DNA of 64,000 nt from Meiothermus sp. Pnk-1 (GTDB lineage: Bacteria; Deinococcota; Deinococci; Deinococcales; Thermaceae). Positions 1 through 64,000 of the stretch are shown here, one piece after another (position 1 is the stretch's first letter; the number at the start of each line of letters is the position of its first letter). The position numbers and the translations under genes are program-made. The notes under the pieces are model-generated. The model did no database searches, was not told the DNA's origin, and was given only the letters and a program-made list of their open reading frames with translations. The stretch spans positions 211,136-275,135 of the forward strand of contig NZ_QKOB01000006.1 in the NCBI RefSeq assembly GCF_003226535.1, in the 5' to 3' direction.

Positions 1-694
1 TAAGGGGCAACCTGATGTACCAGGAAAAGACGTCCACCCGACGGCCCATCCCATAACCGGGTAGCCGAAAGATGGGGGTGCGCTCGTAGGGCTCGAGCCG
101 GTAAAGCAGAGCCTGCTCCTCAGGAGGCAAGTACAAGCCCGGCATGGTCTTGGTGTAGCCCAGCAGCGGATGCTGGGTGGGCTGCCCGGCGAGGTAGATC
201 TGCCCATCCATCACCACCAGACAGCCATCGCCGCAAAGCGCCAGCGCCAGCTCGGCCTCGAGGCGGCGCATCACCTCGGTGACCTTGCTGCGCAGGTTTT
301 GCAGATCGGCCGCTCGCGCGCTTTCGGGTTCATACACCAAACTCCCAAACCGCAGCGGCTCCACCTCCAGGCCCTCCGGGTGCAGGAGCACCCGCCGCAT
401 CTTAGGCTCCCCCGCCAAGCGAATCCCTGCGCCATCGCGCACCACAGCCCCGGCGGCCACCGTAGCGAGGATGGCTCGGTGCCCCTCTGGATCCACCACC
501 ACCGCATCCACCCGCTGGCGACCGTCCACCATGTACAGCACCGGCCAGTCCGACGGCGGGACCATGGCCGGGCGCTTGGCCTCCCACGCGGTTCCTTCGA
601 TGCCGGTCTTGACCTCCTCGCGGGCGGGGGTCTCTTCGAAGCCCACCTGGGGCAGGGCATAGTCAGGGTTCCAAGCCTCCAAGCGCCACTGCAT
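1..694 (-). CDS. NurA-like domain protein, 3' end outside window
   Basis: An open frame runs leftward from ATG at 694 and leaves the window without a stop, giving 231 visible residues. It begins MQWRLEAWNPDYALPQ. Two aspartates sit in family-like contexts, VLYMVDGRQRVDAVVV near residue 50 and VVMDGQIYL near residue 170, followed by LLGYTKT. That order (N-terminal Asp-Gly, later Asp-Gly, then a GYxKT segment) resembles the NurA 5'-3' nuclease fold that partners the HerA translocase in DNA end resection; I infer this only from motif layout. The start lies 53 bp after the TPR gene on the same strand, so the two may be co-transcribed. No HerA gene is visible, but the neighbouring sequence is cut off. 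It could also be another RNase H-fold protein. Confidence 0.55.
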   Translation of the reverse strand, partial: MQWRLEAWNPDYALPQVGFEETPAREEVKTGIEGTAWEAKRPAMVPPSDWPVLYMVDGRQRVDAVVVDPEGHRAILATVAAGAVVRDGAGIRLAGEPKMRRVLLHPEGLEVEPLRFGSLVYEPESARAADLQNLRSKVTEVMRRLEAELALALCGDGCLVVMDGQIYLAGQPTQHPLLGYTKTMPGLYLPPEEQALLYRLEPYERTPIFRLPGYGMGRRVDVFSWYIRLPL

Positions 695-747
695 GCCCCC
701 AGCATAACTTAGCGCCGCCCCAAGGGTCAGCCCTGGCTCGGGGTGGG

Positions 748-1854
748 CTACTGATTCTTAGCCACGCACTCCTGCGCTTCCTTGAAGTCGTTTTGCAGCT
801 CGAGGGCTTTCTGGCACTGGGCCTTGGCCCCGGCCTTGTCACCCAGTACCTCGTTGGCCTTGCCCAGCCAGTAGCGGAAGCTGGCGTTTTGCGGCTCCAG
901 CGCCACGGCCTTGGTCAGATTGAAACGGGCCTTTTGCGCGTCGCCCAGCTCGAGGTAGACCCGACCCAGCCCGGCGTAAGCCTCGGGATAGCGCACCGGA
1001 GAGAGCGCCACCGCGTTTTCATAGGCGGCTCCGGCGGGCTTCCAGCTTTTCAGGCACTCCAATGCCTGCCCCTGGTAGACATAGACCTCGGCGTTGCCCG
1101 GAGATAAAATGGCGGCCTGGTTGAGGTGCGAGAGGGCCCCCGCACAGTCTTTGCGGGCGAGCAAAAAGGTACCGTACTTGAGGCGCAGGTCGGCGTCCTT
1201 GGGGTACTTGCCCACCGCGTCGTTGTAGACCTTGAGGGCCTCGTCGGGCTTGCCGCTGGCCACGTACAGGCTGGCCAACGTCGAACGCAGGGAAGGGTCA
1301 TCGTCGAGGGCGATGGCCCGGTTGGCCGCCTCGATGGCCCGCTCGTACTGCCCCTGCAAGCCCAGCACCACCGCCCGCCAAGAGTAAATGGGGGCGTATT
1401 TGCTATTGACCCGCTCGGCATCGCGCAGCACGCTCAGGGCCTGGTCCAAGTTGCCCTTGGCCGCCTCGCGGTTCTCGGCGAAGCGGAAGGAGTCGGTGTA
1501 AGCCTGGGCCAGAGCGATGTAAGAGTTGATAAAAGTAGCGTTCTGGGCGATCGAGCGGCGCAGGTTCTCGATGGCCGCGGTCATCAGGCCCAGGCGCATC
1601 TGGTTGCGGGCCAGGAAGTACAAACTCTCCGCGCTCGAGTTACACTCCTTCACCGCCCGCTCAAAGAAGGGTTGGGCGGTCTCGAAGCGGCCCGCGTTGT
1701 AAAACTGCAAACCCGTGCGCAGGTTGCGCTGGCAGCTGTTCTGTGCGGAGGGGTCCGCCGCAGCAGTCTGGGCTATCGAGCCTGGCACCAGCACAAAGGC
1801 AGTGCCCACCAAGACTAAGCTCGTACGCACGAGGGTAGAAAACCACACACGCAT
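748..1854 (-). CDS. exported TPR-repeat protein
   Basis: A 368-residue protein. The N-terminus has a basic start and a hydrophobic stretch ending near residue 30 (VLVPGSIAQT), which reads as a Sec signal peptide, so it should act in the periplasm or cell envelope. From about residue 40 to the end it is built of tandem 34-residue tetratricopeptide repeats with the usual alanine, glycine and tyrosine positions (for example YNAGRFETAQPFFERAV and AYAGLGRVYLELGDAQKARF), around eight or nine copies. TPR proteins are scaffolds for protein-protein contacts; no catalytic motif is visible. GGAGGAAG precedes the ATG at 1854. It starts 16 bp after hslU and probably shares its transcript. Partner unknown. 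Confidence 0.85.
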   Translation of the reverse strand: MRVWFSTLVRTSLVLVGTAFVLVPGSIAQTAAADPSAQNSCQRNLRTGLQFYNAGRFETAQPFFERAVKECNSSAESLYFLARNQMRLGLMTAAIENLRRSIAQNATFINSYIALAQAYTDSFRFAENREAAKGNLDQALSVLRDAERVNSKYAPIYSWRAVVLGLQGQYERAIEAANRAIALDDDPSLRSTLASLYVASGKPDEALKVYNDAVGKYPKDADLRLKYGTFLLARKDCAGALSHLNQAAILSPGNAEVYVYQGQALECLKSWKPAGAAYENAVALSPVRYPEAYAGLGRVYLELGDAQKARFNLTKAVALEPQNASFRYWLGKANEVLGDKAGAKAQCQKALELQNDFKEAQECVAKNQ

Positions 1855-1870
1855 CGTCTTCCTCCAAACC

Positions 1871-3127
1871 CTAGAGAATATACCGGGACAGGTCCGGCGA
1901 GGCCACCACGCTGGCTAAACGAGCCTCCACGTATTCCTTAGTAATCTCTACTTTTCCCAAGTCAGTCTGGAACGACACCTCTTCCAGCACCCGCTCGAGC
2001 ACGGTGGAAAGCCGGCGCGCCCCGATGTCCTCGAGGTCGCGGTTGGCCGCGTGGGCGTATTGGGCGATGGCGCGCACCGCTTCGGGGGTAAAGTGAATCT
2101 CCGTGCCGTCCGCTTTCAAAAGTTCGGTATATTGCCTGAGCAACGAGGATTCGGGCTCGGTCAGGATGCGCTCAAACTCCTCGGCCCCCAGCGAGGACAG
2201 CTCAACCCGGATGGGAAAGCGCCCCTGTAGCTCAGGGATCAAATCGGAGGGCTTGGAGACGTGGAAGGCCCCGGCGGCGATAAACAAAACATGCTCGGTG
2301 GAGACCGGACCCAGCCGGGTAGAGACCACCGTGCCCTCCACCACCGGCAACAAGTCGCGCTGAACCCCTTCTCCCGATACATCCGGCCCGCCTACACTGC
2401 CCTGTCTGCGAGCCACCTTGTCGATCTCGTCGATGAAGACGATTCCGTCTTCCTGGGCTCGGCGCAACCCCTCTTGGGCCGCCTCTTCTTTGTCCACCAG
2501 GCGCTCGGCCTCCTGGTTTTTGAGGACCTCGAGGGCCTCCTTCACCCGCATCCGGCGACGCACCCGCCGCTGGGGTAGAAGCCCCCTGAGCATGTTGCCT
2601 AGGCCCTGCATCTGATCGCCGCCGCCCAACACCCCCATAAAGGGCAGTTGCGGTTCCTCATCCACCTCGATCTCCACCAGCTGCTCGTCAAAGCGCCCGG
2701 AGCGAATATCCAACACCGAAACCCGCAGCAACGCTGCCAGCTGCTCCTCGGCCTGAGCGGTGGCCCGCTCGGCCACTTTAGCCTTCAGCTCCTGCAAGAC
2801 CATCTGGTAGCTGGCTTCGGCTAGGTCCCGCACGATGGAGTCCACGTCGCGGCCCACGTAGCCGACCTCGGTAAACTTGGTGGCTTCCACCTTGAGAAAA
2901 GGCGCCCCGGCCAGCCGCGCCAGGCGGCGGGCGATCTCGGTCTTGCCTACCCCGGTTGGTCCGATCATCAGGATGTTGCGGGGCACCACTTCACGGGCCA
3001 GAGCCGGGGGCAACCGCTTGCGCCGGTAGCGGTTGCGCAAAGCCACCGCCACAGCCCGTTTAGCCGCTTCCTGACCGATGATGTGTTTATCCAGCTCGCG
3101 GACGATCTCGGAGGGGGTCAAGTTCAT
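1871..3127 (-). CDS. hslU: HslU, ATPase subunit of the HslUV protease
   Basis: A 418-residue AAA+ unfoldase that feeds proteins to the HslV peptidase in the cytoplasm. It starts MNLTPSEIVRELDKHIIGQ, the family's normal N-terminus. Walker A is GPTGVGKTEIARRLA, the HslU pore loop region reads EVGYVGRDVDSIVRDL, Walker B is IVFIDEIDK, and the C-terminus ends SRYIL like the tail that docks into HslV. The open frame extends far upstream, but those residues overlap hslV in another frame and do not look like protein, so ATG at 3127 is chosen. The gap to hslV is 40 bp, consistent with an hslVU operon. The intermediate I-domain is present and contains many charged residues, as usual. Confidence 0.96.
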   Translation of the reverse strand: MNLTPSEIVRELDKHIIGQEAAKRAVAVALRNRYRRKRLPPALAREVVPRNILMIGPTGVGKTEIARRLARLAGAPFLKVEATKFTEVGYVGRDVDSIVRDLAEASYQMVLQELKAKVAERATAQAEEQLAALLRVSVLDIRSGRFDEQLVEIEVDEEPQLPFMGVLGGGDQMQGLGNMLRGLLPQRRVRRRMRVKEALEVLKNQEAERLVDKEEAAQEGLRRAQEDGIVFIDEIDKVARRQGSVGGPDVSGEGVQRDLLPVVEGTVVSTRLGPVSTEHVLFIAAGAFHVSKPSDLIPELQGRFPIRVELSSLGAEEFERILTEPESSLLRQYTELLKADGTEIHFTPEAVRAIAQYAHAANRDLEDIGARRLSTVLERVLEEVSFQTDLGKVEITKEYVEARLASVVASPDLSRYIL

Positions 3128-3167
3128 AGGAGTATTCCCAAAAGCAAAGCGCCCAAAGTCGAAGGCC

Positions 3168-3707
3168 TCACCGTTCCTCTCCCACGACAAAGACGGTGGG
3201 GTTGCCGGTGGTGTACAGATCAATCTCTCCAGCGATGCGGATGGATTCTCGCGCGATATCCGCTGCGGAAAGCCCAGAGTGGCGCAACAGCGCTTTGGCT
3301 GCCGCGATGGCGTAGGGACCTCCCGAACCCACCGCCAGCACCGGCTCGTCGGGCGAGAGCACCTCCCCGTTGCCCGATAAAAGCAGCAGATTTTCCACGT
3401 CGGCAACGATTAACATGGCCTCCAGGTTCCTAAGCACCCGGTCGGTGCGCCACTTCTTAACCGTCTCCACCGCCGCCCGAGGCAGGTTGCCTTTGGCGAC
3501 TCCCAGGGCCTCTTCAAAGTTCTCCAAAAGGGTCAGGGCGTCCGCCACGGCCCCGGCGAAGCCCACCAGGATGCCACCGCCTACCTCCAACCGGCGCACC
3601 TTGACGGCAGAAGTTTTCATGATGGTCTGGCCCAAGGTGACCTGACCATCTCCGGCAATCGCGGTCTGGCCGTTCTTGCGAACGGCCAGAATAGTTGTGG
3701 CGTGCAT
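3168..3707 (-). CDS. hslV: HslV, threonine peptidase subunit of HslUV
   Basis: A roughly 179-residue N-terminal-nucleophile peptidase of the proteasome-like family. The start MHATTILAVRKNGQTAIAGDG matches the form in which processing exposes the catalytic Thr before TILAVR. Further family signatures are VGFAGAVADALTL, KWRTDRVLRNLEAMLIVAD and GSGGPYAIAAAKALL. An in-frame ATG lies nine bases upstream at 3716; 3707 is preferred because a GGAG sits just before it and because the N-terminus must be processed close to the Thr-Thr. It lies immediately upstream of hslU. Between it and lepB are 84 bp without a clear gene. Confidence 0.95.
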   Translation of the reverse strand: MHATTILAVRKNGQTAIAGDGQVTLGQTIMKTSAVKVRRLEVGGGILVGFAGAVADALTLLENFEEALGVAKGNLPRAAVETVKKWRTDRVLRNLEAMLIVADVENLLLLSGNGEVLSPDEPVLAVGSGGPYAIAAAKALLRHSGLSAADIARESIRIAGEIDLYTTGNPTVFVVGEER

Positions 3708-3791
3708 TGGCTCCATCTACACCAAGAGGCTAGCCCCTAGCCATGAAGCGGCGGTGAGAGCAAGGCCCGCTTGGCCAGGCTCTCCTCAGGG

Positions 3792-4646
3792 CTATCTAAA
3801 CGCCGGAGGGATGGGTAGGCGGCGGATGTTGAGACGGGTGTTCCCGGTTTCATCGCGGCTCACCGGGGGCCACCACACCGCATTGGCCCGCCCGGCGATG
3901 CGGTCCTTGGCGATTGGGCCAAAGGTACGGGAATCCTCCGAGCCGCCGATGGTGCGGTTGTCCCCCATCACGAAGTAGTGGTCGGGGGCGATCTTGAGGG
4001 TACCGATTACGCAGCGCTCACCTTGCAGCTCAAGCGGCGGCGAGGGGTAAGCGGGGTCGCTGCTCGAGGGCGGCATCATCATGCCCGGAAGGTCCTTGAG
4101 ATAATCGGGCAGTTCGTCCACCGCGAACGGGGTCCCCTGCTGCATGATGATGTGCGAGAGCCGTCCATCGCGGTAGCAGGCCCCGGGAAAGTTGTCGCCG
4201 TAGGGAGTGATAAGGCTGGTGATATGGGTTTCTTTGATCGGCTGCCCGTTGAGGACCAGTTGCCCATCGCGGATGCTGATCTCATCCCCCGGAACCCCCA
4301 CGATGCGCTTGATGAAGAAGGCCTTGAACTGGAAACCCAGGATAGGGAACTGGGCTACCGCGTTGGGGGTTCCCTCAGGCGGCTTGATGATGGCGATCTC
4401 GCCCCGCCGCCACTGCGTCAGGCCGAAGCGCACCAGCCAAGTCTCATACTTGGGCACAAAGACCCGCTCGCCGTTTTGCAACGACACCGAGCCCGCGGGC
4501 AAGGCGCCGCCGTTCAAGGGGTTCATGCTGTTGCCCACGACCCCTACTGTAGTAAAGACAAAGGTGGTGACCAGAAACGCCAGCAGCAGCGCTTCCCCCA
4601 CCTGGCGAAGCCACTCTTTGAAGAGATAATCCCAGAAGTTGCGCAC
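3792..4646 (-). CDS. lepB: signal peptidase I
   Basis: A 284-residue membrane-bound serine/lysine peptidase that removes signal peptides from Sec-exported proteins. One membrane segment (ALLLAFLVTTFVFTTVGVV, about residues 19-37) precedes the catalytic Ser40 in GNSMNP. The general-base Lys is in FFIKRIVGVPGDE and the later family boxes are MGDNR and SEDSRTFGPI. The protein is longer than the minimal family because of an insert around residues 165-225. The start is chosen as GTG 4646: a TATACT box sits seven bases upstream, so translation would begin at the transcript's 5' end, and longer in-frame starts would overlap the patatin gene. It follows that gene after 19 bp. Confidence 0.93.
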   Translation of the reverse strand: MRNFWDYLFKEWLRQVGEALLLAFLVTTFVFTTVGVVGNSMNPLNGGALPAGSVSLQNGERVFVPKYETWLVRFGLTQWRRGEIAIIKPPEGTPNAVAQFPILGFQFKAFFIKRIVGVPGDEISIRDGQLVLNGQPIKETHITSLITPYGDNFPGACYRDGRLSHIIMQQGTPFAVDELPDYLKDLPGMMMPPSSSDPAYPSPPLELQGERCVIGTLKIAPDHYFVMGDNRTIGGSEDSRTFGPIAKDRIAGRANAVWWPPVSRDETGNTRLNIRRLPIPPAFR

Positions 4647-4653
4647 GGCTTTG

Positions 4654-4659
4654 AGTATA
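4654..4659 (-). promoter_or_regulatory. -10 box of leaderless lepB
   Basis: TATACT on the minus strand ends seven bases before the GTG of lepB. It lies just past the stop of the patatin gene, so lepB can also be transcribed on its own. Confidence 0.55.
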
Positions 4660-4665
4660 CACAGC

Positions 4666-5427
4666 TCATCGGGGTTGTGGTTGGGGGTCTTGGAACAAGG
4701 CGCGCGCAGCCCGCCGCCCTGCCTCCACGATCTCCTCAATACGGCCAAACTGCTCAATCCCCACGCCCCCCAGCTCTGGCCGCAGGTACTTCTCCGGCGG
4801 ATACAACGCCCGACGGACGGCGGTGAGGTGGTTTTGCATGATATCCACCGAGCGGCGAATCTGGCCGATGGCGGTTCGGGGCACCCCGGGCAGGGCGATC
4901 TCGGGGGTAACGTCTACCGCCAACACGCGGGTGGCTTTCAAGAAGCGGGCCGCATCCACCGGAAGGTTATCGAGCACCCCCCCGTCCACGTAGGTCCGGC
5001 CTTCGAAGACCACGGGGCTAAAAAGACCTGGATAAGCCGAAGACGCCAACACCGCCCCGCGCAGATCCCCCTCAAAGAAGTAGGCCAACCGCCCCGCCTC
5101 GAGGTCGGTAGCGGTCACGATTAGGCGGTGCCGAAGGCCCGCAAAGGTCTCCGGGAGATAAACCGCCAGCAGCTCGCGCATGCGCCGCTCGGAGATGAGC
5201 CCGGTGGTACGGGGGTTGAGGCTCAACAGGCGCAGCCAAGGGGTGTGCCGGGCGATTTCGAGGATCTCCCCTGCGCTCTTCCCCGCCGCCCATAAGGCCC
5301 CGATGATGGCTCCCATGCTGGTCCCGGCCACCACTTCAGCCTCAAAACCGTTGGCCTCGAGCACCTCCAAGACTCCGATATGGGCCAGCCCCCGGGCCCC
5401 ACCCCCCGACAACACCACAGCCTGCAC
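4666..5427 (-). CDS. patatin-like phospholipase
   Basis: A 253-residue serine lipid hydrolase of the patatin/RssA type, expected to cleave acyl groups from phospholipids with a Ser-Asp dyad. The oxyanion loop is GGGARGLAHIGVLEVL at residues 8-23, the nucleophile elbow is GTSMGAIIG and the catalytic Asp is in DGGVLDNLPVD. No signal peptide is seen, so it is probably cytoplasmic or membrane-associated. GTG at 5427 is preceded by TAATTT six bases upstream (leaderless pattern). It is followed by lepB on the same strand and is divergent from the protein kinase. The cellular substrate cannot be told from sequence. Confidence 0.9.
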   Translation of the reverse strand: MQAVVLSGGGARGLAHIGVLEVLEANGFEAEVVAGTSMGAIIGALWAAGKSAGEILEIARHTPWLRLLSLNPRTTGLISERRMRELLAVYLPETFAGLRHRLIVTATDLEAGRLAYFFEGDLRGAVLASSAYPGLFSPVVFEGRTYVDGGVLDNLPVDAARFLKATRVLAVDVTPEIALPGVPRTAIGQIRRSVDIMQNHLTAVRRALYPPEKYLRPELGGVGIEQFGRIEEIVEAGRRAARALFQDPQPQPR

Positions 5428-5433
5428 GCTAAT

Positions 5434-5439
5434 AAATTA
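5434..5439 (-). promoter_or_regulatory. -10 box of leaderless patatin gene
   Basis: TAATTT on the minus strand, six bases before the GTG start. Confidence 0.5.
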
Positions 5440-5533
5440 CCTCACGCCGGTTTGTTTTCGCTCGGCCTCATGCCCCGGCGGATCCGGCGCGGTTTGTCGG
5501 TCAAAATTTTTCCGCTGGGATGACTCTAAACGG

Positions 5534-5539
5534 TATAGT
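5534..5539 (+). promoter_or_regulatory. -10 box of leaderless kinase gene
   Basis: TATAGT, then six bases, then the GTG start of the kinase. It fixes the start codon, since the frame itself stays open far upstream. Confidence 0.55.
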
Positions 5540-5545
5540 GAGGGG

Positions 5546-6337
5546 GTGGGTTTACCGGGGACAACCCTGCTCGGACGCTACCGGGTGATCCGGCCCATCG
5601 CTCGTGGCGCAGTAGCGACGGTCTACTTAGCCTTTGACGAGCATGGCCAACCCTATGCGCTCAAGCTCTTCCCCAAAGGGCGCGAGTCCCGCGCCGACCG
5701 GGAGTGGAAGGTGGGACGGGCGCTCGAGCACCCCCGTATCAACCCAGTGCTGCAACGCCTCGATCTGAGCAAAGAGGAGACCGGCGATGTCGAGGGCCCC
5801 GCGGTCCTGCTGGCCTTTGCTCCCGGCGAGCGCTTTTCCGAGTGGCGCAGCCACTACCCTCATGGTACCCTTTCGGTTTTCGAGGCCCTGCTCGAGGCGC
5901 TGGCCTACATGCACGAACAGGGCTTCGTCCACCGCGACGTAAAACCGGAAAATTTGGTAGTGGACGGCACCGGGCAGGCCCGTCTGATAGATTTCGACCT
6001 TTCTGGCCCCATCGGGGAACGCTTCTCCAAGCCGATCCGCCTAGGCACCCTAGCGTATATCGCCCCCGAGCAGGTGCGCGGCCAACCCCCCGGCCCTCCG
6101 GCGGACCTCTACTCGGCAGGAGTGCTGCTGTACTGGGCGCTCTCGGGTGAACTCCCCTTCACCGGAACTCCCGAAGAGGTGCTCGAGGCCCATCTGCACG
6201 AAAGCACCCCCTTTTTGGAGAATACCGATCCTTGGATGCGGCGCTTTATGGAGCGGTTGTTGGCTAAAGACCCAGCGGAGCGCTTCCAGGTGGGAAAAGA
6301 GGCGCTCGAGGCCTTCAGGGCGCTGCTCAGGATATAA
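5546..6337 (+). CDS. small Ser/Thr protein kinase (catalytic domain only)
   Basis: A 263-residue Hanks-type kinase domain without any visible membrane segment or PASTA repeats. The glycine loop is degenerate (PIARGAVATVY), the ATP-anchoring Lys is in YALKLFP, the catalytic loop is HRDVKPENL and the activation segment ends GTLAYIAPEQ. The magnesium-binding DFG is replaced by DFD (LIDFDLSGP); the Asp itself is kept, so activity is possible. The open frame extends upstream to 5180 but that part is antisense to the patatin gene; GTG 5546 with its -10 box is the start. It is divergent from patatin, and no phosphatase or partner gene is adjacent. Confidence 0.88.
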   Translation: MGLPGTTLLGRYRVIRPIARGAVATVYLAFDEHGQPYALKLFPKGRESRADREWKVGRALEHPRINPVLQRLDLSKEETGDVEGPAVLLAFAPGERFSEWRSHYPHGTLSVFEALLEALAYMHEQGFVHRDVKPENLVVDGTGQARLIDFDLSGPIGERFSKPIRLGTLAYIAPEQVRGQPPGPPADLYSAGVLLYWALSGELPFTGTPEEVLEAHLHESTPFLENTDPWMRRFMERLLAKDPAERFQVGKEALEAFRALLRI

Positions 6338-6383
6338 AGCCCTGGTAATTTGATTTTTGGGGCATGCTGCCCTCGCGTCCCAC

Positions 6384-6411
6384 GTCATACGTCGTACGCC
6401 AAGCGTACTGC
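6384..6411 (+). repeat. heptamer repeat, copy 1
   Basis: Four consecutive 7-bp units including GTCATAC, GTCGTAC and GCCAAGC, in the gap between the kinase gene and the IS256-like element. Member of the dispersed family described in the findings. Confidence 0.6.
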
Positions 6412-6487
6412 CCAGTAGGCAAATCTCGTTACCAAACCACTGGTGCGGTAGCGTTGCAGATTTTGTATAAGCCCACCTAAGCAAAAG

Positions 6488-6519
6488 GGGGTACCTGTAA
6501 GAGAGACGGGAGGTACCCC
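6488..6519 (+). promoter_or_regulatory. hairpin over the transposase ribosome-binding site
   Basis: GGGGTACCT (6488-6496) and AGGTACCCC (6511-6519) are perfect complements; the 3' arm abuts the ATG and takes in part of the GGGAGG Shine-Dalgarno. Such hairpins in other IS elements block translation from transcripts entering from outside; here that is an inference. Confidence 0.6.
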
Positions 6520-6762
6520 ATGCCCGAGTTTAGCATTGACCGAAGCTGGCTGGATGAGGTCGTCAGGGAAGTGGTCAAGCAGGTGCTGGAAACGGTGATG
6601 GAGTTGGAGCGCGAGGTCTTCCTGGCGGAGGAGGGTGGAACGAAGAACGGGTACTACGAGCGCGGTCTGGTCACCAAGCACGGTCCGGTGCGCCTGCGGG
6701 TGCCCAGGGAGCGGGATGGCCGCTTCCACATCGCCCTGTTCGCTCCCTACCAAAGCCGGACG

Positions 6763-6793
6763 GCTGCTTTCCCCCGAAGGGGGAAACACCGAG
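6763..6793 (+). repeat. 31-bp palindrome-bearing insert, copy A
   Basis: Contains TTTCCCCC-gaa-GGGGGAAA, a perfect 8-bp hairpin, and encodes AAFPRRGKHR in the transposase frame. The identical 31 bases recur at 7036-7066. Confidence 0.75.
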
Positions 6794-7035
6794 AAGACCT
6801 TGAGGCGCTTGCCCTAGCCATGTATGCCGCCGGCATCTCCACGCGAAAGGTGGGCGAGGTCCTGGGGCATCTCTTGGGGGAGACCTACAGCGCCAGCACC
6901 ATAAGCCGCATGGCAGAGGAGGCGCTGCCCAGGCTAGAAGCTTTCAGGGAGCGCCCGCTCAGGCAGCGTTACGCCTTCGTCTACCTGGATGCCCTGTTCG
7001 TCAAGGTCTTCCGGGAGAGGGAAGGTGTAGCTACC

Positions 7036-7066
7036 GCTGCTTTCCCCCGAAGGGGGAAACACCGAG
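7036..7066 (+). repeat. 31-bp palindrome-bearing insert, copy B
   Basis: Second identical copy of the 31-bp segment, again encoding AAFPRRGKHR, placed between the first DDE Asp region and the AAYLALGITQEG block. Confidence 0.75.
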
Positions 7067-7807
7067 GGGCTGCTTACCTGGCCCTGGGGATCACCCAGGA
7101 AGGCCACCGGGAGGTCCTGGGTTTCTGGCTTCTGCCCACGGAGTCGGGCACGGGCTGGGGCGACCTGCTCCTTGAGCTCAAGGAGCGGGGGGGTGGAGGA
7201 GGTGTTGCTTTTCATCACCGACGAGCTGCCGGAGATGGAGACCGCCATCAAGCAGCTCTGCACCGTGCACAAGGTGCGTTCCACCCTGCGGCGGGTGCGC
7301 AAGAGGGATCAGGACGCGGCGCTTCCGGACCTCTTGTCCGTCATCCGGGCTTCCGATCGGAACCAGGCCTTGAGGGCGCTGGAGGCCTTCAAGGGTCGCT
7401 GGGCAGATAAGTACCCTCAGGTGGTGGCCGGTTGGATGCAGCACTCTGCAGCGCTCTACGCTTCTTCGAGTACCCGAGGGCCCTGCAGCCGGTGATCAAG
7501 AACACCCACCTGCTTGAGCGGAGGATCAAGGAGGTGAAGAGGGCTACCCGTGCTTTCGTGCAGCGAAACACCTTCCAGACGCGGGACAACACCTTTCCCA
7601 CGCCCGATGCCGTGCTCAAGGTAATCTACTTCGTGGCCGAGCGCTATGAGGCGCGGTTTCAGGGGAGAAAGCTCCGGGGCTTTCAGCAGGCAGAGGATGA
7701 GATCCGTGCTATCTCTGATCTCAGGTACCCCCGGGCTTAGGTGGGGGCGTACACAAAATTCGGGACACTACCACTGGTGCGCCGATAACTCGATTTCCTG
7801 CACTGAT

Positions 7808-7842
7808 GTCTCACGTCGTACGCAAAACGCCAAACGCGGCAG
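7808..7842 (+). repeat. heptamer repeat, copy 2
   Basis: Units GTCTCAC, GTCGTAC, GCAAAAC, GCCAAAC in unbroken 7-bp phase, just downstream of the IS256-like element. Confidence 0.6.
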
Positions 7843-8049
7843 GTCATCCTCGGATACCCCTTTGGGCTGTACCTTCGCCCTGGTAGCAGCCGGCCAGGCC
7901 GGGGGCCAGGAAAGCTAGATACCCCCTCCCCTGCTAGGAGAGGGTCGCCCATGAAAGGGTATGACGGGGAAGAGGGGCCAATTCGGGAGCGGTATCGTTT
8001 GGCGTATGGCATAGGTATAGCAACAAGCTGTCAGCGCCCTAACCTTGAG
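7843..8049. other. non-coding stretch between IS256-like element and NYN gene
   Basis: No convincing gene. It holds the inverted heptamer copy 3 (7997-8010) and a weak inverted repeat of CCCTC and GAGGG type around 7921-7950. With copy 2 the ends are roughly inverted, so a small non-autonomous element of about 200 bp is possible but not shown. Confidence 0.4.
7997..8010 (-). repeat. heptamer repeat, copy 3 (degenerate)
   Basis: On the minus strand, units GCCATAC and GCCAAAC follow one another. The GTCGTAC core is missing. Confidence 0.4.
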
Positions 8050-8637
8050 CTATTTCTCGGTGACGTTAGGAATTAGCCTTTCCCGCTCACGGCCTGGCAT
8101 GAAAGGATCGGGGATCTCCGGAAGGTGCACGAAGCGGTCCACCGCGTCAATCAACCGCTGTGAAGTTGTCTCCTTGAAGGCTATCACCTCCACCCGGATA
8201 CCTCTTTCCATCAGCACCTCGATGATATCCACAAAATCTCCATCTCCCGATCCCAGCACCACCACGTCCAGGGTATGCATCAGCCGCACCATGTCGGCGG
8301 CGATTCCCATGTCCCAGTTGCCCTCGTAGATGGGCTTGCCCTCGTCGGTGGTCTCCTTGAGGGTAAGGTTCATCCGGCGCACCCGGTAGCCGATGGTGGA
8401 GAGCTTGTAGATGAACGGCCAAGCCGAGGTATCCCCCTCCCGTTCAACCACGTAGGCGGTGGCCCGCACCAGTTGCCGCCCGCTTGCCGCGTGTTTCAAG
8501 AGGCTTTCGAAGTTGACATTCTTCTCGTAGTAGTCGCGGGCCGAGTGGTAGAGGTTCTGGGTGTCCACGAAAAGGCCCACCCGTTGCAGGGGACTATAGC
8601 CGGGCAAAAGCCGGGGGTCAAGCAAATGTTCCGCCAT
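8050..8637 (-). CDS. NYN-domain (LabA/DUF88-like) putative nuclease
   Basis: A 195-residue protein of the NYN family, a PIN-like fold often acting on RNA. Conserved acidic residues are visible in GLFVDTQNLYHSA near residue 25, in NWDMGIAADMVRL and in VVLGSGDGDFVDIIEVL; these would bind the metal ion. The C-terminus ends with a basic stretch and no second domain. GAGGAG lies eight bases before ATG 8637, which is preferred over an in-frame start five codons upstream. It is transcribed away from ppc's 3' end on the same strand after a 73-bp gap. Substrate unknown. Confidence 0.88.
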   Translation of the reverse strand: MAEHLLDPRLLPGYSPLQRVGLFVDTQNLYHSARDYYEKNVNFESLLKHAASGRQLVRATAYVVEREGDTSAWPFIYKLSTIGYRVRRMNLTLKETTDEGKPIYEGNWDMGIAADMVRLMHTLDVVVLGSGDGDFVDIIEVLMERGIRVEVIAFKETTSQRLIDAVDRFVHLPEIPDPFMPGRERERLIPNVTEK

Positions 8638-8710
8638 GTTGTAGCTCCTCAAAAAGCATCCCTAAACAAGCCCATTATCCCCGAAATCCGACCCGCCGGG
8701 AATGGCTGGG

Positions 8711-11386
8711 TCATCCGGCGTTCCTCAACCCCGCCGCGACGCCCAGAATCGAGAGCATCAAGGCCCGCTCGAGCCCGGGGCGCTCGGGGTGTTCGGGGGA
8801 GGTGGCGCGGTAACGGGCCAGCAGCTCGACCTGTACATGGCTGATGGGGTCGACGTAGGGATTGCGCAGCTCGGTCTGGCGGGCCAGGACCGGGCGGTTG
8901 TACAATAGCGGCCCCTGGAAAGTCTCTTCCAGCAGCGCCACGCTTCGCTCGAAGGCTTGGGCGATGGGAGGGAAGAACGACTCCGCCAGTTCGGGCGGGA
9001 CGAGGCGTAAATACTCGCGGGCGATGCCCAGGTCAGCCTTGGCCAGGGCCTCGGCGGCAGCCTCGAGGGTGCTTCTGAAAAATGGCCATCCCTGGTACAT
9101 CTCCCGGCGCAGCTCAAGGGGAATCTGGATCAACCCGGCGTCAAGCCCATACCAACCGGGTAACAACAGCCGCACCTGGGTCCAGCTCATCACCCAAGGG
9201 ATGGCCCGCAGGTCGGTGATCTCCCGCACCCGCCCGGAACGATACACGGGCCTCGAGGCAATGTTAAGCGCCCCGATCTCGCGGATAGGGGTAAAGGCTT
9301 CATAAAACTCGAAGAAGCGCGGCCGGGCAAGTAGGGCCCGGTATGCCTGCTCGGACTCACGCGCAGCGCATCCGAGGGCCTCCTCCCATTCCGAGGGCAG
9401 CGCGTTTTTCTCCCCATACGCATCCCGCGCAGCGGCCAAGCCCATGTAGTAAAGCATCTGCTCGAGGTTGCGGTAGGCGAGCTCGGGGTGCTGATAGCGA
9501 TCAGCCAAAGCCTCTCCTTGCTCGGTGATGCGCATCCGGGTGCCCACCGTGCCGGGCGGCAAGCTGGCGATAGCTCGGCCCGCGCTGCCCCCGCCGCGCG
9601 CGGTGGAGGTGCCGCGCCCGTGGAAGAAATACACCCGCACCCCGTGTCCCTGAGCCACCTGGGCTATCTGTTCCTGCGCCCGGTACAAAGCCCAGTTGGC
9701 CGAGAGGAAGCCGGCGTCTTTGTTGGAATCGGAGTACCCGATCATCACCTCCATCCCTCCACGCCCCCGTACATGGGCCTGAAAGATCGGGTTGTCCAAC
9801 AGCTCCGCGACCACCCGGGGGGCAGCCTCGAGATCGCGCAAAGTTTCAAACAGCGGCACCACGTCGAACGGCAAGGGACGCCCCGGGCGATACAGCCCCA
9901 CCTCACGGGCCAGAAGGAACACCTCCAGCAAGTCGCTCGGATGGTGCGTCATGCTCACCACGTAGGCCCCTCGAGCCTGCCAGCGGTGCAGCGCGCCTAG
10001 GGCTACCCCCAGCGCCCGGCTTTGCGGGCGGTAACCAACCGGAGCCAAAGGGCGGGGCGAGCTCAGCTCCTCGGTGAGCAGGGCCTCGCGCTCCTTTGGG
10101 CTGAGTTCGAGGTAGTCCTCCCGCACCCCAGCCGCCTTGAGGAGCTCGGCCACCGCCTCGGCGTGCTGGCGCGACTCCTCCCGCAAATCCAAGGCCACCA
10201 GGTCCAGCCCGTAGGCCTCGGCGCACAAGCGGACGGGCTTGACCAGAACCCGCGCGACCCTTTGCAACCCCAGCTGGGCCAACCCGGCCTCGATGGTGCG
10301 CAAATCGGCCACCAGCTCTCTCCCGGTGGCGTAGCCCGTCCCAACCTGCTCTCCCAAGAGCGCGCGCAGCTTGTGACGGAGGATCATCAGATAGCGCCGG
10401 TAGGGCTCTGCCGCAAAGCGGTCGGGCAGGGGCAGTTTTTTGAAAGCCTCCTCGGTGGCCAGGCGGATCTCGCGCGGGGTGGGCAGGCGGTCCTCACCGA
10501 GGGAGAGGGCACGGATTAGCCCGTCTACTTCTTCCACAAATTGCCGCAGCACCAGCTCCCGGGCATAGTGCTGGGCCCACTGGGTGACCTCGGGGGTGAC
10601 GTTGGGGTTGCCGTCGCGGTCACCGCCGATCCAGCTGCGGAAGGCCAAAGGGGGCGAAAGGTCGGGCCGAATCCCGTAGTGGGCCTCCACCGCCTGCTCG
10701 AGCCCCTCCACCAACCGAGGGAGAACCGTCCAGAGGGCGCGGGGCAGGTAGAAAAGCCCCCCTTTTACCTCGTCCTCTACGCTCACGCGGGCACGGCGCA
10801 GCTCGAGCGTACCCCACAGGAGCAAAGTGTGAACCTCGATGGCCTCCAAGCTGGCCTCGGGGCGGCCCTCTTCGTAGGCCTCCAACCACCTCTCGATCTC
10901 CCCCAGGTGATAGCGCACCGTACGACGGCGAGTTTCGGTGGGGTGGGCGGTAAAGGTAAGGTGCAGCCGCAGTTCGGAGAGTACCTTCACCACCTGTTCG
11001 TAGCTGAGCCCTTGGGCTTTGAACGCTCCCACCAGGGCCAAAAACGACTCCGAGCGCGGCGAGTTCGGGGTGGAGGCGGCTTCACGGGCCCGGTTGACCC
11101 GCACCCGCTGCCGCTCCTCGGCCAGGTTGACCAGGTGGAAGTACGTGGAGAAAGCCCGCACCAACCCCTCGGCCTCGCTCAGGGAGGCCCCCCGGATGAG
11201 GTGCAGCATCTTCTCGTGGGCTTCGGCGTCACCAGGGTTCTGCCGCAGGTGTTTGCTCAGGGCCCGCACCTCTTCCTCAAGCCGATACAGGCGCTCGCCA
11301 GAAAGGGCCTTGATGGCCTGGCCCAAAGCCCGGCCCAAAAGGTCTACTTCGCGCTTGAGCTGGTCGTAGAGGGGATCCGAAACCAT
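8711..11386 (-). CDS. ppc: phosphoenolpyruvate carboxylase
   Basis: An 891-residue enzyme that carboxylates phosphoenolpyruvate with bicarbonate to oxaloacetate and so replenishes the citrate cycle. The first active-site block is [13 protein letters not shown], the glycine-rich loop is [14 protein letters not shown] and the substrate-site region is [16 protein letters not shown]. The C-terminus contains [16 protein letters not shown] and ends AAGLRNAG, like the regulatory tail of bacterial enzymes. Length is normal for the family. The upstream amidohydrolase ends 53 bp before its ATG; the gap holds a TTGACT that could be part of a separate promoter. Confidence 0.97.
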
Positions 11387-11439
11387 TTAGAGAGAGTCTC
11401 GAGGGTCCGCGGGAAAGAGTCAAGGGAGGCTCCAACGCT

Positions 11440-12873
11440 TTAGAACAGCTCGAGCTCCCCTCTAAACACCCGCCCTACCGGCTTCCCGGCTTCCCACAGG
11501 GTCAAATCCGCCGGGGCTTGCGCGCGGATCTGGCCGTGTTCGGGCCAGCCCGCCGCCAGGGCCGCACCGCGGGTGAACGCCCACAGGGCCTGGGCCTCGC
11601 CTAAGGATTGCGCCGGGGCGATAGGGTGGGATAGCGCCGCCTGAAGGCCCCCCAGCACGTCCGGCGGAGCGACCGGGGCGTCGGAGCCAAAAGCCAGGGG
11701 CAGGCCGGTGTTCCATAGGTCACGCAGGCGGAAGGCTTCGTGTTCGCGGCCAGGCTGGTGCTGGCGGACGAGGGCGGCGTCCTCGAGCGCGTGGATCGGC
11801 TGCATAGAGACAGCCATCGGCAAGCCTCTAAAGGAGGGCAAATCGGCATCCTGCACGTGTTGGGCGTGTTCCATCCGCAACGGGCGGCGCGGATGAAGCT
11901 GAGCCAGCTCGCCAAACACCGCCAATACCCCCCGCACCGCCCGGGTCCCGATGGCGTGCACCGCCAGCCCAAACCCCGCCGAAAGCGCAGCCCTTCCCTC
12001 CTCCCGGATGAACTCGAGGTCGTCGAGCGGCATGCCAAAGGAGCCGTCCGGGTAGGGTTCGAGCATCCAAGCGGTGCGGCTGCCCAGCGCTCCATCGGCG
12101 AAGAACTTGACCGCCGCGACCTCCAAGGCATCTCCTCGCCATCTCGGCTCGGCTTCCCGCCAGCCCTCCTTGTCCAGCGCCCACCATAACCGCACCGGAA
12201 GCTCCCCCCTGCGAGCCAGTTCCTCGGCGAAGGCCAGCGGGCACCAGCCCAGGTGGTGCGCGGCGGTGTAGCCCCGCCGAGCCAGATCCGTAAGCCCCAA
12301 AGCCAGCTCCTGGACGGTGGGTCCGGGCAACACGGCATGGACCAGGTCGGTAGCCCGCTCGAGCAGGCACCCCGTAGGCTCACCCGCCGCGTCGCGAAGG
12401 ATCACCCCGCCCTTGGGGTCGGCGGTGGTGGAAGTGATGCGGGCTTGCTCGAGGGCCCGCGAGTTGACCCAGCCCGAGTGGAGATCCCGGCTTTGCAAGA
12501 ACACCGGGTGATGGGGCGCTGCCCGGTCGAGCAAGGCCTTATCGGGGTAAGCGTCAAACAGGTACCCCGCCCCACGAATCCAGCTCCCTGCGGGAAGCTC
12601 CCTGGAGCGCTCGGCGACCCGTGCCGCGACCTCTTCAGGGTGGTGCAGCCCCGACAGGTCGAGCGTGGAAAGCTGCCGCCCCCAAAGCACCGGGTGGATG
12701 TGGGCATCGTGTAGCCCAGGGGTAACCCGCTGCACGCGAAAACGCCTCGCCGCAGGATAGCGCGCCTGCAAATCCTCCGCCGGCCCCAAGTCGGCGATGC
12801 GACTTCCCTCGAGGTACACCGCCCCGGCTCGAGCAGGGTCGGCCATGGTCAGTATTTCACCCAGGATGAGCAT
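11440..12873 (-). CDS. YtcJ-like metal-dependent amidohydrolase
   Basis: A 477-residue member of the amidohydrolase superfamily (YtcJ/exoenzyme-regulatory-protein group). The metal-binding HDAHIHP follows an N-terminal beta-sandwich segment at about residue 55, and later metal or catalytic positions are MEHAQHVQDADL and FGSDAPVAPPD. Such enzymes hydrolyse C-N bonds in small molecules; the true substrate is not predictable. No signal peptide, so cytoplasmic. ATG 12873 is preceded by TAGTAT six bases upstream (leaderless pattern), back-to-back with the Nudix gene promoter. Confidence 0.9.
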   Translation of the reverse strand: MLILGEILTMADPARAGAVYLEGSRIADLGPAEDLQARYPAARRFRVQRVTPGLHDAHIHPVLWGRQLSTLDLSGLHHPEEVAARVAERSRELPAGSWIRGAGYLFDAYPDKALLDRAAPHHPVFLQSRDLHSGWVNSRALEQARITSTTADPKGGVILRDAAGEPTGCLLERATDLVHAVLPGPTVQELALGLTDLARRGYTAAHHLGWCPLAFAEELARRGELPVRLWWALDKEGWREAEPRWRGDALEVAAVKFFADGALGSRTAWMLEPYPDGSFGMPLDDLEFIREEGRAALSAGFGLAVHAIGTRAVRGVLAVFGELAQLHPRRPLRMEHAQHVQDADLPSFRGLPMAVSMQPIHALEDAALVRQHQPGREHEAFRLRDLWNTGLPLAFGSDAPVAPPDVLGGLQAALSHPIAPAQSLGEAQALWAFTRGAALAAGWPEHGQIRAQAPADLTLWEAGKPVGRVFRGELELF

Positions 12874-12879
12874 GCTTAC

Positions 12880-12885
12880 ATACTA
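12880..12885 (-). promoter_or_regulatory. -10 box of leaderless amidohydrolase gene
   Basis: TAGTAT on the minus strand, six bases before the ATG. It faces away from the Nudix -10 box 24 bp away, so the two promoters must overlap in their upstream parts. Confidence 0.55.
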
Positions 12886-12909
12886 CCGTCGAGCGCCAAA
12901 GGGTACGGC

Positions 12910-12915
12910 TATACT
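12910..12915 (+). promoter_or_regulatory. -10 box of leaderless Nudix gene
   Basis: TATACT, then six bases, then ATG at 12922. Confidence 0.6.
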
Positions 12916-12921
12916 TTCCTC

Positions 12922-13413
12922 ATGGCGAAGCGCCGCTACCTCTACCGCGGGCGCATCCTGAACCTGGCGCTCGAGGACGAAAAATACGAAATCGTCGAAC
13001 ACCAGCACGCCGTCTGTGTAATGGCCGAGCGGGAGGGAAAGCTCCTCTTCGTGCGACAATACCGCCCCGCCGTGGCGAGCGAGACCTTGGAGATCCCCGC
13101 CGGGCTCATCGAAGACGGCGAGGAGCCCGCTGCGGCGGCCCGGCGGGAGCTAGCCGAGGAGACCCAGCTCGAAGGCGACCTCGAGTACCTCACCGCCTTT
13201 TACGTCTCCCCCGGTTTTTGCGACGAAAAATTGCACCTCTTTCGGGCCACCAACCTACGCCACGCCCACGGCACCCCCGACGATGACGAGCACATCACCG
13301 TAGAGTGGCTCGAGCCTCGGCGGGTGCTCCAGCAAGCGCGCGAAGGTAAGGTGCAGATCTCCGCTTCGGCCATGGCCGGTATCCTTTGGTATCTGGCGTA
13401 TGTTGCTCGTTAA
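12922..13413 (+). CDS. Nudix hydrolase, probable ADP-ribose pyrophosphatase
   Basis: A 163-residue cytoplasmic Nudix enzyme. The Nudix box reads GLIEDGEEPAAAARRELAEE, with the metal-binding REL-EE residues intact. The N-terminal layout (KRRYLYRGRILNLALEDEKYE) and LLFVRQYRPAV resemble ADP-ribose pyrophosphatases, which split ADP-ribose to AMP and ribose-5-phosphate; other nucleotide sugars remain possible. The gene overlaps ribF by 14 bp in a different frame, so the two are probably co-translated; both handle adenine-nucleotide cofactors. Confidence 0.93.
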   Translation: MAKRRYLYRGRILNLALEDEKYEIVEHQHAVCVMAEREGKLLFVRQYRPAVASETLEIPAGLIEDGEEPAAAARRELAEETQLEGDLEYLTAFYVSPGFCDEKLHLFRATNLRHAHGTPDDDEHITVEWLEPRRVLQQAREGKVQISASAMAGILWYLAYVAR

Positions 13414-14287
13414 CGACCCCGCCGACGCACCCCCTGGCCCCAAAGTGGTGGCGATCGGGAGTTTTGACGGGCTACACCTGGGCCACCAACACCTCCTGCG
13501 GCAGGCTTTGCAGGAGGCCAAGGCCCTGCACATGCCGCTTTTGGTCTACACCTTTGACCCCCCCAGCAAAGTCTTTATGAAGGGTGAGGGCTTCCTGAGC
13601 GACCTTACCGAAAAGACCGAGCTATTGCGCGAGCTGGGGGTAGAAATCGCCCTCATCGTCCCGTTCAACGAAACCTTTGCCCAGCGCAGCAAGGAAGAGT
13701 TTTTGGAGGATCTGCGCGGCCTCGAGGCCCAGGAGATCTACGTCGGCGAGGACTTCCGCTTTGGGAAGGGGCGAAGTGGGGGGCTCGAGGATTTGCAAGC
13801 GGTGGCCCCTACCAAGATCCTGCCGCTGTTGGAGCTTTTCGACAGCCCGGTCAAGTCCAGCCGGATTCGCGATTTGCTGCGAGAGGGAAAAGTCGAGGAA
13901 GTAGGGCCGCTCCTGGGGCGGCCCTACGCGGCCCGGGGCATCGTGGTCGAGGGGGACCGGCGGGGGCGCATGCTGGGCTACCCCACCGCCAACCTCGAGG
14001 TCGCCCCCGGCAAGGTGCTGCCCCGGGGCGTTTTCGCGGTGCGGGCGCGAACCGCCCAGGGCACTTATGGCGGCGTGGCCAACATCGGCCATCGGCCTAC
14101 AGTAGACGGGCGCGGGCTGCGCTTCGAGGTGCACCTATTTGGCTTCCATGGCGACCTCTACGGCGAGGACATGAAGGTGGAGTTCATCAAAAAGATCCGC
14201 GACGAGAAAAAGTTCTCCGGGCTGGAAGAATTAAAAGCCCAGATCGAGCGCGACGCGGAGGAAGCCCGGAGCTACCTAGGAGTTTAG
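13400..14287 (+). CDS. ribF: bifunctional riboflavin kinase / FAD synthetase
   Basis: A 295-residue cytoplasmic enzyme making FMN from riboflavin and then FAD. The N-terminal adenylyltransferase half has GSFDGLHLGHQHLLRQ (residues 16-31) with the nucleotide-binding HxGH variant. The C-terminal kinase half, from about residue 180, has GRPYAARGIVVEGDRRGRMLG followed by the YPTANLE substrate motif. Length matches the family. ATG 13400 lies inside the end of the Nudix gene. No FMN riboswitch is visible upstream, which fits a co-transcribed second gene. Confidence 0.96.
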   Translation: MLLVNDPADAPPGPKVVAIGSFDGLHLGHQHLLRQALQEAKALHMPLLVYTFDPPSKVFMKGEGFLSDLTEKTELLRELGVEIALIVPFNETFAQRSKEEFLEDLRGLEAQEIYVGEDFRFGKGRSGGLEDLQAVAPTKILPLLELFDSPVKSSRIRDLLREGKVEEVGPLLGRPYAARGIVVEGDRRGRMLGYPTANLEVAPGKVLPRGVFAVRARTAQGTYGGVANIGHRPTVDGRGLRFEVHLFGFHGDLYGEDMKVEFIKKIRDEKKFSGLEELKAQIERDAEEARSYLGV

Positions 14288-14300
14288 GCCCGCGACGGCG

Positions 14301-14699
14301 CTATTTTTCCACCTCCACCTGCCTGGGCCACACCCACTCCACCTCCTCGAGCGCCCCATCGAAGCGCAGCAGGGCAGCCACCCGCGCCCGCGAGTACACC
14401 CGGTGGGGATCGCGGGGGATGAAGGCCGTGACCACATCCACCCAGCGGGGGTTTTTGTACTCGAGCACCACGTGTAAGGGCAGCCTGAGCCGGGGGGGGA
14501 TCACCATATAGCCCAGCACCAACATCCGCTCATCCTCGGCGTAGACCGCCAGTTCACGGCCCCACTCCACCGCCCTCAGCACGTCCAGCTCGGTAAAACC
14601 CTCCTGGAGCATGTGCTTGGCGACGTGCGGGCCGAGGCGGTAGCGGCCTTCTTTGAGGTGGGGAAGCAACTCCTCGAGTCTACGAATCCTGCGCTTCAC
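14301..14699 (-). CDS. DUF4258-like protein
   Basis: A 132-residue protein. The segment HVAKHMLQEGFTELDVLRAVEWGRELAVY followed by MLVLGY and LHVVLEY...VVTAFIP has the arrangement of DUF4258 proteins, small folds of unproven function that sometimes occur in toxin-antitoxin-like settings. No partner gene is seen beside it; ribF converges on it with a 13-bp gap. The start is GTG with GGAGGAAAAG immediately upstream. Function not assigned. Confidence 0.7.
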   Translation of the reverse strand: MKRRIRRLEELLPHLKEGRYRLGPHVAKHMLQEGFTELDVLRAVEWGRELAVYAEDERMLVLGYMVIPPRLRLPLHVVLEYKNPRWVDVVTAFIPRDPHRVYSRARVAALLRFDGALEEVEWVWPRQVEVEK

Positions 14700-14783
14700 C
14701 TTTTCCTCCCCGCTATCGCTGCGAAACAGCTTCTCTCGGCTGTTGCTGCGAAAACACCACCTGCTTGGGCCGCTTAAGTTTCG

Positions 14784-14803
14784 CGCCGCCCTAAAAGGCG
14801 GCG
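14784..14803. other. GC-rich hairpin upstream of DUF4258 gene
   Basis: CGCCGCC and GGCGGCG form a perfect 7-bp stem with a six-base loop between the DUF4258 gene and the ISKra4-like element. No T-run follows on either strand, so a terminator role is doubtful. Confidence 0.4.
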
Positions 14804-14868
14804 GGGGTTTCGCGGTTATCTGAATTATACGGGATGATCCACGAAAAAAGGTGTCCGATATCGCCTAT

Positions 14869-16218
14869 GGGTGTGTCCTGAAAATAGGCAAACAGCCTAA
14901 ACTGTTGGAATGAGCGAAATACGGGAACGGATGCATCAGTTGGTGGATGAGTACGAGCGGCTGGGAGAGGGGAAGAATATAGCCGAGCAGGAGTTGCTGG
15001 TGATTGAGTTTGGCAAACAGATCCAGCGGCTGATGATGCAGGAGATGGTGGAAAAGGGAGAGCGGGGTACAGGAAGCGGAGGAGAGGGCAAAGGGGTCAA
15101 AAAAAAACGTGCGGAGGATGCGGGAAGGAGCTGAGGGGTAGCCGAAGCCATCGGGTGAAGGTAGGGAGCCTGTGGGGAGAGGTGGAGGTGCAGCGGTATC
15201 GGTATCGCTGCGGGTGTGGTCATCAGGGCCAGGGGTATCGCGACGAGAGCCTGGATGAGAGCGGCTACTTGCCGGAGTGCCTCCGGCGTATACATGGGAC
15301 GACCCTACGGATGTCCTACCGAGAGGCTGAGGCGTGGTTGGGGGAGTGGGGGGTGAAGGTGGGCAAGAGTTCGTTGCAGGTGCTGGGGATTCGGCTGGAG
15401 CAGCACGAGCAAGAGCTGAGTCGTGAAAGGCTAACCCAACTGGCGCAGCAGCCCTTGAGGGGGCGGGAGGGGGAACGGGGCCGGCGCTGGTGTGTGGAGG
15501 TGGATGGCTGTCTGGTGGCGGCCCAGGGGGAGGGCGGCATCGAGTGGCGGGAAGTCAAAAGTGCGGTAGTGTACCCGATGCGCTGCCCAAGCCAGCGGTA
15601 CTACGTGAGTGCCCTAACCACCGCCACAGCGTTCGCCCCCCAGGTGCATGGCCTGCTCCGCCATGCGGGCGTTCGCCAATCCGACTCCCTGATTGGCCTC
15701 AGTGACGGGGCGGCCTGGATCGCCGAACTCTTTGGCGAACTGGGGGTTCACCGACACATCTTGGATGTCTACCACGCCAGCACCTACCTCGACACCCTGA
15801 TGACGGGACTCGGTTATTCCGAGGCTCACCGTCAAGAACAGCGAGAGGCTCTGCTTCGGGGAGAGATAAGTATCCAGCGCTGGCTCAACCTCAACCTCCG
15901 CGATCAGCCCATCAACCCAGAGGCCCATCAAGCCCTCCGCTTCTTGCAAAAGCAGGCCCACCTCGACCACACCGACTATCCCCGCTTCAAGCGGGAAGGT
16001 ATTGAGGTCATCGGCTCAGGTCAGATCGAAGGCGCCAACAAGCACGTCATCGGCCAAAGACTCAAGATCACCGGGGCCCACTGGAGCGAATCCGGAGCGA
16101 GCGCTAAGGCCCTGGTCCGCTCGCGGTTCTTCTCCCACAGCCCCGTCACACCTTTCCACGCCGTCCGACACGGCGCTTTCCCTACTGCAGCCTAGTTGCC
16201 TAAATCCAGGACACACCC
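14869..16218 (+). mobile_element. ISKra4-like insertion sequence
   Basis: An approximately 1.35-kb element. Its termini are inverted copies: GGGTGTGTCCTG at 14869-14880 and its reverse complement within 16207-16218, with further partial similarity inward (ATAGGCAAACAGCC against TTAGGCAACTAGGC). No clear target duplication is seen. It carries one transposase in two overlapping frames and looks intact. Confidence 0.8.
14910..16195 (+). CDS. ISKra4-family transposase, made by -1 frameshift
   Basis: The first frame (14910-15134) encodes a helical segment MSEIRERMHQLVDEYERL and ends soon after a run of nine A at 15099-15107. Slipping back one base on that run gives KKTCGGCGKELRGSRSHRV, a zinc-finger-like pair of cysteines, and joins the long second frame ending at 16195. 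The fused product is about 428 residues. The catalytic region includes WCVEVDGCLVAA, LSDGAAWIAELF and HILDVYHASTYL, then GSGQIEGANKHVIGQRLK with the last acidic residue. Because both frames are otherwise clean, a programmed frameshift is likelier than a mutation; members of this family are known to use them. Confidence 0.85.
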
Positions 16219-16274
16219 CCTGCCCTCGCACCGCGCCGCGGGGTAGGCCATCTTTGGTATGCTAAAGGCGCGCT

Positions 16275-16829
16275 ATGCAGCTCGACGAGTACATCGAGAC
16301 CTTGGGAGAGGCCTACGCTTGCTTGGGGCGGCCTCGCCTGGAAGGTCGCCTGGTGGCTCTGCTGCTGGCGAGTCCGCGCCCGATAGCCTTGGGCGAAGCC
16401 GCGCAGGTGCTAGGGGTGACGAAAAATGCCTTGCTCAAACTGCTTACCCCCATGACCGAGCGCGGGGACGTGATGCGCACCCTCGAGCCCTCCACCCGCC
16501 GCCACCTCTTTGCCCTCACCGACCATGCCTTTATCCACGACCTGCGCACAGAGGTGGTCAACCGCCAAAAGATCAGCGAGGCCACCCTCGGCTATCTCAA
16601 AAGCACCCGCGGGCTTCCCCCTCACGCCAAAAGCCGCCTGCGGGGCCATGCCGAGTTCACCCGGCGGCTGGCTCAGCAGCTGGGCCGAGTGCTCAAACAC
16701 AAAGAGCGCGAGTTGGCCCGCGAAATGGAAGAGCACCTCGAGAAGGATTGGTACGCCTTACCCCCCCATCGAAAACGCTGGCGCGAGCATATCAAGGGTG
16801 AGCTCGACAGCTCGGCGAGGGGCGGCTGA
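16275..16829 (+). CDS. winged-helix (GbsR/MarR-like) transcriptional regulator
   Basis: A 184-residue cytoplasmic protein. Residues 35-75 form a winged-helix domain with helix-turn-helix sequence ALGEAAQVLGVTKNALLKLLTPM followed by a wing (RGDVMRTLEPSTRRHLFAL). The C-terminal half is a helical region rich in charged residues, with LKHKERELAREMEEHLEKDW likely a coiled coil for dimerisation. This arrangement matches GbsR/MarR-type repressors. A TATGCT lies 11 bases before the ATG. It stands alone between the ISKra4-like element and the convergent hemL; ligand and targets are unknown. Confidence 0.8.
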   Translation: MQLDEYIETLGEAYACLGRPRLEGRLVALLLASPRPIALGEAAQVLGVTKNALLKLLTPMTERGDVMRTLEPSTRRHLFALTDHAFIHDLRTEVVNRQKISEATLGYLKSTRGLPPHAKSRLRGHAEFTRRLAQQLGRVLKHKERELAREMEEHLEKDWYALPPHRKRWREHIKGELDSSARGG

Positions 16830-16898
16830 CCCCACCGCGAGCGGCGGGCGACCCCCGAGTTCGCCCAAAGGTTTTTCCAGGCGAATGCACGCGGGGGG

Positions 16899-18203
16899 CT
16901 ACCCTAACGTTTGGAACACCTCACCCACCGCCGCCAAGGTCTGCTCGAGCTCGGCCTCGCCGTGGGCGGTGGAGAAAAACGCTGCCTCGAACTGGCTGGG
17001 GGGCCAGTACACCCCGCGTTCCAAGAGCCCGTGGAAGAAGCGCTTGAAGGTCTCGGTATCCGAGCCCACCGCTTCGGCGTAGGTAGCCACCGGCCCGGCG
17101 CGAAAAAACACCGTGATCATCGAGCCGACCCGGTTCACCGTGACCGGGAGGGTGGCGGCCTCGCGGATCCCAGCCTCCAGCCTCGCGCCGTAGCGCTCGA
17201 GCTGGTCATAGGGGCGCTCTTCGGTCAGAATCCGCAGGGTCTCGATACCCGCGGCCATCGCGATGGGGTTGCCGCTTAGGGTCCCGGCCTGGTAGACCGG
17301 GCCTAGCGGGGCCACCTGGCGCATGTACTCGGCTTTGCCGCCGTAGGCCCCCACCGGCAACCCCCCGCCGATGATCTTGCCCCAGCACACCAGGTCCGGC
17401 TCGAGGCCCAACCGCTCCACCGCCCCCCCCAGCCCCAAGCGGAAGCCGGTCATGACCTCATCGGCGATCAACAGGGCGCCGTGCTTGCGGGTCAGGGTGT
17501 GCAGGGCAGCGAGAAATTCAGGCGTGGGCACCAGCACCCCGGCATTCCCTACCACGGGTTCGAAGATCACCGCCGCAATGCTATCCCCCCACTCGGCGAA
17601 AATCCGCTCGAGCCCCGCCGGGTCGTTGTACTCGGCGACCAAGGTCAGCTCGGCGAAGGCCTGGGGAACCCCGGCGCTCGAGGGGGCGCTGGTGGCGGTC
17701 CCCCCCCCTGCGGTGAGCATCCCCGACCCCGCCTGCACCAACAGCCCATCGGCGTGGCCGTGGTAGTTACCGCGAAACTTGACGATATGGTCACGCCCGG
17801 TGACCCCGCGCGCCAGCCGCAGGGCGCTCATGGTGGCCTCGGTGCCGCTCGAGACAAAGCGCACCTGGTCGCAGCAAGGATACGCCGCCAGGATCAGCTC
17901 GGCCAGTTCGATCTCGCGCTCGGTGGGAGCCCCGAAGCTGGTTCCCTCGGTAGCCGCCCGCTGCACGGCCTCCACCACCCGAGGGTGGGCATGGCCTAAG
18001 ATCATCGGCCCCCAGGAGCCGATGTAGTCGAGGAGTTCGTGGCCATCCACATCCCACATCCGAGCACCTTGGGCTTTGGCGATAAAGCGGGGGATACCTC
18101 CCACCGCTTTGAAGGCCCGCACCGGGGAGTTCACCCCGCCGGGAATCACCCGCTGGGCCCGCTCGAACAAGGCTTGGGAACGGGAATCCGAAACCGCGCT
18201 CAT
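16899..18203 (-). CDS. hemL: glutamate-1-semialdehyde 2,1-aminomutase
   Basis: A 434-residue PLP enzyme converting glutamate-1-semialdehyde to 5-aminolevulinate, the second step of the C5 heme route. Signatures: RVIPGGVNSPVRAFKAVGG at the N-terminus, GTEATMSALRLARG, FRGNYHGHADGLLVQAGSG, and the PLP lysine in CWGKIIGGGLPVGAYGG. The chosen start is ATG 18203 (MSAVSDSRSQALFERA), with a TACGGT box seven bases upstream; the frame is open 51 bases further. It is transcribed divergently from hemA, which makes its substrate. Confidence 0.95.
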   Translation of the reverse strand: MSAVSDSRSQALFERAQRVIPGGVNSPVRAFKAVGGIPRFIAKAQGARMWDVDGHELLDYIGSWGPMILGHAHPRVVEAVQRAATEGTSFGAPTEREIELAELILAAYPCCDQVRFVSSGTEATMSALRLARGVTGRDHIVKFRGNYHGHADGLLVQAGSGMLTAGGGTATSAPSSAGVPQAFAELTLVAEYNDPAGLERIFAEWGDSIAAVIFEPVVGNAGVLVPTPEFLAALHTLTRKHGALLIADEVMTGFRLGLGGAVERLGLEPDLVCWGKIIGGGLPVGAYGGKAEYMRQVAPLGPVYQAGTLSGNPIAMAAGIETLRILTEERPYDQLERYGARLEAGIREAATLPVTVNRVGSMITVFFRAGPVATYAEAVGSDTETFKRFFHGLLERGVYWPPSQFEAAFFSTAHGEAELEQTLAAVGEVFQTLG

Positions 18204-18210
18204 ACCTGTG

Positions 18211-18216
18211 ACCGTA
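18211..18216 (-). promoter_or_regulatory. candidate -10 box of leaderless hemL
   Basis: TACGGT on the minus strand ends seven bases before the hemL ATG. A second candidate, TATTAT near 18290-18298, would give a leader of about 80 bases instead. Confidence 0.4.
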
Positions 18217-18263
18217 TCACCGACCGGCCTCCCCGGCAAGGGAGCCACCCCCAATGCTCAGCG

Positions 18264-18281
18264 GTGACACTTTCGTGACAC
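18264..18281. promoter_or_regulatory. GTGACAC direct repeat in hemL-hemA intergenic region
   Basis: GTGACAC occurs at 18264-18270 and again at 18275-18281, 11 bp apart (one helical turn), upstream of hemL. Tandem sites of this kind bind activators or response regulators; which one is not known. Confidence 0.4.
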
Positions 18282-18366
18282 ATATTCTGTCGATAATAGC
18301 TACTACTACTCAGGGGCTACCCAGGGGTAGCCTCCGTAGGCAAAGCGGGGTATCGAAAGATGAGCA

Positions 18367-18391
18367 AGGACATTCGTCCACGCAATGTCCT
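18367..18391. promoter_or_regulatory. operator-like palindrome upstream of hemA
   Basis: AGGACATT (18367-18374) and AATGTCCT (18384-18391) are perfect complements separated by nine bases. The right arm ends two bases before the candidate -10 box TACCAT (18393-18398) of the heme operon, so a bound protein would cover the promoter. Confidence 0.55.
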
Positions 18392-18412
18392 CTACCATAG
18401 CGAAGGTGAGGG

Positions 18413-19603
18413 GTGATGGAGGCGCTGGCCCTAATCGGGGTATCCCAGCGGCGCGGAGGCACCGAAGCGCTCGAGGCCTGGACGGCCTGGGTGGAAGGGG
18501 TGGAGCGTTGGCCGCAGGCGTGGGTGCAGGAGGTGGTGCCCATCACCACCTGCAACCGCTGCGACCTGGTGCTGGCTTTGCCCAAAGGGGTAAGTCTGGA
18601 GCGGCTGCGCCGCGAACTCATCCCTGCCGGCCTGCCGCGGGGGTACGCCTTCGCGGGGGAGGCGGCCTTTGAGCAGCTGTGCCGGGTAGCGGCTTCGCTC
18701 GACTCCTTGAACCCCGGCGAGGACCAGATCATGCACCAGGTGCGCTCGGCCTTCGAAGCCGCCCGACGGGCGGGCACGGTTGGCCCCACCACTAGCCTGG
18801 CCTTCAACCTGGCCTTGCGGGTGGCCAAGCGGGTGCGCCGCGAGGTGCCCCTGGCCCCGGAGAAAACCAGCCTCTTCAGCCTGGCCCGCCCGGTTTTCGA
18901 GCAGTCCTTGCCTGCAAGGGCCAAAGTGGCGGTCCTCGGCGCGGGGGAGATGGGCGCGATGAGCGCCCGCAGCTTGGCGGCGAACGCCCAGATCTCCCTG
19001 CTGATCGTCAACCGCAGCCCCGAGAGGGCCCGGGCTCTGGCCGCTGAGCTAAATGCGGAAGCCCTCGAGCTGGAGGCTTTTCTCGCGGGCGAAATCCCCG
19101 TAGACGGCCTGGTGTGCGCCACTCCGGTCGAACACCTGATCGGCGAGGATTTTCTGGCCCGGCAACCCCGGCTGCGGGCCATCGTGGACCTGGGCCTCCC
19201 GCAGAACGTGGATCCTGGCCCAGCAATGCGCAGGGGCATCTTGCTGATCGACCTCGAGCGGATGCGGGCTCTGGGCGAAGAGCGGCGCCGGCAGTTGCAG
19301 GTGCACTTGGCCCGGGCCGAGGGGATCATCCAAGAAGAACTGGAGGCCGCTCTTGCCGAGTGGACCGAGCGCCGGTTGGGTGCGGCCATCGCCCAGCTCC
19401 GCGAGCGCTACCGGGTAGCGCTCGCGGGGGTGTTGGGGGAGTTGCTGCCGCCCGAGGAAATCCACCGGCTGGCGGGCCGCTTTGCTCATCTGCCCATCAA
19501 AGGATTGCGGGGCCTAGTGCGCTCGCACGGCCTCGAGGCGGCTCAGGTCTTCCTCGACGAAGCCGGGTTGGGTCAGGAACTCCGGGAGGTCGAGCATGCC
19601 TGA
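18413..19603 (+). CDS. hemA: glutamyl-tRNA reductase
   Basis: A 396-residue enzyme reducing glutamyl-tRNA to glutamate-1-semialdehyde with NADPH, the first committed step of heme synthesis. The catalytic cysteine is in ITTCNRCDLVLAL near residue 50. DSLNPGEDQIMHQVRSAFE, the NADPH loop VAVLGAGEMGAMSARSLA and DLGLPQNVDPG are further family blocks. The N-terminal strand (ALIGVSQRRGGTEALEA) is shorter than in many homologues. GGTGAGG precedes the ATG. It heads a tight run of heme genes, overlapping hemC by 8 bp, and is divergent from hemL. Confidence 0.95.
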   Translation: MMEALALIGVSQRRGGTEALEAWTAWVEGVERWPQAWVQEVVPITTCNRCDLVLALPKGVSLERLRRELIPAGLPRGYAFAGEAAFEQLCRVAASLDSLNPGEDQIMHQVRSAFEAARRAGTVGPTTSLAFNLALRVAKRVRREVPLAPEKTSLFSLARPVFEQSLPARAKVAVLGAGEMGAMSARSLAANAQISLLIVNRSPERARALAAELNAEALELEAFLAGEIPVDGLVCATPVEHLIGEDFLARQPRLRAIVDLGLPQNVDPGPAMRRGILLIDLERMRALGEERRRQLQVHLARAEGIIQEELEAALAEWTERRLGAAIAQLRERYRVALAGVLGELLPPEEIHRLAGRFAHLPIKGLRGLVRSHGLEAAQVFLDEAGLGQELREVEHA

Positions 19604-20510
19604 GGTCAGGATCGCTACCCGAGGCAGCCGCCTGGCCCTGTGGCAAGCCGGATGGGTAGCTGCCCAGCTGCAAGCCCAGGGGATCGCCAGCACGCTGGTC
19701 GTCGTCGAAACCCAGGGCGACCGGGAGCGGGTGGCGTTCTCCCAAATGCAGGGGCAGGGGTTTTTCACCAAGGCCATCCAGGAGGCGGTGCTCGCGGGGC
19801 GCGCCGACCTGGCGGTGCACTCGCTCAAGGATCTGCCCTCCGCCCCCACCCCAGGGCTGGTGCTGGCGGCTGTACCGCCTCGGGAAGATCCCCGCGAGGT
19901 GCTATTGGCGCTCCCCTCGGCTTGGGACGCCCAAGCCCCGGCGCTGCCGCTGGCTCCGGGAGCGCGGGTGGGCTCCAGCGCGGTACGTCGCCAGGCCCAA
20001 CTGGCCAAGCTGCGGCCCGACCTAACGCCGCTGGAGCTGCGCGGCAACGTTCCCACCCGGGTGGAAAAGCTCCGAAGCGGCAGTTACGAGGCGATCCTGC
20101 TGGCCTGGGCGGGGCTGAAGCGGCTGGGGCTGGATCTGGGGGGGCTCGAGGTGCGGCTTCTAGAGCCGCGAGAACTGGTGCCCGCGCCGGGGCAGGGGGC
20201 ATTGGCCCTGGAGTGCCGCGAAGAAGACACCCAGCTAAGAGAGGTCCTGCAGGGGCTGGATGACCCTACCGCCCGCCTCACCGTGGGCCTCGAGCGCGGC
20301 CTGATGGCCCGGCTCCAGGGGGGCTGTCAGCTGGCCCTCGGCGCGAGCGCCCAGAGGGTGGAAGGAGGCTGGCAGCTCCTGGCCTGGTACGGCGGCAGGC
20401 TGTACGAAGCGCTGAGCGCCGAACCCCAAGAGGTGATCGAGGGGGTCTACGCCCAGATTTCGGCCGATCACCCGGAGGCCGCAGGCGCGATGGGGGAGGT
20501 GCGGCGGTGA
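19596..20510 (+). CDS. hemC: hydroxymethylbilane synthase
   Basis: A 304-residue cytoplasmic enzyme that joins four porphobilinogens into hydroxymethylbilane. It opens VRIATRGSRLALWQAGWVA, has the catalytic Asp context HSLKDLPSAPTPGL near residue 80 and RREDP-like AVPPREDPREVLL. The dipyrromethane cofactor attaches to the Cys in LQGGCQLALGASA. Slightly shorter C-terminal domain than in enterobacteria but complete. Overlaps hemA (8 bp) and hemD (4 bp, GTGA), indicating translational coupling. Confidence 0.95.
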   Translation: MPEVRIATRGSRLALWQAGWVAAQLQAQGIASTLVVVETQGDRERVAFSQMQGQGFFTKAIQEAVLAGRADLAVHSLKDLPSAPTPGLVLAAVPPREDPREVLLALPSAWDAQAPALPLAPGARVGSSAVRRQAQLAKLRPDLTPLELRGNVPTRVEKLRSGSYEAILLAWAGLKRLGLDLGGLEVRLLEPRELVPAPGQGALALECREEDTQLREVLQGLDDPTARLTVGLERGLMARLQGGCQLALGASAQRVEGGWQLLAWYGGRLYEALSAEPQEVIEGVYAQISADHPEAAGAMGEVRR

Positions 20511-21202
20511 CGGTGGCCCTAACCCACGCCGAAGGACGCCTGGAAGGGTTAAGGGAGGGCCTGGAAACGCGGGGGTATAGGGTGGTGCACTACCCGCTGA
20601 TAGCTACCCAAACCCTGCCGGGGGTGAGCCTGGAGCCGCTCGAGGCCTGCCGCTGGTGGCTCTTCTCCAGCCAGGCGGCGGTTCGGGCGGTGGTGGAGCT
20701 AGGGGGAAGCTTCGCCGGGCGCTGCCTCGGAGCGGTAGGGGAAGGCACCGCCAGGGCTTTGCGAGATCTGGGCCTGGAGGTCGAGCTGGTGAGCCCGGAA
20801 GGCCACGCCGAATCCCTGGCCCGCGCTTTCCTCGCCCGGCAAGCCCCGGGGCCGGTAGGGCTCCCGCGCGGGAACCGGGCGCTACCGACCCTGGCCGACC
20901 GGCTTCAGGGGGCTGGGTACGAAGTGCGTGCCCTGACGGTGTACGAAACCCTCACCCAGCCCTGGCCCCCGGATGCGCCAATCCCCGATCTCACCGTGCT
21001 GGCCAGCCCTTCGGCGGTGGAAGCTTTGCCGCTGGAGGTCGCCCGGCAGACCCACTGCATCGCCCTGGGGCCGAGCACCGCGCAACGCTTGCGGGCCTTT
21101 GGCCTCCGCTATAGCCAAGCCCAAAGCCCGAGCGTAGAAGGGGTGATCGCCGCCCTCGAGCGCGCGGCCCAAACCCTACCCCCCTCTAGTCCACCCCGCT
21201 GA
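20507..21202 (+). CDS. hemD: uroporphyrinogen-III synthase
   Basis: A 231-residue enzyme closing and isomerising hydroxymethylbilane to uroporphyrinogen III. The family is poorly conserved; visible features are the start VALTHAEGRLEGLREGLETRGYRVVHYPL, WLFSSQAAVRAVVE, AVGEGTARALRDLG and the hinge-like VRALTVYETL. Assignment rests on these and on its place between hemC and hemB. GTG start overlaps the hemC stop. Confidence 0.92.
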   Translation: MTVALTHAEGRLEGLREGLETRGYRVVHYPLIATQTLPGVSLEPLEACRWWLFSSQAAVRAVVELGGSFAGRCLGAVGEGTARALRDLGLEVELVSPEGHAESLARAFLARQAPGPVGLPRGNRALPTLADRLQGAGYEVRALTVYETLTQPWPPDAPIPDLTVLASPSAVEALPLEVARQTHCIALGPSTAQRLRAFGLRYSQAQSPSVEGVIAALERAAQTLPPSSPPR

Positions 21203-21213
21203 AGAGGACAACG

Positions 21214-22260
21214 ATGAAGATCCATCCCACAGAACTACCGATCGCTTCGACCCCCGGGCCAGCCCTGCCACATATGCCCCACCGGCCCCGGCGGCTGCGC
21301 CAAAGCGCCGCCTTGCGCGACAGTGTGGCCGAGACCTGGCTCCACCCGGAAGACCTGATCGCGCCGTTCTTCGTGATCCCGAGCCAAGGGCGCGAGGAGC
21401 CGATACAGGCTCTGCCGGGCATCTCGCGCTACAGCGTGGACCGGTTGCTGCCCCAGCTCGAGCGCGCCCTCAAGCTGGGGGTGCGCTCGGTGATGCTCTT
21501 TGGGGTGCTGCCCCCGAGCGAAAAGGATCCGCTGGCCCAAAGCGCCGCCGACCCAGATGGGCCGGTTCCCACCGCCCTGCGTGCGGCCCGAAAAGCCTTC
21601 GGCAACGACCTGGTGCTCTACGCCGATGTGTGCCTTTGCACCCACACCGACCACGGGCACTGCGGGCTGCTCAAGGAGACGCCTAGGGGCGTGGTGATCG
21701 ACAACGACGCGAGCCTAGCGCAACTGGCCCGGATGGCCCTCGTCCAGGCCGAGGCCGGGGTGGATTTCGTGGCCCCCTCCGACATGATGGACGGGCGGGT
21801 AGGCTACCTGCGCCGGGCGCTGGACGAGGCCGGGCACCCCGGGGTGGGTATCCTCTCCTACGCGGTCAAATACGCCAGCGCCTTCTACGGCCCCTTCCGC
21901 GAGGCCGCCGGGAGTGCCCCCAGCTTCGGCGACCGCAGCACCTACCAGATGGACCCCCGCAACGCCCGCGAGGCCCTGCGCGAAGCCCAGCTGGACGAGG
22001 AAGAAGGGGCCGATCTGCTGATGGTAAAGCCCGCCCTGGCCTATCTGGACATCCTAGCCCGGCTCCGGCCCACCACCCAACTGCCGCTGGCAGCCTACAA
22101 CGTGAGCGGGGAGTATGCCATGCTCAAGGCAGCCGCGGCCGCAGGAGCGCTCGAGGAGGGCCGGGCCGTGCGCGAAACCCTCACCGCGATCAAACGGGCC
22201 GGGGCGGACCTCATCATCACCTACCACGCCCTGGAGGCGCTCGAGCGCGGCTGGCTGTAG
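21214..22260 (+). CDS. hemB: porphobilinogen synthase (5-aminolevulinate dehydratase)
   Basis: A 348-residue enzyme condensing two 5-aminolevulinates to porphobilinogen. The metal-binding cysteine block is DVCLCTHTDHGHCG. The two active-site lysines are in LSYAVKYASAFYGPFR and LLMVKPALAYLDI, and DMMDGRVGYLRRALDE lies between. The first 20 residues are an extension relative to most homologues; an internal ATG at 21274 is possible, but GAGG upstream supports 21214. The Cys-rich site suggests zinc use. 11 bp after hemD, 9 bp before the sensor kinase. Confidence 0.95.
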   Translation: MKIHPTELPIASTPGPALPHMPHRPRRLRQSAALRDSVAETWLHPEDLIAPFFVIPSQGREEPIQALPGISRYSVDRLLPQLERALKLGVRSVMLFGVLPPSEKDPLAQSAADPDGPVPTALRAARKAFGNDLVLYADVCLCTHTDHGHCGLLKETPRGVVIDNDASLAQLARMALVQAEAGVDFVAPSDMMDGRVGYLRRALDEAGHPGVGILSYAVKYASAFYGPFREAAGSAPSFGDRSTYQMDPRNAREALREAQLDEEEGADLLMVKPALAYLDILARLRPTTQLPLAAYNVSGEYAMLKAAAAAGALEEGRAVRETLTAIKRAGADLIITYHALEALERGWL

Positions 22261-22269
22261 GAGGACGAG

Positions 22270-23475
22270 ATGGCGGGGAAAGCCCCGGGAGAAAAAGCGT
22301 TCCTCTTCCCTCTTCCGCGCCGCCAACGGCTTCTCACCCCCGTCCGAAGCCGCTACCCCTGGGTCTGGGTGGCCTTCGGCCTGGTGGTGCTGTTCCTGGT
22401 GGCCCAGGTGAGCTGGTGGATGATCTTCCAACGCCAGCTGATTCAGCAGAGCATCGCCTACGCCGAGACCACCTGGCTGCAAGAGGCCGCGCTGGTGCAA
22501 CGCCTATGGTCGGCCTCGGACCCCGCTGAACGGGAGGCGCTGGCCCGGGAGCTACACGAGCAGTTCCCTCAACTGCGAATCGAGGGCGATACGGTCTCGG
22601 TGGACCCTGAGCGGCTGGCCACCTACCGCAACGCCCAACTGCGTCACCTGCGCATGCTGGCCTTCGAGGGGCCCTTCTTCTTGTTGGTGGCCTTGCTGGG
22701 CTTATACATCATCGGGCAGGCCCTGCGCCGCGAGCAAGACCTCAAGCGGCGGCAGCAGAACTTTTTGATGGCGGCCACCCACGAGTTTCGCACCCCTATC
22801 AGCACCGTGCGCCTTTTGGCACAGACCCTCGAGCGCCGCGAACTGCCGCGGGAAAAACAGCTTGGCTATCTGGCCCATATGCACCAAGAACTCTCCCGGT
22901 TAGAAGCCCTCACCGAGCGGCTTTTGGCCACCGCCCGGCTCGAGGCCCGGCTCAGCCCCACCCGGCTCTCGCGGCTGGAGCTAGGCCAGGTGGTGGCGGA
23001 ACTCCTGCAACGCCAGCGGGGCGGGCTGGAGGCACGGGGAGCGGTGATCGTGCTCGAACCCGCCAAGGACTCGCTCCTGGTCGAGCTCGATGAGGAGGCC
23101 TTTGGTATCGTGCTCTCCAACCTGCTCGACAACGCGATCAAATATACCCCAGGCCCAGAAAAACCCGTGTGGATCCGGCTTGAGCGCCAGGGTAACGAGG
23201 CCTTGCTGCACGTCGAGGACCGAGGCTCAGGCGTGGACACCGAGGACTTGCCTTATATCTTTGATCCCTTCTACCGCTCGGGGAACGAGTTGACCCGCGA
23301 GGTCCCGGGGCTGGGAATCGGGCTGTACCTGGTCAAAGCGATTATGGAACTCTTGAGAGGAACCATTGCCTGCACACCGTTGGAACGCGGAAGCCGCTTC
23401 ACCTTGAGGTTACCCCTGGTCGAGGGAGAACCTCCTGGCGCCGCTCTCGAGCACGCCAAGGGAGGGAGGGCATGA
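22270..23475 (+). CDS. sensor histidine kinase inside the heme operon
   Basis: A 401-residue membrane kinase. Two hydrophobic segments (about residues 31-53 and 130-152) frame an extracytoplasmic loop of roughly 77 residues with no recognised sensor domain. A short linker leads to the phospho-accepting His171 in THEFRTPISTVRLL. The ATPase has N-box NLLDNAIKYTPG, then DRGSGVDTEDLPYIF and GLGIGLYLVKAIM. It overlaps the response regulator by 4 bp, so the pair is translated together. Lying between hemB and hemE, it could sense heme, a porphyrin or membrane stress; the signal is not known. Confidence 0.93.
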   Translation: MAGKAPGEKAFLFPLPRRQRLLTPVRSRYPWVWVAFGLVVLFLVAQVSWWMIFQRQLIQQSIAYAETTWLQEAALVQRLWSASDPAEREALARELHEQFPQLRIEGDTVSVDPERLATYRNAQLRHLRMLAFEGPFFLLVALLGLYIIGQALRREQDLKRRQQNFLMAATHEFRTPISTVRLLAQTLERRELPREKQLGYLAHMHQELSRLEALTERLLATARLEARLSPTRLSRLELGQVVAELLQRQRGGLEARGAVIVLEPAKDSLLVELDEEAFGIVLSNLLDNAIKYTPGPEKPVWIRLERQGNEALLHVEDRGSGVDTEDLPYIFDPFYRSGNELTREVPGLGIGLYLVKAIMELLRGTIACTPLERGSRFTLRLPLVEGEPPGAALEHAKGGRA

Positions 23476-24212
23476 GGCAGCGGGTGCTAATCGTCGAGGA
23501 TGAGCGGGTGCTAGCCGAGGTACTGGCCGACAACCTGCGCGAGGAGGGGCTCGAGGTGACCGTCGCCCGCGATGGCGAGAGCGCTTTACGGCTGTGGCAG
23601 TGCTTCCAGCCGGACTTGGTGATCTTGGACGTGATGCTCCCGCGCCTTTCAGGGCTCGACGTCTGCCGCCGGATGCGTACCCAGGGCGACCGCACCCCGG
23701 TGCTTTTCTTGAGCGCCAAGGGCCAACCCGAGGAGCGGGTGGAAGGGTTGCGGGCGGGCGGAGACGACTATATGGGCAAGCCTTTTCACCTTCCCGAGTT
23801 GCTGCTGCGGGTGCAGAACATGCTCTCTCGGCTCCAGTGGGGCCGGGAAGAGGTGACCCCGGCGGAACTCAGCTTTGGCGGGCACCAGGTGGACTTCCGC
23901 ACCTGGAACGCGACGCTGGCCGATGGCCGGGTGGAGCCCTTGGGGGAACGCGAGATCGGCATCCTCAAGCTGTTCGCCGAGCGGGCCGGGGAGGTGGTGA
24001 GCCGCGACGAGATCCTGGATCGGGTATGGGGCGGGGACATCTTCCCCAGCAGCCGCACCGTGGATAACTTCATCGTGCGCTTGCGTAAACTCTTCGAACC
24101 CGACCCGGCCCACCCGATCTATCTGCATACCGTCTGGGGGGTGGGCTACCGCTTCACCCCGGAGGGCGCTGGCTCCCAATCCCCACACAAACCCGCCCAG
24201 GAGTCGGCATGA
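23472..24212 (+). CDS. OmpR-family response regulator inside the heme operon
   Basis: A 246-residue DNA-binding response regulator. The receiver domain has the acidic pair in LIVEDERVLAEVL, the phosphorylated Asp in LVILDVMLPRLSG near residue 53, and the conserved Lys in YMGKPFHLPELLL. The C-terminal winged helix includes ERAGEVVSRDEILDRVWGGDI, SSRTVDNFIVRLRKLFEPD and VWGVGYRF. Both ends overlap neighbours by 4 bp (kinase upstream, hemE downstream), so its expression is locked to heme synthesis. The 18367 palindrome or the GTGACAC repeat at the hemL-hemA region are candidate targets, by inference. Confidence 0.95.
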   Translation: MRQRVLIVEDERVLAEVLADNLREEGLEVTVARDGESALRLWQCFQPDLVILDVMLPRLSGLDVCRRMRTQGDRTPVLFLSAKGQPEERVEGLRAGGDDYMGKPFHLPELLLRVQNMLSRLQWGREEVTPAELSFGGHQVDFRTWNATLADGRVEPLGEREIGILKLFAERAGEVVSRDEILDRVWGGDIFPSSRTVDNFIVRLRKLFEPDPAHPIYLHTVWGVGYRFTPEGAGSQSPHKPAQESA

Positions 24213-25276
24213 TGGCAGCTCCCCCAGCCCCGGACAACTCGCCCGCCGCCCCTTTGTTCCTTCGCGCAGCCTGGGGCGAGGACACCCCTAGGGCCCCCAT
24301 CTGGGTGATGCGCCAAGCTGGACGCTACCTGCCTGAGTACCTGGCGGTAAAGGCCAAGGCCAGCTTTTGGGAGATGGTGCGCACCCCTGAGCTGGCCGCC
24401 GAGGTGACCTTGCAGCCCCTGCGGCGCTTCCCGCTGGATGCAGCCATCCTCTTCAGCGACATCATGACCCCCCTGAGCGCGATGGGGGTGCGGATCGAGT
24501 TCAATCCGGGCCCCCTCATCGCCGAGCCCATCCGCTCGTTGCGGCACATCGAAGCTTTGCGGGTTCCCGAACCCGAGGAGATCGCCCCTTTTGGAGAAGA
24601 GGCTATCCGGCTGGTGCGGCGCGAGCTCGAGGGCAAAAACATCCCCCTGATCGGCTTCGGGGGGGCTCCGCTGACGCTGGCGACGTACCTGATTCAAGGT
24701 TCCGGCTCCAAGGAGTACGAAGCGTTCCGGGCTTTTTTGCGTCAGGAACCTGCCGCGGCCCATACCCTGTTGGAGAAACTCACCGCGGTCTCGATTCGCT
24801 ACCTGCAAGGCCAGCTTCGGGCTGGAGCCCAGGCCATCCAGCTTTTCGACTCCTGGGCTGGCCTATTGGACGAGGCTACCTACCGCGCGTTCGCTCTGCC
24901 TTATACCGCCCGGGTGCTCGAGGCCCTGGCAGGATGGGGAGCCCCCCGCATCTACCTGGCGGTGGGGGCCTCCCACCTGTACCCGGCGATCGCCGAACTC
25001 CCCCTCGAGGTGGTGAGCGTGGACTGGCGGCTAGGCCTGGAACGCATCCGCCCCTGCTTCCCCCGGCGCACCCTGCAAGGGAACCTCGACCCAGCGGTGC
25101 TGCTGGCTCCCCCGGAGGTCATCGCCCAGGAAGCCCACCGGGTGCTGCGGGCCGGGCTTGGCGGGCCCCACATCTTCAACCTGGGGCACGGCATCCTGCG
25201 CCAAACCCCCCCCGAGCACCTGGCCCACTTGATCGAAGTCGTGCACGCCTTTGACCGGACGGCCGAACAAAGCTAG
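24209..25276 (+). CDS. hemE: uroporphyrinogen decarboxylase
   Basis: A 355-residue enzyme removing four acetate carboxyls from uroporphyrinogen III to give coproporphyrinogen III. The substrate-binding N-terminal block PIWVMRQAGRYLPEY is intact, with ILFSDIMTPLSAMG, IGFGGAPLTLATYL and QLFDSWAGLL following in order, and NLGHGILRQTPPEHL near the end. ATG overlaps the response-regulator stop by 4 bp; hemQ follows after 9 bp. Confidence 0.96.
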   Translation: MMAAPPAPDNSPAAPLFLRAAWGEDTPRAPIWVMRQAGRYLPEYLAVKAKASFWEMVRTPELAAEVTLQPLRRFPLDAAILFSDIMTPLSAMGVRIEFNPGPLIAEPIRSLRHIEALRVPEPEEIAPFGEEAIRLVRRELEGKNIPLIGFGGAPLTLATYLIQGSGSKEYEAFRAFLRQEPAAAHTLLEKLTAVSIRYLQGQLRAGAQAIQLFDSWAGLLDEATYRAFALPYTARVLEALAGWGAPRIYLAVGASHLYPAIAELPLEVVSVDWRLGLERIRPCFPRRTLQGNLDPAVLLAPPEVIAQEAHRVLRAGLGGPHIFNLGHGILRQTPPEHLAHLIEVVHAFDRTAEQS

Positions 25277-25285
25277 GAGAAAACC

Positions 25286-26074
25286 ATGGCACAACCCTAC
25301 GAAGAAAAGCGCGAATACCAAGAAAAGCCCACCCGCCGCACAGTGGACATGGACCCGGCCGGGCTCATCACCCGCAAGGCCCCCGACCAAGCCAAACGGC
25401 AGTTCCTCAACTACAGCTTCTACAAGCTCTTGCCGGAGTTCCGCCGGTTGCCGCGAGGCGAGATCGCGGAGGCCAAGGCCGAGTTTGCCGGGGTACTCGA
25501 GCGCTGGGCGGGTCGGGGCGAGGGGTTCATCCTGCGCAGCTACAGCCTGGTGGGAACCCGCGCCGACGTGGACTTCATGCTCTGGCGCATCTCCTTCGAC
25601 GTGCGCGACTTCCAGGCCATGCAGGCCGAGCTCAACCGCACCCGCCTGGCTGGTTACCTGACCCAGCCCTACTCCTTCCTCTCCATGCAGAAGCGCTCGA
25701 TCTACGTCGATCGCTTCAACCCCGAGGGCGAGGGGGTTCACCTGCGACCCGGGGAGGGCCGCTACCTCTTCGTCTACCCCTTCGTGAAGACCCGAGCCTG
25801 GTACAACCTCTCCCCCCAGGCCCGCCAGGGCATGATGGACGAGCACATCTACGTCTCGGCCCCTTTCACCGGGGTCACGCTCAACACCAGCTACTCCTAT
25901 GGCATCGACGACCAGGAATTCGTGGTGGCCTTCGACTCCAACTACCCCCAGGAGTTCGTGGACTTAGTGCAGCGCCTGCGTTTCACCGAGGCCAGCCTCT
26001 ACACCCTGCGCGACACCCCGATGTTCACCTGCGTGAAGAAGGAGATCCGGGAGGTGCTCGACGACTTAGCCTGA
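25286..26074 (+). CDS. hemQ: coproheme decarboxylase HemQ (chlorite-dismutase-like)
   Basis: A 262-residue protein of the chlorite dismutase fold that converts coproheme to heme b in the coproporphyrin-dependent pathway. Visible family features: LNYSFYKLLPEFRRL, GEGFILRSYSLVGTRADVDFMLW, LFVYPFVKTRAWYNLSPQAR with the likely radical-forming Tyr, and MMDEHIYVSAPFTG with the proximal His. The chlorite dismutase catalytic Arg is not evident in the equivalent region and the heme-operon setting argues for HemQ. The first 25 residues are a charged extension. Cytoplasmic. Confidence 0.94.
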   Translation: MAQPYEEKREYQEKPTRRTVDMDPAGLITRKAPDQAKRQFLNYSFYKLLPEFRRLPRGEIAEAKAEFAGVLERWAGRGEGFILRSYSLVGTRADVDFMLWRISFDVRDFQAMQAELNRTRLAGYLTQPYSFLSMQKRSIYVDRFNPEGEGVHLRPGEGRYLFVYPFVKTRAWYNLSPQARQGMMDEHIYVSAPFTGVTLNTSYSYGIDDQEFVVAFDSNYPQEFVDLVQRLRFTEASLYTLRDTPMFTCVKKEIREVLDDLA

Positions 26075-26099
26075 GCACGTGGCGATGGCCGCTGGGGGC

Positions 26100-26139
26100 A
26101 AAACGCCAGGCGCTGGCAATTCGGGATTTCTGGCGTTTT
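26100..26139. other. inverted repeat between hemQ and hemH
   Basis: AAAACGCCAG (26100-26109) and CTGGCGTTTT (26130-26139) are perfect complements with a 20-base loop; the right arm is itself part of the heptamer array that follows. It could form an RNA hairpin within the heme operon transcript. Confidence 0.55.
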
Positions 26140-26183
26140 GCGTCTGGCGTATCGCGTACGACGTAAGACGCATGACCTACGAC
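26128..26183 (-). repeat. heptamer repeat, copy 4 (eight units)
   Basis: On the minus strand eight consecutive 7-bp units run without a slip: among them GTCATGC, GTCTTAC, GTCGTAC, GCGATAC, GCCAGAC and GCAAAAC. It lies in the only sizeable gap of the heme operon, between hemQ and hemH, and ends 17 bp before the hemH start. Confidence 0.75.
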
Positions 26184-26200
26184 CCTAAAAGGACCCAACC

Positions 26201-27157
26201 ATGAACGTACTGCTGATGGCCTACGGCACCCCCTACCGGCGCCGCGAGATCGAAGCCTACTACACCGACATCCGCCGGGGTCGGCCCCCGACGAAGGAGT
26301 TGCTGGAGGAGCTCGAGGAGCGCTACCGCCGCATCGGACGCAGCCCCCTCAACGAGATCACCTACGCCCAGGCGGTGCGGCTCGAGGCCGCCCTCAACGC
26401 CTCCTTGCCGCTTTTCCCCGAGCCCCTCGCCGCTTCGCCCGGCCCCCGGGTGCGGGGGCCAGCCCGGGTGTACCTGGGCACCAAGCACTGGCATCCCTTC
26501 ATCAAGGAAACGGTACAGGCCATGGCCCAGGACGGGGTGAGGCGGGCGGTGGGCATCGTCGCCGCGCCCCACTTCTCGGCCCGCAGCATCGCCGAGTACC
26601 AAGAGAAGGTCCTGCAAGCCCTGACCGAGCTGGGCAACCCCTTCGAGATCCGCTTTGTGGAGGAGTACTACGACCACCCCGGCTACATCCGGGCCCTCGC
26701 TACGCGGGTGGGGGAACAGCTCTGGCGGCTCGTCGAGCCCCAACAAGCCCTCTTCCTCTTCACCGCCCACTCGATCCCGGAAAAAGCGGCCCAGGACGGG
26801 CGCTATCCGGGGCAGATTCGATCTACGGCGGCGCTCGTCGCCCAAGCCTTGGGCTTGGCGCACTGGGACACCGCCTGGCAGTCGGCAGGGCGCACCCCCG
26901 AGCCCTGGATCGGGCCAGACATCAACCAAAAGCTCGAGGAGGCCGCAGCGGCGGGCTACCGCGAGGTGGTGGTAACGGCGGTGGGCTTCCCCAGCGATCA
27001 CCTCGAGGTCTACTACGACCTCGACTACGAAGCGCAGAACACCGCGCAAAAGCTGGGGATTCGCCTGTTGCGCACCCGCAGCCTCAACGCCGATGCAGAC
27101 TATATCGAGGTGCTGCGCGACATCGTGACGCGCAAGTGGAGGGAATTCGAGCCATGA
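26201..27157 (+). CDS. hemH: ferrochelatase (coproporphyrin type)
   Basis: A 318-residue enzyme inserting ferrous iron into the porphyrin; with hemQ and hemY beside it the substrate should be coproporphyrin III. Features: MNVLLMAYGTPYRRREIEAYY, HWHPFIKETVQAMAQDG with the metal-site His, LFLFTAHSIPEKAAQDG, and the acidic block VGFPSDHLEVYYDLDYEAQ. No C-terminal membrane anchor, as in Gram-positive-type enzymes. Its stop overlaps the hemY start (ATGA). Confidence 0.95.
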   Translation: MNVLLMAYGTPYRRREIEAYYTDIRRGRPPTKELLEELEERYRRIGRSPLNEITYAQAVRLEAALNASLPLFPEPLAASPGPRVRGPARVYLGTKHWHPFIKETVQAMAQDGVRRAVGIVAAPHFSARSIAEYQEKVLQALTELGNPFEIRFVEEYYDHPGYIRALATRVGEQLWRLVEPQQALFLFTAHSIPEKAAQDGRYPGQIRSTAALVAQALGLAHWDTAWQSAGRTPEPWIGPDINQKLEEAAAAGYREVVVTAVGFPSDHLEVYYDLDYEAQNTAQKLGIRLLRTRSLNADADYIEVLRDIVTRKWREFEP

Positions 27158-28539
27158 GCCGGCTAGTCGTCATCGGCGGCGGCATGGCCGGTTTATCCGC
27201 CGCCTACACCGCCCGCAAAGCCAACCCGGCCCTCGCCATCAGCCTCCTCGAGGCCGGTCCCCGGCTGGGGGGCAAGGTGCTGACCCACACCGAGGACGGG
27301 TTTTTGCTGGAAGGCGGCCCCGACGCGGTGGTGCGGTACAAACCCTGGGCTATCGAGCTGATGCAGGAGCTGGGGCTCGAGGGCCAGCTGGTGGGGACCC
27401 TCCCGGCCAACCCCTCGGCCCTGATCCACGACGGAAAACGGGCTTTGCCGATCCCTGCGGGGTTGCAGATGGTGGTCCCCGGCGACCTCTGGGCGCTGGC
27501 GAAAACCCCGTTGCTATCCCCCTTCGGCAAGGCGCGAGCCCTCCTCGATCTGCTGTTGCCGAAAGGCCTGGAAGAGGACGAAGCCTTCGGAGACTTTACC
27601 CGGCGCCGCCTGGGCAACCAGGCGTGGGAGCGCCTGGCGGCCCCGTTATCGGGCGGGATCTACGGGGGTGACCCCGCTGAACTCTCCACCCTAGCCGCCT
27701 TCCCCCAGCTCAAGGAACTCGAGCGCACCCACGGCAGCCTGATCCGAGGCGCCCTCGAGCAGCGAAAAAAGCGGGGCACCCGCGAAGCCGGGGGGCTTTT
27801 CGCCTCGCTGCGCGGGGGATTGGGCACCTGGGTGGAGGCCATCACCGGGGAGCTCGAGGGGGTGCAGGTGTACCCCAACACCCCTGTAACCGGCCTCGAG
27901 CGCCGCCCCGAGGGCTGGCGCGTTTATACGTCCCAGGGCTACCAGGAAGCCGCCGCGGTGATCTTGGCGCTCCCCGCCAGCGCGGCAGCGCGGCTGCTAG
28001 AACCCCTTCATCCCTCCGCGGCCCAGGCCTTGGGAGAGATCCCCTATGGCGACTCGGCTACGGTCTCGCTGGCCTTTCCCGCCGAGAAGATCCCCCCCCG
28101 GGTGGGCCACGGGATGCTGATGGCGGCTGGGCAGGGCTTCCACGTGCGGGGCTTTACCTGGACCGACCAGAAGTGGGCCGCTCGAGCCCCTCAGGGCTAC
28201 GCCTTGGTGCGGGCCTATTTCTCTGGGGTTAGCGCCCACGAAGCCGAGCTCACCCAGATGGCCCTAGCCGACCTGGAGCGGCTGTGGGGCCGGGTCCCCG
28301 CGCCCGAGCGGCGCTGGGTCTTCCGCTGGAGCGCAGGCCTGCCCCGCTATACGCTGGGCCACCTACAGCGGGTGCAGGTGGCTATGGAGGCCGAACGGCT
28401 GGCGGGGCTGTTCCTGGCCGGGGCCGCCTACGGGGGGGTAGGCTTGCCCGAGGTGGTGCGCATGGGTCGCGCCAAGGCCCTCCAGGCGGTGGCCTTTCTG
28501 GGCCGCGGAACCCCTAGCGCAGCACCTCACCCGGCTTGA
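27154..28539 (+). CDS. hemY: coproporphyrinogen III oxidase / protoporphyrinogen oxidase (FAD, HemY/CgoX)
   Basis: A 461-residue flavoprotein. The N-terminal FAD-binding fold is LVVIGGGMAGLSAAYTARKA, followed by LLEAGPRLGGKVLTH and FLLEGGPDAVV. The C-terminal FAD segment is LAGLFLAGAAYGGVGLPEVV. In this pathway it oxidises coproporphyrinogen III to coproporphyrin III. The frame is open slightly upstream, but ATG 27154, overlapping the hemH stop, gives the proper N-terminus. Its last 26 bp overlap the 3' end of the opposing ABC permease gene. Confidence 0.94.
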   Translation: MSRLVVIGGGMAGLSAAYTARKANPALAISLLEAGPRLGGKVLTHTEDGFLLEGGPDAVVRYKPWAIELMQELGLEGQLVGTLPANPSALIHDGKRALPIPAGLQMVVPGDLWALAKTPLLSPFGKARALLDLLLPKGLEEDEAFGDFTRRRLGNQAWERLAAPLSGGIYGGDPAELSTLAAFPQLKELERTHGSLIRGALEQRKKRGTREAGGLFASLRGGLGTWVEAITGELEGVQVYPNTPVTGLERRPEGWRVYTSQGYQEAAAVILALPASAAARLLEPLHPSAAQALGEIPYGDSATVSLAFPAEKIPPRVGHGMLMAAGQGFHVRGFTWTDQKWAARAPQGYALVRAYFSGVSAHEAELTQMALADLERLWGRVPAPERRWVFRWSAGLPRYTLGHLQRVQVAMEAERLAGLFLAGAAYGGVGLPEVVRMGRAKALQAVAFLGRGTPSAAPHPA

Positions 28540-29641
28540 CCCCGAGCGCCCGCCAAAGCGGCAACAGCGAAGCCAGCAGCACCACCCCCAGGCTCATCAG
28601 CGAGACCCAGACAAAATCCCCCAGTCGGAGCTGGGCCGGTAGCCCGCTGATGAAGTACAGCTCGCCGGGGATGCGCACCGGGTTGAGGGCGAAGTAGGTG
28701 GAAAGCCCGTAGCCGAGCAGGTTCCCCAGGGCAACCCCGGCCGCGCCGAGGATCAACCCCTCGAGCGCGAACACCCCGGCCACCTGTAAGCCCCCCGCTC
28801 CCATCACCCGCAAAAGGGCGATGTCGGGGGTTTTTTCCACCACCGCCAGCACCAGCACGTTGGCCATGCCCAGCGCCGCCACCGCGACGATCAAAAACAC
28901 CACGATCCCGATGACCCGCTTTTGCAGGGCCAGCTGCTCGATGAGGGTACGGTTGAGGCTTTGCCAGGTCTGGGCGAAGTAGTGGGTGCCGGAGAGCCGC
29001 TGGGCCACCCGAGGGGCTTGCTCGGGATCCCTGAGCAGCACCTGGTAACCGCTGAGGCCTTGGGGTTGATCGGTAAGCCGCCGCACATCCTCCAGGGTGG
29101 CGAAAGCATTTCCCGCGTCGAGCAGGGCGTTGCCGGTGCGAAAAGTCCCGGCCACCTCGAGCGAGAGACGCTCCTGGCTCACCGAGAGCAGGAAAATCCG
29201 GTCTCCCGGGAAGGCCCCCAGCTGTCGGGCCAGCTCAACGCCTAAGATGATGCTTCCCGGTTTCAAGCCGGAGAGGTCGAGGCGGGGGTACACCCGCTGC
29301 GCCCCCGCCCCCAAGCCCCACACGGTAGCGACGTCTATTCCCGCTTGCTGCCCCAGGGTCGCCCGGCGGGTGAGCAGCGCCTTGGTGACCAGGTATGGGG
29401 TCTGGGCCACCACCTCGAGGTCGGGCTGGGGGGGTGGGGCATTCCGGGGGTCGAGGGCTTGCAAGAAGATGTGTGGCACCCCGCGCAAGGTGGCCTCTAT
29501 GAGCCCCTGGGTAAAGCCGTTGGTGAGGGAAAGGGCGGTGGTGAGCACCATGACGCCCACCGCTACCCCTAACAAGGTGGCGAGGCTTTGCGTGCGGCGG
29601 TAGCGCAGGTGGCGCAGGGCCAAGAACCAGACAAAACGCAT
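28514..29641 (-). CDS. FtsX/LolE-type ABC transporter permease
   Basis: A 375-residue membrane protein with the MacB/FtsX-permease layout: TM1 after RYRRTQSLATLLGVAVGVMVL, a periplasmic domain of about 200 residues, then three membrane segments at the C-terminus (IVVFLIVAVAALGMANVLVL, VALGNLLGYGLSTYF region, and VSLMSLGVVLLASLLPLWRA) and the closing PGEVLR. It resembles LolC/LolE or macrolide/heme exporter permeases. No ATPase gene is adjacent, so its partner must be elsewhere. Tail-to-tail with hemY. Confidence 0.9.
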   Translation of the reverse strand: MRFVWFLALRHLRYRRTQSLATLLGVAVGVMVLTTALSLTNGFTQGLIEATLRGVPHIFLQALDPRNAPPPQPDLEVVAQTPYLVTKALLTRRATLGQQAGIDVATVWGLGAGAQRVYPRLDLSGLKPGSIILGVELARQLGAFPGDRIFLLSVSQERLSLEVAGTFRTGNALLDAGNAFATLEDVRRLTDQPQGLSGYQVLLRDPEQAPRVAQRLSGTHYFAQTWQSLNRTLIEQLALQKRVIGIVVFLIVAVAALGMANVLVLAVVEKTPDIALLRVMGAGGLQVAGVFALEGLILGAAGVALGNLLGYGLSTYFALNPVRIPGELYFISGLPAQLRLGDFVWVSLMSLGVVLLASLLPLWRALGVKPGEVLR

Positions 29642-29665
29642 CCCAGCCCAGGATACCGCAGGCCC

Positions 29666-30100
29666 CTACCGACCCACCTGCAACACCGTCACCCGCACGG
29701 TGCGCACGCCAAAGCGAAAGGCTGTGCTGCGATCGGGTAGCCATACATCGATGCGGCCGCGCTGGCGCGGGTGCATGGTGTCTTCTACCACAAACACAGT
29801 ATCCCGAAAGAGGTAGTTGAACTGCCCCCGCCCCCCTCGGACGGTGCCCAGGTCTTCGAGCCGGACCTTGGAGCCGTAGGGAAGCAAACCCAACAAGTCG
29901 CGGCTCACCGCGATGATGCCGACCCTGGTCCGGGCCCCGGTAGCGGTGATGCGGGGGGTAGGGTCGGTTTCTCGTACGCTCGAGGTGTAAGCGGTGGCGG
30001 TAAGGATGTAAGCTCGAGGAGCCTGGGCCAATCCCGCGTTTACAATCACCAGCCCCAATATCCACCAAAAAAAACGTACGGCGATCAATCGTCGTACCAT
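29666..30100 (-). CDS. exported 3D-domain protein
   Basis: A 144-residue protein with a hydrophobic N-terminal signal (FFWWILGLVIVNAGLAQA). The rest is a 3D domain, named for three aspartates: ATAYTSSVRETDPTPRITATG, RTRVGIIAVSRDLLGLLPYGSKV and VVEDTMHPRQRGRIDVWL. Related double-psi barrel domains in MltA and RlpA-like proteins act on peptidoglycan glycan strands, so a cell-wall role is likely. The start MVRRLIAVRFF is preceded by no strong Shine-Dalgarno. The gap to the permease gene is 24 bp. Confidence 0.88.
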   Translation of the reverse strand: MVRRLIAVRFFWWILGLVIVNAGLAQAPRAYILTATAYTSSVRETDPTPRITATGARTRVGIIAVSRDLLGLLPYGSKVRLEDLGTVRGGRGQFNYLFRDTVFVVEDTMHPRQRGRIDVWLPDRSTAFRFGVRTVRVTVLQVGR

Positions 30101-30631
30101 AGATGCCCTAAAGGCTAGACGGCCTCTACAAGGAGAGCCTAAGAAGGCTGCATATACATCCTCATTATTCAGTCACCTTTTTTCTCACTTGATTTTCATA
30201 TTTTGCGAAGAATCCCATACCTAACAGGCTCGTCCGTCGGATCGTTAAAGTGAGGCTCAGATTAAGCACGCCCCTTCCCTCTCATCCGGGGGTATACGCC
30301 GTGGTGTTTACAAATTTAGGGGCGGCGATCCGGTTCTATGATCTTTTTGCCTCCCAGACAGGTTTTCCTGCTGTTTCGCCGTGGGCGAAATGCATATTCG
30401 TTCGCCCCTCAATCTAATCTAGAGGATGACCACCGCATCTAGCGCTCTGCCGGGCTGGGCCTCAGCGATGGACCAAACGCAGCGGCTACGGGTCGCCAGC
30501 TATCAAGGCCGGCTCGGGCGGCCAGTCACAGCGCGGGCCTGCTTGGAGGCTGCGGTGAGGGTATACTGTCTCAATAGTTGAGTCGTCGTCAGCCTCGAGC
30601 CCGCTTCGGGCTCGCTCGATGGGAGGAAAGT
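30101..30631. other. 530-bp intergenic region upstream of the Asp23 gene
   Basis: No convincing protein gene. Features seen: an A+T-rich island at 30150-30215, which is unusual for this genome; a 7-bp inverted repeat GGGCGAA / TTCGCCC in 30383-30410; TATACT near 30562-30567, a plausible -10 box for the Asp23 gene with a leader of about 60 bases. A 51-codon frame at 30426-30581 starts with ATG after TAATCT and AGAGG (leaderless spacing) but its product (MTTASSALPGWASAMDQTQR...) resembles nothing I know. Confidence 0.4.
30426..30581 (+). CDS. possible small protein, 51 residues
   Basis: ATG at 30426 follows TAATCT by five bases and the frame runs to TGA at 30579-30581. The product is neutral to basic with no membrane segment or known motif. 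Only the promoter-like spacing and lack of other genes speak for it; I consider it more likely a chance frame. Confidence 0.2.
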   Translation: MTTASSALPGWASAMDQTQRLRVASYQGRLGRPVTARACLEAAVRVYCLNS

Positions 30632-30973
30632 TTGAAAGGCAACATCAACGTAAGCGAAGGGGCGCTGGCCGCCATTTTGGGGCTGGCGGCCCATGAAGTG
30701 CCGGGGGTGGTGGGGATGAGCCCGGCGGGCATCCGGGAGAGCATCAGCCGCATCCTGGGCCGGGCTGAGGCCAACGAGGGGGTGGTGGTCAAACCTGACC
30801 CCACCGCGCCAGGCAAGTACCAGGCCGACTTGTATGTGGTGGTGGCCTTCGGTGCGCGCATTCCCGCGGTGGTGGACTCCATCGGGGAGCGGGTGTCTTG
30901 GGCGGCCAAGAGCCTCGCCGGGGTGGAGATCTCCCTGGTGCGGGTGCACGTGGTGGGGGTGAGCCGTGGTTAG
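30632..30973 (+). CDS. Asp23/Gls24-family protein
   Basis: A 113-residue cytoplasmic protein of the Asp23/DUF322 family (YloU-like), recognised from INVSEGALAAILGLAAHEVPGVVGM, YQADLYVVVAFGARIPAVVDSIGERV and the C-terminal VEISLVRVHVVGVS. The start is TTG at 30632, with GGGAGGAAAG five bases upstream; the frame stays open further but lacks family residues. The DAK2-domain gene follows after 32 bp, the same pairing seen in Firmicutes (yloU-yloV). Exact role unknown; relatives occur at the membrane and in envelope stress. Confidence 0.9.
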   Translation: MKGNINVSEGALAAILGLAAHEVPGVVGMSPAGIRESISRILGRAEANEGVVVKPDPTAPGKYQADLYVVVAFGARIPAVVDSIGERVSWAAKSLAGVEISLVRVHVVGVSRG

Positions 30974-31005
30974 AACCCGCCCGCCCCTCCCGATAGGAGG
31001 TCCTC

Positions 31006-32607
<1,602 letters not shown>

Positions 32608-32614
32608 GGGCCAA

Positions 32615-34126
32615 TTAGAAGCACCCGGCATTGCCGGGGTTCACCACCTGGGCCGCGTCCACCAAGCCATAGCCGGTTTGCGGCTCCCAGCCGTTGGGCC
32701 CGTGCTGGGCGGCGCTGCGCAGGCAACGGCGCACCGCATCCAGGCGTTGGGCGGCGGGCTGGGGCTTTCCCAAAGCGTTCTGCTGGTATAGGTAAAGCGC
32801 CACCACGCTGCTGATAAAAGGGGCCGCGAACGAGGTGCCAAAGCCGTTGGCATATTCTCCTTCCTGCCGTCCGCTGAGGACGGTGATCTCGCTCCCAGGG
32901 GCCATGAATGCAAGCTCCTGACCATAGTTGGAAGCGGCGCCTTGGCTCCAAACCGCCCGCGAACGGGTCAGGTCGGTAGCCCCCACGGCGATCACCCAGG
33001 GGGAAGAGGCGGGGTAGTCTATAGCGTCGGCCCCTTCGTTGCCGCTGGCCGCTACTACCACCAATCCCTTCTGGGTGGCCTGCTCGAGCACCGCCTCCAG
33101 GTAAGGGTCACGAAAACCCCGGCTTTGGGGAGCGGCCAGGGCCAGAGAGAGGTTTAGGACCTGCGCCGGGTAAGGATTGACAAAACTCTGCCCGCCGATG
33201 GTGGTTACCCCCAAGGCGTACTCCACCGCTTGGGCGATCTGCAAAGTACCGGCCTGCCCGTGGGCGTCAAAGATCTTGAGGGGGAGTACCTGCGCCAGGT
33301 TGTAGGCTGCTCCGGCTAGCCCCCACCGGCGGTCAGTAACCGCCGCGATAACCCCGGCTACGGCGGTGCCGTGGTTGCGCCCGGCCCAGTCGCCTGGCGT
33401 AACCCGCCCCTGAACCGGCTGGGGCGCTGCCAGGTCGTCCCCCACCAGGTCCAGCCAGCTGGCAGAGGGGGTGAGGTTAGGTCTCAGATCGGAGCGTTCG
33501 GCGTAAAAGCCGGTGTCGGCGACCGCTACCACTGGCCTGGCACAGCCGGGGGTAAGCTGCCTCCAGGCTTCCTCTAGATTTAACTGCGCGAAGATAGGGC
33601 GCTGGTTGAGCACATAGTCGGGGCTATCCGGGGGAACCGCAAGGCCGGTGGGACGGTAGAGGTACTCGGGCTGGACATAACGGGCCCCACCCCGCAACAG
33701 CGCCTGTGCAGCCTCGAGCTCGGCGCCGGGGCGCACGGCGTAAAGCTGCCAGCCCTGCGCCCCCGCCAGCTGTAGGGGGCGAACCTCCAGCCGCTCGAGC
33801 TCGGGCCACGCGGCGCTTTGCAAGCGCACGCCCTCCTGGTAAACGATAACCCGTCCCGGCACGTGGGGCAGATCAAAACGCCCCACCCCCTGCACAGCCG
33901 GACGCAGCACTTCCGGTGCTGCCGCCGCCCGGAGGCACCCCCCCGCCGGCGCCAGCGGAACCTCTGCGCTTTGCAAAGCCGAGGAACAGCCCGCCAGCAG
34001 GCCCGCCCACAACAGCCATGCTCCCCACCTGGCCGCGCGCCCAAAGGTAGCGCGGGGCCCTTCCTTCAAGCCCGAAGCGCGTCGATATAACCGATGTAAC
34101 AAAGGATTTTCCCAAAGCTTACGCAC
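32615..34126 (-). CDS. subtilisin-like (S8) protease lipoprotein
   Basis: A 503-residue exported protease. The N-terminus has a basic segment, a hydrophobic core and a lipobox LLAGCSS, so the mature enzyme is probably lipid-anchored. The catalytic triad is visible as Asp in VVAVADTGFY, His in RNHGTAVAGVIAAV and Ser in FGTSFAAPFISSVVALY; the oxyanion Asn is in AASGNEG. A region of about 110 residues before the Asp may be a propeptide. GTG 34126 is chosen because AGGAGG sits at a good distance; GTG 34135 is also in frame. Start codon and Shine-Dalgarno lie in a leader with competing hairpins (see 34124-34180). Confidence 0.9.
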   Translation of the reverse strand: MRKLWENPLLHRLYRRASGLKEGPRATFGRAARWGAWLLWAGLLAGCSSALQSAEVPLAPAGGCLRAAAAPEVLRPAVQGVGRFDLPHVPGRVIVYQEGVRLQSAAWPELERLEVRPLQLAGAQGWQLYAVRPGAELEAAQALLRGGARYVQPEYLYRPTGLAVPPDSPDYVLNQRPIFAQLNLEEAWRQLTPGCARPVVAVADTGFYAERSDLRPNLTPSASWLDLVGDDLAAPQPVQGRVTPGDWAGRNHGTAVAGVIAAVTDRRWGLAGAAYNLAQVLPLKIFDAHGQAGTLQIAQAVEYALGVTTIGGQSFVNPYPAQVLNLSLALAAPQSRGFRDPYLEAVLEQATQKGLVVVAASGNEGADAIDYPASSPWVIAVGATDLTRSRAVWSQGAASNYGQELAFMAPGSEITVLSGRQEGEYANGFGTSFAAPFISSVVALYLYQQNALGKPQPAAQRLDAVRRCLRSAAQHGPNGWEPQTGYGLVDAAQVVNPGNAGCF

Positions 34127-34151
34127 CCCGACCACCTCCTGTGGTGGGGTG
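34124..34151 (-). promoter_or_regulatory. hairpin B over the start site of the S8 protease
   Basis: CACCCC plus ACCAC (34124-34135, one bulged g at 34130) pairs with GTGGT plus GGGGTG (34141-34151), an 11-bp stem. In the mRNA the five-base loop is AGGAG, the core of the Shine-Dalgarno, and the GTG start codon lies in the stem. Confidence 0.6.
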
Positions 34152-34180
34152 CAACCGGGCGGTGTTCGGCCGGTTGCACC
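34148..34180 (-). promoter_or_regulatory. hairpin A in the S8 protease leader
   Basis: GGTGCAACCGG (34148-34158) and CCGGTTGCACC (34170-34180) form a perfect 11-bp stem with an 11-base loop. It shares bases 34148-34151 with hairpin B, so the two cannot both form completely. Confidence 0.65.
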
Positions 34181-34320
34181 ACTGGCTCCCTGTGCCCCTT
34201 GGTGCCCACGTTGGGTAACACAGTTCTTCGCCTCCGAACTCCCCGCGGGTATATCCCGCTAGAGCCTGTCTACCAGTCTGCCCGGCGGGGGTTGCATCAG
34301 GGTTGTACCTATATCTCGGG
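34181..34320. other. structured region between S8 protease and dctP
   Basis: Several shorter inverted repeats lie here: AGTTC/GAACT around 34223-34240, GCGGG-TATAT-CCCGC at 34245-34259, and further GGTTGCA-like stretches near 34290 and 34311. A minus-strand frame crosses it but its product has no recognisable motif. It may be the upstream part of the protease leader or the remains of a mobile element. Confidence 0.35.
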
Positions 34321-34350
34321 TTGTCCTTAAAGCGCGCCGAATGGTAACTT
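34321..34350 (+). promoter_or_regulatory. promoter of dctP gene
   Basis: TTGTCC (34321-34326), an 18-base spacer, then TAACTT (34345-34350). Transcription would start near 34357, giving a short leader with GGAGG before the ATG at 34374. Confidence 0.5.
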
Positions 34351-34373
34351 GGGCGTACACCCAGGAGGTTCAC

Positions 34374-35450
34374 ATGCAAAGGCGTGATCTCATCAAGAAG
34401 GCGGGCGTGGGTTTGGCGGCAAGCCTCTCATACTCGGCCCTCGCCCAAGCCACCCCCCAGGTACGCTGGCGGATGGTCTCCAGCTACCCCAAGAGCCTGG
34501 ACACCCTCTACGGAGGCGCCGAGGATCTGGCCAAGCGGGTCGCCGAGCTCACCGAGGGCCGCTTCCAAATCCGCGTTTACCAGGCGGGAGAGATCGTCCC
34601 CGGAGGGCAGGTGCTGGACGCTGTCCAAGGCGGCACGGTGGAAGCGGGCCACACTTACGGACCCTTCTACGTGGGCAAGAACCCCGCCCTGGCCTTTGAC
34701 GGAGGGGTCCCCTTTGGCATGACCTACCGGCAGCACAACGCCTGGATGTACTTCGGCGGTGGGCTGGAACTGCTGCGATCCCTCTACGCGGACTACGGGG
34801 TGATCCAGTTCCCCGGGGGCAATACCGGCACCCAGATGGGGGGCTGGTTTCGCAAAGAGGTCAGGTCCTTGGCGGACCTCAAGGGCTTGCGGATGCGCAT
34901 CCCCGGCCTGGGTGGGCTGGTGATGGGGCGGCTAGGGGTGGTGCCGCAAACCCTGGCGGCGGGGGACATCTACCCCGCCCTGGAGCGCGGCGCCATTGAC
35001 GCCACCGAGTTCTCCGGACCCTATGACGATGAGAAGCTGGGCTTTTACAAGGTGGCCCGCTACTATTACTACCCCTCCTTCTGGGAGCCCTCCGCCCAGC
35101 TCTCTTTCCTCGTCTCCCAGCGGGAGTGGCAACGGCTGCCCAAAGAGTTCCAAGAAGCCTTTCAGGTGGCTGCTACCGAGGTCAACCTCACCATGATGGC
35201 CAAGTACGACGCCCAGAACCCACCCGCCCTGCAACGGCTGCTCAAAGGAGGGGTGCTCTTGCGGAAGTGGCCCCTCGAGATCATGCGCAAAGCCCAGGAG
35301 GAGGCCAAAGCCCTCTACGAGGATCAGGCGGCGAAAGACGCCACCTACCGGGAGATCTACACCAGCTACCGTAAATTCCTCGAGCTCGAGTACCGCTGGT
35401 TCTCCGTGGCCGAGCTGGGTTTCGAGCAGTTCGCTTTCCCCGGAGTATAA
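34374..35450 (+). CDS. dctP: TRAP transporter substrate-binding protein (DctP family)
   Basis: A 358-residue exported binding protein. The N-terminus MQRRDLIKKAGVGLAASLSYSALAQA reads as a Tat-like or Sec signal (RR followed by DLIKK). Family features: WRMVSSYPKSLDTLYGGAEDLAKRV, GRFQIRVYQAGEIVPGGQVLDAV, LKGLRMRIPGLGG and the domain-linking helix. The sequence resembles the Thermus TRAP proteins binding alpha-keto or hydroxy acids such as lactate, so an organic acid ligand is likely. No DctQ or DctM membrane subunits are nearby. ATG 34374 follows CAGGAGG. A large regulator gene starts 36 bp after its stop. Confidence 0.9.
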   Translation: MQRRDLIKKAGVGLAASLSYSALAQATPQVRWRMVSSYPKSLDTLYGGAEDLAKRVAELTEGRFQIRVYQAGEIVPGGQVLDAVQGGTVEAGHTYGPFYVGKNPALAFDGGVPFGMTYRQHNAWMYFGGGLELLRSLYADYGVIQFPGGNTGTQMGGWFRKEVRSLADLKGLRMRIPGLGGLVMGRLGVVPQTLAAGDIYPALERGAIDATEFSGPYDDEKLGFYKVARYYYYPSFWEPSAQLSFLVSQREWQRLPKEFQEAFQVAATEVNLTMMAKYDAQNPPALQRLLKGGVLLRKWPLEIMRKAQEEAKALYEDQAAKDATYREIYTSYRKFLELEYRWFSVAELGFEQFAFPGV

Positions 35451-35486
35451 ACACCGCGGCGGCGTTTACAGATGTAAAAAAAGGGT

Positions 35487-37961
35487 GTGGACGCGTGGCT
35501 TTCCCGCCATCTCGAGGCCATCCGCCGACACCCCGGCCCGCTCATCCTGGAGGGCGAGCCCGGATGGGGGGCCCCGTACCTCATCGCGGCCCTGAACGAG
35601 CGGCCTTTGGTCTGGCTCGAGCTCAACCCCCGCGACGCCAAGGACCCGGTGGTACAGGGCAACAAGCTGGCCGAAGCCGTGGCCCGGGCCCTGGGGAGCC
35701 CCCTGTTTGGCTACGCCATGCCCTACGATTACGGGCTCTCGGTGCTGCATAACCACCTGGAGCTGCTAGGGCCTTTCACCTTCGCCCTCTCGGGGGCCGA
35801 GTACGGGGTCGGGCTGGCCCGCGGCCTGCTGGGGCTAGGCCGCGCCGGGAGCCGGGTGATCCTGCACTTTTCCCACCTCCCCGCAGAATTCCGTCCACCC
35901 GCCGGGAGCCTGCGGCTAGGCCCAGAGCAGCTCGCCCTCACCTACGAGGAAGCCGCCGCCCTTGCCCAAGGCGGCGTGCACCGGGAGCAGCTCGAGACCC
36001 TCTTGGAGTCGAGCGGGCGGGCTTACGAGCGCTTTTTGTTGCTGCTCGATGCCGCGCGCGGCCTCTTTGGACCCCGCGCCAGACCCAGCCCGCGCGGGCC
36101 GCGCCCTTTATCCGGGGAAGCGTCGGCCACCACCGAGGAGCAAGCCCAAGCCCTTTTCCACGCCCTAACCCAGCAACGACGCTGGATTGAGGCCCTCGAG
36201 CTGGCCAGCGCCCAACTGCCCCACCAGATCGCCCAGGCCCTCGAGCCCGCCGCCCAGGTTATGTGGACCCGGGGCACCCTCGAGCTGCTGCAACACCTGC
36301 TCCGCCGCCTTCCCTCCGACCCTCAGGTGCTCCGTTGGCGGCTGGCAGCAGCGCTCGAGCAAGACCAGGAAGCCGAGCTATTGCCCCAGGTCGAAGCCCT
36401 TTTGCAGCAGGAGGAGGCCCCGGAGCTGCGGGCGCTGTACGCTTTGGCCCTTTACCGCCGGGGCGATCTGGAAGCGGGGATACACCAAGCCCGCCGGGCT
36501 GCCGAGGCCGCAGCCACCCCGCTGACGTTACACCACTGGGGCTGGATGTGCACCCTGCTGGACCCCACCCAAGCCCTGCACGTCCTCACCGAGGCCCTGC
36601 GGTTAGCCGAGCGGCAACAAGACCGTTACCACACCGTTCTGTGCAGCCTCTCCCTCTCCCAGACCTTCAACGCGCTGGGGCGCTACGAGGAGGCGGCGGA
36701 TTGGGCCGAGTGGGGGCTCAACCTGTACCGGCACGAAGGGCTGGGGCACGACGGCCTGCGGCTGCGGCTTTTGCTCGAGTGGGCCGCCAGCCGCATCCTG
36801 CTGGGGCAAACGGCAGGTCTCGAGGAGCGCCTAAAGCAGGAAAGCCCTCCCCTTGAAAGCGCCGGCTCTGGGCTTAGCGCCCTTTTTCGCAGCACCTTGG
36901 CCGATCTTTACCTGAGCCAGGGGCAAGCCGAGCAAGCCGAGCGGATCTACGCCGAGCTGGCGCAGACCACCCGTCGCCGCGAGGAATACGTCGCCCGCGC
37001 CAACCTCTGGGCGCGGGCGCTGTTGGAATGCGGGCGGGCAGAAGAGGCCCTGCAAGTGGCCCGACGGGCTTTGCGGCTGGCCGAAGGGCTGCCGCCTTTT
37101 TTTCGCCGCCACGCCCAGCTCGCCCACGGGATGGTCCTCAGCCTGCGCGACCCAGCCCAAGGGAAAGAGATCTTGCAGAAGGTGCTGCCCGAGCTGCAAA
37201 CCCCGCTGCTGGCCTCTCGGCTGGCCCAGGCCGGGCTCTACCTGGCCCGCGCCCAGCTGACCCTAGGGGAGGCTGCCGCCGCCGAGGCCACCTTGAAGTC
37301 TATCCGTAGCTTCCTAACCCCGGGGGGGGCTGGGTATCTGGCCGGCCCCGAGGAAGCGTTCCGTCCCACGCTGGCCCTGCTATGGAAAGAGCACTTCGAC
37401 CTCGAGCTGGAGTTTCTGGGAGGAATCCGGGTGATCCACCCCCGGCTCGCCAACCCCTGTCGGCTGCGCTACGCCGAGCTGATGGCGGTTTTGGCCCTGC
37501 ACCCAGCGGGATTGAACCTAGAAGCCCTCACCCTGGCGGTCTACGGTGAAACGGCCAGCCCCCAAACCGCCAAGGCCGACCTCTCCCGGCTGCGGGGGGA
37601 AGGCGTAGGGATCGAGAGCAAGCCTTACCGGCTCGCCGGTCGCTTCCGGGCGGACTTCCTCGAGGTCACCCGGCTGCTCCAACAAGGCCAGGTACGCAAA
37701 GCCCTGGGGCTGTACCGCGGCCCGCTCCTTCCCGGTTCGGAAGCCCCGGCGGTGGTCGAACAGCGCGAAGCGCTGGAGGAGAAGCTGCGCCAAGCCGTGC
37801 TGGCCTCGGGCGACCCCGAGGCGGTGTGGCTGCTCGCCGAGCGCCTAGCCCAGGACCTCGAGCTGTGGGAGCGGGCGCTCGAGCTGCTCCCTAGCGGCGA
37901 CCCCCGGCGGGTCTTGGCCAGGGCCCAGGTCGAGCGGCTGCGGCGCGACTGGGGGGCGTAA
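35487..37961 (+). CDS. large BTAD/TPR transcriptional regulator with lost P-loop
   Basis: An 824-residue cytoplasmic protein with the layout of MalT/STAND-type activators: N-terminal ATPase-like region (residues 1-200), a long helical region of TPR-like repeats (about 230-630, with AELAQTTRRREEYVARANLWARALLECGRAEEALQ), then a winged helix (MAVLALHPAGLNLEALTLAVYG, about 670-720) and a BTAD-like tail. The expected Walker A lysine is missing: GEPGWGAPYLI instead of GxxxxGKT, so nucleotide binding is doubtful. GTG start. It follows dctP closely and may control uptake of its ligand. Related proteins occur widely in Deinococcus-Thermus; none has a function I can assign. Confidence 0.75.
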   Translation: MDAWLSRHLEAIRRHPGPLILEGEPGWGAPYLIAALNERPLVWLELNPRDAKDPVVQGNKLAEAVARALGSPLFGYAMPYDYGLSVLHNHLELLGPFTFALSGAEYGVGLARGLLGLGRAGSRVILHFSHLPAEFRPPAGSLRLGPEQLALTYEEAAALAQGGVHREQLETLLESSGRAYERFLLLLDAARGLFGPRARPSPRGPRPLSGEASATTEEQAQALFHALTQQRRWIEALELASAQLPHQIAQALEPAAQVMWTRGTLELLQHLLRRLPSDPQVLRWRLAAALEQDQEAELLPQVEALLQQEEAPELRALYALALYRRGDLEAGIHQARRAAEAAATPLTLHHWGWMCTLLDPTQALHVLTEALRLAERQQDRYHTVLCSLSLSQTFNALGRYEEAADWAEWGLNLYRHEGLGHDGLRLRLLLEWAASRILLGQTAGLEERLKQESPPLESAGSGLSALFRSTLADLYLSQGQAEQAERIYAELAQTTRRREEYVARANLWARALLECGRAEEALQVARRALRLAEGLPPFFRRHAQLAHGMVLSLRDPAQGKEILQKVLPELQTPLLASRLAQAGLYLARAQLTLGEAAAAEATLKSIRSFLTPGGAGYLAGPEEAFRPTLALLWKEHFDLELEFLGGIRVIHPRLANPCRLRYAELMAVLALHPAGLNLEALTLAVYGETASPQTAKADLSRLRGEGVGIESKPYRLAGRFRADFLEVTRLLQQGQVRKALGLYRGPLLPGSEAPAVVEQREALEEKLRQAVLASGDPEAVWLLAERLAQDLELWERALELLPSGDPRRVLARAQVERLRRDWGA

Positions 37962-38022
37962 ACCCTTCTCCTCAGCTAGCCCTCAGCTAGATATGGGTCT
38001 AATACGGTTTGCTTAGGAGACG

Positions 38023-38406
38023 ATGAACGACCCCCGGTGCATCCTAGTAGTAGACGACGACCCCTCCGTGCGCGGCTTTCTGCGGCGGGGATTTTCGCTC
38101 GAGGGATATACAGTCCAGCTCGCCACCTCGGGAGAGGAAGGCCTTAACTTGGCGGAGGCCGCTTCACCGGCCCTGGTAATCCTGGACCTGATGATGCCCG
38201 CCCTCGACGGATACCAGACCCTTTCGCGGCTGCGGGTGCACAACCCCGACTTACCGGTGCTGCTGCTCTCGGGCCAGGACGACCCTGAAGCGCGCGACCG
38301 GCTGTTGCAAGCCGGAGCAGACGCCTACCTGACCAAGCCGGTGGGCTTTGCGGAGTTGCTGGCCGAGGTGCGGCGGCTGACGGAGGGCCCGGATGCGACC
38401 GATTGA
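38023..38406 (+). CDS. stand-alone response regulator (receiver only)
   Basis: A 127-residue receiver domain with no output domain. Acidic pair DDDPSVRGFLRRGFSL, phosphorylation site in LVILDLMMPALDGYQTL near residue 54, conserved Ser/Thr region LLLSGQDDPEARD and Lys in YLTKPVGFAELL. It probably relays phosphate in the kinase cluster that starts 50 bp downstream. TTAGGAGACG precedes the ATG. Confidence 0.93.
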   Translation: MNDPRCILVVDDDPSVRGFLRRGFSLEGYTVQLATSGEEGLNLAEAASPALVILDLMMPALDGYQTLSRLRVHNPDLPVLLLSGQDDPEARDRLLQAGADAYLTKPVGFAELLAEVRRLTEGPDATD

Positions 38407-38455
38407 GCGCCCACCGGGGGTCTTGCGCTTGCTATGCTGACGCTCGAGGTGCACT

Positions 38456-41400
38456 TTGGAACCCACCCGCCCAGATGAAGCCAGCCTAACGGCGCTCAAT
38501 CTAGCCGATGCCTTGCCATACCCGGTCTGGGTGCTAGAAGGGGAAAAGGTATTCCTCAATCGGAGCTTTAGCGAGTTCTCCGGCTTACCCACCCCGTCGC
38601 CGGGCCATCTAGAGGAGGTGCTGCGCCAAGCCCTGCACCCCGACGACCAAGCGGCCTGGGCCAGGGCCTACAGCGGCGGCCAACCCCAAAACCTCGAGCT
38701 GCGCCTGCGTCGCCGCGATGGAGTCTACCGGCGGTTCGTCGCCCACCTGAGGCCGCTAGCGAAAACCGGTTGGGTGGTGAGCTACACCGAGCTGGACGGA
38801 TCGGGCGAAGGGAGGGGCAGAGCCTACTTCGCACTGGACCGAAAGTGGCGCTTCACCCAGCTCGACCGCGAAGCCGAGCGGTTGTTGGGCCGCTCTCGCG
38901 AGGAACTGCTGGGCAAGGGGTTGTGGGAGGAGTACGCCGAGGCCACGGGGACCGAGTTCCACCGGCAGTGTACCCGCGCCATGCAGCAGGGGATCCCGGT
39001 GGCCTTCCAGGCTTACTTCCCCCCGCTGGGGGCCTGGTTCGAAGTGCAGGCCTATCCCGAGGACGAGGGGCTAGCGGTGTATGTGCAACCCGTCAACGGC
39101 CACGAACGCGCCGCAGCCGCCGAGCTCAAGTACCAGCAACTCTTTGAAACCGTACCGCTGGGGATCGTCTACCAAGACCGCGAGGGCCGCATTCTCTCGG
39201 CCAACCCGGCGGCCCAGCGCATCTTGGGGCTCACCCTCGAGCAGATGCGGGGTATGGCCTCTTTGGATCCGCGCTGGCGGGCCATCAAGGCCGATGGCAG
39301 CCCCTTCCCTGGCGAGGAGCACCCGGCCATGATAGCCCTGCGCACCGGCCAACCCGTACGCGACACGCTGATGGGGGTATTTCACCCCGCGCGGGGGGAG
39401 TACCGCTGGATCCTCGTGGATGCCGCCCCGCTGTTCGAAGACGAGACTGGCCGACCCTCGCAGGTGTATACGGTATTCCGCGACATCAGCGAACGCCGCC
39501 GGGTGGAGCAGGCCCTCCAGGAGAGCGAAAACCTCCTGCGGTTGACCCTGGAGTCCATCGGGGAGGGGGTCTACGGGATTGACGCCCAGGGACGCTGCAC
39601 CTTCATCAACCCGGTGGCGGCCCGGCTGCTGGGTTACACCCCAAAGGAGGTACTGGGCCAGGAGATGCACGCCTTGATCCACCACCACCGCCCGGACGGT
39701 AGCCCCTACCCCCTCAAGGAGTGCCGTATCGCCCAGGCTTTGCGCGAGCGCCAGGGTTGCCGGGTGGAGGACGAGGTGTTCTGGCGTAAGGACGGTACCG
39801 CACTGGCGGTGGAGTACAACGCCCACCCCATCCTCGAGGGCGACCGGCTGCGAGGCGCGGTGATCAGCTTTGTAGACATCACCGAGCGCAAACAAGCCGA
39901 GAATGCCCTGCGCGAGAGCGAGGCGCGCTTTCGCGCCCTCAGCGAGAAGGCCCCGGTGGGCATCTACTACTCCGACCCCACCGGCTACAACTTCTACACC
40001 AACCCCAAGGCCCAGGAGATCGGGGGTTATACCCTCGAGGAGGGGCAAGGCTACGGCTGGATCGAGTACGTGCACCCGGAAGACCGGGAGTGGGCCTATG
40101 CCCAGAGCATGGCCGCCAAACGGGAGCAGCGTCCCTACGACCTCGAGTTCCGGTGGTTGCACAAAGATGGAAGCATCCGGCACAGCCGGGTGCTGGGGAC
40201 ACCCCTGTTTGATTCCAAGGGCACCCTGACCGGATACGTGGGCACCGTAGAGGACATCACCGAGCGGGAGCGGGCCGAAGAGGCCCTGCGGCGGAGCGAG
40301 GAACGCTACCGCAGCCTAGTCGAGGCCACCGCCCAGATCGTGTGGGATACCCCGGCCCACGGCGAGTTCGTACGCGAGCAGCCGGGCTGGGCGGCCTTCA
40401 CCGGACAGCGTTGGGAGGAGTATCAAGGCTGGGGCTGGCTCGAGGCGGTCCACCCCGAAGACCGGGAGGCCACCGCCCGGGCCTGGAACCAGGCGCTGCG
40501 GGAACGGCAGCTCTATCAGATCGAGCACCGGCTGCGCCGTCATGACGGCGAGTACCGGCACATGCGGGTGCGGGCGGTACCGGTGCGCAACCCCGATGGC
40601 TCGGTGCGCGAGTGGGTCGGCCTACACACCGACATCACCGAGGAGAAGCAGGCCGAGCGGGCCACCGCCTACCTGGCCGCCGTCGTGGAGTCCTCTGCCG
40701 ATGCGATCATCAGCAAGGACCTCAACGGGGTGATCACCGGCTGGAACCGGGGCGCCGAGGAGATGTACGGCTACAGCGCCGAAGAGATAGTGGGGCAGCC
40801 GGTGACGCGGCTCATCCCACCGCATCTGGTCGGGGAGGAGGAGAAGCTCCTCGAGCGGGTGCAGCGCGGGGAACGGGTAGAGCAGTACGAGACCCTGCGG
40901 CGGCGCAAGGACGGGAGCGACCTTTACGTATCGCTCACGCTCTCGCCGATCCGGGATCGGGCGGGCCGGGTGATCGGGGCCTCCAGCATCGCCCGCGACA
41001 TCACCGAGCGGAAACTGGAAGAGGAAGGCCTGCGCTTCCTCGATCAGGCCAGCGTGGCTTTGGCGGCGAACTTAGATGTCGAGGAAACCCTGCGCCGGAT
41101 CGCTCAGCTGGCCGTTCCGCGCTTGGCCGACTGGTGCAGCGTGAGCCTGCCCAACGCCGAGGGTAAGCTCGAGGCCCTGGAGATCGCCCACCCCGACCCC
41201 GAGCGGGTACGGCTGGTGCGGGAGCTGGCGGCGGAGTACCCGGAAGATCCCGAGGCCCCCGGCTTCGGTGCCCGGCTCATGCGCACCGGGCAGTACTTGC
41301 TGGTGCCGGAGGTCAACGACGAGATGCTCCGGGCGGTAGCCCGCGACGAGCGACACCTCGAGCTCTTACGCAAGCTCGAGCTGGGCTCTGTGCTCCTCGT

Positions 41401-43051
41401 ACCGATGCTAGCTGGAGGGGAAACAGTAGGGCTGATCGGGCTAGGGATGAACCGGGGGAGCCGCCGCTTCGGCGCGCGGGACTTGGCCCTGGCCCAGGAG
41501 CTGGGTCGCCGGGCTGGGGTGGCTTTGGCCCACGCCCGGCTTTACCGGCAGCTGCAAGAACGCGAGCAGGAGCTGCGCACCCTGGCCGAAACTATCCCTC
41601 AACTGGCCTGGATGGCCGATGAGGACGGCTACATCTTCTGGTACAACCAGCGCTGGTACGACTATACCGGCGCTACCCCTGCGGAGATGGAGGGCTGGGG
41701 CTGGCAAAAGGTGCACCACCCCGAGGTGCTGCCCAAAGTGATGGAGCGCTGGTTAGCGTCGTTGCGCACCGGACAGCCCTTCGAGATGGTCTTCCCTCTG
41801 CGCGGGCGGGATGGGCGCTTCCGCCAGTTCCTCACCCGGGTGGTACCTTTGCGCGACGAGAAGGGGCGGGTGGTGCGCTGGTTCGGCACCAACACCGACA
41901 TCACCCAGCAGATCGAGACCGAAGAAGCCCTGCGCGAGTCGCAAAAACGCTACCGCTCGCTGATCGAGAACTACCCCGGCGGGACGGTGATCCTCTTCGA
42001 TCAAAACCTGCGCTACCTGCTGGTGGACGGGCTGGGCCTGGCCGACATGGGCCTTTCGCGCGAAGAGCTGGAGGAGCGCACCGTCTATGAGCTATTCGAG
42101 CCGGAGCTGGCCGAACGGCTGGCCGGGCTGTACCGCCGGGCCCTGGCCGGCGAGCGGATGAGCGAGGAGGTGGGTTTCGGTGAGCGAACCTATCTGGTGT
42201 GGGTAGCCCCGGTGCGCTCGCCGGACGGACAAGTGCGCCAGGGGCTGGCTTTCACCCAAGACATCACCGAGCTCAAGCGGCTCGAGCGTGAACTACGAGA
42301 ACTCAACGCCGAACTCGAGACCCGGGTAGCCCAGCGCACCGCCGAACTCGAGCGCTCCAACCGCGACCTGGAGCAGTTCGCCTACGTGGCCTCGCACGAC
42401 CTGCAAGAGCCTTTGCGGATGATCTCTTCATATACTCAGCTCCTGGCTAAGCGCTACGCCGATAAGCTCGACGAGAAGGCCCACCAGTACATCCACTACG
42501 CCGTGGATGGGGCCGAGCGGATGCAGCGGCTCATCCAGGACCTGCTGGCCTACTCGCGGGTGGGCACCCGTGCCCAGGCGCTCGAGCCCACCGATGCCCA
42601 AAGCGTACTTCGGGAGACCCTGGAGAACCTCCAGTTCGCCCTGCGAGAAAGCGGCGCGGCGGTGGAGGCCGACCCTTTGCCCGTGGTGCTGGCCGACCGC
42701 AGCCAGCTCGGCCAGGTGCTACAAAACCTCATCGCCAACGCCGTAAAGTTCCGCCACCCGGAGCGTCCACTGCGTATACGCATAGGGGCAGCTCGCCAGG
42801 GGGAGATGTGGCGCTTCAGCGTAGAGGATAACGGGATCGGGATCGAAGAAGAATACTTTGAACGAATTTTCGTGATTTTTCAGCGGCTTCACGGGAAAGA
42901 AGACTATCCTGGCAGCGGGATCGGCCTGGCGATGTGCAAGAAAATCGTGGAGCGGCACGGCGGAAAGATCTGGGTGGAGAGCGTTTTGGGGGAGGGATCG
43001 CGTTTTTACTTCACCTGGCCCGCAGCCGAGGAGGAGAAGGAGCAGAAATGA
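38456..43051 (+). CDS. nine-PAS, GAF histidine kinase
   Basis: A 1531-residue kinase without visible membrane segments. By repeated motifs I count nine PAS domains, at roughly 1-105, 120-215, 225-350, 360-480, 490-605, 615-730, 735-855, 1040-1160 and 1165-1280, and a GAF domain at 860-1035 between the seventh and eighth. A short coiled coil ([20 protein letters not shown]) precedes the phospho-accepting His near residue 1313 in [17 protein letters not shown], the subtype found in phytochrome-like kinases, and the ATPase ([33 protein letters not shown]). TTG 38456 follows GAGGTG. Its stop overlaps the next response regulator by 4 bp. Signals unknown; several PAS domains may bind different cofactors. 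Confidence 0.93.
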
Positions 43052-43509
43052 GCGAAGGGACAGCGGTGGTCACCAACCTGGTCGAGATCTTGCTGGTCGA
43101 GGACAACCCCGGGGATGTCGAACTCACCCGGGAGGCCTTCGAGGAGGCCCGGGTCCACAACCGGCTGCACGTGGTGGAGGACGGGGTAGAAGCGCTGGCC
43201 TACCTGCGCCGCCAGGGCCGCTACGCCCAGGCCCCTCGACCCGATATTGTGCTGTTGGACCTTAACCTGCCCAAGAAAAGCGGGCTCGAGGTGCTGGCCG
43301 AACTCAAGCAAGACCCTGAGCTGCGGCGTATCCCGGTGATCGTGCTCACCACCTCCCAAGCCGAGGAAGACATCGTGAAAAGCTACCACGCCCACGCCAA
43401 CGCCTATGTGACCAAGCCCGTAGACTTTGAGAAGTTCCTCGGGGTGGTGCGCCGTTTTGAGGACTTTTGGCTGGCGGTGGTGCGGCTGCCACCCAAGGAG
43501 GGAAAGTAG
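43048..43509 (+). CDS. Rcp1-like response regulator
   Basis: A 153-residue receiver of the type paired with phytochrome kinases: [46 protein letters not shown] with the phospho-Asp, [32 protein letters not shown]. No output domain. ATG 43048 overlaps the kinase stop, so it is probably the kinase's direct partner. The next gene starts 1 bp after its stop codon. Confidence 0.93.
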
Positions 43510-43510
43510 G

Positions 43511-45040
43511 GTGAGCCCCACACCCTCCATCCGGATCCTGCTGGTCGAGGACAACCCCGGCGACGCTTTCCTGGTGGAGGAACTGCTCTCCGAGGTGGAG
43601 GGGTTGTCGCTATCGGTGCGCCGGGCAGGGAGGGTGGCGGAGGCCCTGGAGGCGCTGGCCAACGCCCGCTTCGACGCGGTGCTTTTGGACCTATCCCTAC
43701 CCGATGCCCACGGCCTGGAGGCAGTACACCGCCTGCGCGCGGCTCTACCCGAGGTCACCATCGTGGTGCTCTCCGGCCTGAACGATGAACAGACCGCTTT
43801 GCAGGCGGTGCGCGAGGGCGCTCAGGACTACCTGGTCAAGGGCCGAGTAGACGGGGAGGCCATCGCCCGAGCGCTGCGCCATAGCCTCGAACGCTCGCGC
43901 ATCCAACTCGAGCTCGAGCACCAGCGCCGCTCGCTCGAGGCGCAGATGTCGCTGGCCATCGAGGCTGCGGGGATCGGGCTGTGGGAGTGGGATCTAGTCA
44001 AGGGTAAACCGCGCTGGTCGGAGGAGCAAGCCCGGCTTTTGGGCCTCGAGCCCCCGCAGGAGGGAGAGCCCATCGCGACCAAGCTTCGCGCCCTGCTGCG
44101 GGCCGTCCATCCCGACGACCGCAAGCGCCTGAAAAGCAAAGTGCGGCAGGTGCTCGAGGCGGGTGAACTCTACGAGGACGAGTTCCGGGTAGTCTTGTCG
44201 GGTGGGCAGGAACGCTGGCTGGCGGTGCGCGGACGGGTCTACCGCGACCGCAGCGGGCGGCCCACGCGCATGGCCGGGATCACCCTCGACACCACCCAGC
44301 GCCGCCTAGCCGAGGAGGCCCTGCGCCAAAGCGAAGCCCGCTTGCGCGAGATCAACCAGGCTCAGCAGCGCTTTGTGGCCGACGCCGCCCACGAGCTACG
44401 GGCCCCGCTCACGGCCATCCAGGGCAATCTGGAACTGCTCCACCGCTACCCCGAGATGTCCCCCCAGGACCGTATGGACTCGGTGGTCCAAGCCCTCCAG
44501 GAAGCCCGGCGGCTGGGACGACTGGTAGCCGATATGCTGGCCTTGGCCCGGGGCGATGCGGGGCACCGGCTCAAGCGCGAGTCCATCGAGCTAGACCGCG
44601 TGCTGCTGGAAGCCTTCGAAAGCGCCTGCCACCTCAGCCAGCAGCACCATCTTACCCATGAGCTGGAGCCGGTGCGGCTGGTGGGAGATCGGGATTACCT
44701 CAAGCAACTGGCGCTGATCCTGTTGGATAATGCGCTTAAATACACCCCTCCCGGGGGAAAGGTGCATCTAGCCCTCCTTCATCAGGGGGGCCACGCCGAG
44801 CTGCGGGTTTCAGACACCGGAAACGGGATCGCCCCCCAGGATCTCCCCCACGTCTTCGAACGCTTCTACCGCGCCGATCAGTCGCGCCGCCGCGACCCCG
44901 GGGGAAGTGGGCTGGGCCTTTCCATCGCCAAGTGGATCGTCGAGCAACACGGCGGGAAAATCCGGCTCGAGAGCGAACTCGGCAAGGGCACCACCGCCAT
45001 CGTGTGGCTGCCTTTATCCGCAGGGCACAGCGCGCCTTAG
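43511..45040 (+). CDS. response regulator-PAS-histidine kinase
   Basis: A 509-residue protein with an N-terminal receiver ([38 protein letters not shown], phospho-Asp near residue 60), a PAS domain (about 140-265), a HisKA domain with His near residue 293 in VADAAHELRAPLTAIQGN, and an ATPase (ILLDNALKYTPPGGK, GGSGLGLSIAKWIVEQHGG). The receiver-first order suggests that it takes phosphate or is controlled by the upstream kinase. GTG 43511 follows AAGGAGG. No DNA-binding output is present in this cluster. Confidence 0.93.
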   Translation: MSPTPSIRILLVEDNPGDAFLVEELLSEVEGLSLSVRRAGRVAEALEALANARFDAVLLDLSLPDAHGLEAVHRLRAALPEVTIVVLSGLNDEQTALQAVREGAQDYLVKGRVDGEAIARALRHSLERSRIQLELEHQRRSLEAQMSLAIEAAGIGLWEWDLVKGKPRWSEEQARLLGLEPPQEGEPIATKLRALLRAVHPDDRKRLKSKVRQVLEAGELYEDEFRVVLSGGQERWLAVRGRVYRDRSGRPTRMAGITLDTTQRRLAEEALRQSEARLREINQAQQRFVADAAHELRAPLTAIQGNLELLHRYPEMSPQDRMDSVVQALQEARRLGRLVADMLALARGDAGHRLKRESIELDRVLLEAFESACHLSQQHHLTHELEPVRLVGDRDYLKQLALILLDNALKYTPPGGKVHLALLHQGGHAELRVSDTGNGIAPQDLPHVFERFYRADQSRRRDPGGSGLGLSIAKWIVEQHGGKIRLESELGKGTTAIVWLPLSAGHSAP

Positions 45041-45086
45041 TCGCCCCCATACCTCGCGCCGTAGGCCACCGGAGAGGCTTTATACC

Positions 45087-45129
45087 GCCCGAAGCGTTCC
45101 GCCAAGGGCCAGTGGAAAGCGCTTCGGGC
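45087..45129. terminator. inverted repeat between kinase cluster and ald
   Basis: GCCCGAAGCG (45087-45096) and CGCTTCGGGC (45120-45129) are perfect 10-bp complements between two convergent genes. Position suits a bidirectional terminator, but the loop is long (23 bases) and no T-run follows. Confidence 0.45.
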
Positions 45130-45138
45130 AGAGGATTT

Positions 45139-46251
45139 CTACAACGTATTTAGCAAGGACTCTGCCGGGGTATAGGCCAGGCCGAAAGCCTCAGCCACCC
45201 CCCGATGGGTGCACTTTCCGGCGAAGGTGTTGAGTCCCTTTCTCAAGGCCGGGTCTTCGCGCAGGGCGTCCAGGCCCTTCTCGGCCAGCCGGATCAGGTA
45301 GGGCAGGGTCTGGTTGGTGAGGGCGAAGGTGGAGGTACGCGGCACCGCACCGGGCATGTTGGCTACCCCGTAGTGGACCACCCCGTCCACCACATAGGTG
45401 GGGTTGGCGTGGGTAGTGGGGTGGATAGTCTCCACACACCCCCCCTGGTCCACCGCCACGTCCACGATCACCGCGCCCTCTTTCATGCTCCCCAGCATCT
45501 CGCGGGTGACCAGCTTGGGGGCTTTGGCCCCGGGGATCAACACCCCGCCGATGAGGAGGTCGGCGTGCCGAATCGAGGATGCGATGTTGGCCTCGGTGGA
45601 GGCCAGGGTGATCACCCGCCCGCCAAAGATGTCGTCGAGGTACTGCAAGCGGGCTTTGGAAAGCTCTAGGATGGTCACCTGAGCGCCCATGCCCAAAGCG
45701 ATCTTGGCGGCGTTGGTACCCACCACCCCCCCGCCGAGGATGACCACGCTGGCCGGGGCCACCCCAGGCACCCCGCCCAGCAGAACTCCTCGCCCGCCGT
45801 GGGGCTTCTCCAGGGCCGCGGCCCCCACCTGGGGAGCCATCCGGCCTGCGACCTCGCTCATCGGCAGCAGCAGCGGAAGCGATCCGTCCTCGAGCTGCAC
45901 CGTTTCGTAGGCGATGGCGGTGGTTCCCCCGGCCAACAGGGCCTGGGTGAGCGCTTCGTCAGCGGCGAGGTGTAAGTAGGTAAAAAGCAGTAAGCCCTCG
46001 CGCAGGTAACGGTACTCCTCGGCGATGGGCTCCTTGACCTTGACCACCAAATCGGCGGCCCAGGCCTCCTCGGCGGGGACGATCTCGGCTCCGGCAGCCC
46101 GGTACTCGTCATCCGAGATTCCCGAGCCGACCCCGGCGTTATGCTGCACCCGCACCATATGGCCGCGCCGCACCAAGCTGGTAACCCCACCGGGCGTCAA
46201 GGCCACGCGATTCTCGAGCGTCTTGATCTCCTTGGGCACTCCGATGATCAT
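45139..46251 (-). CDS. ald: alanine dehydrogenase
   Basis: A 370-residue NAD-dependent enzyme interconverting L-alanine and pyruvate plus ammonia. It begins [23 protein letters not shown], has the catalytic Lys region [18 protein letters not shown], the NAD-binding loop [21 protein letters not shown] and [29 protein letters not shown] precedes the ATG. It is divergent from an Lrp/AsnC regulator, which in many bacteria controls ald in response to alanine. Confidence 0.96.
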
Positions 46252-46359
46252 GCTTCACCTCTTTTTCCGAAAGTGTAGGGCCTGGGTAGGGGCAAAGGAA
46301 TGCCAAAGTTAAGGCTATATTGGAAGACTAGTTATGGTTTGTTAAGCTTAAGTGCAAAT

Positions 46360-46824
46360 ATGGCTTCCGATCCCCAAAAGCTGCTGGACCCTATCAACTT
46401 GGCTATCCTGCACGAACTGCAACAAGACGCCCGGCTTTCCTACAGCGAGCTAGGCCGACGGGTGGGGCTTTCTACCCCCGCCGTCACCGAGCGGGTGCGG
46501 CGGCTCGAGGACCGCGGAATCATCACCGGCTACGGGGCCCGGCTGGATCTGGCTCGCCTCGGCTACGAGATCACCGCCCTCATCGAGGTAGCGGCTCCCC
46601 CTAGCCGCTACCCCCAGGTAGTGGAGTTTGCCCGGGGTAAGCTCGAGGTGCGCGAATGCTACTTCGTGACCGGAGAGGCTTCGTTCGTGGCCCGGGTGGT
46701 GACACGCTCCATCGCGCACCTGCAAGAGCTCATCCAGCAGATGATGGTCTTCGGCAACACCCGCACCTCGGTGGTGCTGTCTACCCCCATCATCAAGGAA
46801 ACCTTCGAACTGGGGCAGGGGTGA
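46360..46824 (+). CDS. Lrp/AsnC-family transcriptional regulator
   Basis: A 154-residue regulator. N-terminal helix-turn-helix: LDPINLAILHELQQDARLSYSELGRRVGLSTPAVTERVRRLEDRG. C-terminal RAM effector domain: YGARLDLARLGYEITALIEV, REYCF-like RECYFVTGEASFVARVV and NTRTSVVLSTPIIKE. The start MASDPQKLLDP at 46360 is chosen; the frame is open 60 bases upstream, but that stretch contains the likely -10 box TATATT near 46316. Divergence from ald suggests it senses alanine and controls ald. Confidence 0.93.
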   Translation: MASDPQKLLDPINLAILHELQQDARLSYSELGRRVGLSTPAVTERVRRLEDRGIITGYGARLDLARLGYEITALIEVAAPPSRYPQVVEFARGKLEVRECYFVTGEASFVARVVTRSIAHLQELIQQMMVFGNTRTSVVLSTPIIKETFELGQG

Positions 46825-46848
46825 CTTGATCTTTGGGGGATTGGGCTT

Positions 46849-46869
46849 TACTGACGTCGTACGCAAGGT
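46849..46869 (+). repeat. heptamer repeat, copy 5
   Basis: GTCGTAC (46856-46862) followed by GCAAGGT, 32 bp after the Lrp stop and before the 3' end of truB. Only about two units are clear. Confidence 0.5.
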
Positions 46870-46922
46870 GGGATTGTCCTCGCCCTAACCAGGTCGCACC
46901 GGTGACGCCCAACCTCCCCCGC

Positions 46923-47891
46923 TCAGCCTTTGAATACCCGTTTGATCTTGAGCTTGAAGCCGTCTCCCTCGGCGATGGCGACGAGGCGACGGCGGCTGTC
47001 CAGCAAAGCTACGTACCCTTGGGCTGGGATGGGGAGCGGCACACCCTCGAGCACCCGCTTCACCTCGGTGTGGGAGAGCTGCACTAGCGGAAAGGAGAGG
47101 ACTTGGGTCTCCTCCAGGGAGCGCTTGGGATCAATTTGCTCAAGGGGTACACAGCGCTCCAGCCCCACCCGCCCTACCCGGGTCCGCACCAACCCTGACA
47201 AAAAGGCCTTGGTCCCCAGCATCTCCCCCAAGTCGCGGGCAAAGGCTCGGATATAGGTTCCGCTGCCTACCACCAAGCGGATCACCGCGGTGGGATACTC
47301 TCCCAGCGCCCGCGGAAGCGCAACCGGGCGGCCTCGCTGAGTACCGGCATCGCCGGGGGCCTGTCGGCCCTTCACTGGGGCGATCTCCCAGCCATGGGGC
47401 GAAGGGGCGATATGGTAGGCCTTGAGGGCCGGATCGAAGGCCAGCAGGGTGGCCTCGAGGTACCTAACCGGCCTGGGGACAAGCTCCAAGCTCTCCCCCT
47501 TCCGGGCCGCTTCGTACGCCTTGACCCCACCGACCTTGACCGCCGAATACGCCGGGGGCACCTGTTCGGTGAGGCTAAGAAAGCGCGTCAGGGTGGTCTC
47601 GAGGTCTCTCCTGCTGAAGCGCGCCGGAACCTCCGCCGTCACCGGACCCTCGGCATCGAGGGTCTCGGTGGTCGCGCCGAAGGAGACCCAGGCCAAGTAC
47701 TCCTTGTCCTCGGCGGAGAGAAAGGGGACCAACTTGGTCGAGGCGTCGCTCGCCAGGATCAGTACCCCCGTGGCTAGGGGGTCGAGGGTTCCGGTGTGCC
47801 CCACCCGGCGGGTTCCTAGCTGTTTGCGGATAGCGTCCACCACGTCGTGAGAGGTGATGCCAAGGGGTTTGTCCACGGCGAACAGGGCCAT
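46923..47891 (-). CDS. truB: tRNA pseudouridine-55 synthase
   Basis: A 322-residue enzyme isomerising uridine 55 in the T-loop of tRNA. Start MALFAVDKPLGITSHDVVDAI; the catalytic Asp is in RVGHTGTLDPLATGVL. KEYLAWVSFGATTETLDAEG, QVPPAYSAVKVGGVKAYEAARKG and GSGTYIRAFARDLGE follow. The C-terminus has a PUA-like end. ATG 47891 is preceded by TACAAT nine bases upstream. The frame extends upstream into the PAP2 gene, but those residues lack homology. Confidence 0.95.
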   Translation of the reverse strand: MALFAVDKPLGITSHDVVDAIRKQLGTRRVGHTGTLDPLATGVLILASDASTKLVPFLSAEDKEYLAWVSFGATTETLDAEGPVTAEVPARFSRRDLETTLTRFLSLTEQVPPAYSAVKVGGVKAYEAARKGESLELVPRPVRYLEATLLAFDPALKAYHIAPSPHGWEIAPVKGRQAPGDAGTQRGRPVALPRALGEYPTAVIRLVVGSGTYIRAFARDLGEMLGTKAFLSGLVRTRVGRVGLERCVPLEQIDPKRSLEETQVLSFPLVQLSHTEVKRVLEGVPLPIPAQGYVALLDSRRRLVAIAEGDGFKLKIKRVFKG

Positions 47892-47955
47892 GTCAGGGGG
47901 ATTGTATGCTACCTGTGACCCGCGCGCAAAGCGACACCGCCGGCTGGTCCCTAGC

Positions 47956-49170
47956 TCAATACCGCTGACGTTCAAGCACCTGCTCGGCCACCCTGCGGCC
48001 CAGATCTAGCCCATTTTTGCCGTCCACAAACCAGTGGATCCCGGCGATGATCCGCGAATACGAAGCCTCCTGGGCCATCTCCTCAAAGAAGGCGGCCTGC
48101 TCGGGAAAGTAGTGCTCGAGCACCCGTGCCGCGGCTCCGCTCACGGTGGAGTGGCCAGAAGGGTAAGCCGGGAACCGCGGGGTACGGAGATAGGGTTTCC
48201 AGCTTTTATCAAAGGTATGCACCCACTGGTCAGGCCGGGCTGTATAGTAGGTGAATTTCGCTTTCCAGCAAGCGATAAAAGCGTCGTGCATAGCCACATT
48301 GAGCGCGGCCAGGACCTTTACTGCGGCCTCAGGGCTCGAGGCTTTATCGCGTAGCACGCGCAGCGCAAGCTCCTGCCATAGCCCGGCGGGGGTAACGGTA
48401 CCGGGGTCACCAGCCCACTTATCGGCGATCGCGCGACCGTGGTCATCGAGTCTCTTTTGTTCCTCCCAGAAGAGCCGGCGCTCTTGTTCGTATTCGGGGG
48501 AGTCCCAGGCAGGAGGAGGCAAGGCTTCGGCCAACTGATCTTTAGCCACGCCGATAGGGATGAGTTGACCCCAGCCCGGCTCGGCAGCGGGCCGACCGAG
48601 CGGGAGCACCCAGACCCCCGGCGCAGCCGGGGGATATTGCGGGATCACCTGGTGGCTGTACCCATCCCGGCGGGCGAAGTCCACCACCTGCCTGCCTACC
48701 AAAAAACCCACCCGAGCCGAACCCTGCAACACCTCCTTGGCTACCCCTGCTCTCTCGGTTTTGGCCTGGATGTCGGCCACCGTCTCCCGCACCCCGTCCT
48801 TGAGGTTGGGAAACGTCGGGTGGAGGTAGAGCATCACCTCTTGGGCGGCGTAAGCCAAGGCCACGTTGCGCTCAGCTCCAGCTTCGCCCAAAAAGGCTAG
48901 GGTGTCGTTCAGGGCGACCGAGAGCAAAGCCAAGGCCCGGGCAGCTCGCGGTGGGCTAAACATCTGGGTCTGGATGCCCAGCAGCTCGAGGCGTTCGATC
49001 TCGCTCAGGGTGTCCCAGGTGAGCGGACCGGGGGAGGTCTGCGGTAGGCGGGAAACGGCTTGCTCGAGAGCAGAGGTGTGCCTAGCGATCCAGGGCTCGA
49101 GCGGCTGTGCCACCGCTACCCCGACGAGCAGCGCTAGGCCACAGAAAAATTTTCGGGCTAAAGCCAACAT
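47956..49170 (-). CDS. exported PAP2-superfamily protein (vanadium haloperoxidase-like)
   Basis: A 404-residue protein with a signal peptide (FFCGLALLVGVAVAQ). The C-terminal part holds the phosphate/vanadate pocket of the PAP2 superfamily: a Lys-Arg region (KAKFTYYTARPDQW), FPAYPSGHSTVSGAAARVL, and EASYSRIIAGIHWFVDGKNGLDLGRRV with the catalytic His. The long helical N-terminal half and the absence of membrane segments fit vanadium-dependent haloperoxidase-like proteins rather than lipid phosphatases, although activity cannot be told. GGAGGAG precedes the ATG. Divergent from a CRTAC-type gene. Confidence 0.9.
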   Translation of the reverse strand: MLALARKFFCGLALLVGVAVAQPLEPWIARHTSALEQAVSRLPQTSPGPLTWDTLSEIERLELLGIQTQMFSPPRAARALALLSVALNDTLAFLGEAGAERNVALAYAAQEVMLYLHPTFPNLKDGVRETVADIQAKTERAGVAKEVLQGSARVGFLVGRQVVDFARRDGYSHQVIPQYPPAAPGVWVLPLGRPAAEPGWGQLIPIGVAKDQLAEALPPPAWDSPEYEQERRLFWEEQKRLDDHGRAIADKWAGDPGTVTPAGLWQELALRVLRDKASSPEAAVKVLAALNVAMHDAFIACWKAKFTYYTARPDQWVHTFDKSWKPYLRTPRFPAYPSGHSTVSGAAARVLEHYFPEQAAFFEEMAQEASYSRIIAGIHWFVDGKNGLDLGRRVAEQVLERQRY

Positions 49171-49181
49171 GACTCCTCCAT

Positions 49182-49195
49182 GGTTTGCGCAAACC
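49182..49195. promoter_or_regulatory. perfect 14-bp palindrome between PAP2 and CRTAC genes
   Basis: GGTTTGCGCAAACC reads the same on both strands. It sits 12 bp before the PAP2 start on one side and just upstream of a possible promoter (TTGCCC near 49201, 17 bases, TAGTCT) of the CRTAC gene on the other, so one regulator could control both. Confidence 0.55.
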
Positions 49196-49247
49196 GGTCT
49201 TGCCCTACGGTTGGATGCAGCTTAGTCTATCGGAAACAGGAACTCCT

Positions 49248-50846
49248 ATGCGCGCTTTCCCCTCGATTGGGCTTGCTCTGTTTGCTCTAGGCGGCTGGGG
49301 TTTCGCCCAACCGCCCATCCCGAATTTCGTGGAGGAAACCCAAAGCGCTGGCCTGCATAGCCGCTACGATGGGGACTTTATGGTGGGGGGTGGGGTGGCG
49401 GTTTTTGACTGTGACGATAACGGCTTGCCAGATCTGCTGCTCTCGGGCGGGAGCAACCGGGCCAAGTTCTACCGCAACCTTAGCCCGCTGGGCGGGGCCT
49501 TGAAATTCCGTGAAGAAGCGGCGGGGCTCGAGGTCGATAACGTGGTCGGAGCCTACCCGTTGGATGTGGACGGGGATGGAAAGACCGATGTGGTCTTGCT
49601 CCGCGCAGGGGAGAAGCTCCTCATGCGCGGCCTGGGAAATTGCCGTTTCGAGCGGGCCAACGAGATCTGGGGATTCAAATCAGACCGGGAGTGGACCACG
49701 GCTTTTTCCGCGACCTGGGAGAGGGGGCAGGACTGGCCCACGCTGGCTTTTGGCAACTACATCGACCGCGAGACCAGGTTTCCCTGGGGAAGCTGCAAAG
49801 GCAACGCGCTTTACCGCCCTGTCGGTAAGGGGTACACTGCGCCGATCCCGCTCGAGCCCAGCTACTGCGCCCTCTCGATGCTCTTCAGCGACTGGAACCG
49901 CTCGGGTACGCCCTCCTTGCGGGTCAGCAACGACCGCGAATACTACGCGGGCAAAGGCCAAGAGCAGCTCTGGCAGATCGTTCCCGGCCAGCCACCCCGC
50001 CTCTTCACTGAGGCCGAGGGCTGGAAGCGATTGCAAATCTGGGGTATGGGCATCGCCAGCTATGACCTGTTGGGCCAAGGCTACCCGGTGTACTTTCTCT
50101 CGAGCATGGGCGACAACAAACTTCAGGCCCTGCAGGCTGGGTCCAAGGGGCCGACCTACTCGGATATCGCCTTTCGCCGAGGGGTCACCGCACACCGCCC
50201 TTACACCGGTGGCGACGTGCACATGTCCACCGCCTGGCACGCCCAGTTTGAAGATGTCAACAACGATGGGCTCATTGATCTCTTCATCGCCAAGGGAAAT
50301 GTGGGCTTTATGAAGGACGCCGCAGCCAAAGACCCTAACAACCTGCTGCTGGGCCAGCCGGACGGGAGCTTTCAGGAAGTTGGAGACAAGGCCGGGCTAG
50401 CCAGCTTTTTGCGCGGACGGGGAGCCCAGGTAGTGGACCTCAACGCGGACGGGCTCTTGGACGTGGTGGTGGTGAACCGGCTGGACGAGGCCCAGGTCTG
50501 GCGCAACGTGGGTGCCGGAAGCGCGAGCGCCCCCAAAGCGTTGGGCAACTGGCTACAGATCCGCCTGCGGCAGCCCGGCGGCAACCGCGACGCGGTAGGA
50601 GCCTGGCTCGAAGTTCAACTGGGCGACCGCATCCTGCGCCGCGAGCACACCATAGGCGGTGGCCACGCCAGCGGGAGCTTGGGGTTTCTGCACTTTGGGC
50701 TGGGTAGGGCGGAGACAGTCCGGGTGCGGGTACAGTGGCCGGATGGGGAATGGGAAGGCTGGCAGGAGGTAAAGGCCAACCAGTTTATCCTCCTCGAGCG
50801 CGGCAGCAAAGCCCAACCTTATACCCCTCGGCCCGCCAACCCCTAA
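49248..50846 (+). CDS. exported FG-GAP/CRTAC-type protein with ASPIC domain
   Basis: A 532-residue exported protein. Signal peptide MRAFPSIGLALFALGGWGFA. Four FG-GAP/VCBS blades carry calcium-binding loops: FDCDDNGLPDLLL, LDVDGDGKTDVVL, EDVNNDGLIDLFI and DLNADGLLDVVVV. The C-terminal 90 residues form an ASPIC/UnbV domain (GNWLQIRLRQPGGNRDAVGAW, HFGLGRAETVRVRVQWPDG). Such beta-propellers bind other proteins or ligands outside the cell. Its start is ATG 49248; the frame is open further upstream without a signal sequence. It probably works with the divergent PAP2 protein. Confidence 0.88.
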   Translation: MRAFPSIGLALFALGGWGFAQPPIPNFVEETQSAGLHSRYDGDFMVGGGVAVFDCDDNGLPDLLLSGGSNRAKFYRNLSPLGGALKFREEAAGLEVDNVVGAYPLDVDGDGKTDVVLLRAGEKLLMRGLGNCRFERANEIWGFKSDREWTTAFSATWERGQDWPTLAFGNYIDRETRFPWGSCKGNALYRPVGKGYTAPIPLEPSYCALSMLFSDWNRSGTPSLRVSNDREYYAGKGQEQLWQIVPGQPPRLFTEAEGWKRLQIWGMGIASYDLLGQGYPVYFLSSMGDNKLQALQAGSKGPTYSDIAFRRGVTAHRPYTGGDVHMSTAWHAQFEDVNNDGLIDLFIAKGNVGFMKDAAAKDPNNLLLGQPDGSFQEVGDKAGLASFLRGRGAQVVDLNADGLLDVVVVNRLDEAQVWRNVGAGSASAPKALGNWLQIRLRQPGGNRDAVGAWLEVQLGDRILRREHTIGGGHASGSLGFLHFGLGRAETVRVRVQWPDGEWEGWQEVKANQFILLERGSKAQPYTPRPANP

Positions 50847-50881
50847 CAGGATCTGCCACCGCCACACAAATGTTTTTTCTT

Positions 50882-50914
50882 TGGCGGGGCCTGAGCTTCG
50901 AAGCTCCCCCGCCA
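50882..50914 (+). terminator. strong hairpin after the CRTAC gene
   Basis: TGGCGGGG (50882-50889) pairs with CCCCGCCA (50907-50914) and encloses the 14-bp palindrome GAGCTTCGAAGCTC (50893-50906). It lies 36 bp after the stop; a T-run precedes rather than follows it, so termination would not follow the classical pattern. Confidence 0.55.
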
Positions 50915-50916
50915 GG

Positions 50917-50945
50917 TTGACAGTCGCCCATGAATACGGTATTTT
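50917..50945 (+). promoter_or_regulatory. consensus promoter of the xyl operon
   Basis: TTGACA (50917-50922), exactly 17 bases, TATTTT (50940-50945). It is the best match to a sigma-70 promoter in the window. Transcription should start near 50952, about 158 bases before the xylF ATG. Confidence 0.75.
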
Positions 50946-50973
50946 CTACCCTGAGTCGAAAAACTCAGGGTAG
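50946..50973. promoter_or_regulatory. operator-like palindrome at the xyl transcription start
   Basis: CTACCCTGAG (50946-50955) and CTCAGGGTAG (50964-50973) are perfect complements. The left arm abuts the -10 box, so a repressor bound here would block the promoter. The regulator is not encoded nearby; it could also fold as an RNA hairpin at the 5' end of the transcript. Confidence 0.65.
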
Positions 50974-51109
50974 CTGAAGGGGTCAAATTCCGCTTTGGGG
51001 TTTCGACTCGTCGGTTCAGGGAAAGAGCCTTTACGCCGGAAATTCTTGGTTGGCAGCGTCTTTGCGCCCAGGCGTGGGGTTCACCGAAAAGGGGTTCGGA
51101 GGGAAGAGT

Positions 51110-52147
51110 ATGAAGCTATTCCTCAAGGCAATCCTGCTCGTTCTGCTCTTGGCAGCACCGGCATTGGCCCAGAAGAAAGTGATCGTGGGGGTAAGCTGGG
51201 CCAATTTCCAAGAGGAACGCTGGAAGATCGACGAAGCCGCCATCCGCCAGCAGCTAGGCCGTATGGGAGCCGACTATATCAGCGCCGATGCGCAAAGCTC
51301 CTCGGAGAAGCAGCTCAACGACATCGACGCCCTTATCTCGCGCGGAGCCAACGCCCTGATCATCCTGGCCTGGGACAAGGATGCCATCCTGCCCGCCATT
51401 GATAAAGCCAAGGCCGCCGGGATCCCGGTGGTGGCCTATGACCGCTTGATCGAAAACGACTACGCCTACTACATCACCTTCGATAACGTGGAAGTGGGCC
51501 GGATGCAGGCTAGAGCGGTATACGCCGTAAAGCCCAAGGGCAACTATGCCTTCATCCTGGGGGCCAATACCGACCCCAACGCCGACTTTTTGCACAAAGG
51601 GCAGCTCGAGGTGCTCCAGCCCGCCATCAATAGAGGGGACATCAAGGTGGTAGGCAAGCAGTATACCGAGGGGTGGAAGCCCGAAGTGGCCCAGCGCAAC
51701 ATGGAACAAATCCTTGCCGCCAACGGCAACAAAGTAGACGCAGTGGTGGCTTCCAACGACGGCACCGCCGGAGGAGTGGTGGCTGCGCTGGCCGCAGTGG
51801 GCCTGGCTGGCAAGGTTCCAGTCTCGGGGCAAGATGGCGACCAAGCCGCCCTCAACCGCGTAGCCCGTGGGCTGCAAACGGTAAGCGTCTGGAAAGATGC
51901 CCGCGAGTTGGGCAAAAAAGCCGCTGAGGCCGCAGTGCTGATGGCGCGAGGCACGCCCAAGGAAAAACTCCCCGGTCGCACCGTGTTCGCCGATGGCCCC
52001 AACAAGGTCAAGATGAACGCCCTGTTGCTTAAACCCATCCCGATCACCCGCCAGAACCTCGACGTGGTGCTCAAAGCGGGCTGGATCACCAAAGAAGCCC
52101 TCTGCCAAGGGGTAAGCGGCGCGAACGCTCCTGCCGCCTGCCGCTGA
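51110..52147 (+). CDS. xylF: sugar ABC transporter substrate-binding protein, xylose type
   Basis: A 345-residue exported binding protein of the periplasmic-binding-protein type 1 family. Signal peptide [20 protein letters not shown]. Family features: [60 protein letters not shown] and [20 protein letters not shown]. These resemble XylF, and xylose isomerase lies in the same operon. ATG 51110 follows GGAGGGAAG. It should bind D-xylose outside the membrane and pass it to XylH. Confidence 0.93.
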
Positions 52148-52162
52148 TCTGCTGGGATCAGG

Positions 52163-52187
52163 AGGGGTGGGCCGCGCGCCCACCCCT
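52163..52187 (+). terminator. hairpin between xylF and xylH
   Basis: AGGGGTGGG (52163-52171) and CCCACCCCT (52179-52187) form a 9-bp stem with a 7-base loop, 16 bp after the xylF stop. Such hairpins commonly stabilise the upstream mRNA so that binding protein exceeds membrane subunits. Confidence 0.65.
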
Positions 52188-52289
52188 TGTATGCTGAAGG
52201 GACCCCGGCTATCTCAGCTTCCCTCTCGTAGTGCAACGCAAATAGCCTTAATATAGGCTCAACCAGCGTTAACGAAAGGAGCGGCAGCC

Positions 52290-53513
52290 ATGCAGATGCA
52301 GCGCAATAGAGCGGGTGCCGAAAACGTTTTTCAAAGCCTCCGGGTAGATGGTCGAATCCTGACCATGCTGATCGTGCTGATCGTAGTATGGACGGTCTTC
52401 CAACTGCTCACCCTGAACCAGCCCGGCCAATTTTTGAGCCCACAAAATCTCTGGAACCTCTCAGTGCAGACCGCCGTGGTCGGGATCATGGTAGGGGGTA
52501 TGGTGTTGGTGATCGTGACGCGGCAAATTGACCTCTCGGTGGGCTCAGTTTTGGGCTTCACCGGGATGATCATGGCCCTGATCCAGACGGTTCCCCCGCT
52601 GGGCTGGGGCGGCCACTGGCTTTTGGCGCTTTTGGTGGGCTTGGCGTTGGGCGCCCTGATCGGGGCCTTTCAGGGGTACTGGGTGGCGTACTGGGGGGTT
52701 CCGGCTTTTGTGGTCACGCTGGCCGGGCTGCTCATCTTCCGCAATGCCACTTTCATCGTGGCCAGCGGACGCACCATCGGGCCGCTCAACGATAGCTTCA
52801 AGGTATTGGGGGGCGGGCTGAATGGTTCGATCGGGGAAACCTGGACCTGGGTAGTGGGGGGGGTGGTAATGCTCCTCATCGTCTACCATTCGCTCTCCAA
52901 CCGTAGCCGCCGCCAGAAGAACGGGCTTCCGGTGCGCCCGATGTGGGCCGAGGGGGTAGTGATGGGTTTTTTGCTGATGCTCACCCTGGCCTTTGTACTG
53001 GTAATGAATGCCTACACCTACCCTGGCACCAACATCCCTCGAGGCATCCCGGTCCCGGTGCTGATCACCTTATTGGTGCTCTTCACGCTCAACTGGGTGA
53101 CCCTCAACACCCGCTTCGGGCGCTATGTCTTCGCCATTGGAGGGAACCCCGAAGCGGCCCTCCTGGCCGGGATCAACGTGCGGCGAATGCTGGTATGGGT
53201 CTTCGCCTTGATGGGGCTACTGGCCGCGCTGGCCGGGGCAGTACAAGCCGCCCGGCTCAACTTCGTGACCAACAGCATGGGGAATTTGCTCGAGCTGGAT
53301 GTGATCGCCGCCGCGGTGATCGGGGGCACGGCTTTGGCCGGGGGCAGCGGAACCATCGTGGGAGCAGCCATGGGCGCTTTGCTGATGTCCTCTTTGCGGG
53401 GGGGCATGGTGCTTTTGGGCCTTCCTACCGAGTGGCAAAACGTAGTGCTGGGAGCGGTGCTCTTGGCCGCAGTCATCTGGAATACAGTGTACTTGAGGAA
53501 CCAAAAGAGCTAG
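52290..53513 (+). CDS. xylH: sugar ABC transporter permease
   Basis: A 407-residue membrane protein of the BPD type 2 permease family, with around ten hydrophobic segments (for example [67 protein letters not shown]). The cytoplasmic contact region includes [26 protein letters not shown], typical for ribose/xylose permeases, and [22 protein letters not shown] near the end. AAAGGAG precedes the ATG. Shares the operon with the binding protein and ATPase. Confidence 0.94.
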
Positions 53514-53538
53514 GGCTCTTTCAGGCTTGGAGGTTAGT

Positions 53539-54288
53539 ATGACACCCCTGGTCGAAATGAGAAACATCTCTTTGCGCTTTGGCGGCAACCAAGCGCTCGA
53601 TAACGCCAGCATCGACCTCTACCCCGGCGAGGTGGTAGGGCTCCTGGGCCACAACGGGGCGGGGAAATCCACCTTGATCAAGGTGCTTTCGGGGGCCTAC
53701 CAAGCCGATAGCGGGCAGATCTTCGTGAATGGGCAGGAGGTCAAGATCAGCAGCCCGCAAGATGCCCAGCAATATGGCATCGAGACCATCTACCAGAATT
53801 TGGCCCTAGCCGATAACCTAGACGCTGTTGCCAATATCTTCTTGGGCCGGGAGAAGGTGCGCGGAGTGATGCTCGACGAAGACGTTATGGAGCTCGAGGC
53901 CCGCAGGGTTCTGGACCGTCTGCGGGTAAGGATTCCTAGCCTGCGGGTTCCCGTGGCCAACATGTCGGGCGGGCAGCGCCAGACCGTCGCCATCGGGCGG
54001 GCCATTCACTTCAAGGCCAAAATCCTGATCATGGATGAACCCACCGCCGCCCTAGGGCCAGAGGAAACCCAAAAAGTGGGCGAGCTCATCAAAGCCCTCA
54101 AGGCCGAGGGGGTGGGGATTTTCTTGATCAGCCACGACCTGCACGATGTGTTCGACTTGGCCGACCGAATTACCGTGATGAAGAACGGGCGGGTCGTGGG
54201 AACCGTCAACACCCGCGATGTCACCCACGATGACGTGCTGGGCATGATCATCGGCGGGGTGATGCCCAAGAGAGTGCCGAACGCTTGA
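53539..54288 (+). CDS. xylG: sugar ABC transporter ATPase, single domain
   Basis: A 249-residue ATPase. Walker [18 protein letters not shown]-loop [12 protein letters not shown], signature [16 protein letters not shown], Walker [13 protein letters not shown] and switch His [11 protein letters not shown] are all intact. Unlike enterobacterial XylG (about 500 residues with two ATPase halves) this is one half only, so it should work as a homodimer. GGAGG lies before ATG 53539; four codons upstream is another in-frame start. Follows xylH after 25 bp. Confidence 0.93.
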
Positions 54289-54303
54289 GGCACAAGGCAG
54301 GGG

Positions 54304-54324
54304 GCCAGACGCCGAACGCAGTCC
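54304..54324 (+). repeat. heptamer repeat, copy 6 (degenerate)
   Basis: GCCAGAC, GCCGAAC and GCAGTCC follow one another in the xylG-xylA gap. The GTCGTAC core is missing, so this copy is recognised only by the 7-bp rhythm. Confidence 0.35.
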
Positions 54325-54401
54325 CCCGGCGAGGTTCTTCCGAAAAGCCCGTGTCAGCAGAGCGCCAAGCGCCTAAAAACCTTTTCTGAAGGAGCAAAGC
54401 C

Positions 54402-55568
54402 ATGGCAGATTACACCCCCCAACCCTCGGACAAGTTCACCTTTGGTCTGTGGACCGTGGGCAACGTGGGGCGCGACCCCTTCGGCCTGCCCACCCGCCGG
54501 CCCCTCGAGCCCGACTACATCGTCTACAAGCTGGCCGAGTTGGGCGCCTACGGGGTCAACCTGCACGACGACGACCTGGTCCCGATAGAAGCCAGCCCGT
54601 CCGAGCGGGACAGGATCGTGAAGCGGTTTCAGCAAGCCCTCCAAGACTCCGGCCTGGTGGTGCCGATGGCCACCACCAACCTCTTCAGCGACCCGGTGTT
54701 CAAGGACGGGGCCTTCACCAACCCCGACGCCCGGATCCGAGCTTATGCCATCCAGAAGACCCTGCGCGCCATGGACCTAGGGGCCGAGCTGGGGGCCAAG
54801 ATCTACGTTTTCTGGGGCGGGCGCGAGGGGGCCGAGGTGGACGCCGGGCACAACACCTTGGACGCCCTGGCCCGCTACCGCGAGGCGCTCAATTTCCTGG
54901 CCGAGTACAGCGAGGACCAAGGCTACGGCTACCGCTTCGCCCTCGAGCCCAAACCCAACGAGCCCCGGGGCGACCTCTACCTGCCCACGGTAGGGGCCAT
55001 GCTGGGCTTCATCGCCACGCTGGACCGGCCCCACCTCTTCGGGCTCAACCCCGAGTTCGCCCACGAGACCATGGCCGGGCTCAACTTCGTGCACGCAGTG
55101 GCCCAGGCCATCGACGCCGGGAAGCTCTTCCACATCGACCTCAACGACCAGAAGATGAACCGCTTCGACCAGGACTTGCGCTTCGGCGCGGAAAACCTCA
55201 AGGCGGCCTTCTTCCTGGTCAAGCTCCTCGAGGACGCGGGCTACGACGGCCCCCGCCACTTCGACGCCCACGCCCTGCGCACCGAGGACGAGGCGGGGGT
55301 GTGGGAGTTCGCCAAGGGCTGTATGCGCACCTACTTGATCCTCAAGGAGAAGGCCCGGCAGTTCAACGCCGATGCGGAGATCCAGGCCCTCCTCCAGGCC
55401 TACAAAGTACAGGACGCCGGGCTCGCCGCACTCACCCAGAAGTACAGCAAGCAGAACGCCGAAGCCCTCAAAGCCCACCCCTTCGACCGCCGAGCCCTGG
55501 CCGAGCGGGGGCCCAGGCTCGAGCGCCTGGACCAGCTCACGGTTGAGCTGTTGCTGGGCGTGCGCTAA
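54402..55568 (+). CDS. xylA: xylose isomerase
   Basis: A 388-residue enzyme converting D-xylose to D-xylulose (and glucose to fructose). It is of the short class I type found in Thermus and actinobacteria: [32 protein letters not shown], the catalytic His region in this part, [13 protein letters not shown], metal ligands in [51 protein letters not shown] precedes the ATG. Last gene of the xyl operon; no xylulokinase gene is in the window. Confidence 0.97.
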
Positions 55569-55580
55569 GGCTCGGGCGGT

Positions 55581-55586
55581 TACACT
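55581..55586 (+). promoter_or_regulatory. -10 box of leaderless enoyl-CoA hydratase gene
   Basis: TACACT, six bases, then ATG at 55593. Confidence 0.55.
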
Positions 55587-55592
55587 GGGGGC

Positions 55593-56402
55593 ATGCACAC
55601 CTGGAGGTCTGCCTATTCCCGCCTCAAGTTCGCCGCGCCCGCCGAGGGGGTGCTGGAGGTCATCCTCTCCAACCCGGGCCGCCTCAACGCCGCCGATGCC
55701 ACCATGCACCGCGAGCTGGCCTACGTCTGGCGCGACATCGACGCCGACCCGGAGATCGGCGCGGTGCTGGTGCGGGGCGAGGGTGGGGCTTTCAGCGCCG
55801 GGGGCGACTTCGCCATGATCGAGGAGATGATCCGCGACTACGACACCTTGGTGCGGGTCTGGAAAGAGGCCAGGGACCTCGTCTACAACATCCTGAACTG
55901 CTCCAAGCCGGTGGTGGCGGCCATCGAAGGCCCGGCGGTGGGGGCAGGGCTCGCGGTGGCGCTCCTTTCGGATATCAGCGTAGCGGGGAAGAAAGCCCGC
56001 ATCCTGGACGGGCACACCCGGCTGGGGGTAGCGGCGGGGGATCACTCGGCGATCATCTGGCCCCTCTTGATCGGGCTGAACAAGTCGAAATATTACCTGC
56101 TCTTGAACGAGTCCATGAGCGGGGAGGAAGCCGAGCGGATGGGGCTGGTCTCGCTGTGCGTGGACGACGATCAGGTCTACGCCAAGGCGCTCGAGCTGGC
56201 CCAAAGGCTCACCCAGGGCTCCGCAACCGCGATCCGCTGGACCAAGTACGCCCTCAACAACTGGCTAAGGCTGGCCGGGCCGACCTTCGATGCCAGCCTG
56301 GCCCTCGAGTTTCTGGGCTTCAAGGGACCGGACGCGCGGGAGGGGCTCGAGTCGCTCAGGGAAAAGCGCAAGCCTGAATTCAGCAAGAAAGTCCCCCTCT
56401 GA
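55593..56402 (+). CDS. enoyl-CoA hydratase/isomerase family protein
   Basis: A 269-residue crotonase-fold enzyme. [20 protein letters not shown] and the oxyanion-hole segments [18 protein letters not shown] and [21 protein letters not shown] are visible. The usual first catalytic Glu position in the second block reads [23 protein letters not shown], with an Asp or His instead of the classical hydratase pair, so isomerase or hydrolase activity is as likely as hydration. Cytoplasmic. It has its own -10 box immediately upstream and probably is not part of the xyl operon. Confidence 0.88.
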
Positions 56403-56475
56403 AGGCCAGGCACCGCTTTTGCGAGGCTGCCGCACCAGCCCCGTCTTAGCGTTTTGGAAACGCCCCTTCGAATGC

Positions 56476-56503
56476 TCCACGCGTTTCGCGTACGACGTAG
56501 ATG
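56476..56503 (-). repeat. heptamer repeat, copy 7
   Basis: On the minus strand CATCTAC, GTCGTAC, GCGAAAC and GCGTGGA follow without a slip, between the enoyl-CoA hydratase gene and rluB. Confidence 0.6.
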
Positions 56504-56545
56504 CAGCAAATCAAGTCACCAGGGCACGAGGTAGAATAGGCTACT

Positions 56546-57493
56546 ATGCGCTTGCAACAATTTCTCGCCCGGGCCGGGGTGGCCAGCCGCCGCAAGGCTG
56601 AAGACCTGATCCGCGCAGGGCGGGTCACCATCAACGATCGGGTAGCCAAGATCGGCTCGAGCGTCTCCGATAGCGACGTGGTGCGCCTCGATGGCGAACG
56701 GGTGCGCCTTCCCGAGAAAAAAGTGGTGATTGCCCTACATAAACCGGTGGGCGTGACCACCACCAAGCGCGACCCCCACGCCGAGCGTACCGTGTATCAG
56801 CTCGTGCCCGACGTACCTGGCCTGCATCCGGTAGGCCGCCTCGACAAGGACTCCGAGGGGCTCCTGCTGCTGACCAATGACGGCGAACTGACCCTAAAGC
56901 TCACCCACCCCCGCTATGGGGTGCGCAAGGTCTACCGGGTCTGGTGCAAGCAAGGCCGGGTGCCCGAGGCCGACTGCCAACGGCTGGTGGAGGGGGTGGA
57001 GCTTGAAGACGGGCTGGCCCAGGCCCTCGAGGCCGAGCCTACCCCAGAGGGGGCTCGGATCGTCATGGCCGAGGGGAAAAAGCGCGAGGTACGGCGGATG
57101 CTGAGGCGGCTCGGCTACGCCGTGACCCGGCTGGTGCGCTGGCAGGTGGGGCCGATCAAGCTGGGGAAGCTCAACCCCGGCGAGTGGCGCTACCTGACCC
57201 CGGAAGAGATCAACGTCTTGCACGGGAGAGCGCCGGCCAAGCCCCGCAGGGTGCAGATCCAGTCGGCCCAATTTGGGCTTCAGGCCTTAGTCGAGGCGCC
57301 GACGAAAGCCCCCCGCCATCGCCGGGGGAAGCAGGTCAAACCAGACCGCGGGCCAGAATCCATTCACCCCCAGCCAACCGCCCTCCGAGGCTCCGAGCGC
57401 CCACCCACGGCCAAAACCTCCCTCAGAGATGCCCGGCAGCGCGGCGCTTTTGCCCCACAGAAACGGCGGAGCAAAAAACCCCGAGTGGTTTGA
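56546..57493 (+). CDS. rluB: rRNA pseudouridine synthase (RsuA/RluB family)
   Basis: A 315-residue enzyme. N-terminal S4 RNA-binding domain MRLQQFLARAGVASRRKAEDLI; catalytic Asp in PVGRLDKDSEGLLLLTNDG; KVYRVWCKQGRV and EGKKREVRRMLRRLGY complete the family set. It most resembles RluB, which modifies 23S rRNA in the peptidyl-transferase region. The last 80 residues (from about 235) are an extra basic, proline-rich tail, likely disordered and RNA-binding. TAGAAT lies eight bases before the ATG. Confidence 0.92.
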   Translation: MRLQQFLARAGVASRRKAEDLIRAGRVTINDRVAKIGSSVSDSDVVRLDGERVRLPEKKVVIALHKPVGVTTTKRDPHAERTVYQLVPDVPGLHPVGRLDKDSEGLLLLTNDGELTLKLTHPRYGVRKVYRVWCKQGRVPEADCQRLVEGVELEDGLAQALEAEPTPEGARIVMAEGKKREVRRMLRRLGYAVTRLVRWQVGPIKLGKLNPGEWRYLTPEEINVLHGRAPAKPRRVQIQSAQFGLQALVEAPTKAPRHRRGKQVKPDRGPESIHPQPTALRGSERPPTAKTSLRDARQRGAFAPQKRRSKKPRVV

Positions 57494-57547
57494 TAACGAG
57501 ATTTATCGAGGGGACTCCACCGCGTTTTGCGCCGCTAAACCTTCAGG

Positions 57548-57553
57548 TACAAT
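57548..57553 (+). promoter_or_regulatory. -10 box of leaderless hpt
   Basis: TACAAT, six bases, then GTG at 57560. Confidence 0.6.
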
Positions 57554-57559
57554 CACTTT

Positions 57560-58096
57560 GTGAGCACCTTCCATCCCGGAGACGGCCCCATCCAGATCGG
57601 CGAGCAGCAGATCCAAGCGCGCATCCGCGAGCTCGGGGCCCGGATCACGCAGGACTATAAGGGGAAACAACCCCATCTGATCTGCATCCTGAACGGAGCC
57701 TTCATCTTTATGGCCGATCTGGTGCGCCAGATCGACCTGCCGCTCTCGATGGACTTCCTAGCCCTTTCCTCCTACAACAACGATACCAAGACCAGCGGCG
57801 AGGTGGAGCTGGTTAAGGACCTGCGCTACCCCATCAGTGGCAAGGACGTGATCGTGGTGGAGGACATCGTGGACACCGGGATCACCCTCAACTACCTGCT
57901 GCACTACCTGGATGCCCGTCAACCCGCTTCGGTCAGGATCGCGGCCCTCCTCTCCAAACCGGCCCGCCGCCGCGTCGAGGTACCCATCCACTACCTGGGC
58001 TTCGAGATCGAGGACGCTTACGTCTATGGCTACGGCCTGGACCGAGCCCAATACGACCGCAACCTGCCCTTCATCACCTCGATTCGCTCAGAATAG
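57560..58096 (+). CDS. hpt: hypoxanthine phosphoribosyltransferase
   Basis: A 178-residue purine salvage enzyme adding PRPP to hypoxanthine or guanine. Signatures: LICILNGAFIFMADLVRQID, FLALSSYNNDTKTSGEVELVKDL and the PRPP-binding VIVVEDIVDTGITLNYLL; the base-binding Lys is in LLSKPARRR. GTG start with a -10 box six bases upstream. The queuosine-precursor transporter follows after 41 bp with its own -10 box. Confidence 0.95.
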   Translation: MSTFHPGDGPIQIGEQQIQARIRELGARITQDYKGKQPHLICILNGAFIFMADLVRQIDLPLSMDFLALSSYNNDTKTSGEVELVKDLRYPISGKDVIVVEDIVDTGITLNYLLHYLDARQPASVRIAALLSKPARRRVEVPIHYLGFEIEDAYVYGYGLDRAQYDRNLPFITSIRSE

Positions 58097-58137
58097 CTCC
58101 GGGAAGCCCCCTAGCCAGGGTTATACAATCGGACGTT

Positions 58138-58809
58138 ATGCGGGCTTATCGCTACTTGGACTTCATCACCGCCCTCTTCGTGGTGGTGCTGATCGTCTCC
58201 AACATCGCCTCCACCAAGGTAGTGCTGCTGGGGCCTTTCACCTTCGACGGCGGGACCATCCTGTTCCCGCTCGCCTACATCTTCGGGGACGTGTTGACCG
58301 AAGTGTATGGGTATAAGCGCTCGAGGCGGGTGATCTGGACGGGGTTCTTGTTGCTGACCCTGGCCACCTTGACCTTTGGCCTCGTGAACGCCCTCCCTAC
58401 CCCTCCCGACCAGCAAAACACCGCCCGAGCTTTTTCGACCGTCCTAGGTCTGGTGCCCCGCATCGCCTTGGCCAGCCTGGTGGCCTACTGGGTAGGCGAG
58501 TTCGTCAACAGCTATGTGCTGGCGAAGCTCAAGATCGCCACCCAAGGGCGCTGGCTGTGGACCCGTACCCTCGGCTCGACCCTCATCGGACAAGCTTTCG
58601 ACACCGGCCTTTTCTTGCTCATCGCCTTCTACGGGGTATGGGACGACACCCTGCTGCGGACGGTGTTCGTGTCAAACTACGTGTTCAAGGTGGGGGTGGA
58701 AGCGCTCTTTACCCCCCTTACCTACGCGGTGGTGGGATTTCTAAAGCGCACTGAGGGTGAGGATTACTACGACCGCAACACCAATTTCAACCCCTTCGCG
58801 GTTCGGTGA
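58138..58809 (+). CDS. yhhQ: queuosine precursor transporter (YhhQ family)
   Basis: A 223-residue membrane protein with six hydrophobic segments (FITALFVVVLIVSNIASTK, ILFPLAYIFGDVLTEVYGYKRS, IALASLVAYWVGEFVNSYVL and others), matching the YhhQ/VUT-1 family that imports queuine or preQ0/preQ1. The gene for tRNA-guanine transglycosylase (tgt), which inserts queuosine precursors, lies at 63.3 kb. TACAAT is eight bases before the ATG. Confidence 0.92.
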   Translation: MRAYRYLDFITALFVVVLIVSNIASTKVVLLGPFTFDGGTILFPLAYIFGDVLTEVYGYKRSRRVIWTGFLLLTLATLTFGLVNALPTPPDQQNTARAFSTVLGLVPRIALASLVAYWVGEFVNSYVLAKLKIATQGRWLWTRTLGSTLIGQAFDTGLFLLIAFYGVWDDTLLRTVFVSNYVFKVGVEALFTPLTYAVVGFLKRTEGEDYYDRNTNFNPFAVR

Positions 58810-59081
58810 CGACCCCTCGAACTGCGCCACGGCGCGGCGCTCTTCCCCTACCCCGCCTACCGGCAGCGAAAGAAGCGTCGTTCGGAGAACGAGGGTTGGC
58901 TACCCAACACGCCGTCCCCGCTCAAAGTTCCCGGGGAACCCTTTCCCCAAAGACGAGCATGCCGCCGGAGGCAGCGAGTCCCTCCCCGCGAAGCTCCTTC
59001 ACACCCCCTCTTTTCTTGAGGCGCCACTGGGTGACCCGGTCTACGCTCGAGATAACAACCCTCCCCTAAACTAAGAGGTAG
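58810..59081. other. 270-bp non-coding stretch before the VanW gene
   Basis: Small frames here show no protein-like sequence. TAAACT at about 59067-59072 followed by AAGAGG before the ATG is a likely promoter and ribosome site of the VanW-like gene. Nothing else recognised. Confidence 0.4.
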
Positions 59082-60845
59082 ATGAATCCTCCCCACCCCT
59101 CCCCTAGGGTAACAACCCGCCTCAGGATAGCCTTGGCCGCGGGGCTGGGCATTGCCGTGCTGCTCGGCGGGCTCGAGCTATACTTCGGCGCGCGTATCTT
59201 CCCGGGGGTGACGGCCGACGGGGTCGCGGTGGGAGGGATGACGGTAGAGGAGGCCGCCGCTCAAATCGCCGCCCGCGGCAAGATCGCCAATCGCCCCCCG
59301 GTAGCGGTGCGAGCCGCCGGGCGCAGCTATATGCTGAGCGCCGCCGAACTGGGCTGGAGGGCCGACGCCACGGCCACGGCCCAGGCGGCTTTCCGCATCG
59401 GGCGCGCGGGCGGGCTGGCCCGCTCGCTGCGCGAACGCTGGATCGCCTGGCGACAGGGGGTGAACGTCCCGGTCTCGGGGGTGGTGGAACAAGCCGTGCT
59501 CTTCCGGCGGCTCGAGCAGCTTGCCACGGCCCTCAAGCAATCCCCCAAAAACGCCAAGGTCGAGTTCAAAAACGGCCGCTTTGTGGTAATACCCGACGTC
59601 CCGGGGCGGCGCTTCGATGTGGAGAGAGCAGCGGCCAGCTTCCTGGCTGATCCCAGCGCGACCACCCTGGAACTGCCGGTGGAGGAGGTCGCGGCAAGCG
59701 TCCGGGCCAGCGAGTACGAAGCCCGCGCTGCCGAAGCCAACGCCCTTCTGCGCCCCATCACCCTCAACTACACCCCGCCGGGGGGCGCGCCCAAGACCTA
59801 CCCCCTCCGGCCCGAGCAGGTCGCCGGGTTGATCGTGCTGAGAAGAGAAGGGCTCGAGGCCAACCTTCCCGCGGTGCGTAAGCTCCTGCGGCAGGTGGCC
59901 AAGGCCTATGACCGAGAAGCGGTGAACGCGCACTACACGCCGCAGACCCCCGGCACCCCCTCCCCCTTCACCGTGGTGATGGAGAAGCCCGGCTGGAAGC
60001 TCGATCAGAGAGCGGCGGAGGAAGCCCTGGTACCCCTCCTCTGGCAGCCCGAGGCCCGCACCCTGGACTTACCGGTCGTAACCGTCGAGCCCATGCTCAA
60101 GGCCGCCGACCTGCCCGATCCCGGCCAGCTGGTGCTCCTCTCCAGCGCCACCACCACCTTCAAAGGCTCGAGCGCCGAACGCATTCACAACGTACGCACC
60201 GCGGCTGCTCGCCTCGACGGGTACATCATCGCCCCCGGCGAGACCTTCTCCTTCAACCAAGCCGTCGGCGAGATCACCCCCGAAGCCGGCTTCAAGGAGG
60301 GTTTGGTGATCTCCGGCGGGCGCACCGTGCCTGGGGTAGGAGGCGGGGTCTGCCAAGTCTCGACCACCACCTTCCGCGCCTTATACATGGCCGGCCTCCC
60401 GGTAGTGGAGCGCAACCCCCACGCCTACCGGGTGCGCTGGTACGACCCCATCATCGGCTTCGACGCCGCCGTATACCAGCCCTACCTGGACCTGCGCATG
60501 AAGAACGACACCCCCTCCCCGCTGCTCCTGCGCACCCATTACGACCCCCACAAGGTGAGCCTGACCGTGAGCGTGTGGGGCCTACCCTTGGGGCGCACGG
60601 TGACGGTATCCGACCCGGTCATCCTCTCGCGCACCCCCCACCCCCCGGACAAATACATCCTCGACCCCAACCTTCCCCCTGGGGCTCGCAAGCAGGTAGA
60701 CTGGGCGGCCGATGGCTACAGCGTGCGCCTGAGCCGCACCATCACCGACGCTTCGGGCACGCGCACCGAAGTACTCTCCACCCGCTACCGCCCCTGGCAG
60801 GCGGTCTACCTGGTAGGGCCGAGCCAAGCTCACCCCGATCAGTAA
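59082..60845 (+). CDS. VanW-like exported protein
   Basis: A 587-residue protein with one N-terminal membrane segment (RIALAAGLGIAVLLGGLELYF), so it is exported and anchored. Residues 40-330 contain two copies of a peptidoglycan-binding-type region (repeated VAVGGMTVEEAAAQIAARG-like and FTVVMEKPGWKLDQRAAEEAL-like blocks). Residues 360-500 are the VanW domain: RIHNVRTAAARLDGYIIAPG, ETFSFNQAVGEITPEAGFKEG, VPGVGGGVCQVSTTTFRALYMAG. Molecular role of VanW is not settled; a cell-wall function is generally assumed. Convergent with the 102-residue protein gene. Confidence 0.93.
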   Translation: MNPPHPSPRVTTRLRIALAAGLGIAVLLGGLELYFGARIFPGVTADGVAVGGMTVEEAAAQIAARGKIANRPPVAVRAAGRSYMLSAAELGWRADATATAQAAFRIGRAGGLARSLRERWIAWRQGVNVPVSGVVEQAVLFRRLEQLATALKQSPKNAKVEFKNGRFVVIPDVPGRRFDVERAAASFLADPSATTLELPVEEVAASVRASEYEARAAEANALLRPITLNYTPPGGAPKTYPLRPEQVAGLIVLRREGLEANLPAVRKLLRQVAKAYDREAVNAHYTPQTPGTPSPFTVVMEKPGWKLDQRAAEEALVPLLWQPEARTLDLPVVTVEPMLKAADLPDPGQLVLLSSATTTFKGSSAERIHNVRTAAARLDGYIIAPGETFSFNQAVGEITPEAGFKEGLVISGGRTVPGVGGGVCQVSTTTFRALYMAGLPVVERNPHAYRVRWYDPIIGFDAAVYQPYLDLRMKNDTPSPLLLRTHYDPHKVSLTVSVWGLPLGRTVTVSDPVILSRTPHPPDKYILDPNLPPGARKQVDWAADGYSVRLSRTITDASGTRTEVLSTRYRPWQAVYLVGPSQAHPDQ

Positions 60846-60850
60846 GGCCC

Positions 60851-61159
60851 CTAAGCGGGTGGGGTGCTTCCCCCCTCGTCCTCCCACCGTTGCACCGAGC
60901 GCCGCTCATCCATCCGCCGGTAAACGGCGCTCCGGTATTCGCCAAGCTCGAGGTCGGCCCGGTTCCCGCCCGCTTCCACGTAGCGGATACAGGCCTCCAC
61001 CAACTCATTGAAAAGGAGCACGCACGGATCAGGTGCGGGGGCCTCATCCTCCATCCGCTTGACCTCGTCGTACTGCTCCTTGTACTCGCGCTCTTCCAAT
61101 TCCTGGCAGTCACGGTAAGCCTGCAAGGCTAGCTGCACCGCCTGGGCCTCGGCCGTCAT
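60851..61159 (-). CDS. hypothetical protein, 102 residues
   Basis: Not recognised. A charged, mostly helical sequence (QAYRDCQELEEREYKEQYDEVKRMEDE) with no membrane segment. GAGGTGAG lies upstream of the ATG and TATACT is about 20 bases before it. It is downstream of and on the same strand as the sulfite-oxidase-like gene after a 33-bp gap, yet nothing in the sequence ties it to that enzyme. Confidence 0.65.
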   Translation of the reverse strand: MTAEAQAVQLALQAYRDCQELEEREYKEQYDEVKRMEDEAPAPDPCVLLFNELVEACIRYVEAGGNRADLELGEYRSAVYRRMDERRSVQRWEDEGGSTPPA

Positions 61160-61192
61160 CTCGACTCACCTCGAGCTGAGTATAGCCCAGAG

Positions 61193-61789
61193 CTACTCAT
61201 CGCTAAAGCGCTCTTCCTTCCAGGGGTCCCCCCGGCGGTGATAGCCGTTGACCTCCCAGAAGCCGAGTTCTTCCCGGTCCAAGAACTCTAGCCCCCGCAG
61301 CCATTTGGCGCTTTTCCAGGCGTAGAGGTGCGGCACGACGAGCCGCAAAGGGCCGCCATGGTCCCGCGGGAGGGGTTCGCCATAAAGGGTGTGGGCCAGC
61401 AGGTTCTCCGGGCGCAGGAAGTCCTCCAGGAGCAAGTTGGTGGTGTATCCCCCGTAGCAGTGCACCAGCACAGCTTTGGCGCCGGGCTCGAGCCGGACTC
61501 GCTCCATAAGATCGAGCACCCGCACCCCCCGCCACTTCACGTCGAGCTTGCTCCAGCGGGTGACGCAGTGGAAGTCGGCGGTGAGGTCGCTTTGGGGCAG
61601 GGCCATCAGGTCGTCCCAGGAGAGCTCGAGGGGGCTCTCCACCCGCCCATATACCCTAAGCCGTACCTCCTGGGGTTTTAGGCTGGGGGTCGGGCCGTAG
61701 GTGAGCACGGGGAAGCGCTCGGTAAGGGTCTGGCCGGGGGGAACTCGGCCACGGTCGCCTTTGGGAGCTTGGAAAAACTTACCGAACAT
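61193..61789 (-). CDS. sulfite-oxidase-like molybdopterin protein
   Basis: A 198-residue oxidoreductase of the sulfite oxidase/YedY molybdopterin-binding fold. The molybdenum-ligating Cys is in ADFHCVTRWSKLDVKWRGVRV, preceded by RLRVYGRVESPLELSWDDLMALP and followed by CYGGYTTNLLLEDFL, LVVPHLYAWKSAKWLRGLEFL. No signal peptide or dimerisation domain, so it is a short cytoplasmic member. The ATG follows TACCCT by six bases (leaderless pattern). Confidence 0.9.
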   Translation of the reverse strand: MFGKFFQAPKGDRGRVPPGQTLTERFPVLTYGPTPSLKPQEVRLRVYGRVESPLELSWDDLMALPQSDLTADFHCVTRWSKLDVKWRGVRVLDLMERVRLEPGAKAVLVHCYGGYTTNLLLEDFLRPENLLAHTLYGEPLPRDHGGPLRLVVPHLYAWKSAKWLRGLEFLDREELGFWEVNGYHRRGDPWKEERFSDE

Positions 61790-61795
61790 AAGCCA

Positions 61796-61801
61796 AGGGT
61801 A
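61796..61801 (-). promoter_or_regulatory. -10 box of leaderless sulfite-oxidase-like gene
   Basis: TACCCT on the minus strand, six bases before the ATG. Confidence 0.5.
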
Positions 61802-61821
61802 GCCCTGGCTTTGGCCAGGGC
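61802..61821 (-). terminator. hairpin downstream of DUF190 gene
   Basis: GCCCTGGC and GCCAGGGC form a perfect 8-bp stem with a 4-base loop, immediately upstream of the next gene's -10 box. It could end the crcB-DUF190 transcript; no T-run follows. Confidence 0.45.
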
Positions 61822-61845
61822 GGGTAAGGCGCCGTACATTCCCAG

Positions 61846-61887
61846 CGACCGCGTTTAGCGCCTTGCGTACGACGCATCACGTGCGAC
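61846..61887 (-). repeat. heptamer repeat, copy 8 (six units)
   Basis: On the minus strand GTCGCAC, GTGATGC, GTCGTAC, GCAAGGC, GCTAAAC and GCGGTCG run in unbroken 7-bp phase, between the DUF190 gene and the sulfite-oxidase-like gene. Confidence 0.7.
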
Positions 61888-61908
61888 AACGATCAAGCCG
61901 CCCGTGCA

Positions 61909-62241
61909 CTAGCGGTGCTGGTAGCGGATCACCTCCACCCGCTCCATGGTCACCAACCCCTCCCCCACCATCGCCTCGAGCGCTGGCAAGAAGGCCCGTA
62001 CCTTCTCTTCGGCATCCACGATCTCGATCATCACCGGGAGATCCTCGGAGAGCTGCAGGATCTTGGCGGAGTGGATGCGCGAGTGGGCCCCGAAGCCCAT
62101 TACCCCCTTGAACACCGTGGCCCCCGCCAATCCCTGGCGCTTGGCCTCGAGCACGATGGCCTCGTAGAGGGGTTTTCCCTGCCAACGGTCCGACTCCCCG
62201 ACAAAGATGCGCACGAGCTTGGCTTCACCCTCGAGCTTCAC
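61909..62241 (-). CDS. DUF190 protein
   Basis: A 110-residue protein starting at GTG with the family N-terminus VKLEGEAKLVRIFVGESDRW. GATVFKGVMGFGAHSRIHSAKILQLSEDLPVMIEIVDAEE is the conserved DUF190 core, a PII-like ferredoxin fold. Its frame is open upstream into crcB but those residues are not homologous; AGGGGG lies before the GTG. DUF190 genes occur commonly beside crcB, so a role with fluoride export is likely though unproven. Confidence 0.92.
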   Translation of the reverse strand: MKLEGEAKLVRIFVGESDRWQGKPLYEAIVLEAKRQGLAGATVFKGVMGFGAHSRIHSAKILQLSEDLPVMIEIVDAEEKVRAFLPALEAMVGEGLVTMERVEVIRYQHR

Positions 62242-62261
62242 GCTTACCCCCTGTCCAAACC

Positions 62262-62627
62262 TCACCCAGCTAAGCGATAGGCCAACCAGACCGCTATAAA
62301 TCCCAACACCACGCTGCCGGTCACGTACAAGAACGCCTTGAGCCATTCCCCCTGTTGGACCAGGGTCAGGGTCTCGTAGCTGAAGGTGGAGAAGGTGGTA
62401 TAGCCACCCAAAATGCCCACGGCTAGGAACAGCCGGGCTTCGGTAGAGAGGCTGCCCTCGAGGGAGAGGCGCAGCACCGCGCCGATTAGAAAGCTTCCGC
62501 TCACGTTGATAAAAAAGGTGCTCCAGGGAAAACCTAGCCCGACCAGCCCTTGCAGCCAAGCCCCCAGCCCATAGCGCAACCCCGCGCCGATGGCCCCGCC
62601 CAACATCACCAGCAGATACCGCTCCAC
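62262..62627 (-). CDS. crcB: fluoride exporter CrcB
   Basis: A 121-residue protein with four membrane segments that forms a dual-topology fluoride channel. MLGGAIGAGLRYGLGAWLQ, the conserved FPWSTFFINVSGSFLIGA with the Asn, and GILGGYTTFSTFSYETLTL with the sodium-site Gly-Thr-Thr are visible. It starts at GTG 62627; a fluoride riboswitch would need about 60 bases of leader, which the short intergenic region does not provide. Confidence 0.96.
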   Translation of the reverse strand: MERYLLVMLGGAIGAGLRYGLGAWLQGLVGLGFPWSTFFINVSGSFLIGAVLRLSLEGSLSTEARLFLAVGILGGYTTFSTFSYETLTLVQQGEWLKAFLYVTGSVVLGFIAVWLAYRLAG

Positions 62628-62701
62628 GTCGGCCCTATCTTATGCTATCCAAACGCCGTTACCGTTCACGGCCCCTCCGGACAAATGTCCTCGAGGGCGG
62701 C
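62628..62701. promoter_or_regulatory. divergent promoter region crcB / protoglobin
   Basis: TAAGAT (minus strand, about 62637-62642) faces crcB with nine bases before its GTG, while TATGCT (plus strand, 62641-62646) faces the protoglobin gene. The two boxes overlap, so only one promoter can be used at a time on a given copy. Confidence 0.4.
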
Positions 62702-63310
62702 GTGAAGAATGGAGGCGTGCCAACCGAGAAATCCCTGGCTGAGTTCTACCGCAAGGCCCAGCTCATCTGGGAACAGATCCCTCCACCTGCCCGCCTTCAA
62801 CCCCGTGACGGCAGGATCCTCGCCAAACACCAAGACCTTTTGCTCTCCTGGGAGGACCGAATTGTTCAGGGATTCTACGACACCCTTTTCCAACACCCTC
62901 CCACCCAACGTATCTTCCATCCGGGCGAGCGCCCCATCCGCGAAGCCACCCTGCGCCGCTGGTGGCGGCGTACGGTGAGCGGCCCCTTCAACGGGGAGTA
63001 TTTCGCCTGGCAGGCCTTGGTAGGGCTGGTGCACGTCAAACGGCAGGTGAGCAACGCCATGATGGCGGGAATGTGGGGCTGGATGGTGGAGCGAGTAAGC
63101 GAGGAAGCCAGGCAGGAGCTAGGGGAGCAAAGCCTCCCGCTTATCCAGGCCTTTAGCCGCCTGGCTGCCAGTGTAAGCGCCCTCATCGCGCAAAGCTACC
63201 TCGATGAACACTTGGCCGCCCTAGCCCGTCGCCTCGCCACCTCCCAGGAGAAGCTCGAAGAGGAGGCCCGCCGCGAAGCTGGGCACCACCTATCCCACAT
63301 AAGCCCCTAA
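62702..63310 (+). CDS. protoglobin-domain protein
   Basis: A 202-residue cytoplasmic heme protein. ILAKHQDLLLSWEDRIVQGFYDTLF is the typical protoglobin helix pair, FNGEYFAWQALVGLVHVKRQV carries the heme-binding proximal His, and MAGMWGWMVERVSE follows. A short coiled coil at the C-terminus may mediate dimerisation; no kinase or signalling output is attached, unlike globin-coupled sensors. The frame is open from ATG 62642, but that ATG overlaps the -10 box; GTG 62702 with GAGGG upstream is preferred. May bind O2, NO or CO. Confidence 0.85.
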   Translation: MKNGGVPTEKSLAEFYRKAQLIWEQIPPPARLQPRDGRILAKHQDLLLSWEDRIVQGFYDTLFQHPPTQRIFHPGERPIREATLRRWWRRTVSGPFNGEYFAWQALVGLVHVKRQVSNAMMAGMWGWMVERVSEEARQELGEQSLPLIQAFSRLAASVSALIAQSYLDEHLAALARRLATSQEKLEEEARREAGHHLSHISP

Positions 63311-63313
63311 AAT
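63308..63313 (+). promoter_or_regulatory. -10 box of leaderless tgt
   Basis: TAAAAT, six bases, then GTG at 63320. Confidence 0.55.
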
Positions 63314-63319
63314 TCTGCT

Positions 63320-64000
63320 GTGTTCGACTTTCGCATCACCACCCAGGCAGGCCGAGCCCGCACCGGGCTCTTGCAGACCCCGCACGGTTTGGTGCACACC
63401 CCGCTCTTCATGCCGGTGGGTACGCTAGGCTCGGTCAAGGGCCTCAGCCCCCAGGAGATTCAGGAGATCGGTTCGCAGATCGTCCTGGCCAACACCTATC
63501 ACCTGCTCTTGCGCCCCGGCCCCGAGCGAGTAAGAGCCCTGGGCGGGCTGCACCGCTTCGCCGCCTATAGCGGCCCCTGGCTCACCGACTCCGGCGGCTT
63601 CCAGGTGATGAGCCTAGGCCACCTGCGGCGCATCTCGGAGGAAGGGGTGGTCTTTCAAAGCCATATCAACGGCGACCTGATCGAGCTGTCGCCGGAAAAA
63701 AGCGTAGCCGTGCAGGAAGCGTTGGGGGCAGACGTCATCATGGCCTTTGACGAGTGCCCACCCTACCCGGCCCACCGGGAGTATATGAAGGAGTCCATCG
63801 AGCGAACCCTGCGCTGGCTCGAGCGCTGCCTGAAGGCCAAAACCCGCCCCGACCAAGCCCTCTTTGCCATCGCCCAGGGAGGGATAGACCTCGAGCTGCG
63901 CAGAATAAGCACGGAGGCCACAGTCGCCTACGACACCCCCGGATTCGCCATCGGTGGGCTCGCCGTAGGCGAGCCCAAGGAGGCCATGTACCCGGCGGTG
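63320..64000 (+). CDS. tgt: queuine tRNA-ribosyltransferase, 3' end outside window
   Basis: 227 visible residues of a TIM-barrel enzyme exchanging guanine 34 for preQ1 (bacteria) in tRNAs with GUN anticodons. HTPLFMPVGTLGSVKGL, IVLANTYHLLLRPG, the catalytic Asp in LTDSGGFQVMSLG, DVIMAFDECPPYPA and FAIAQGGIDLELRR are visible; the protein breaks off after IGGLAVGEPKEAMYPAV. The start GTG follows TAAAAT by six bases. Works with the precursor transporter at 58.1 kb. Confidence 0.96.
   Translation, partial: MFDFRITTQAGRARTGLLQTPHGLVHTPLFMPVGTLGSVKGLSPQEIQEIGSQIVLANTYHLLLRPGPERVRALGGLHRFAAYSGPWLTDSGGFQVMSLGHLRRISEEGVVFQSHINGDLIELSPEKSVAVQEALGADVIMAFDECPPYPAHREYMKESIERTLRWLERCLKAKTRPDQALFAIAQGGIDLELRRISTEATVAYDTPGFAIGGLAVGEPKEAMYPAV

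Follow-up and report, generated by a model that had tools for sequence, protein, structure and literature searches.

A probable c-di-GMP-II riboswitch with a predicted translational OFF platform in the leader of an S8 lipoprotein-protease gene of Meiothermus sp. Pnk-1

The window, a 64-kb stretch of the Meiothermus sp. Pnk-1 genome, contains on its minus strand a gene that had been read from the sequence as an S8 protease, and its Pfam match agrees with that reading. The closest relative of known structure is Tk-subtilisin, which phmmer aligns with an E value of 4e-24 across the D, H, and S motifs. The LAGC lipobox suggests that the protease is probably a lipoprotein. A scan of named genomes with the protease as the query returned distant Bacillaceae proteases as the sole matches. 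The features of the gene and its leader are as follows.

32615-34126, minus strand: S8 subtilase of 503 aa, predicted lipoprotein (LLAGCSS; Pfam PF00082, 118.7 bits)
34124-34126, minus strand: protease start codon GTG, aligned with ATG in the homologous platforms L066-L068, L070, and L103
34135-34140, minus strand: Shine-Dalgarno sequence AGGAGG, with 8-nt spacing to the GTG at 34126
34151-34124, minus strand: hairpin B, CACCCCACCAC-AGGAG-GUGGUcGGGGUG, 11 bp with one bulged C
34148-34152, minus strand: GCACC switch element at the end of the 3' arm of hairpin A, read directly from the sequence and the state energies
34180-34148, minus strand: hairpin A, GGUGCAACCGG-[11 nt]-CCGGUUGCACC, a perfect 11-bp stem
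34170-34176, minus strand: CAACCGG, counterparts of ligand contacts C68, A69, A70, C71, C72, and G73 plus position 74, placed by the GUGCAACCG motif
34244-34159, minus strand: c-di-GMP-II riboswitch aptamer, Rfam RF01786, full length (model positions 1-84, cmscan)
34259-34245, minus strand: small hairpin GCGGGATATACCCGC (GCGGG/CCCGC), directly 5' of the aptamer

Two other starts were considered for the protease. A GTG at 34135 was excluded, as its first base is also the final G of AGGAGG. A start within the aptamer was excluded on two grounds: the protease frame is one position out of phase, and the stretch from the upstream stop to 34135 has no ATG, GTG, or TTG in frame. A search upstream of the leader found no sigma-70-like promoter; the sequence directly 5' of it is kept in the sister species (L042), without clear consensus boxes. 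Beyond the leader (34309-35447), a DctP-type solute-binding gene separates the riboswitch-protease unit from a TPR-domain gene. It has no counterpart in the sister species, where the unit directly adjoins the TPR-domain gene.

An Rfam search of the window gave a single match, to RF01786, scoring 70.0 bits (E value 1.1e-13) against a gathering cutoff of 53.5 bits, and this aptamer is the only RF01786 copy in the genome. Its conserved core is intact, and the outer P1 stem carries two mismatches. The original prediction described the hairpins near the start codon and missed their cause, the aptamer directly upstream; the "further stems" that it noted up to 34260 are the complete aptamer at 34244-34159 and the small hairpin at 34259-34245. 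The sister species has the GCGG...CCGC pairing of the latter too, around a different loop. Membership in RF01786 names c-di-GMP, a biofilm signal, as the predicted ligand, which the leader would be expected to bind. As expected of a host that makes and degrades this signal, the genome has 16 GGDEF, 6 EAL, and 3 HD-GYP domain matches. The class I c-di-GMP riboswitch, RF01051, had no match in this genome, and control genomes gave none either.

We placed the ligand contacts at 34176-34170 by what we take to be the sequence numbering of structure 3Q3Z. In that structure, of the Clostridium acetobutylicum class II riboswitch, the ligand is contacted by A13, A14, U37, G39, U60, A61, and C68-A74 (PMC7288161). 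The conserved contact nucleotides that we tested (C68-G73, A61, and U37) are all present in the window, as GCAACCG at 34177-34171, A34183, and UGGGC. By the GUGCAACCG motif, the equivalents of C68-G73 fall at 34176-34171, within hairpin A, whose 5' arm GGUGCAACCGG is the conserved 3' core of the aptamer. Because this arm carries ligand-contacting nucleotides, hairpin A is a predicted anti-aptamer stem, the formation of which would dismantle the binding pocket.

Hairpins A and B and the GTG start come straight after the aptamer, as expected of the expression platform of a 5' leader riboswitch. Both hairpins proved to be as first described: a perfect 11-bp stem at 34148-34180 and, sharing the four bases 34148-34151 with it, a hairpin at 34124-34151 with AGGAG in its loop and the GTG (34126-34124) in its stem. 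An extra G-C pair lengthens hairpin B to 34152/34123, giving 12 bp with one bulge. Perfect stems of at least 11 bp with a loop of 3 to 15 nt occur just four times in the 64-kb window, hairpin A among them. When the 150 nt downstream were shuffled, the 11-nt complement to the core was matched in 0 of 200 shuffles, and of 200 shuffles of the segment 34110-34160, 199 fold less well than the native sequence (z of -3.4). The GCACC element has two alternative partners, both GGUGC: one in the aptamer (34180-34176, forming hairpin A) and an identical one around the start codon (34127-34123, forming hairpin B). Consequently, the aptamer and hairpin A are mutually exclusive, as are full A and full B. 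The use of the same pentanucleotide on both sides makes this a compact, balanced switch.

We consider it highly probable that this leader is a class II c-di-GMP riboswitch that acts as a translational OFF switch. The computed support consists of membership of the aptamer in RF01786, the mutually exclusive pairings, and, as described below, near-equal energies of the A and B states, covariation in hairpin B, and co-occurrence of riboswitch and protease. When c-di-GMP is absent, GGUGCAACCGG on the 3' side of the aptamer would be pulled into hairpin A. Hairpin A would then occupy GCACC and leave the GTG start free, with a short residual stem beside the Shine-Dalgarno loop, and translation would be ON. 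With c-di-GMP bound, the aptamer would retain GGUGCAACCGG and block hairpin A; GCACC, released from A, would pair with GGUGC at the start codon to form hairpin B, initiation would be blocked, and translation would be OFF. If control runs in this direction in vivo, as the pairings suggest, the protease would be made at low c-di-GMP, for example for release from a surface.

The original prediction had looked to the leaders of orthologous proteases for conservation of the two pairings, and these are kept in part of them. In the sister species, which has an 89% identical protease, the aptamer and both hairpins are retained, whereas 11 more distant orthologs keep the aptamer only. Eight leaders from another family, f4, which precede small exported proteins unrelated to the protease, also retain A and B, with compensatory changes. 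We aligned these eight with the leaders of the window and the sister species. Across the ten leaders, 99.2% of the cells of hairpin B are paired, compared with 34 to 55% when the pairing is slid. Two adjacent pairs switch from C-G to U-A, with nine cells changed on both sides (0 of 500 shuffles); one of them joins the first base of the start codon to its partner, GTG going with C and ATG with U. The count of double-change pairs, two, is not above that of shuffled alignments (170 of 500). The C-G to U-A change divides two sequence groups, so few independent events may lie behind the covariation.

From 34123-34152 through the start and first codons (GTGCGTAAG in L065), the window is near-identical to the f4 leaders L065, L072, and L073 of unrelated exported proteins, and this platform is missing from the closer protease orthologs in genera g2 and g3. 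Either transfer or loss may account for this distribution. Three Thermaceae leaders from genus g4 follow the same logic with another sequence: their platform pair is UUGCGCCACCUCC/GGAGGUGG, and the segment complementary to the aptamer is UUGCGCCAC; it overlaps CCACCUCC, the segment that closes GGAGGUGG.

The g4 leaders bear on the alternative that survives best, in which the leader is a c-di-GMP-II riboswitch but an ON switch, or one acting by transcription or RNA decay instead of start-codon access. In C. difficile, class II riboswitches work at the level of transcription and as ON switches (PMC6366702), so class membership alone does not give the direction of control. However, the recurrence of the same logic in the differing g4 sequences points to start-codon control, and because the aptamer and hairpin A exclude each other, a formed aptamer favors hairpin B, with the start closed. 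The protease leader also has no terminator-like site, and we dropped terminator-based control on that ground. Taken with these observations, the alternative appears unlikely.

The proposed OFF switch is tightly linked to its gene. Orthologs of the protease (E value of 1e-60 or lower) were found in 13 of the 50 genomes of the window's family, all in genera g1 to g3. Among the 22 genomes of these genera, RF01786 is present in 13, exactly those that encode the orthologous protease, and in each of them riboswitch and protease lie side by side. With phylogeny ignored, the chance of such co-occurrence is 1/C(22,13), or about 2e-6, a figure whose significance is inflated by shared ancestry. This association, the intact core, and the retention of the aptamer and both hairpins in the sister species argue against a decayed riboswitch with no present function, which we regard as very improbable, although the leader has a single copy where many relatives have tandem copies, and its outer P1 is mismatched at two positions.

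Across the phylum, 77 of 111 genomes and 25 of 31 genera carry RF01786, often as tandem pairs, and the copy number per genome reaches 21 (G097). Class II riboswitches in tandem have been described both as doublets and as triplets (PMC9481103), and Deinococcota are enriched in tandem c-di-GMP riboswitches (PMC12452182). In several f4 genomes, c-di-GMP-II aptamers lie on opposite strands, separated by about 100 to 300 nt, and seem to drive divergent genes that encode exported proteins (G009:C1:142566-142999, G016:C9:2017-2322, G011:C2:232069-232455, and others). At L044, L046, L069, L071, and L074, the genes downstream of the riboswitch are of other kinds, including those for a calcineurin-like phosphoesterase and a DUF4388 protein.

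State energies were computed for an RNA segment that begins at the aptamer core and ends shortly after the start codon, with the pseudoknot left out; the folding model cannot represent it. For the window, states A and B have energies of -34.2 and -33.3 kcal/mol at 37°C and of -23.3 and -23.6 kcal/mol at 55°C. Between 37 and 65°C, its start codon is 63 to 87% unpaired in state A; in state B, and also when the core is kept out of pairing to mimic the bound aptamer, the figure is 0%. The ten leaders behave alike at 55°C, with an unpaired probability of the start of 0.69 to 0.99 in state A and about 0 in the B and holo-like states. The gap between A and B at that temperature is at most 0.7 kcal/mol in nine of the ten and 1.5 kcal/mol in L072. 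Five of the leaders use GCACC/GGUGC, and five use GCAUU with AAUGC or GAUGC; near-equal modeled energies despite these differing elements would fit a balance that is tipped by ligand. Unconstrained minimum-energy folds at 37 to 55°C retain hairpin B together with a shortened A, which suggests that, at equilibrium, about half of the RNA at most would occupy the ON state and that reaching it may require cotranscriptional folding.

By nearest-neighbor model energies, the start codon stays fully paired in hairpin B up to at least 65 to 70°C, with an unpaired probability near 0 for B at 65°C and of at most 0.04 for the free fold at 70°C. Thus, of the original proposal of a switch or thermometer, the switch, in which A frees and B closes the start, stands, now under predicted ligand control by the aptamer. 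A thermometer in which B melts at growth temperature to expose the start, an idea suited to a thermophile with its Shine-Dalgarno sequence in a hairpin loop, is made very improbable by a start stem that does not melt in the model from 37 to 70°C and by the complete ligand aptamer.

The 11 orthologs in g2 and g3 (L043, L045, L049, L050, L054-L057, L059, L060, and L092) lack hairpins A and B, and no anti-aptamer complement was found in their leaders (6 nt at most, chance level). Instead, in 11 of 11 the protease frame is in phase with GTGGTGCAACCGG of the aptamer, and the distance from aptamer to Cys is 78, 90, 105, or 111 nt, each a multiple of three. In four of these genomes, the last in-frame stop is inside the aptamer, and from the aptamer to the signal peptide there is no other ATG, GTG, or TTG; among the four, substitutions fall preferentially at third positions, and the protease frame is the one in which synonymous changes are most common. 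A plausible Shine-Dalgarno sequence, GGGGAG, lies 3 to 6 nt upstream of the in-aptamer GTG. An alternative start, an upstream GTG at -63, is likewise inside the aptamer. With a start within GGGGAG-CCA-GUG-GUG-CAA-CCG, the first codons would double as the ligand-binding strand. In the window's genus, the protease frame is shifted by one relative to the aptamer, and the start is located after A and B. Orthologous c-di-GMP-II-controlled S8 proteases thus probably use two mechanisms, an A/B platform in the window's genus and an in-aptamer GTG start in g2 and g3, where c-di-GMP would occlude initiation directly. These relatives allow a natural comparison, on one gene, between a separate platform and an in-aptamer start. 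A search of the open-access literature found no papers on start codons within aptamers, and none linking a subtilase to a c-di-GMP-II riboswitch.

The riboswitch class itself is already known and is typical of clostridia and Deinococcus (PMC9495176); the window adds a member with a predicted translational OFF platform. It is a full-length match above the cutoff, with the conserved core and ligand-contact strand of the class. The C. difficile examples are transcriptional ON switches, one with a group I ribozyme, whereas that of the window is a predicted translational OFF switch before a subtilase. A closer parallel in outcome is the C. difficile protease PPEP-1/ZmpI, which is under a class I c-di-GMP riboswitch and removes adhesins at low c-di-GMP (PMC11477304). 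In both cases a secreted protease is repressed at high c-di-GMP, as predicted for the window; the C. difficile circuit has a class I switch, a metalloprotease, and control of transcription, whereas the window has a class II switch, an S8 protease, and predicted control of translation. In thermophilic Deinococcota, the locus would be a direct tie between c-di-GMP and a protease anchored at the surface, and the protease is a testable candidate for c-di-GMP-controlled surface remodeling or detachment. SAM-II and preQ1-II riboswitches hold ribosome-binding elements in the aptamer itself. The predicted g2/g3 layout resembles them in having the start codon and the Shine-Dalgarno-like GGGGAG inside the aptamer, and differs from them in aptamer fold and ligand and in that the start codon and codons 2 to 4 would contain the ligand-contact strand; the window itself differs further in having its separate A/B platform.
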